From NCBI RefSeq assembly GCF_000003605.2, contig NW_003110974.1, positions 517,748 to 553,973 of the forward strand: a stretch of DNA of 36,226 nucleotides. Direction: 5' to 3'. Below are positions 1-36,226 of the stretch, piece after piece (the first letter of the stretch is position 1; each line of letters begins with the position of its first letter). Position numbers and translations under genes: made by a program. This DNA is from Saccoglossus kowalevskii (lineage: Eukaryota; Hemichordata; Enteropneusta; Harrimaniidae). The notes under the pieces were generated by a model. That model was not told where the DNA came from. It saw only the letters and a list, made by a program, of their open reading frames with translations, and searched no databases.

Positions 1-900
1 ACTTTAACTATTGTCTGTCCGAGATGGCAAAGAAACGGGTATGGTATGTGGGGTATTTAAGTGGAGGACAGAAGGTTGAATGTCAGTATAGGCTAGTCTC
101 GCTACAGTGCAGTTTTATAACTGTTTGTTTTGTAAGTTTATTAATGTTTGTTGTATAATACAGGGCGACACGCGCCACTTTTGTCCCTAAAGGGTTCCTG
201 TTTTTTTCTGCGCGGTTGGCCTATCAGTTATTTTAAATGTTTCTTTAACCGAGTAATGTTAGTGGCATTTGCCGAGCATCACTAGTTGATTTTTTTTTGC
301 AGTCCATGCAAGTTATTTTTTCTCGCATTTAGTTTATTTCAATGTTAAATAAAGCTGTTTGTGTTCTTCCGGTTAAATATTAGGAAACCAGCTACTGAGT
401 TCAAAATGCCATTATTGTTAACCTTGTCAATCTCTGCAGACCACGTCAACCTGCTTTGACTAATCAAATGCCTGACTGGAATTCTTCAGTACGACAGAGA
501 AGTTGGTCGATCTTCTAGGAGGAAAGTCATGTTGTTTATTTGTAGATAACTGACAATTTTATCCATAATTCGGCCCGGCTGTTCCATAAATTAATTCCTT
601 TAGCTCAGAAAGGTGGAAAATACAAAAGCTGTCACACGCAACGTAATATTACCGTAATTGGTATAGTACAGGTGTGATGGTTCAAATACCAAAATGGCAA
701 CAGTAACAGAAAGACTTCCCTGGCGGCGATGATAAAATACGAACACGGAGCCAACAGATGACGTTTCAACTGGTACTGGTATTATTATACTCTGCAAACA
801 TCAATTACAATAACGCGGTAAAACTCCACTACTCCAATAACTAAATACTTAAACTCCAATACAATTCAACGAGATCTCCGATCTGCACTCAGTGCTGAAC
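1..900. other. Left-edge non-coding region, possible end of a transposon or 3' UTR
   Basis: No coding region is recognisable. The first 360 bases hold a TATTTAAG box near 53, an initiator-like TCAGT near 80 and an AATAAA signal at 348-353 followed by a GT-rich stretch. That order resembles an LTR or a short terminal exon with its 3' UTR, but neither the start nor a matching second copy lies in the window, so the call is open. The reading frame open between 600 and 797 on the minus strand begins at a non-ATG codon and has no recognisable domain. Confidence 0.3.
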
Positions 901-906
901 AACTCC

Positions 907-919
907 CCTATATATACCC
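907..919 (-). promoter_or_regulatory. TATA box (minus strand)
   Basis: Read on the minus strand this is a TATATATA box followed by GGGG. It lies 60 to 190 bp downstream, in the minus direction, of three heat-shock elements, which is the usual spacing of a heat-inducible promoter. A start site would be expected near 880-890. A TATAAATA on the plus strand at 929-936 is the competing candidate. The transcribed product is not identifiable. Confidence 0.4.
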
Positions 920-981
920 ACACTGTCTATAAATAGACCATTACATCAGCATACATAATGAGTCTGGAATTTACTATAAAT

Positions 982-994
982 TTCTAGAATGTTC
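982..994. promoter_or_regulatory. Heat-shock element 1
   Basis: The sequence TTCTAGAATGTTC is a perfect three-unit heat-shock element (TTCnnGAAnnTTC), the binding site of an HSF trimer. It is the first of three such sites within 117 bp. Confidence 0.6.
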
Positions 995-1054
995 CATTAC
1001 CTTATATTGCCTCCTGCAGTGTTCTATTACCTATTCAACCAGTTTCTAAAAAAA

Positions 1055-1067
1055 ATCTAGAATATTC
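1055..1067. promoter_or_regulatory. Heat-shock element 2 (one mismatch)
   Basis: ATCTAGAATATTC matches TTCnnGAAnnTTC except for the first base. It shares the TCTAGAA core with the two flanking sites, which suggests that the three are related copies or are under common selection. Confidence 0.5.
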
Positions 1068-1085
1068 CACCCAGACACAGTACGG

Positions 1086-1098
1086 TTCTAGAACATTC
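1086..1098. promoter_or_regulatory. Heat-shock element 3
   Basis: TTCTAGAACATTC is a second perfect three-unit heat-shock element. The sites start at 982, 1055 and 1086. Confidence 0.6.
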
Positions 1099-1889
1099 AC
1101 GAAAATGGTAAATAAGTCGTATGCGACAAAAGCATTGCCATGCTTGTGAAGACCATCTAAATTTTAACTTTATGAATTGTTCGTCATATATTCGGAATAT
1201 CATGGTACCCATCTTTGCCAGCCAAGGTTCGTTTATTAGGCCATCGCTTCACTACTACACCTCGGCAGATGCTATATACCTAATGTATATTTAAGTGCGC
1301 CCTCTCTGACAACACAAGATATATTTTCTTCAATGCATTGTCCGTCAAATTGCTCGTTATAAATGCGCGAAAGTATTCGTGTGCATGATACAAGCTATAC
1401 GCTGTCATGTTTTCAATTAAGACACCTCGTTTTAATTGAAAGCACACTGTTGCAATTACAAACATGTGTATTATATTACAAAACAACTATATTTTTAGTA
1501 GTGTTTATAGGTATTTTTAGAAAAGTATTATTGAGAGATCTTAAAACACTTTTTAATGAAAACTAAGCATATTGTAAACACTCAAAAATACACTTTTGTC
1601 AAAATAAAACGGGACATAAATGTGTCATTAAAGTGTTTTTTTACGGGGTATTTATGAAATAATGTGTCCAACAACATGCAAGCAATATTAACAAAATTGA
1701 GTAATAAGTCTGGGGATTCGTAAGTAAACATTGTGGTATATATGCTAACTAGAAAATCGCCGAAAGTGACGTAATTCATCGCATAATGATGAGATGAGTC
1801 ATGACATTAAGTAAAGAAATAGTTGTCAAGCACAAGATCGTGGAAGAATTAATTGTACGTTTACACTGGTCTTAACAACTTATAAGTAC
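1099..1889. other. Non-coding stretch
   Basis: No gene is seen. Short open frames here are AT-rich and without motifs. The segment around 1560-1680 (AACACTC, ACACTTTT and TGTTT words) loosely resembles the 144-bp repeat that starts further right and may be a very old copy. Confidence 0.4.
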
Positions 1890-2480
1890 AACTGGAAATC
1901 GAGACACGTGGTGAATTAAGTACACATGTAAACATTTTCCATGAAAACTGTTAAATTTGATACACTTCATAAAGCAAAATCACCAATAATGTTTCAACCC
2001 AAAATGTTAATGTATAAGGCACATTTGTGTTCACGAGAGTAACTAAAACACTTTTCTTACAAATTGTTTTATCATGAAGCACTTCTTAAAACAAACACAC
2101 ATGTAATGTTTCAAGGTAAAACACTCGACTATGCATGTTTTATAGGTGTTTATGTATACAACATGTACACACGTTCATAAGAGTAACTAAAACACTTAGC
2201 TTCCAAATTGTTTTATCTTGAAGCACTTCCTAAATCAAATACACATGTAATGTTTCAAGGTAAAACACTCGACTATGCATGTTTTATAGGTGTTTATGTA
2301 TACGACATGTACACACGTTCATAAGAGTAACTAAAACACTTAGCTTCCAAATTGTTTTATCTTGAAGCACTTCAGAAACAAACAAACAGAAACAAACATG
2401 CAAATGTTTAACCTACAACACCCGACTGAATAAGTGTTCATATGCAGGACACTTTTGTGTGCTGTCTACATGTATAATAG
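1890..2480 (+). repeat. Tandem array, 144-bp unit
   Basis: The block containing AGTAACTAAAACACTT, TTGTTTTATC, GAAGCACTTC and GGTAAAACACTCGACTATGC recurs with a 144-bp period: AACTAAAACACT starts at 2041, 2185 and 2329. The second and third copies are nearly identical, the first is slightly diverged, and both ends (1890-2030 and 2375-2480) carry older degraded copies. This suggests repeated rounds of unequal exchange or slippage. Confidence 0.85.
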
Positions 2481-2794
2481 ATACAATGCTTATTGTCGAC
2501 TGTGTGCAGCACATTTATTAGAAAAAATGCTCACACGCATCACTATTGTCAGCAGACATAATGTGCATGTAGCGATAAATTTATTGGTTTTGGTAGTGTC
2601 ATTAATAAACAGGTTTATATATTCATATATTTTGCGAGTGTGCATACCATGTACCTGTCACAAGTTGAATAACCGATAGTATTAAACATGCACGGTGTTG
2701 TTATCAATGATCGAGTTAGTAAGCAGGATGACTCAGCGCTAGACAGGCGTTAATTCTCTGTGATATAATCATTAAATTCATTTTCTTTTGGCGG

Positions 2795-2900
2795 AGCATG
2801 TGTGTATGTTTTAGGAAGTGCTTCGTGATAAAAAAAAATAAACGAACTGTTACACTAATATGCCTTATACATTAAGTGTTTTACTCAATGTTCCGCTTGT
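2795..2900 (-). repeat. Inverted, diverged copy of the 144-bp repeat
   Basis: The segment TTTTAGGAAGTGCTTCGTGA at about 2809 is the reverse complement of the array motif around GAAGCACTTCCTAAA, and AAGTGTTTTACTC nearby is the reverse complement of GAGTAAAACACTT. The copy lies about 330 bp right of the array and in the opposite orientation, so the pair could fold as a long stem. Confidence 0.65.
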
Positions 2901-5159
2901 TCGGGGAGCCGAGTTACATCTGGCCGCTCCCAGGCTCAATTATAGGGCTGTTATTCATATTATACATAAGCGATATGTTAGTTAGTATAACAGGCAAATC
3001 TTTAAGTTTCGTTTATGTCAATAAATTCTACTAAAGCGTGCGCTCAGCAAAACGATTCGCCAACCTTTAGTCTGCTAGTTATAATGTTATCCAGGCGTTG
3101 ACCCATGAATATTATTATTATTCTATAAAATGGGTTGTATTTACAATACTAGTATGTTTGAAGCGTAAACTAATTGTGTGTAACTAGCATATTGCTGATA
3201 TAGTTTAGGATCCTGTCAAACACTTTAAAAATCTAGTTATGAGAATCGGTTCCAAACTGTCATATTTTTAGAAAGACTAATGGTTTAGGTTTGCTTATCA
3301 AGTAGAAGTGAAGTAGTGTATCTGTACTTTTACGATGAGCGGAGCTCTTGGTGTGATTGTAATCATAGCGCCCTCTGTCAACTCTATGTGTCATAGGCCT
3401 TCGGCGTTCACGCAGGTAGAGATATTTGACAAGTTATTTCTGAGTAAATGCTGCCTCGTTTTAGCTGTGCTGTATATACGTATTTTTGAACCTAAACGTT
3501 AGACGTAATGCCGGAGACAATATGTGTTCAATATTCCTGTTTACAAGTTTACAAAGAAGGGCCTCATGAGTTGTTTAGCTAGACTTTTTAATGATTTCAT
3601 GGTTAATATTGTATATATTTTAATGATTGTCCTTTCGTACTTACAGCAAGTCTCAGAAGTATTGGGGCAGCCAATTTGCAAACTCTCTAGCGAGTAAGCT
3701 AGCAACTGCTTGGGTTTTGAATAAACAGTTGTGGTCGCGTCTACTCTGGGCGAGTCAATTCTGAGAATTGCCTTAAAACACTTTAATAACTCTTTTTCAA
3801 TGGTTGGCGATTTTTTTTATTATTGTAAATGTTTATTTTACTGTTACCAGTTATATTTATCATGTTGTTTTTTTCGTATTGTGAGTTTGTCTGTGAGTGT
3901 CTGTTTAGTGCGTTGTTGGTGAACAAATAAATAAATAACAATGAATCAATGGCAAATTTAGACGGACACATGGCACGCACACTCACTCACTCACTCACTC
4001 ACTCACTCACTAAAGTTGTTTATTATTCATATTCATAGATCAAGCATTACATGAATGACGTGATTGTAATTTCACCGTCATTAACCCAATTATTGATCCC
4101 TGCAAACTAATATAAACCGTAAAGAGATTTCCTGGAGTACACGTAACATTACAGAACTGAGGATCATTGATCAACTCTCTGATGTCCCGTATATTATCAC
4201 ATACTTATTTCCACTATCCGTTGACACTGACCACTCATTAGATCAGCAGCCTACTTTACGACTTCGCTGTTAACCTAACACGGCAACTTTCTGTTTAACC
4301 GCTTCAACGTTTGCAGCATAACTTATGCCTGGTAACACCATAGCTTGTTTTTCCTAATATTACAAAACATTGCTTTGAGGCTATCCCTGGTTGGCTACTC
4401 ATGCCGTCCAACTATTGGTCCTTGTTTGAACGACGAAAACCGGCACACGAGTGTATCCCTTCACTATATTGAGAGACAATCCAATAATATAAGTCTGCAA
4501 AGAAAGCATTGCGATTAATCATGGTTCACTTGTCTTATAACCAATATGTTATTCGATTGTAATAGTCATACTTAATATGTCTTTATATCCTGAAAGTATG
4601 AATATCTCAGCAAATCGAACAAAATGTAGAAAACATTGATGTTAGACTGGTGTTATAATATAACATTCATTTGGTAAAATGTGTTGGGGTGAAATAAAAA
4701 AATATATGCAATTTTATGCAATATTTATAAGTATAACAATTATTGTTAGCTTTTCCATGACTTGATCGTATAGGTATTTTACAATAAAAAAGCGCATGAT
4801 ATGAATTGAGTGCCTATATATTGGTATATATAACACCGTTTAACGATTAATATAATTTTCGAGATACGAAAAAATGATCTTACAAAACCTCTGTAATTGA
4901 GCTATCTCAATGAGATTGGTAGCATGATTGAAACCCCTACTACTGATTGGATATTTTCCACATGGATAAATAGATTCACATAGTTGTTCAGTTTGACTTC
5001 ATTCATTAGGCGCATGACTCTAAGCTGACTCATTTCAGCAATAGTTGCTGGTTATTATAGACCAAGTATACATCAGAAAACATATAAGCTACCTTTCATT
5101 GCAAGAAATATCCATGTGAAAACAGCCTTGATGTGAGAAACCATAGTCAAAAAAAATTG
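2901..5159. other. Gene-free region
   Basis: I find no coding exon or structured element apart from the ACTC microsatellite at 3981-4010. GT-AG-like sites occur, but no open stretch between them has recognisable protein similarity. Confidence 0.4.
3981..4010. repeat. (ACTC)n microsatellite
   Basis: Seven to eight uninterrupted ACTC units are directly visible. Confidence 0.95.
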
Positions 5160-6220
5160 CCCGAGAAACAAAATAAGAAAACAAAACTCATTTCCCAACT
5201 ACGTGGGCCCACTTATCCCCATTTACAGTCGGAAGTCTCTCTTTGTCATGTCATATGCTGTGTATGCCCTGTGCATGTTAATTGGCCGATGCGATGACGA
5301 ATGAATTATTCCACAATTAGATGATAAAATATACTGGAACGAAACCTTCACACTTACTATACCATAGGTAATTTTGAGTTAAACGGTTCTTAACATTAAG
5401 ACTTAGTGATGAATGAAATCTATGAATGAATGCATTTCACTATAAAGAAGACAACGAAATTTTGGTACTACAATGATTTGTATGTATACAATAGAAAAAA
5501 AAAACGTTTCTTAAAAAGTGTCAGTTTTCACAAAGTCCTACGAGCACTCTATCATGATGCAAACAATTTTACCCAAAACATGAGAACTCAACCCTTGTTT
5601 TCACCAGATCGTGTTTGGCGCCTCCATGCGGCCGTTGTTATGATTTTGGGACTATGTATAATTGTCTGATCTCCCTTGAGCTGAGTGGTGTTTTGAGCCT
5701 ATAAATGGTTTCAAGCTTGAAAAGTGTATTGACTTACTTTGTGCATAAAGCTAGACACAAGGACAACAATTTTCAAAGCTTTTAAAAAAATATATCATCA
5801 TAAAATATAAGCAGGAACAAAACTAACATCTAATTAATAACCCACAAATACAACTGAAAACACAACTCGTTCCTTATACGTGCAGTACGGCGAGTGATGC
5901 AGGTGAAGCAATTATCTAAATAAAATTGTTCGATACAATTACCATCATACAATTTTCACAGCCCGACAAAACAAAAAACAAAGCAGAATTGGCAGACGAC
6001 GAGTAGATTATTCTACAATTTTACGTGTTTCTGAATCACAATCGTTCTGTACTTACTATCGGGGCATCTTGTCCATCACTTGAGTAGATCTTTAATATTT
6101 AACTCCAGTCTGAACGGTTTTTGAACCCACTTTTTTTCCTAGAAACAAATATTTCCTCTCTAAATCGTCAGTTTTCACATCGTCCTACGAGGACATTGCC
6201 ACGATTTGATGACGACGTAT
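5160..6220 (+). repeat. Diverged local tandem duplication
   Basis: Two blocks share ordered similarity about 650-700 bp apart. GCCCGAGAAACAAAATAAG near 5159 resembles GCCCGACAAAACAAAAAAC near 5962. ATTATTCCACAATT near 5306 resembles ATTATTCTACAATT near 6007. GTCAGTTTTCACAAAGTCCT near 5519 resembles GTCAGTTTTCACATCGTCCT near 6168. The collinear order points to an old tandem duplication of non-coding DNA or two copies of an unclassified repeat. Confidence 0.55.
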
Positions 6221-9200
6221 ATACAACCTAGGCCTGACCAAAACAGGAAACAGTTTGTGGAAGATCTATATGTGAATCTAATTAACATGCAATAATATCC
6301 TGGTTAAAGCATACAAACAAGCATAAACAATCTGATACATTCACATGGTGCAATGGGCGCTCATCTATCACAAAATTACGCAAAATGGTAAAACAACATC
6401 GTTTCATATAGTACAGTTGAATAATGAATTACGATACAATAAAATTGTTAGTAGTATACTGTACACTTTAGTTTTCAATCTCAGTCGGAAATGTTGTTAC
6501 TACACAGTAATCGCAATTGGCGCAGTGCTATCCCAAACTAGGAAGAAAGTATAGCTAATATTGACACATACGGGGTGTGTATTTTCTATGTCGATGTTGG
6601 CGTCTCTAGAGCAATCAATCGACGCAGAGTAAACAAACTGCTTTATAGGGACTGAACGTATATATGTATAATATGACTACGTAGGTAATTAATTAGTTTA
6701 CAATTGGTGAATTAACACGAACATGAAATGGACAAATCATGTATAACGCGATGACATGTGTTTACTCACACAAAAATGATCTTAAAACAACTAAATGAGA
6801 TGCGTGTCAATATTATTAACATGACGTCATCGTTGTGTCAAGTTTACTTAGCGCAAATTTATAATCAATAAAATATACTCCTCAATAATTATGGCTTATA
6901 ATTGAATGTCGTTTATATTATCAGGGATACTACTATTTGCTACTGGGACATTGTGGATTTGCTCTCCATTGCATCAACGATAAAATTATGGTATCCATGG
7001 TAATATGTACTTCATGCTATACACTTTGATAATAGCAGATAATATACTAACACTGTCTATTATATCAGACACGCATGATACAAATACCATTGTGAATTCA
7101 ATAAGTGTAATGACAAGATACGAAGCTAATTAACTCATTCGGACAAGACGCAGACGTTGTGAGCCGGCGGGACTTTTGCCGCTTATTCAAGGTAAGCAAA
7201 GCTTAACAATTGTTGGTGGAAATGGCAATTAATGAGCCTCCGGTTTGATACTAGTCTCATACAACGCGTGTAAAATTGATTTGTTTACCGGAAATTCGTG
7301 CGCGTTGTACGACGTCTGCCGTCCTTTAAATAATTGATCTAGTATCGCTCATTTGTGTTCGTCTAGTTATACAGATATACTTTAGATCAAATGTACATTG
7401 CAAGTTGTAGAATTTCATATTAATCAACATCACTGGTATTTCATCAGTAGTATCCATGACAACGTCTATGTATATTGGAATCACTAATTTTCAATAGATG
7501 ACTAAGAATGGATGTATATCATTACCATCTCATTGAATTTTATTATGAACAGTTATGCAAATTATATAACGTCCGCGACACCATTGCCTTTCTGAGCGAA
7601 CTCGTAGTAGTTCATGCAGCTACATTATACTGTTAAAGCCGTACATAGGAATACTCATCGACCGATGAATTGATGCGAACGAACCTGTTGTCGCACAAGG
7701 GCTATCCATTGACTGCTACTTATTTGCACTGGGTAAGCCACTCAATATCTCTGTATATCATTTTGTATATCTGAAACTTAAAGTCGTTGTTCCAAATACA
7801 ATTTCCATTGAGATTACAATCATCATCAATGAGTGAATATAGAAAACAAAACATATTAGGTTTATTTAACGAGTCTTCTGAAAAATGTAATGAGAATTAC
7901 TGAACAAACCCATAACGGAATCGTTATGTCGCTGGAAATGTCTTACATAACGGTCTACATAACTGTCTCGTAATAAGAAAAAAATCTACGCGTGACGCAG
8001 AATCAAATGCTACTAATCAGGATAATATACACTCCATTACTCTCAAAAAGATAATGTGTCGCAATATATATTACATCATCAAACCCTTATCCTGTTAATT
8101 TCATGTAAGGTCACATTGCCTTGACCAGATATGCGTTAAACTGTTTCCTAATCTATCTCTCATTGAATTCAATACGTACTTCCAACACAAACAATTAAGA
8201 CATAAACTAATTTGCATACACGGTGTAAAAGGTCACTATTATGTAAAAGGCGGTAAACGAGATCTTTGTCATATGTAGCATTTGTCATTTTTGATTATTT
8301 TTCACTCTCTTCATATAATGAATTTAGTCATGTTGTTGGTCACAAAATTGTTAGAGACTGAACAAATGTTGTGCCCACTTTTCGGCTGCAAATAATCTTC
8401 GGGAAGGTACAAACAAATCAATTTTAATCAAAAGTATGTGAAACGTGCAGTGTGATTTCAACCCCACAACTTTGAAATGTCGTCACTTCGCTTTCGAAAC
8501 TGGAGAATATTTCAGTTCAGAGAAGTAATAAATCGATCGATTTTTCCATGCTTTTGTTGTCTTTTTAGTAATAATCGTCACTGGCCATTTGTTCACAGTA
8601 TACATATTTTGAATAGAAGCGCGCAGTCGTCTGAAGTGAAAAATGGTTGATTCCATGGCGCACATGTTTACATTATGTATATTGAAATTTAAAAGCTCTT
8701 GATTTTAGATATGGAAATAATATATAATTTTAGAAATAATATTTGTTTGTGATTCAGGCACATGCATATTTTATGTTAGAAACGTGATACACTGTGAAAC
8801 ACTTCGAAGGTAGTATTCTACTTGTGTTAGGTTTTTTCATGGAGGCCTTTGTTACCTTCATGATGTCATCAACCTATAGTCGATATTTGCAAAGACTACC
8901 GGTGACCATTATGCTCTGTCATGACATGTCATTGATGTCATTCATTCATCATACCTTTTGCAATACACAATGTGCCCGACAGGATCTGTGCTAATTAATA
9001 GCCGTCTTTGTTGTACCTTTCCTTGTTACGTACACAAAAGTGTCGTGTAAGCAGCTGCTCATTATACGGACACCTAAAGTATGGTTGTCTCCATGGAAAC
9101 ATATATAAAGAGATCGAATAGTTAATATTGAAGGTTAAATACGAGCTTACTAATCCAATGTTCGTACGTCAGAACTAATTACAAAAAGTGAAGATTGAGA

Positions 9201-9550
9201 ACGCTGGTGGTTTCACAGAAATTTAATTCTAATTGTTTTATTGTTTAAACCACTTTTTTGAAACTGACCCATTGCAGTCTGACGAAGGCAATATACGAGA
9301 AGACGCAAGCAGTAAATATGAAAAACAAGTAAAACTGTTGTGGTTACGCATATTTGTTTCCATAAGCAATTAGATGATAATGAGCACAAACTTACAGTGA
9401 CTAAGATGTGCATGCGCAATTCGGAAACGGCAGATTTTATAATTTTTCCTAACTAATTTTTCATCAAGGGTGAATGTTCGGGAGTAAGGTGTCGGGCAGT
9501 GTACAACTACAATTGCTATTTTAGGAAGTAATTCCGAGATAGTGTCTCGT
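6221..9550. other. Gene-free region with a possible 5' UTR exon
   Basis: No protein-coding exon is recognised. A GC-richer stretch at about 7141-7190 ends in TTCAAG followed by GTAAGC, a strong splice donor. It could be an untranslated first exon for the GPCR at 11.1 kb, whose coding exon has an acceptor but no upstream partner. A second donor-like site (CTGG then GTAAGCC) lies near 7730. Both are guesses without transcript data. Confidence 0.3.
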
Positions 9551-10107
9551 TTAAGGTAGAAGCCTAGTCATGATTTTGGACAAAATTGGTCATAAATTGA
9601 CAATGTTCATTAGTTTATTATGTACAATCATGAAGCTAATGTCATATGGTACAATGAAATAGCATTATTTTGTGTGTTACATTTATGCTTTTTGAGAAAT
9701 GTGTCCTAATATTTCTTGAAAATTGCTATTTTTAGAACAATTCCATAAAACACAATGTTAAAGAAAAATTGCTTTTTTGACACTTTTTAAAACCGAGATT
9801 TTTTAAATAATTCAGAACAACAACAAGTACTCCATCATTAACAAAATATAATTTTTTCAGCCTATGTCACCAGGCTAGATTTTGAGATATTGCATAATAT
9901 CTCTGCCATAGGAACCTGTGGTAAAAGTGTTATTATAGTGTCAAAATGGCGACTTTCCATTAAAATACAACCATCAATTTCTCGAACAAAAGCCTGGTGA
10001 CCCCCAACTTTTTTTAGGTCAATATCCTTATAATGTCTTGGAGTACAATTTATTGAAAAATAAATAAATTCTGGGTTTTTTAATTTATGAGTAGGCTTCT
10101 ACCTTAA
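9551..10107. mobile_element. TTAA-flanked MITE (piggyBac- or Kolobok-like)
   Basis: A 549-bp element (9555-10103) begins with GGTAGAAGCCTAGTCAT and ends with the inverted copy ATGAGTAGGCTTCTACC, which differs at one of 17 positions. It is flanked on both sides by TTAA (9551-9554 and 10104-10107). TTAA target duplication is the signature of piggyBac and Kolobok DNA transposons. No transposase reading frame is present, so it is a non-autonomous MITE. Only the ends and the TTAA are evidence; the superfamily is inferred. Confidence 0.85.
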
Positions 10108-10260
10108 GCCAACATAATGATTTGGCCATGAATACATCGACAGGTCGATGACCACGTATCTTCACATGTCTTTTAATGACTTGGAAGAATGATTCCTCCT
10201 GCGCTTTATAGATTCCCCTGTCGTGTTGATTCAACTGTTTGTTCAACCGATATATTGAGT

Positions 10261-10640
10261 ATCACTCATCAAATTTCAATGAAACTTGATACATTGGTTC
10301 TTTTGTATAATCCATAGATCTAATCTATGCATACTAATCACCCAATGTGTTTAAATGAGTTGCAGATAGGGATATTCAACTATTGCTATAATGGGGACAT
10401 TTGACAACATATCGAATAACCATATATGGTCATGTAACTTGAATAATAACTGTAATTTATCAGACACTGTTACAATCAGGCATATGTATTTAATACTATA
10501 TTGAAGGCATCAGTCGAGATATTACTAACATCAGATGATCATATATGGGAATGTGACCACAAATATGCATAATAATAACTATAATATCTTAAGTAGTGTT
10601 GTAGATAAGGATATGCAACTACTGTTATAAGTGTGTTGTC
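10261..10640 (+). repeat. Interspersed repeat, copy A
   Basis: This segment shares a run of landmarks with 31950-33220: TTTCAATGAAACTTGATACA (10274 and 32002), CCATATATGGTCATGT (10420 and 33071), the word GAAGGCATCA, and ATATGCATAAT near ATAACT. Inside copy A the CATATATGG plus ATGTGAC-type block is itself repeated (10420 and about 10540), suggesting internal tandem units. There is no coding capacity. The family is not identified. Confidence 0.65.
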
Positions 10641-10993
10641 AGAAAAGATATATGAACAAAATATAAAGTCAATGTCATGATTATATTTAATATGTATAAT
10701 TGTTATATCATAGCCAATTAGAATCACCCTAAGCACTGCTTACAGTTATATTTTCAAATGCTATATTTGCTCTATTACGACCGGCTCAAGACAAGTCTAT
10801 GATCAAAACAAAACATATTTTAATGATTTAACATGCAATAATTAAAATGTTCGGTTTATGATTGTATGTTTATTTGCTGCTAATATAATAAATACAGTAT
10901 TATTTATTTGTATGTCATGCCTCGGATAATCTCAGCACACGGGTGTTCTTTCTAGGCTTTCTTTGATTTAATTTATATTTACAAATCTTTTTA

Positions 10994-11015
10994 TACGTCA
11001 CGCCACGTCACGTCA
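10994..11015. promoter_or_regulatory. Cluster of CRE-like CGTCA sites
   Basis: Three CGTCA half-sites lie within 22 bases (TACGTCA, CACGTCA, CGTCA), about 70-95 bp before the splice acceptor of the GPCR exon. CGTCA/TGACG is the core recognised by CREB/ATF factors. If the acceptor is used the cluster is intronic; if a promoter lies here it would be proximal. The function is inferred. Confidence 0.3.
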
Positions 11016-11084
11016 CAAATGTGATGTTATGTTTATCTGTTACATGTATTGAATTATCAATAATTTTATAATGTTTTTTGTTTC

Positions 11085-11086
11085 AG
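11085..11086 (+). other. Splice acceptor before the GPCR coding exon
   Basis: A pyrimidine-rich run ending TTTTTTGTTTCAG precedes the coding exon by 43 bases. This suggests the GPCR has an upstream untranslated exon and that the ATG lies in the second exon. Confidence 0.55.
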
Positions 11087-11129
11087 ACTAAAAAGCCGTC
11101 ATTATAATACCATTTTGGTCTTGCCTATC

Positions 11130-12134
11130 ATGGAATATACTTTGTGGAACGTTACGTCGAATTACACTTTTCCCTATATGTGGGACAACGGCGAAGGTTG
11201 TGGCGTGAAACCAACAGATTATAGGAAGATACTGTTCATTGTATTGGCTATTGGAACAGTGGCGAATTCCGTTTTTCTGTTTGTGATGTACCGGGTCGAA
11301 GCGATGAGAACAGAAACGAATTTCTATCTCGTTAACGTGTCTGCCTCTGATTTGTTATTTCTATCTGTGAATGCTATCATGGAAATAGCAAGCAGCTTCT
11401 ACGAAGAAGGTGCTTTGGAAACAGAGCAAACCCTGAATATCCTGCATCTACTCAATTATATCGCATTTTGGACTGCGATCTGTACTTTGACCTTTTTTGT
11501 TTTAGTGGTCAGTATCAAGAGATTTTGGATAAGCTGCCAAACAAGTAGTCTATCGGCTCATGACAGAAAAGGTTATTGCAGTTCTTCGGTAACTTTCGGT
11601 GTATGGTTTCTTGGACTGAGTATTGGATGTACAGTTGCATTTTGTGACGTACATACTTTTACTGATGATTGGAAAGTTGGGAGACTAGTGTTTCTTTGCA
11701 TTCTTACCATAGTGCCAGTGGTCATATTATGTCTACTCCATATGATGACTGTGTATAATACAAAGAAAACTCGGAGACAGTTAAGACGACGTTCAGGCGA
11801 CAAGCAACCCCTCGACACGCGTCTCTGCTCTGCGTTGGTCATCACGTTCGTTATCTGCATCTTACCACTGTCTAGCTATTTCGTCATCGGATTATATTCT
11901 AAACTAACCGGACACTACCATTTTGTGAATGGTGAGGTACTACTCTTCTGTTTTGTAAATTATTTTGGGTTTCCATTTATCATGCATTTTATGATGTGTC
12001 CATTCATATTTAATCTCGGCAACACACAACATATCCAAGCCCTCTGCATTGCATTTGGCTTTCCTCCAAAAGAAAACGAAGAACGACCATCGGGAGAATC
12101 GGAATCTGTGGAAGAATTCAGCACGGCCATTTAG
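11130..12134 (+). CDS. Rhodopsin-like (class A) GPCR, orphan, divergent motifs
   Basis: This is a plasma-membrane seven-helix receptor of 334 residues, with all coding sequence in one exon. I start it at the ATG at 11130; an upstream in-frame TTG at 11115 is not a eukaryotic start. Two N-glycosylation sites (N7, N11) precede TM1. The helices lie at about 34-55, 64-87, 103-128, 150-171, 184-207, 232-256 and 269-296. Conserved class A landmarks are the TM1 Asn, Asp74 in TM2, Arg131, Trp159 in TM4, Pro196 in TM5 and the CILP of TM6 (243-246). Odd points: the DRY motif reads K-R-F (Asp to Lys), the TM6 Trp is Ile, the NPxxY motif reads CPFIF, and the usual Cys before TM3 is missing. The TM2 segment (NFYLVNVSASDLLFL) recalls neuropeptide receptors of the TRH/neuromedin type. 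The ligand cannot be named. The K/R-rich third loop and acidic tail are intact and there are no internal stops, so it is probably functional. Confidence 0.88.
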   Translation: MEYTLWNVTSNYTFPYMWDNGEGCGVKPTDYRKILFIVLAIGTVANSVFLFVMYRVEAMRTETNFYLVNVSASDLLFLSVNAIMEIASSFYEEGALETEQTLNILHLLNYIAFWTAICTLTFFVLVVSIKRFWISCQTSSLSAHDRKGYCSSSVTFGVWFLGLSIGCTVAFCDVHTFTDDWKVGRLVFLCILTIVPVVILCLLHMMTVYNTKKTRRQLRRRSGDKQPLDTRLCSALVITFVICILPLSSYFVIGLYSKLTGHYHFVNGEVLLFCFVNYFGFPFIMHFMMCPFIFNLGNTQHIQALCIAFGFPPKENEERPSGESESVEEFSTAI

Positions 12135-15100
12135 ATAAGCTACCGTCTGTTGTACACAGGTCATACAAATTCAAATATATGTTTAAGCGAAGCTGTTAAC
12201 AGAATTTTCAGGTTCCCAGTAGTGTAGCACAATACCGAGGGGACTCGAAACAATATACTGCATTCTGATTGGTTTGTGAGGACGCTGGCGCCCAACAAAA
12301 GTAATGAATAGCAGTCATATAGTCACTATTTTCTGTCACTGTTATGAGCTTCATAGTAACACTGCCAAACTTTAAATATCACTTCTAGCTGTAAATACTA
12401 TGGCCCACCTATTAATGAACAGACCTGTACTGAAATTCATAGCATAATAATAATAATACCTTTTAAAATACCACATTATTCGAACATTTGCGTGGTTGCG
12501 AAAAGATTACAACGAATCTATTTTTCATGAGTACTGTTCCTACGGAACCCAATCGACTTGGTGTGTACGTTCAAATTATGTCGTTAGCATATAAACAATC
12601 GCAATGGGTTCAGAAAAAGTAAGCAGAACTAAAGGAAGTACACCCAACAATAGCGAATTCGGATAGTTAGCCACCTAGGTCACGCTGCGTGGCAAAGTCC
12701 CAGATCCTTTGAAATCAACTACCCCATATGTTTACAGATTCATAAGTAGGTGGACACCTTTTGGTAAATATCTATTCGCACCGATTGTAAGGAAGTCCGA
12801 TATCTGCGTACAAATTCCATTATGTTGATTGGTTATCTAGTCCTCATTTCCATGTAGTCATTCCCAGTGACTTATATTGTTCGCAGTTACATTATACTGA
12901 ACATTAACTTCGTAGGGAATGGTAAACATTCAAACAGTATTGTGAGTGAGATAATTATTTAGTAAACAGTTTTTTAATTTGTTCTCTCTTGTATTTTTTA
13001 ATGATATCAACTATTTTGTATTCATTCTATAATCCACAAATTCAGAACATGTTATTTATTATCATACGATCATTCGCATTATTAGCTATACTGTTAGGAA
13101 GTTGCTACAAATTGGGTGATCTATTCACTGTGGCACAGCACCGTGAAGAGAAGACGTACTTATCGTTGTGGTAAATTAAATATGTATTAAATTTTCGCTT
13201 AAATTGCTCGTCTGAGCTCAATATGTATTTTTTGTATCTCCTCATACATGTGTGGTGAATTTCTACAAACCCTATTTATTCTCCAATATATATCATCCAG
13301 GCTATAGCAATACACGTTGTAATCGAGCTCAACGAAGACAGGTAGAACCCCAACATATAGCACAACTCATGACATATATAAGCACGATCCGCGTACAACA
13401 TAATGCGCTATACATACGATCTGAAAATAGGGATTAATGCAATTAGAATATATCAGTTTTAATCACCTGTAGTGCTTAGAGATGGCACAATCATCACAAA
13501 CCAAAACAACAAGATCGAAATGAAACGACAAAAATAAGTTACAACACTTATAGTAATCAACAAAACATGATAACCACTGAAACATCGTTATGCGTTATGC
13601 ATCGACTCAACGTTATGCTATTCAAGGAACACATCATTCGCTTAATAGTAAATGCTGGCTGTATACGCTATAGTGTCATACTCGTCTCCCTCACCCTATA
13701 CTTGGGTGGTACCACACTTTTCTTCATATGACGTACATATGTCTTAGAGCAATAGTCTCATAGTGGAATAATTAAATCGGTATTAATAGCCAGCATCAGC
13801 TAATGTTGTCGATAACAACCAGATTTGAGTATGTAGACATGTTCCATGTTTACCTGTTCAGTATTATCAACCCGAATATGACAACCAGCTGCAGTCTTTG
13901 AATTACAGTTTTCAATCGGTTACCATGGACCATAGTGTCCCTGTACACCCACACAAACCAGGAGGGGGCAGTTGATACATAGCTGGATAGGGAGGGGCCC
14001 CTGAGTGCTCAAAAGTGTGACCATTTTTATACCTGGATAGAAGCAAAATATATTCCCATCTTTATACCAAAGTACTATTTCCGTCATTACTGTTTATTCC
14101 AAATAAAATAGTTACCGTATTTGCTCTTAGAAGAGCATCTCCAATAGAGCACATGTAAGCCAACAGTTGTATTGTACATTGATTTATTAAAATATGTATT
14201 TCGAACATAGAAACACATCTGTCACTTATTATTAATTATTAACATAATGTTCAGGTTATTTAGGTTGTTAAATGAGAAACAACAGTTCGCTTTCTCCTTA
14301 ACCTCCTTAGGGATCCGAAACTTGGGGGTTGAACAAGTATACAAAAATCGGAAAAATATTACCGATATTTATACCTATCTTGACCAGAAATAAGAAGATA
14401 CTTATACCTAAAATCCAAAAAAAACGAGACCCATTTTAGGGGTACGTCCCTATTAGGCAAATTATATGTATCCCTCCGGGCCCTACATCCCAGCAACTTT
14501 GGTATTATCAGGTAGCCTATGATGTTGTTGTCTAATTAAAAGATGGTACTCTAAACGTGGGATTGGTTTATACTTCATTTTCAAATGCGTGCGTTTAACA
14601 TGCAGTCACATTCCAATACAACTTGTGTACGATCTATTTGTATGTTATTTGCATTGTACCAGATTTCAGTAAATTGTGCGTCCACAATCACCATGAACAG
14701 TGTTTACAGTTGTGTGATCATTGTATATAATTATTCAGTTTCAGGGCAGAATCACAGGTCTTATACAGTCAAATATGGTACCTGGTTTCAGCCAATTAGA
14801 TGGCTGTCAGGATAAACATGATACAATTACGATAATAACATGCAAAGAAATAATTTTTTAATTCATTTTACAGCTGTCTTGAACTGGTTTCATGGCTGCA
14901 AAAGTGTGTTCATTTGGTGTCATTTGGCTCATCAGTAATTTATGAATTGAAAATTATGGGGAAACAAAATTTTTCTAACCACAAGATATAATGTCACTTT
15001 ATGTAATTAATTGTTATGAATATTGAAAAATCTAACTATTCTGATTAACTTCACTTGTTGTTAGGTGTGAATGTTAGTTAAAAATGTGGTCGAGTTAGTA

Positions 15101-16560
15101 GGATTGTTGATATTCTCTACATAGGATGTTTGTTAAATTATGCAGAGGGTCTAGGTTTGGGTTACTGGAAACAAGGAAAATTGAGCAAGGCTAATTTCTT
15201 TCTGGCGTTTCACCCGTGCCTTCCTGTAATTTTTCAATTTTTTTTTTATTTATGTCCGCTGATTTATTCCTCCTGGGAGAGAGAAAGGACTTTACTAAAT
15301 TAATTCGGTATCGTCTGCTGCAGCTGATATCTTAAAATATGCGCATGCGCATGTAACGTCAGATTTTGGAACAGTAGTAATTTAACCTCTCGATAACGTT
15401 ATTACAACTTAAATTACAAAAAACAATATTATAACATATTTTTCTTCTTTTGTGTCATGCGTTGGCACTCACACCGATTTCGCGTGAATACCACTCCCCG
15501 TGGTAACTTCATCGCTATGTAAATGATGGTAGAGCACTATGCAATGCGTATTTTGATTTGGTAGAAAGTTGCCGCGTATGTCAGACCAGTACATTATGCA
15601 GTGCACTATTTTTTTTTATTTTTTTTTTGAAATTCTATTTCAAAAAATTATTCGGTTGATGATACTTCAATGAATCTAGGAACAGGATCAGGAAACGTGT
15701 TTGTGTACATTAAAACAATAATATTATAGTCAATTTTATTAAAATAAGTGTATTGGCACTGAGTTTAGATTTTAGGTTGATATACTGTATACATACCATA
15801 CCATTTTACCTTAATGCTACCGCCTCGACCCGTTAAATATACCACAAGTAATTAGAATTTTATTGAGTTTAAAATATTGTAATTGGAAAGTGTTTCAACT
15901 AATTAAAATTACATTCCTATATCAGACTGCATGGAAGACGCATCTATTTTGACTTTTGTGCATTCATTCATTGTGTTGATTCTACTTAGTTTAAAAGCTT
16001 TCCTGTCCATTAAATATGGCTGGAAAAAAATGGATTTAATCATTCTGGCATTCTAAATTCAATTAAACAATGTACAAAATAGATGCACACCTGTTGATAC
16101 TAGGGTATGGACGTTAATGTGCGTAATAATCGGCGAGGCGACGTCCGAGAGCCATGTGTATCAGGCAATACTTGGCAATGCGAAGTCTTTTATTTAAGTT
16201 ATATTTCGTACAATTAAAATGTAATATACGTACAGTGGTAGCATGGAAAGATAAAATGAATAAATCAATGAATGATTGCATTTCAGATAGCCGTAGAACG
16301 CACACGGGTAAACGACATGCGAATAACCGGGTAAATTAACGTGAATGAATCATTGGAGTGTCGGTTGTTTAAACAATTCTGACAAATGTGGGAAAATATT
16401 CATTATAGCCGAGTGAAACACCATCTGGTTTGTATATTCGTGCATTCACCTCAAGCACTGCCCTGTTATCGTCTGATAACTGGTCTAGGACTGAGCGTTG
16501 TACCGATCAACCAATTAGAAAGCCGTGTTCTCTTGTCGTGTAGGATATTATAATTGAGTT
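12135..16560. other. Gene-free region
   Basis: No coding exon is recognised in 4.4 kb. Short open frames (for example 12989-13174, 14585-14815, 16154-16339) lack recognisable motifs and family resemblance. A GC-richer patch at 13930-14480, with GGGGGC and GGGCCC runs, may be an old unclassified repeat, but I could not find matching ends. Confidence 0.4.
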
Positions 16561-16564
16561 CAAC

Positions 16565-16735
16565 TGAATTCCATTCTTATATGGGATTGCAATTTAATTA
16601 ATTTTAATTGAAGTGTAATTGAATTGCATTCATATATTAAATTATAATTTAATTGGATCGATTTTAAAATTTAATTGAATTACATCTCTATAGAGAATTG
16701 CAATGCATTGAGTTTAATTAACTTAAAATAATTTG
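16565..16735 (+). repeat. Imperfect tandem repeat, 56-bp unit
   Basis: GAATTCCATTC (16565), GAATTGCATTC (16621) and GAATTACATCTC (16677) each begin a unit that continues through a TATA core and an AATTTAATT-rich half. The spacing is 56 bp both times. The copies are diverged and non-coding. Confidence 0.7.
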
Positions 16736-16740
16736 CATTT

Positions 16741-19700
16741 AGTTGAAGGGGTACAATGTATTCGAGTTGTTCGGTTCCAGCCTACATAGCTCACTTTTTA
16801 TTATACAAATTCTCTCTCTCCAATCGTGTTAGGCGTTCTGTAGTCAAACAATCTGGCTTAAAATATAGAAAAAAGTACGAGTACAATTGCACAACTATTA
16901 AGCCACCGTAGGACCGCACGTCTACTTTGGAGTAAAGATACAGGGAGTAGAGATTGGGTTCATATGAACTCATTCAATCTGTGCATTTGAATAATTTTAT
17001 TCATTTACTTTCTGGCTATTTTTTTTAGATAAAATTGAACTAGAAAAAATAAAAGTATTGACCGGCCCTGTCGACTGATCCTGGGATTTGTACGTGTTTC
17101 GGGTTTTGTTTTAATTGTTCACATATTTTTACATACTAAAAATATTGCAGATGGGTGACATTTCACTTCATTGTCAACTGTGATAAGGGGCGGTGGTCGT
17201 CGCGAATACACTGGTTTAGTATGACCCCTCCCACCATATTTTATAAGTAGTAACAAACCGGGATGGCATTCTGGACTGAAAAATCACGTTAAAATGATTG
17301 TGGTTGCATAAATGTGTTTCAGACTGTTTTTAATTACTCACCTTCATAATTTGAATACATTTGCATATAATTTGCATAGTAATTTACACTGCTTAATCAG
17401 CTGATGAATATCTATAACTACGCTTTGAGCTACGAGTTCGAACCCAAAGGGTGACCATGCTTATATTACCATTACATCGAAATTGGGTATTTTCTGAAAT
17501 TATATACTGAAAGTGAAACCTCAAAAACAAGAGTCACGACTTTGGATGGCTCGTGGCAGTTGTAAGAATTCAATATCTGGATATTCCATTGATAAAGATG
17601 CACTCGTACATACAATGTCCCTCGAGAACAAAGAAGTCAATAGGCAAGTCTGTTGTAACATTTGATAAACCACGATCGTGACGTGACAGTAATTATCTGG
17701 GAGAATAACTGTCAATTATATTTAGATCACCCAAAGGTAGTTTGAGAAACCTATGGGTAATTATATATCCGCAGTACTTCTAGAATTTTCCATTCGGGGG
17801 TGTTCTCTCGTGATGAACGTTAGAGTGCATACTTTCCCCGTGATAAGACCCGTGACTTGAACCGTAGTCATGGAGAGGTCATTCTACTGACTGAACAGGT
17901 TGGAAAATCCAACATATGGTCCGTGATTACCCATGTTCGTATAATGTCTGTGTTTACTAGACTGCTCATCACCCCATTGTTCATCCACACAGTAAGGTAC
18001 GCGTCACACTTACGCAGCAATACACGTGCAAGACAATATGTCAGTAATGGGTAGGACATTTCTAGAAATTCTTATGTTGTCCATTTCATTGTAAGCGGTA
18101 CTATATTAAAAATAAACACCAATAGATAGGAATAGATTTAAAACTATGTTTAGACTTGTTAGTAGTAGTGGTGGGTTTTGAGTAGTAGTTTGAAATATAT
18201 ATTGGAAAGTTTTGTGCTGTTTTACATTAGTTTAGTTATTCCACACTGTGAAAACATAGTAGTATTATCATGGTTTAAAGTGCCTGTGAAACGCCTGCTA
18301 TTTTCAGGCCCAAAATCATTATTGGTACATCATGATCAATATTATTATTTTTTATGTTATTAGGTACAAAACAAATCTTTGAAGTGAAAACATGGTTTCA
18401 AACTCAATCTACGCCAATTTTATTTTGATGTATTTTAAAACGAGGCTTCTCGTTAGCTTTCATTTACATACAACAATACCCCGAGTGACATAAGCAGGAG
18501 AACTTGCTGGTCAACGTGCATTGTCGATAATGTATATACGGCATATTTCTCATTCAATCTTTGATTAAATTGTCCCTCATGTACTAGTTCCTCGAAGAAG
18601 TGTGGATAACATGAAAACATATTATCAAGTTTATCGTATATGGTTGGGTTGGATACGACATATAGTCGCCGCGATCAATGGTGTACTGCACAATCAAAGT
18701 CACTTGTATTGTGTTCGATGAAGTCGGTTCAAGTTCAGACATATATTGCCACGGAACTCTTTACGAATGTGTTTCTATGTCTATGTCGATTTTTTCCAAG
18801 TTTGTCGAAATCAAATGTTTGGCTTTTCTTCTAGTTATTTGTCAGGTTACCCGGTATGTTCATACACTGATGCTTTAAACATTGAACTATAGAGAACAAT
18901 TAAATAGAGAAATAATAAAAAAAATTATATAATGATTCGACCATTCGTAAATCTCAATTACTAAATGATAACCGCGTGCGAGTGAATTGACACTGTTGAA
19001 ATGGGTGGACGCGTCGGGTCTCGACGAGGACATGTGCGTGAATGGCGACGTTTGATTGGATATCAAACATAATTGAGAGCAAAACAAAGCAAAAATTAAC
19101 AGTGTTCTTCGAGTTAGCGTGATTGTCATAATTACAACATCACGTTGAAAATTACTTAGTCGCAAAACATTGACAGCCCACTTATTACGCAGATAAAATT
19201 ACAAGAAAAGATCAGAGAAGTGTGATGTCAATACCAAACAACATTTACCAACGTGTGAGTGCTGCGTAATTTCCTGTTTGACCTACGCTTCGGTTTTCGC
19301 GTCCCAAAACATTTGAAACACTTATTGACGTTCCTCCCTCTCTTTGAAATCTGACGCGGTGAACATGGGCTGGTTCGGAATCTGATTCTTTAAAAAGTGT
19401 TAGTACTCTGTCAGGTTTAATTTTTCGGCACTCTTCTTTATGATCCAAGTTGATAATTTTATAAATGAGGACAGATATTTGGCGTAAATATAAGAATCTG
19501 GGGTATGATGGGAAAGTAGAATGTCTATCCCAGATTGTTCTCATTGATTTTACGGCTTTTATCCACTGATATCACACCGTTTGGAAACTCGTAAATTCAC
19601 ACACTATTGCTATACGCATTGCTGAGTCCGCCACAACGTTTCAAAAAAGGCCGACCGAAAAATATATATCGTAAGAGTATGGCTACGGCAACCGAGGAGG

Positions 19701-19840
19701 GTCACGACCGTGCTGTGTGAAAAGCGTCACTTTTTTGTGTGTTTAATTTTTCCCGTATTTCTAGCATTTATAATTAATATTTGATTTGCATTTTAAAATG
19801 GCTTTGTTGATTAAAATCAATACAAAATTTTAAAACAAGA
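16741..19840. other. Gene-free region
   Basis: No domain or consistent exon chain is seen. Small open frames at 17857-18054, 18640-18878 and 19245-19544 (minus) have no recognisable family and largely start at non-ATG codons. I treat them as chance. Confidence 0.4.
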
Positions 19841-19859
19841 GTGAAAATCGCAAATTGAA

Positions 19860-20225
19860 ATCCAATTTATAGATTTGTAATTTCACCTTACTTTTGAAAA
19901 TGAATTTTCATTTGAAAATTTACTTTTATTTTTGAAAAGTGATTTTCATTTGAAAATATGACTTCAAAAATGGATTTATATTTGAAAACTTGCTTTTATT
20001 ATTAAAAATGAATTTGCATTTGAAAATTTACTTTTATTTTTGAAAATGAATTTGCATTTGAAAAATTACTTTTATTTTTGAAAATGGATTTATATTTGAA
20101 AACTTACTTTTATTTTTGGAAATGAATTTGCATGTGAAAAAATACTTTCATTTTTGAAAATGAATTTAAAATTACATTTTCATTTTACTTTTGAAAATGA
20201 CTTTGCTTTTGGTTTTGAAAATGGT
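19860..20225 (+). repeat. Minisatellite, 38-bp period (GAAAATGAATTTGCATTTGA)
   Basis: An array of alternating TTTGAAAAT, GAATTTGCATTTG and ACTTTTATTT words. ACTTTTATTT begins at about 20030, 20068 and 20106, a 38-bp period, with earlier and later copies more diverged. On each strand it is strongly purine- or pyrimidine-patterned with no coding capacity. Confidence 0.8.
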
Positions 20226-20679
20226 TTTTACTTTTTTCGCCCTTTGCTCCTTGACCTATAACCCTTGTTACACCTGTTGAAGACTCGGAGTCTTGCTCAT
20301 TCAAGTTTTTCGTGTGTGAGAAAGGTGAGTATTGTAACTTATTTAATGAGTGTCTGAATTGGGGCGGCATGTCGTAAAAGTATTTTCGAATAGGATCGCC
20401 GTGAACCGTGGATATATCAAGTCAGATCGCTAAATCTTCATCACTCTTCACCGGTTTGTGTTCATGACGATTACTAATTTTAGTGTCTGTCAATGGTCGA
20501 CGAGATTGGAGTTTACTTTGCAGAAATGTTTGTAGTTTAATCTTATAGAATCGTACTGAAATTGACGTGAACAGCTGATGATAGACATCGCCTGACGCAG
20601 ATTGATCAAACCGTGGAGGTACGAATTATGCTGTAGCCCTTCGTAGTACATGATGGACTTACACATGCGCTCCACCTCT

Positions 20680-20816
20680 GTGTAGGGACATTGCCCATTA
20701 GTTCGCCCGATCTATACTTAGGGCCAAGCAATATGTAGGCCTACATATAATCTGTGTTGATCGGGTAATTTTACCTCCATGATCGAGACGAACTAATGGA
20801 CAATGCCCCGACACAC
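20680..20816. mobile_element. Short hairpin element, possible MITE
   Basis: The left arm GTGTAGGGACATTGCCCATT continuing into AGTTCG (20680-20705) is matched in inverted orientation by CGAACTAATGGACAATGCCC continuing to about 20816, with a few mismatches. The loop is about 80 bp. It looks like a small foldback element. A target-site duplication is not clear. Confidence 0.55.
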
Positions 20817-20926
20817 TGGTTTGGGGGATCGCTATGATACTACTGTTATGATACTAGTCCATCTCCCGATACACAGTCGATGAATGCAGGGATAGCTAGC
20901 ACTAGAGCATTTCAGGCTTAAATGTT

Positions 20927-20929
<3 letters not shown>

Positions 20930-20960
<31 letters not shown>
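20930..20960. repeat. (TA)n microsatellite
   Basis: About fifteen uninterrupted TA units are directly visible. Confidence 0.95.
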
Positions 20961-20964
<4 letters not shown>

Positions 20965-21067
20965 ACTGAACCAACAGACACTGCCACGTGATTGTCTCCG
21001 AAATCAGATTACCACTTCGTTTCCCACTGGTGTTGATGATGGACTCACAAAAGGGTAAGACAATTAA

Positions 21068-21427
21068 CTAAGAACCTACAAACTTTTTAAAACCAAAATA
21101 GAACAAGAAAACTACTTAACAATTATGAAAAACAGTGAACTTCGCAAATCCTTAACAAAATTTAGACTTGGCAACCACTGTCTGAAATTTGAAACAGGCC
21201 GGCATACAGGATTGGATTTTAAAGACAGAGTCTGCAATATGTGCGACAATGACCATGTTGAAGATGAACAACATTTTGTCATAAATTGTCCTCATTACAA
21301 TGAAATAAGATTAAAACTTTACATTGTAGCTAATAAATGTATACCAAATTTTGACAAATTTAGTAATGAAAATAAATTCATACCATTACTAATTCCTTTA
21401 GCGCAATATTTAAAAAAACTGTTTTAA
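21068..21427 (+). pseudogene. 5'-truncated LINE: C-terminal end of reverse-transcriptase ORF2
   Basis: An open frame of about 119 codons encodes only the tail of a non-LTR retrotransposon ORF2. It shows the pattern YKLFK...E.YL, LRKSLTKFRLGNHCLKFETG, then R-V-CNMC-(x)5-EDEQHF-x3-CPHYNEIR. That is the zinc-binding Cys-Cys-His-Cys module following the polymerase domain in many invertebrate LINEs. The endonuclease and polymerase are absent, as expected for 5' truncation. The TAA is followed by about 170 bp of 3' UTR and an (AATA)n tail. A TAA sits in frame just upstream of 21068. The exact clade is not assigned. Confidence 0.8.
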
Positions 21428-21616
21428 TACAAGACAGCAGCACCTACATAAACTAAGCCAGTAACACATTCCTTGTATACAAATTGATATTTTTATTAAT
21501 GCTTTTTTGTTCCCTTACTTTTTATGTAGTTATTTTTCTTTTACTAATATCTGATTTGTAACCCTTTTCATCCCCTCCGGACGATGTTGTGTGTTAATAA
21601 ATAAATAAAGAACATA
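21428..21616 (+). mobile_element. LINE 3' UTR with (AATA)n tail
   Basis: The sequence after the LINE stop ends at about 21615 in TTAATAAATAAATAAAG, a short tandem tail typical of non-LTR elements that end in microsatellite-like repeats rather than plain poly(A). It fixes the orientation as plus. No target-site duplication is recognisable. Confidence 0.65.
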
Positions 21617-22721
21617 AAGTCCATGGTGTTTTGGCCACAAGGATATGTGGCCCTAACAATTGCAACCGTTCTGTACTTATATTCACATTTTGTTTCTTTT
21701 TAAGAGTTGAGGATGTACTTACGAACATTAATTGAGAGAGGGAAAACAAATGAGACAATTTTATTATACATGCAAAACGATTTTGGTATTTCTTGGAGGT
21801 GAGTCATTTTTTACAAATAGATTTTTGCCTAGAATAAATATTTGTTTGCTTTGAGATCTCAGTATATTGTATTTCATTTCACTCAGTTGCAGTACACTTA
21901 AAAGACGTCTTCGAGAATGGGACATCAACATGAACAATATTCCCCAAATGACGTGAGACAAGTTATACAAGTATATAGGCTGATGTATATATTCATTGAC
22001 ATTTATTGCACAAAATACAGGTTTTTATCATTTTATAGTAAATTCTACATATATTACTTCACACTATTTTACAAGTGTAGTTATCTTTCATAAGTGGAAC
22101 ATGATTGATTCTCTCAAATTCCATTTTTGACCTAATTTATGATATTTACGACCAGGCCTTTGTACTTCATGACATTTTTGAATTCTTGTTGAAAACAGCA
22201 AGTCCCATAGCATTGATACTAATGATATCTTCTGTTCTTTAATTGAAATGTGCATTGCTAACAGCGGGGCTATCTCAGCTTGTTTTCATACCCCCCCCCC
22301 CTCTCTTTAAATTTTAGTTCAAATCTGTGCATACATTTGTATGTACATACAAGAATTCATGAGTTGATTTCATTGAAACTTCAGACATGTACAATACATA
22401 ATTTTTTCTAGATTACTGGTATAACACTAACTTTAGTACATCTTTAGAAAAACACTGTATTTGTTTTTAACAACATTTGTGTTCCCATTCTCATTTTTAT
22501 CAAGAGCAATATATGAATAGTTCATCAAACAAGACTGATTACCATTTTTGTTATCGGTAGCATTTTCCATTGAGTATTTAATTAAGGTTTCCTTTTACAA
22601 AATATTATGGAGACATACTTGACCTGTTTTGGTAAAATTTCACAATACATGGTAACTAGAGTTTATATATTAATGTTTTGTAGCAATATTAACTAAGATA
22701 AATGAATTGTTTTCCCCTTAG
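21617..22721. other. Non-coding stretch before the first candidate kinase exons
   Basis: No certain exon. The short frame starting at an ATG at 21750 runs 16 codons to a consensus donor (GGAG then GTGAGT, about 21798) and ends in phase 1, which would fit the next candidate exon at 22722. It could be the first coding exon of the alpha-kinase gene, but the encoded peptide is uninformative. A C-run lies at 22291-22302. Confidence 0.25.
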
Positions 22722-22781
22722 CTGTTTCTAATAGAAAGAGAACTGCTGTAAAGATAAGTGATGAAGTACCCAAATCTTCTA
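22722..22781 (+). CDS. Candidate N-terminal exon of the alpha-kinase gene
   Basis: 60 bases bounded by a pyrimidine-rich acceptor (TTTTCCCCTTAG) and the donor GTATGT, open in the phase 1-1 frame. The peptide is basic and hydrophilic (VSNRKRTAVKISDEVPKSS) with no known domain, as expected for the linker ahead of an alpha-kinase domain. Membership in the gene is inferred from strand, position and phase match to the exon at 23755. Confidence 0.45.
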
Positions 22782-23754
22782 GTATGTTATTATATTCTAC
22801 AACATGTATTACAAACGTCCATTGATCTCTCTATCACAAAATGTGTTATTATAATCTAATGTATATTAGTTTCCATTACAAATTGTACTCTAGATTACTA
22901 AATTCTAGCACTTACATATATCTGCAAATCTCATTGACACTACACGATTTCCAGCTGAAACTTCACTTCCCACATTGTTTAGTCTCCATATTCACATTTT
23001 GATACACTGCCATCTGCACCTGCCAGATTGCATTTTGAATTGCAAACTGAGAAGCTTCAGGTGAGAGTTGTCAGTACATGCTTCTAACCACTTTCATAGC
23101 CATTAGTGGCCTTCACTTATTTGTTGCCTGAGTGCTCGGCAACAACCTAAATCACGCCCTTTAATTAATGTGAATTTAAGAGAACATATACTGATTCATA
23201 CTATTATGACATGACAATGGAGGGAAGTGAAGTTATATATGTTTGGATGCTGTAATAATTAATGAAATAAATGAAGAAAGTTGTCAGTGACACATACTTT
23301 GGCATATGTCGAGATCCCACAATGTGAACATAGTAATTGTTCTCTGCCAATGAACATCTATTTCAATGTTTGCAATATTTTTCTGCTTTTTGTACATAAC
23401 TTGAACATTCGAGATAAATATATAAACAATTAAATTGTTTGGCAAACAACAATTTTACTCAACAACCTAAAGTTTTCACAAGAATATGCTGATGAACAAG
23501 ATTTGTTTTTGTCTGGTTTCAACCGCATTTGATACCAACTTGAAACTCAGCTAGTTTGGTAGTTTTATGCAGGACTGTACTGGTGATACTGTTTATGTTT
23601 TTTGATAATTTGTTGACATGTACCTGTTGAGTGACATCCTAATATAGCCTTGCACATAACAATTTTAAAAAAAAATGGTAAATTACTGACAATTCACATA
23701 ATACAATGCATAAATCATAATAATTAATTATTATTATTGTTTTCATTTTAAAAG

Positions 23755-23817
23755 TTGGAAAAACCAAATTTCTAAGCCTAGGAAGGAGTCTGCCGTGCAC
23801 TTCTCTTGAAAAAACCT
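23755..23817 (+). CDS. Candidate N-terminal exon of the alpha-kinase gene
   Basis: 63 bases between the acceptor TTTTCATTTTAAAAG and the donor GTAAGA. Only the phase 1-1 frame is open, and that frame is the one that continues the candidate exon at 22722. The peptide (GKTKFLSLGRSLPCTSLEKT) has no recognisable domain. It ends in phase 1, while the next kinase exon at 24717 is open in phase 0, so at least one further small exon, or a different boundary, is needed between them. Confidence 0.45.
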
Positions 23818-24140
23818 GTAAGACACAAATTAATATTTTCATTATATAGTTTTTAAATATAATGATAGTTCCATACAATAAACAGGTTGAATATAATATG
23901 AGGTTATTACGAGGATACCAAAAAGTATGCTTGAAGATTGATGCGACAACGTACTGTCGTGCATGCTGTAACTTATGGTGTTACAGTGATAGATGTATGA
24001 TAATATATGTTATTCACTAATAGTTAATAAAAGTCATGGAAATTTGATTGCGCAATGAAATGTTCTATGCTGTGCAACTTGTTCATGTATTAACCAATTA
24101 CCAACTATACAAATGGTTAATAGAGTTTAATATTGTATTG

Positions 24141-24472
24141 ATTTCACCACAGTCCCTCTATCACTGTGGTGGGGACATCTATCAACCGACCGCGTCCCCG
24201 TACACACAACACTGTACGCAGGGCTACTCAAAAATCGACTTCCAATGTTTTGATTCTGGTTCTGAAAACTTCTGCGCAACCGCACAAAGCAAAGCATGTC
24301 GGGTAAATCTTTAATGGTAATGATATGCTGGTCAACTTGAAGATGACCCCTGACAAGTTGCGTCAACTGCGGATTACGTATAGGTGTCAACGGTTTATTT
24401 ACCCGCTACGCGCAATAGGACAATAGGACAGCGGTCGCTTCGAGACTGGTGATAGAGGGACTGTGATTTCAC
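24141..24472. mobile_element. MITE with 17-bp inverted repeats and 7-bp target duplication
   Basis: A 318-bp element (24148-24465) starts CACAGTCCCTCTATCAC and ends with the exact inverted copy GTGATAGAGGGACTGTG. Both sides carry ATTTCAC (24141-24147 and 24466-24472). If the terminal TG is counted as target the duplication is 9 bp (TGATTTCAC). The ends also share an internal CGACCGC in mirrored positions. No transposase is present. A 7-9 bp duplication fits hAT, MULE, P or Merlin-type elements, and I cannot choose between these. It sits in an intron of the alpha-kinase gene. Confidence 0.88.
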
Positions 24473-24716
24473 TAATGTACTAATATGTTTTTTTAAATTG
24501 CATTTTGTGAAAAGTGATGTTTCAAATTTACCCAAACCATTTTGATTCAAATGACCAGTTCCACTCACACTTGTAGTTTGTGATTTTTCTTCTTTGAATA
24601 ACTTAACTATGTTTATGCTCAGCAATTTGTGCTAAACACCATAGCTTCTAGTTACCAGTTGATTGGTGGTCAATGAACATTTTATAAGTTTTATTTCATT
24701 TCGCTGTCTTGTGTAG

Positions 24717-24820
24717 ATTCAACTGGAAGTATGTATGTTGCAAAAATTTAAGTGGATGGGATCAAGTGGTGTGATAAATCATTCCCAATATAGTTTAAAA
24801 TTGGATCGCTTGTTGGCGAA
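24717..24820 (+). CDS. Alpha-kinase exon: N-lobe start, truncated by gap
   Basis: A strong acceptor (TTTCGCTGTCTTGTGTAG) opens a frame of 34 codons that stays open to the Ns. The peptide FKWMGSSGVINHSQYSLKL followed by DRLLA resembles the W-x(G/S)...beta-strand that precedes the PFA-G-x-R loop in vwkA-type kinases. The frame is out of register with the exon right of the gap for a 50-base gap. Either the gap size is nominal or an intron lies within it. Confidence 0.6.
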
Positions 24821-27800
24821 NNNNNNNNNNNNNNNNNNNNNNNNNNNNNNNNNNNNNNNNNNNNNNNNNNTGACCATGAAAAAGAATATGTTGTTAAGAC
24901 ATACAAGTCGGATACTGTAAATACAATGCACGAGATTCACTAAAGCTACTACCACTAGAACAGACAGTGAATTGAGTATGACGAAAAAGGCAAGGAAATT
25001 GACAATTCGTATAGTCATCCTAATAGTACATATCACATTCTTTTAAATTATAATGATCGAAATTTTATCATTCACTATTTATATTTCAATACAGGAAGTG
25101 CAGTCACAAATGGCAGCCAGGATGCTTTCCTTGAGTTTTCAAAATATGGCACCTCCTGATTTTGGGGAAACACCAAAGTAAATATCTAATTATTTATATC
25201 ACTACTGAAATTTGATTCTGTTTTCATGTTGTCAAAATCCATCGAGTTAACACTTAATTGATCAAGTATTATGCAGCATTTATAATCTCCTCAACACAAA
25301 TATCATGTTCATATTTACAGGTAAACCTATTTTTGCGTAATCTTAAAATATTTGTATCTAATGTTTTATGATTGATTTGAATTAAAATAAGTTGTTTGAA
25401 CTTCATGTTTGTGTTGAGATAATATACATAATGTGGTGTGCTTAAGTTATTATTACTGATCCATTCCATTCAGTTTATACATGGCCCATGAGAAAATAAC
25501 AATTTTTGTAATTAGCTAACCAAAACTGAACAGATTTTCTTTAGGGCATCTGTCATACTTGATTTTAGCATAGATGTATAAATAAACCTGTTTCAATAAC
25601 TGTAAAATACGAACTGAACAACTGCTGAAAACATAGAACATTTTGAATGTTTGTTCCTTGTAGTTCAATGTTGAAAGACCAAACTTTATAAGTTATTTCA
25701 TTCAAATTATTTATAAATAATTATACACACTTTTTAACATGAACATGCCCATAGTATAGTTTAGAAAATAAGTAGTTTTAGTTTCTTTTCAGGAAATGTT
25801 TTATTTACCGATATCTCAAGAGCTGGTGAATTAGATGAGACACGATAGTCATACAATGGGAAAATAATATCTAAAATAATTTAAATAATTGTTAACCATG
25901 TATATGGTGCCTAATTACTATAAACATGATCCTGATAAAGATACTTATATTTGGATTGTGGGTAAACAGAACTGCAGTCATATTGTAATCCTTCTTTTCT
26001 GTTCTTTTTTCCCATTTTAGTGTTATACCATGTTATTTACTTAAGAAGAATTATTCAGATCATTGCTATATGATCGAGGAAAAATTACATGGAAAGTTTG
26101 TGAAATACATGAATAATGATGGAGTGATTAACAAACTGTTGGTGGATAAAGATAATGGGAAAAAGGTTATGGCGTTTTGTCATTATGTTTACGAGGAGAA
26201 ATTTCATAAAAAGCTCGTCATAGCGGATTTACAAGGAACATATTATATAATAGATTTAGCCAGCCACTTAGATATCTATTTCCTCATTTACACAATAGGC
26301 TTGAGCTTGAGCCAGCCAAAATCACTGTGTAAATGTGTTCGTCTGTGATATATTTTGTGTTTGAGCCAAGAAAGGACTGGGCCCGACATGGCTCTAACTA
26401 TGTAAACACATCAGAGCCGAAATCACACCTACTCTAATCAGATTGGAAAATAACAAGATTAAATGAAGTGCAGTAGAACCTACGGCCATATTAAATTACC
26501 TGAATTTTTATATTTTTAAATTTGGAATTCTTTTTCATCCATATATTCTGAACTAGTTATGGGGCTATGATATGACTCGCAATGAGCCAAGTGTCAACAA
26601 GCTGTTTTATTTCTAACAAGGAGCACTTCCCAGAATTTTCAGGCAATGTTTTAATTATGTACATGTATATTGCTGTTGATAACAGGTGTTGGTCTTCAGC
26701 TAACAGATATAGCACTAGCAACCTGGGATGTTCTGGATCCGGAAAGCAAAGACTTGTGAGTAAATATTTATGTTCATTAGTGATTTTTTTTGGAAAGAGA
26801 AATGGAACAAAAAATCATGTGAACAGTGTAAATCTTGTGCCATTTAAAAAAGAAGAAAGTTGAAGTAGTATAATAATACAGTAACTATTATAACAATGTG
26901 TAGTTAAATTTAGTCTCCATTCAGATGCAGTCAAAATAACAAGGATTTATGGATTTATCTCCATTCATCCGTATCCAGCCATATCTCACACCATTCAAAC
27001 ATCGCACATACATCAGACATTATATTGAACATACGCACATACATTTCATGATCTGATTCAAAATAGTTGGATGGCAGCCATTTTTAAGGCCAAAAATGCA
27101 TCAAAATCACACTTCAACAATTCCAAAAATGGATCTTAGTGTGTGTTGACGGATTGTTTTAAAATTAGTACATTCATATGTTATTTTAGTTTTTGGATTG
27201 AATTCAATTTCCTGGAGTTGGCAAGAGTGTTGCATACGTTGGAAGCTTGCTGTTCCGGGGTGTGGCAAACCGGTCTATCTTTGGACCGTCCCACAGCCAA
27301 AACAGCCTGGAGGCTACCCACTGGGGTATCTGCCACTCTGCATTGTATTACAGGCACCAAAGTAGAATTGCTCTGCAAGGACTGACAACGATGGGGAACG
27401 CGTCCCCCCCCTCCTTGTTGAAGGAGACCACCACTGTGGTCTCGAACTTCGGGTTGCCAGTTGATATGGTGGTCCCGAATCCACTGCGGGGGTCATATTC
27501 CTTGGGCTTGTTTGTCCAATAGTTGGGCTCCCCATCCTTAGAGAGAGGCATCTGTTACCAGAGTCATAGCTGTGGTGAGTGGGTCCAAAGGGACCCCTGT
27601 CTGAGGTTGGCCAGTGAAGACCACCAGGGCAGGGCTTCTTTTGCTTGGTCCGAGATCAATACCCGCCTGTCTAGTTCCCATAGGTGAGCTCGGTGTTGTA
27701 ACAACAGATGTTGTACCGAGCGGCTGCGTAATGCGGCCTGGGGAACTACCCTTCGAACCAAGGTCATCATTCCGATGATTCGCATTAGTTCTGGAAGGAA

Positions 27801-30800
27801 CACTGAGGGAATGCTAGGTAGCTTAGAGCCAAGCAACGTGCCTGAGATGGGCGAACCAAGCCTACATCTGTGTCGAACTCTATGCCCCAAAACACCAACT
27901 GTTATGTCGGGTAGGGATGGGACTTTGTCGGATTTACTAAGAGCCCAAATCCTGTGTTAGGCTTACTTGCTTGGCTAATGACCCCTTGTTTGGGTTATGT
28001 AATAACCATTCGTCTAGGTACGGATTGATGTGTACTGAAGTTTGGTGGAGCAGCTGGACCACCTGTTCCATCCATTCTGGTGGAACGTAGGAAGCTGTGC
28101 ATAACCCAAAGGGGGGCACCCAAGATTCGAATACTTGGCATAGCTGGGCAACTCAAAGGAGACGGCAACTCACCGGGTGCATCGGTATGTGCATGCAGGC
28201 CCCGCTTAAGTCTAGTTGGGCTAGCCAGTTGAAACGCTGAATGGCGTCTCTATGCAGAGCCGATCGAGGAGCACGTACTGATTCAGTCTGCCCAGTACTG
28301 GACTTAGATTTGGTATTATGAACACATTTGAGTAGAAGCCTGGACTTAATGCCGGTCGATCTACCTTATGTATGGCGCCCTTTTTTCCAGCGAACTGTCT
28401 ACTTCCTGTCTGATTGCTTCCGCCTTGCGGGAGTCCCCTGGCAGTGCACCCAATGGGGAAGACACTGACGAGGGAGATTTCAGCGGTATCCTGTAACCAT
28501 ATTTCACCACCTGGAAAAGTCCAGGGATCGGTCACCCGCTGCCTCCAAACCGGACTACACCGACGCAATCTGTGTGCGACAGGGATATGTGGCCATGGGT
28601 TCGGCAGTTGCGAGGGTGGGTGCTCTCTTCTCCCGTGAGCTGAGTTTCCCCAAGGCCTGCGGTAGTCACTAAGTTGTAACCTGGCCACTCGCCGAACACA
28701 TGCCTGTCCCCCTGGTCGCAGAGGTAAGCGTCAAACATGCTTCCCCCGCTGCCGATGAGGAGCCACCACCTGGTCCCTTCTTCCCGGGGGGGTGCTACTC
28801 TTCGTATGAGCGCTTGCCTCCTGGCTGACTCTGGCTACCAGACATCGCCTTAGGGCATTGTGTTTTCTGTGCTTGGGGCACCCTCCGTTTACCCTTGGCA
28901 GTGGCCAACTGGCTAGCGGATTCGATCTGAACCATCTGGTTCGTTGCACTATGAAGCCCCGAGACTGCACTCGCCATATCTCCATCAAAGAGGTCTGTGT
29001 TACCGAGATGGGGATGTACCTTCTGACTCAGTTTGCCATCCAAGACTGCGTCTCGTTGCACAGTAGTAGCCCCAGCCAGGAGAGCCAGGCTGGTGTGTTC
29101 TGCCTCCGGGGTTTCAGAGTCCTGGGCGTGCAAAATAATGCACTCCAGCAACGCTGCCCTCAGGGCATTATGGGGCATCTCAGACTGAGTTGGTTAGAAT
29201 GCCCATGGAACAGGGCTGTCCCCTTTTACCCGGTTTGCCAAACAGAAATTTGTGGTACCGGGGCCCGGGGAAGGAGCTTTGGGATCTGGTTGGGGGGCGT
29301 TTTGGTCTCATCCCACACTTTGGGGTCTTATCCCGAAACCACCCTGATCGGGTAGCGCTTGGACCAGCGGAAAGTGTTGCATAAGATTTACCCCACCCTG
29401 GGGCCTTAAGCGTTACCTCCTCTGCAGCTGACCCACGTCCATCCATCAACACTGTCTGCGTGCCCTGCGCCCCACTCAGCACTCAACCGGACAGGGGGAG
29501 ACGTGTCGATGGGGTTGCTTTGGATCCTGACGCCTGTGATCCCATAAGCGTTTAAGCAACAGTAGGTGGTTACCTTAGGATCAAGGGTGGGGGTATATAC
29601 ATCGTATCACTAGGATCAATGATACTCTGCATCACCCTAACGGCGTGGCTCACTGAGTCGTTACATATGGAAGACTCTGAGGGACTGCCCATGGTACCGG
29701 CTGTATCCAACGCGAACGAACCGTCTCCTTTCAACTTAAATATGTGAGCGAGAATGTGTTCGACTGTGCGTCTCATAACAGGGTTGGTTCCCTCTGGGGA
29801 CGCCTGTGGATCGGAAGAAGGGAGTCAAAACCCACAGCGGAGCTCGAACAGGGTAAATTCCTGAGTCCGGTACCGTGCGACGAATCCTGGCTGGCTGAAA
29901 GTAAGGGGGAAGCGCAACGTGTGCCGTGACCCGAAAGCCCTGCCCGAAATCAGAGCATCCCTGCTGGTATTCAGTACCCGAGGTCCCAGAGGAGACCAGG
30001 TGCAACTAGCCTGAGCCTCGGCTTCACCCAAAAAACAGGCGACCTAGATTCGCTGATTAATGCCTACAGTTCAAAATAGTCATTTTGACTGACCGGAGTC
30101 TATGGTGGGTAATTGAACGTAGTGAATTTCACACATCAGACATTAGATCGAACATAGGCACATTTTTTTTTTTACCATCAAATCCAAAATGACTGTCTGG
30201 CAGCCATCGTGTTTAAACAAGTGCATATCCACAGAGCCATATTTCATATATGTTATGTTGATATTCCTGTGATATCTCATGCCTATAATACAAACTGTCA
30301 TTAGTAGTTTTTACCGACAATATCAAACCTGAACTCACTGGATATAATTATCTGTTATGCTAATTACACATGTATTCTGAATTTGCATTACTAATTTCAT
30401 AGGTACTTTGGATGTGATAACATTTCCAAAACTGCCATAATAACGTTTAGTAAAGAGCATTTCATGTGCAACCGTTATTGTCAACTTTTAAACTTACAAG
30501 GTAGAGTTCTTTTTATGATTGAAGAGTTAAAGTTAGTTCAATTGATTTTCAAAAAGTTAAGATTTACAATTGATTTTAAAAGAGTTGTTCTTGTAAGTTA
30601 AAGCAGCTTAAAGGACTTCCAACTTCCACCAGCTTTGTATTATCACAACTAAAAGTGCTTTGCCAGTGTATTTGAGCATAACTAGGTGTGATATATATAT
30701 TCAGATAACCAAGTATATTAAGCTATATTTGTTTTTAGTTTTGATTCCCAAGATTCAAAACTGAAACATAGATTTTGTTACATATGATGACATGAAAATA

Positions 30801-31688
30801 AAAGATAAATATCATGGGGATAGTATGAAATGATAAAATATCAGCGAAAAAATAAACAAAGATTTTTACCTTGCACCCATTTTTAAAACGCGAAAGTTGT
30901 GTAGTCTAAAAAGCTGCTTTCATGGATTCTCTCAAAAATTCTAATCTAATCCTAATCTAAGTAATCCCACAGTTCAATTGTCTAAATATATCGATAATCA
31001 ATTGCATGGTTTTATGAAAAGTTATTTATGTGATATATTAAAAAGCTTTGACTAACATTAGCTATGTTGTAAAATTGTTTTATTATACCATTTGTTGGTT
31101 CACACTAATAACTCTCTCTTAGTATTGTGTTTGGCTTCTTTCATATTATATTAAAAATCATTTGTGTTTGTATTTCTCTAGGTATTAATCCTCTTCCAGA
31201 TGATATAGACGATAATGATCAGGCAACGGTTAGTGACATTGGTGAATCTGAAGTTGTGGTAAGTGTGTTGGGGTTTCACAAAGTAAAAGAGGTTTGCAAG
31301 ACTAATTATACGTGTTGTTGGCAAATAATAATCAATTCAGTTATCTCCAGATTCAAAATTTAAATCACCGTGTTTAGTGTTTCTTTTCAACGGAAATATG
31401 CGCTTAATTTTATCAGCATTCTTTGTATTATAAAGATTTAAGTTTTAAAGTTATCATTACGTGAATTTTCCAGCCATTTATGTGAGATGTTTGCTTTAAA
31501 ATCATTTCACACCAATTCTGTAAATCTGTATTAAATGCTTAGTTAAAACTGGTTTGATGCATATTGGCTCAGATCACTTATTAGTGGTCTAAGATATTGG
31601 TAAATACCTCAAATAATATTTAACATTATTGAACTGTTGTATTTTTCAGAGCTTTCGAAGTTCTGATAAACTGATGAATGATGTCTGA
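24717..31688 (+). CDS. Alpha-kinase (vwkA/MHCK-type) domain protein, spliced
   Basis: An atypical protein kinase of the alpha-kinase family (eEF2K, TRPM7, MHCK, vwkA), which phosphorylates Ser/Thr. Exons: 24717-24820 (runs into the gap), 24871-24916, 25095-25177, 26021-26235, 26686-26755, 30403-30500, 31182-31258, 31650-31688; all joins from 24871 onward agree in phase. Landmarks in order: FKWMGSSG N-lobe entry; YVVK, the ATP-binding Lys; EVQSQMAARMLSLSF helix; YMIEEKLHGKFVKYMNNDG; AFCHYVYEE; LVIADLQG joined to VGLQLTD (the DxQG and TD catalytic motifs); FGCDN; and HFMCNRYC for zinc. An acidic tail of about 37 residues with PDDIDDND follows, then TGA. The PFA-G-x-R loop would fall in the assembly gap. 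Oddities: a GA start on the intron after 26235, loss of a loop glycine, H-x2-C instead of H-x-C, and a DIRS element inside the intron after 26755. The family call is secure; the substrate is unknown. Confidence 0.88.
24821..24870. other. Assembly gap (50 N)
   Basis: Exactly 50 Ns, probably a nominal gap length. It removes the part of the kinase N-lobe expected to hold the PFA-G-x-R nucleotide-binding loop. Confidence 0.98.
24871..24916 (+). CDS. Alpha-kinase exon: ATP-binding lysine
   Basis: The exon emerges from the gap and encodes DHEKEYVVKTYKSDT, ending at donor GTAAAT in phase 0. YVVK-x-Y is the beta-strand carrying the invariant alpha-kinase Lys that contacts ATP. Confidence 0.8.
25095..25177 (+). 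CDS. Alpha-kinase exon: N-lobe helix
   Basis: Acceptor TTTCAATACAG and donor GTAAAT enclose 83 bases (phase 0 to 2) encoding EVQSQMAARMLSLSF followed by QNMAPPDFGETP. It matches the family helix (E...Q..A...A..FN) and the PP linker before the V-P-C strand. Confidence 0.85.
26021..26235 (+). CDS. Alpha-kinase exon: central catalytic region
   Basis: 215 bases after acceptor TTTTTTCCCATTTTAG, entering in phase 2 and leaving in phase 1. It encodes VIPCYLLKKNYS, then YMIEEKLHGKFVKYMNND, AFCHYVYEE (with a zinc-ligand His) and LVIADLQ. The last codon is split after its G. The bases that follow are GAACAT, not GT. Reading through instead gives about 37 non-family residues and a stop at 26346-26348. 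Confidence 0.88.
26236..26685 (+). other. Apparent GA-AG intron
   Basis: Homology demands that DLQ-G at 26235 join directly to VGLQLTD at 26688. The acceptor (TTGATAACAG at 26685) is normal, but the first intron bases are GA. A single lost T (CAAG-GTAACA to CAAGGAACA), an assembly error, or a real non-canonical donor would all explain it. Confidence 0.7.
26686..26755 (+). CDS. Alpha-kinase exon: TD motif
   Basis: 70 bases between AACAG and the consensus donor GTGAGT, phase 1 to 2. It encodes VGLQLTDIALATWDVLDPES followed by KD. LTD with the preceding DLQGVG is the alpha-kinase catalytic signature; the usual Pro after TD is Ile here. Confidence 0.88.
27007..27087 (+). repeat. Left copy of repeat flanking the DIRS element
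   Basis: About 80 bp, matching 30130-30208 in the same orientation: CATCAGACATTA, GAACATA-GCACAT, AAAAT and GGCAGCCAT in the same order, roughly three-quarters identical. It lies about 100 bp outside the DIRS remnant. Confidence 0.65.
27200..27890 (-). pseudogene. DIRS RNase H and adjacent region, broken
   Basis: The stretch from 27890 downward reads SVFLPELMRIIGMMTLVRR, then ALRSRSVQHLLLQHRAHLWE and ALPWW, the conserved linker between RT and RNase H in DIRS elements. TDASL is followed by an in-frame TAA and then GWGAQLLD, the RNase H start. TTVVVSFNKEGG and GGTRSPSLSVLAEQ lie in two different frames, so at least one frameshift is present. A final stretch, SKDRPVCHTPEQQ, corresponds to the DLFAT..N region. 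The recombinase that should follow is absent. Confidence 0.75.
27900..28690 (-). pseudogene. DIRS reverse transcriptase, broken
   Basis: The fingers are seen at 28221-28688 (KKGAIHKVDRPALSPGFYSN, then a degenerate RPVLDLR-LN block) and the palm at about 27937-28119 (PPFGLCTASYVP and YLDEWL at 28003-28020). The catalytic YLDD reads YLDE, losing the second aspartate. The two halves are in different frames around 28120-28220. Confidence 0.78.
28730..30005 (-). pseudogene. DIRS gag-like region, broken
   Basis: Overlapping open segments at 29570-30005, 29180-29482 and 28795-29178 in changing frames. The last has the long helical, Ala/Leu/Gln-rich segment followed by a basic QPGGKRSYEE tail, typical of the nucleic-acid-binding gag-like ORF of DIRS elements. 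Assignment rests on position relative to the RT more than on motifs. Confidence 0.55.
30130..30208 (+). repeat. Right copy of repeat flanking the DIRS element
   Basis: Matches 27007-27087 in direct orientation (CATCAGACATTAGATCGAAC, GGCACAT, GGCAGCCAT). The copies are too diverged and too long to be a recent target-site duplication. Confidence 0.65.
30403..30500 (+). CDS. Alpha-kinase exon: glycine-loop remnant and zinc motif
   Basis: 98 bases between CTAATTTCATAG and GTAGAG, phase 2 to 1. It encodes YFGCDNISKTAIITF then SKEHFMCNRYCQLLNLQ. In the family this is FG-x-T-N-x-G-x-x-G-I-x-x-F then H-x-C-N-x-x-C. The C-terminal glycines are lost and the His-Cys spacing is one residue longer. The exon lies downstream of the DIRS insertion, yet its phase fits the exon at 26686, so the gene was still read as one unit. 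Confidence 0.85.
31182..31258 (+). CDS. Alpha-kinase exon: acidic C-terminal tail
   Basis: 77 bases between TGTATTTCTCTAG and the consensus donor GTAAGT, phase 1 to 0. It encodes GINPLPDDIDDNDQATVSD followed by IGESEVV, a disordered acidic tail after the kinase domain. Confidence 0.8.
31650..31688 (+). CDS. Alpha-kinase terminal exon
   Basis: After acceptor TTGTATTTTTCAG, 12 codons (SFRSSDKLMNDV) lead to TGA at 31686-31688. The frame is set by the preceding phase-0 donor. A polyadenylation signal follows 52 bases later. Confidence 0.78.
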   Translation, partial: SFRSSDKLMNDV

Positions 31689-31739
31689 TGTATTGTTCAT
31701 TGAACTCCGTTGTAATGTTTGTGGTTTATTTGTTTTTGA

Positions 31740-31745
31740 AATAAA
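31740..31745 (+). terminator. Polyadenylation signal of the alpha-kinase gene
   Basis: AATAAA followed by a TTGTGTTCTGTT GT-rich element. It gives a short 3' UTR and supports the terminal exon call. Confidence 0.65.
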
Positions 31746-34109
31746 TTGTGTTCTGTTAAAAGTAATTCATGTGAATTTGTTAATTATTTTTTAACTAATT
31801 ATGATAACCAGTACTATTATACACATGGAACAGGTAAAAATAATTTGAATATTCAGAAAATGTGTAGAGATAACTTATTTACTGTCATTGTAATAATCAG
31901 CCAAGCATTGTGCTTTATGATTTGAGTTGGGGTACGGTATATATGTATGTACAGGAGTATGTGTGTTCATTCCACTAATATCTAAACAACAGTTTGTCAG
32001 ATTTCAATGAAACTTGATACATAGCTTCCCTTGGTCATTGCACAGACCGGGTTTGGTTTTGGTTGAATTGCCTAAACTTTTACCAGATTAAAATCTAAAA
32101 TGTGGTGCATGGCTGTAAGTGAATCCCAGGGACAGAGCTATAACGGCAAATTGGTACATCTCGTTTAAAAGGATATTAAATCTAATTAATTTTACACATT
32201 TCTGTACTCAAATGAGCATATTGTATTTTGAAATTGTATTTTGATCAATGTATAGCACCCTCTAGCTCATCTTGCAAGATGTCAGTCATTGGAAAACATA
32301 GTCAGGAAACTCATTTGTGAGTGATAGCTAGGATATAGTATTTTGTTCAATTGAAGAAACCACATAGTATAATTAATAATTTAGTAAAACAAATCAAAAT
32401 GATGACAGCTTCAAAGCCTACTATACTGTTAGTCAGCGTCCACTTGAATGATCCAGAAACTGAACAAACAGTTCATAATACCATCTCGGTTATCTTGGAC
32501 TTTAGGCAAAATTTACCAAAAGTTGGGGTATTTGTTTCTCAGAGGCGATTCAACCAAGTAACTGCTCATTTTGAATATAACATGCCTGAACATTGCTACA
32601 TATGAGAAAAATAATATATTTTCGATAAGTCACATGGTTTGGCCGCCATCTTTGATACTATGTAAAAATGAACAAATGTTTTGGGCATTTATTTCTTAAA
32701 ACTGATTCAACCTAGATATTTTTTATAAATAACATGTCTGGACATAGCTCCATATGAGAAAAATAATATAATGTTGACCAGTCACATGATTTGGCTGCCA
32801 TCTCGATATTGTGCAAGTAGAAATTGTTCAATTACAAGTGTTGTATTGGTCCGATTGTAATAAAATTTGGTACGTGTATTCTACTTTTTAGATACATTCT
32901 GTCCCATGAATGTCACATGGCTAGGTTGTGTGTCAAAGCGCCCATGGGGTGGGGGCTTCAAACCTCATTAATATGCATAACTGCTATATCTTATGCACTG
33001 TTGCAGTTAGGAAGATGAAACCTTCTGAATTATGACGTTAAACAAGACATTTAACTAAAATAACAGATGACCATATATGGTCATGTGAACTCATTAATAT
33101 GCATAACTGTTATAACTGTTATAATCAGTGTCATAATGAAGGCATCAAACAAAAGATGTAATTGACATAAGAGATTACCATTTATGATTATGTAACCTCA
33201 TTAATAGACATTACCATGTGGCTCATTATTATTCTGAAAAGTATATTTTGATAACCAAAACGCGTAAATACATTGAACCAACTGCATGTTATTTTGACTT
33301 CATCAGACAGATCATTCAAACCACCCTAATGGCAATCCAGTGACCTCATTATTTATGGAATATACATGCTTGAAAGCTTGGGCCTCGGTGACGCCGCTTG
33401 CGGCTTTAATTACCAGTTATAATTGTTTATATTAGTAGCGTTCACACACAGCTTATCACAAGCTAAGAGGTCAAATACTTTAGCCCATGTTTAAAATAAG
33501 AAATTGTGTGTGATCATTTATCATGGGCTAAGAAATGCCAAGTACAGATTGAATCTAGCCTGTTTGTAAGACCCGGTCTTGACCCTTAGCACTATTGTAT
33601 TCAATGTTCATTTGGAAGATTTACTATTAAATTCATAACTATTCATTTTGGTATGTCATTTCTGACATGACAATCAATGGGAGCACATCCAGAGATATTG
33701 TTCTCGAGAAAAAAAATGAACAGACGATTCTTTGACTGGAACTATAATCATTCATTATCAATTGTAGTAGCTTATTATAGTGAATTATTTACAATAAAAT
33801 AGGAAACATGTCTCTTGTTAACAACTTGTACCACAACAATCTGAAAAAATAAATGCATACACTTTTTTGCCCTTTGCTGCCTATTCCATTCAGTGGAAAT
33901 ATTTAAAAAAAATAATCACACACATAATATAACCAAAACTGGTTTAAATATATTTATATAAATATCACAAATATACAATAAAGACAATGCTTTGTATCAC
34001 AATATATTTGGTATAATTATTATAGAATAAAAATAATTTAGTATGTATAAGATTGCAGTCTCGTATCGGCTAATGTTCTATTGACACAGCATTGTGTAAA
34101 TTGCAATGA
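31746..34109. repeat. Intergenic repeats, including interspersed repeat copy B and a 152-bp tandem pair
   Basis: No coding exon is seen between the two convergent genes. The region 31950-33220 shares landmarks with 10261-10640 (see that entry). Within it the block TATGAGAAAAATAATAT...TCACATG-TTTGGC-GCCATCT occurs twice, starting at 32601 and 32753, a 152-bp tandem pair. CTCATTAATATGCATAACTG occurs near 32966 and 33090. The frame open at 32351-32605 lies in this repeat and is not a gene. Confidence 0.6.
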
Positions 34110-34115
34110 TTTATT
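34110..34115 (-). terminator. Polyadenylation signal of the integrase-core gene
   Basis: TTTATT on the plus strand is AATAAA on the minus strand, 110 bp past the stop codon of the minus-strand gene. Confidence 0.5.
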
Positions 34116-34225
34116 ATGTTCTTGTATTAAATAATGGAAACTGAACATTGTGCATTATAAATTATCTATTTTTATAGATATACATTTACTGACTGGCCAT
34201 ACCAAACTGAGTCATTTCAGACTGT

Positions 34226-34419
34226 TTACATCAAGTATTCCCAAAGGCGAATGTAGCTCTCCCTGGCATTGTAAATATTGATGTTCCCACAAATATTCTC
34301 TATATGAATTTCTGTGAGATAATCTGGCAGGTAACTTGTACAGTCTTCATGAAAATTATATATTCTTGAAATGTCATCAAGATCATCAGGGTTAACTGTA
34401 TAACCACATTGTTCTCCCC
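34226..34419 (-). CDS. Integrase-core gene, terminal exon
   Basis: After acceptor CATGATTTGCAG (minus strand) the frame encodes GEQCGYTVNPDDLDD followed by ISRIYNFHEDC and ends EYLM-TAA at 34228-34226. The Cys- and Asp-rich tail follows the PEKHG end of the integrase domain. Confidence 0.85.
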
Positions 34420-36226
34420 CTGCAAATCATGATACATTTCACGCTGCATGAATGCATACTTATCTTATTACTATTGAATTAGACACACTTCTTATATAAC
34501 TACAAAACAGTAAGATCATAGATGTGAGCATTAATACATTGAATTACTCCTGTCTGCATGAACTTGTCTAGTCAGGTTGCTTGTATTAATAATAGTATAA
34601 TTATTGCATCTATATAATATTACCATGTTTCTCAGGAAAATAATACAAATCTTCTGGAATTCCAGAAGGTCTCAGTGTGTGTTTATGTTTCCTTATGCGA
34701 TGTGCATTCCAGGAATCCACAAAGTCATTCAGTTCTTTTCTAATAATTGGCATATATACCGCAGACAAGCATATTCTAATGAAAAACAGAAATAATATCA
34801 ATATCGCATCAGCCCATAGAATGTAATGAACAGCAAAACACAATACAATCATTATGTCACATAAAGAGTATAGTCATGTTGATCTGTTAAACTTAGTTGC
34901 ACTATCAGAACACTACCGGTATATTCAAAACACTTGGCATGTCTTTTAGTGCATCATATAACATTACGCATATATTTTTACAATTTAGAACTAATGAACA
35001 AAAGAAAGCTTTATTGAAAATAAATCCCAGAATTGCCCATGGCCAGTTTCAGGAAATTACTAAACAAAAGTGTTGAAAAAGTGTCCTTGTCCACAATGGA
35101 TGGTCAAGCTAAAAACTGATTCCTAGTATTCCTTACTTGTCATTCCTGGTATCAGGATCATATAACCCATCAGCCTCCAAGCCCTGCAGTAAGACGAAAC
35201 AAAATATATGGGTTTGTGGCACAAAGTTTAATGCCTTTTTAATATTAATTTGTTTATGAAAATTAATGGTCTGACCGTCAGAAATAAGCATTATTATAAT
35301 ACAATGTGAAATGTGTTATAAATTTGTTGTGATTCTGTAGCAATTAATACAGAAATCTACGGGCTGGATACTAGGTTCACTGAACAGTATAAAAATCACT
35401 ATGCAATTTTAAGTGTGTAAAAACAGTGGCATTTTCTTGGTGATACCACATGGTTCATGTGAGATGGAACAATGGTGAACAAATTCACAAAACCGTAAAC
35501 CTGTTTACACTTACCTTAAATTCATCTAACCAATATTGAGCATGGTATTTTCTCATCTGAGACCACCAACTTTCTATACACTGTAGGCAAAGAAGAATAA
35601 AGAAAGTTTAGAAAGAGTTCCAACATACAGATAAAACAAGTAATTGTCAATGACAATTCCCTTTTCAGTATTTCGTGATTTAACACATTAGTACAAAATA
35701 TTTATTTACATTTGTGTGGCAGAAATGATACAAAGTGAAACAGGGACTAAAAACTAAAGAAATATCTATAATTGAATCAAGAGAGAAATTCATCTATGGT
35801 ACCTTAAGTTCGATGTCATGAAGCTTAGTATTTTATGCACATTTAACTATGATCAGATTATGCGATAAAGTTAGTAAAGCAAGTAAGACTAAATATCTGT
35901 ATGTATTATGCTAGCTGTTAAGACAGCTATGTTATCTACCAGTATGTATATAACGCTTCATTACAATCATTCCATATATGTCTGAGTTGCAATGTAAGCC
36001 TACTTGAGTAATTAATATGGCAACAGGTGTAATATGGCAAGTTTGGGTGAAATTGATTATGAAAACATACACAAAGACAACTAATTTTATAATTATATAT
36101 ATATATATATTGTACTCACTTGATTGGTAACTGAAGAGCCATATAAATGCACATCATTAACACTAGTACTATTGTGTAAGAATAACTGACACTGTACAAG
36201 ATGTCCAACTTCAGTTCATGCATGAG
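34226..36226 (-). CDS. Integrase-core (DDE, rve-like) domain protein, 3' half of a multi-exon gene
   Basis: Exons on the minus strand: 36226-36120 (partial), 35580-35515, 35183-35137, 34775-34624, 34419-34226. All four introns are GT-AG and the phases agree. The product carries the C-terminal half of an RNase H-fold integrase core: TEVGHLVQCQLFL, YGSSVTNQCIESWWSQMRK, YWLDEFK, MPIIRKELNDFVDSWNAHRI, then PSGIPEDLYYFPEKHG and a Cys-containing tail ending EYLM. Similar integrase-like genes occur in fish, cnidarians and bivalves, where they look like domesticated or low-copy transposase relatives. The E of NQCIE is probably the catalytic Glu; the family usually has Arg where this one has Cys. The upstream catalytic Asp residues lie outside the window. 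An in-frame TGA at 36216-36218 raises doubt about integrity. Confidence 0.82.
34624..34775 (-). CDS. Integrase-core gene, penultimate exon
   Basis: 152 bases (phase 2 to 1) between CTGTTTTTCATTAG and GTAATA. It encodes YMPIIRKELNDFVDSWNAHR then LRPSGIPEDLYYFPEKH, the highly conserved E-L-x-x-F-x-x-x-W-N-x-H-R-I-R block of the family. Confidence 0.88.
35137..35183 (-). CDS. Integrase-core gene, small internal exon
   Basis: 47 bases between CGTCTTACTGCAG and GTAAGG, phase 0 to 2, encoding GLEADGLYDPDTRND. Its boundaries join the flanking exons without a frame break. Confidence 0.8.
35515..35580 (-). CDS. Integrase-core gene, exon with catalytic Glu
   Basis: 66 bases between CTTTGCCTACAG and GTAAGT, phase 0-0, encoding CIESWWSQMRKYHAQYWLDE then FK. 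It follows NQ of the previous exon, giving the family motif NQ-(R)-I-E-x-W-W, in which Glu is the likely third catalytic residue. Confidence 0.87.
36092..36110. repeat. (AT)n microsatellite
   Basis: A short run of AT units just downstream of the splice donor of the edge exon (minus strand). Confidence 0.85.
36120..36226 (-). CDS. Integrase-core gene, exon at window edge with in-frame TGA
   Basis: The exon ends at donor GTGAGT and encodes TEVGHLVQCQLFLHNSTSV then NDVHLYGSSVTNQ. Directly before TE the in-frame codon is TGA (36218-36216), where the family has the Gly of G-T-E-N. Unless splicing enters at the weak AG sites at 36209 or 36196 (TTGTACAG), this is a nonsense change. Confidence 0.75.

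Follow-up and report, generated by a model that had tools for sequence, protein, structure and literature searches.

The apparent GA-AG intron of an alpha-kinase gene in Saccoglossus kowalevskii is most probably (roughly 80%) the product of a deletion of about 19 bp that removed the splice donor in a recently inactivated, or inactivating, duplicate of a TRPM7-like alpha-kinase gene. This reading is drawn from sequence comparison between the window, the whole stretch of 36,226 nucleotides that was analyzed, and the other alpha-kinase copies of the same genome. It makes a plain case of gene decay out of what looked like an exotic splice site. Claims for such donors need a paralogue or relative that is read through the intron, and the nearest paralogue of the window gene, L010, shows why.

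On its plus strand, the window contains the 3′ portion of an alpha-kinase gene, in which seven exons (E1–E7) were placed; a slash marks the splice junction throughout. The visible part of E1, belonging to the N-lobe, lies at 24872..24989, after a gap of 50 N (24821-24870). It reads DHEKEYVVKTYKSDTVNTMHEIH, followed by a stop at 24941-24943. Its donor at 24990, AAAAAG/GCAAGG, is of the GC type and was placed by homology with paralogues; ends of E1 at ACT/GTAAAT or ACA/GTGAAT were dropped, as the paralogues put the homologous donor at 24990. E2 (EVQSQMAARMLSLSFQNMAPPDFGETP; 25095..25177) has the donor AAA/GTAAAT. E3 (26021..26235, 215 nt) encodes C-lobe sequence and ends in phase 1 within DLQ-G (CAAG), at the border TACAAG/gaacatat. 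E4 (VGLQLTDIALATWDVLDPESKD; 26686..26755, 70 nt) is bounded by the acceptor gataacag/GTGTTG and the donor CTT/GTGAGT. The end of the kinase zinc module (FGCDNISKTAIITFSKEHFMCNRYCQLLNLQ) is found in E5 (30403..30500; donor AAG/GTAGAG), which is followed by E6 (31182..31258; donor GTG/GTAAGT) and by E7 (31650..31688) with a TGA stop and an AATAAA at 31740. These last three exons and the AATAAA extend the gene beyond its description in the initial annotation.

When joined, E2–E7 form an open frame of 193 codons plus a stop that matches Pfam Alpha_kinase (PF02816) with 91.7 bits, above the cut-off of 21.3 bits; E3 alone (26022-26235) scores 49.4 bits. Among solved structures, the TRPM7 kinase matches best (186 query residues, E = 2.3e-20; the query had the two E1 frames joined by X), which likens the gene to the TRPM7-type alpha-kinases. 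The channel part of that type was not seen upstream, in three-frame Pfam scans (stops read as X) that are insensitive, having missed a single-exon rhodopsin-like GPCR with an intact frame at 11064-12134 (Pfam 7tm_1, 50.9 bits). Ten more frames of the window were scanned against Pfam with no convincing family. Relatives sought in viral_contigs gave none, and those sought in genome_contigs gave none that was confirmed.

Of the five introns after E2–E6, four are GT-AG and intron 3 alone is GA-AG. In its present form, intron 3 (26236..26685, 450 nt) starts with GAACAT and ends with AACAG. A GA-starting intron at this place was the observation of the initial annotation and is borne out, with one exon ending at 26235 (CAAG) and the next beginning at 26686. 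The split of the catalytic motif across E3 and E4, with its phases and bases, had also been described, and the re-derived coordinates agree. For 96,000 combinations of a donor (26120-26419) with an acceptor (26420-26739), the fit to stretches of TRPM7 and eEF2K was scored. The junction 26235/26686 shares the top score of 272, and DLQGVG is kept by exactly five pairs: this junction and four register shifts. These four tied registers lie 1-2 nt off and would create AG-AC, GG-CA, AA-GG and AC-GT introns, none of them GT-AG or GC-AG. The top pair with a GT or GC donor and an AG acceptor scores 242 and loses DLQGVG, as the VG is gone. The Pfam Alpha_kinase score points the same way: E3 with its final G reaches 52.9 bits, the addition of E4 at 26235/26686 raises this to 69.2 bits, and nine control tails give 53.3-56.6 bits (a hand-made choice among 20 listed tails, of 26 that the window yielded). 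The five-pair scan and the gain at the E3–E4 join mean that the observation of a GA stands. The DLQGVG loop would be obtained only through this join or a register shift of it, and the GA junction is forced by the protein.

Two other readings of the region were rejected. Continuation of E3 into TYYIIDLAS, with intron retention as the true form, scores 56.2 bits, which falls inside the range of the nine controls. A resemblance of the intron start to E4, as if the intron came from an exon duplication, had a DNA score matched by 57 of 956 control stretches and a protein score matched by 56 of 1074.

A family search of the genome to which the window belongs (4830 contigs, 572 Mb) gave 12 alpha-kinase matches, including the window itself (L005). 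The nearest paralogue, L010, lies on the minus strand of contig C2268 (G000:C2268:310674-313898) and aligns to window positions 25941-26608 with 83.6% identity, across E3 and well into intron 3. Window 26236-26608 aligns to the L010 intron; over 26236-26600, the two agree at 318 of 350 aligned bases. At the exon border, L010 reads TAAG/GTATGTTTTTTCAAACACT-GAACATATTATATAATAG and the window CAAG/GAACATATTATATAATAG, and the alignment is near-continuous on both sides. The same border of L010 has also been given as TAAG/GTATGTTTTTTCAAACACTGAACATATTATATAATAG against the window's CAAG/GAACATATTATATAATAG; in a longer context, L010 has GATTTATAAG/GTATGTTTTTTCAAACACTGAACATATTATATAATAGATTTAGCC and the window GATTTACAAG/GAACATATTATATAATAGATTTAGCC. 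Measured against L010, the window therefore lacks about 19 bases, with the GT donor among them, at 26235..26236 (plus strand), and in L010 these 19 bases start with a good GTATGT donor. By this alignment, the change in the window is neither a T-to-A substitution (GT to GA) nor a one-base loss. The disabling one-base loss listed as an option in the initial annotation was right as to the kind of event, a loss at the donor, and wrong as to its size.

The donor at the end of E3 is GT in all seven other copies where this exon end could be placed: GTATG in L010, GTATC in four and GTTTA in two. GA is absent from the homologous junction in each of the seven. The remaining matches among the 12 are the window itself, two without an intron here (L001, L002) and two that fall short of the junction (L011/L012). 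The seven copies represent about five distinct loci because two contig pairs are near-identical over the stretches compared: C88m/C2097 (L003/L004) at 98.7% and C1525m/C245m (L008/L009) at 99.3%. These pairs of short contigs are probably unmerged haplotypes. As GT stands at the end of E3 in 7/7 other copies, GT was most likely the ancestral state of the E3/intron 3 junction, as far as these paralogues tell. The headline claim of a GA-AG intron finds no independent support in the family, in which each of the 24 donors that could be placed in other copies is GT (E1 3, E2 5, E3 7, E4 5, E5 3, E6 1), nor in the U1 5′ ends seen, which are standard. E2 was found in five other copies, with a GT donor in each, and homologous E4 likewise in five; E6 was located in C2268m, and the homologous E1 donor in C2268p and C1525m is AAG/GTGAGT. 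In L001, the alpha-kinase at 1501-2088 lies in one uninterrupted 394-codon frame (DIQGSG) and is perhaps a retrocopy; a very similar piece is present on another contig (L002).

Most simply, the difference from L010 would be explained by a deletion on the branch of the window gene, perhaps with a one-base microhomology (G). Such a deletion of about 19 bases would take the beginning of intron 3 together with its canonical GTATGT donor, and would move an internal GAACAT against the end of the exon. The GA would then be a remnant and not an evolved donor. This would abolish or strongly reduce the recognition of intron 3 by U1. The transcript would be expected to retain intron 3, to skip, or to use a weak cryptic donor at 26329, and no normal kinase would be made. 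Should intron 3 be retained, translation would reach a stop after 37 codons, including the codon that spans the junction.

The window gene resembles known cases in which a small deletion takes the splice donor of a pseudogenizing duplicate, in that the paralogues keep GT, a short stretch with the donor is missing, and further lesions are present in the window copy and its relatives. Compared with the paralogues, E1 of the window has a 5-nt gap after 24942, which shifts the frame and brings a stop into frame; the downstream end of E1 (...SMTKK) is in a different frame from its upstream part. None of the three other copies with an identified E1 (C2268p, C1525m, C2097) has the gap. With its introns kept, its donor missing, and a gap and stop in E1, the gene has more than one inactivating lesion, as is looked for in an unprocessed pseudogene. 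Weighing against inactivation, a distance of about 70 nt separates the E1 lesion from the run of N, and local assembly trouble there is possible. The relatives are also broken in places. In L010, a stop replaces the Q of DLQG, and E2 and E4 gave no match at E < 1 on the same strand within a searched stretch of 20 kb; at the expected place of E4 and the adjoining intron, L010 has unrelated sequence that looks, by eye, like a LINE fragment. Compared with the window and C2097, 16 nt of E1 are absent from C2268p and C1525m, and the start of E3 is broken in C1456. In the C2097 copy, E1 is open and the matches to E2, E3 and E4 are free of stops.

Also counting against inactivation is the state of the rest of the gene, with its intact E2–E7 frame, four GT-AG junctions, stop and AATAAA; it is here that the window differs from such pseudogenizing duplicates. 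As the downstream frame is mostly intact, the inactivation would be recent or incomplete. The comparison of E3 with that of L010 gave 18.2 silent and 16.8 replacement changes (dN/dS 0.13), and E3, E5 and E6 together gave a dN/dS of 0.21, pairwise values that mostly reflect older history. These low ratios argue for purifying selection during much of the history of both lineages. For E5 by itself, the counts are 0 silent and 4 replacement. Given an open E2–E7 and a low dN/dS, the decay would thus be recent, or some product may still be made. The identity of the window E3 to that of L010 (83.0%) is below that of the flanking introns (93.8% and 90.9%), a difference that lies largely at silent sites; E5 is 95.8% identical. 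Exchange with another gene copy is one possible source of the low identity of E3.

An unlikely alternative, listed in the initial annotation as an assembly error, is that the assembly dropped bases at the border of exon 3 and intron 3, and that the real donor is a normal GT. The missing stretch includes a T6 run, the 50-N gap and the frame break in E1 lie 1.3-1.4 kb upstream of the border, and the assembly contains the near-identical contig pairs C88/C2097 and C1525/C245. A clean loss of 19 bases is not a typical base-calling error, however. No damage is seen in the E2–E7 frame or in the 1-kb frame of the GPCR, and the 12 family matches include no second copy of the locus with an intact donor.

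It is slightly less probable still that the spliceosome continues to use AAG/GAACAT with the intact acceptor, so that a normal kinase would be made from a functional GA-AG intron. A one-step origin can be envisaged for such an intron, with equally slim prospects: deletion of the whole U1-binding part would leave a GA donor usable by the ordinary spliceosome of a genome with standard U1, for which AAG/G, an A at +3 and a good acceptor would suffice. The E3–E4 join at the GA does give the best kinase. The exon-end AG and the A at +3 are also shared with GA donors of the copepod Eurytemora affinis and of Oikopleura dioica (for Eurytemora, PMC5714493, PMC7072748). In E. affinis, 36 noncanonical donors with a preceding AG and an A at +3 have been described, and GA or GG starts about 10-12% of the introns of the sampled genes (PMC5714493). 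In humans, 14 GA donors among 222,263 introns have been counted (PMC5714493, citing Parada et al. 2014). The likeness of AAG/GAACAT to the Eurytemora donors is a weak one that is frequent by chance, and the site is ordinary apart from its +2 base (C at +4, A at +5). The window also differs from Eurytemora in that no other GA donor was found in its family and in that a variant U1 (C8 to U), as proposed for E. affinis (PMC7072748), was not seen among the U1 5′ ends surveyed. All 114 sightings in 30 fetched loci read ATACTTACCTG, counted only where the end was followed by GCGT[AG]GGGG, in loci that overlap and with copies that recur. For this survey, 42 of 3861 first-look candidates were scored, and 30 of these 42 were fetched as separate loci. 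The U1 snRNA genes lie in large tandem arrays on G000:C876, C3935 and C3461 (L013-L042), with at least 42 scored matches, many about 0.8 kb apart.

The GA 5′ splice site of FGFR1-3 likewise starts an AG-ending intron, but it requires a GT 6 nt upstream (PMC4176328). No GT occurs at that distance or within 18 nt upstream of the window site, the nearest being 19 nt away at 26217. In minigenes, one human ATM variant, +2T>A, yielded a functional GA donor, yet human +2T>G/A variants were spliced worse than most +2T>C variants in the same report (PMC12805630). In addition, E1 is broken independently of the donor. If the GA should prove to be used, the window locus and L010 would form a natural before-and-after pair for donor loss.

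The least probable alternative, expression of a changed kinase through the in-frame GT at 26329..26330 (plus strand, TGT/GTAAAT), with 31 residues inserted between DLQG and VG, has an open extension, a kept phase and an intact frame to the stop codon in its favor, but the donor is weak (0.24 bits on a generic matrix, compared with 3.46-9.64 for the GT donors of E2 and E4–E6), the insert lowers the Pfam score from 94.5 to 79.1 bits, 139 of the window's 483 AAG sites are followed by chance by an in-frame GT of equal or better quality, which makes this one unremarkable, and the similarity of the TYYIIDLAS tail to a kinase motif is within controls.

Downstream of the GA junction, intron 4 contains a GC-rich block at 27178-30258 (about 50-58% against about 30%) that is absent from L010. 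Four minus-strand frames in the block gave no Pfam match. The block looks like an inserted element, and imperfect repeats are present near its two ends, at 27007-27081 and 30130-30207.
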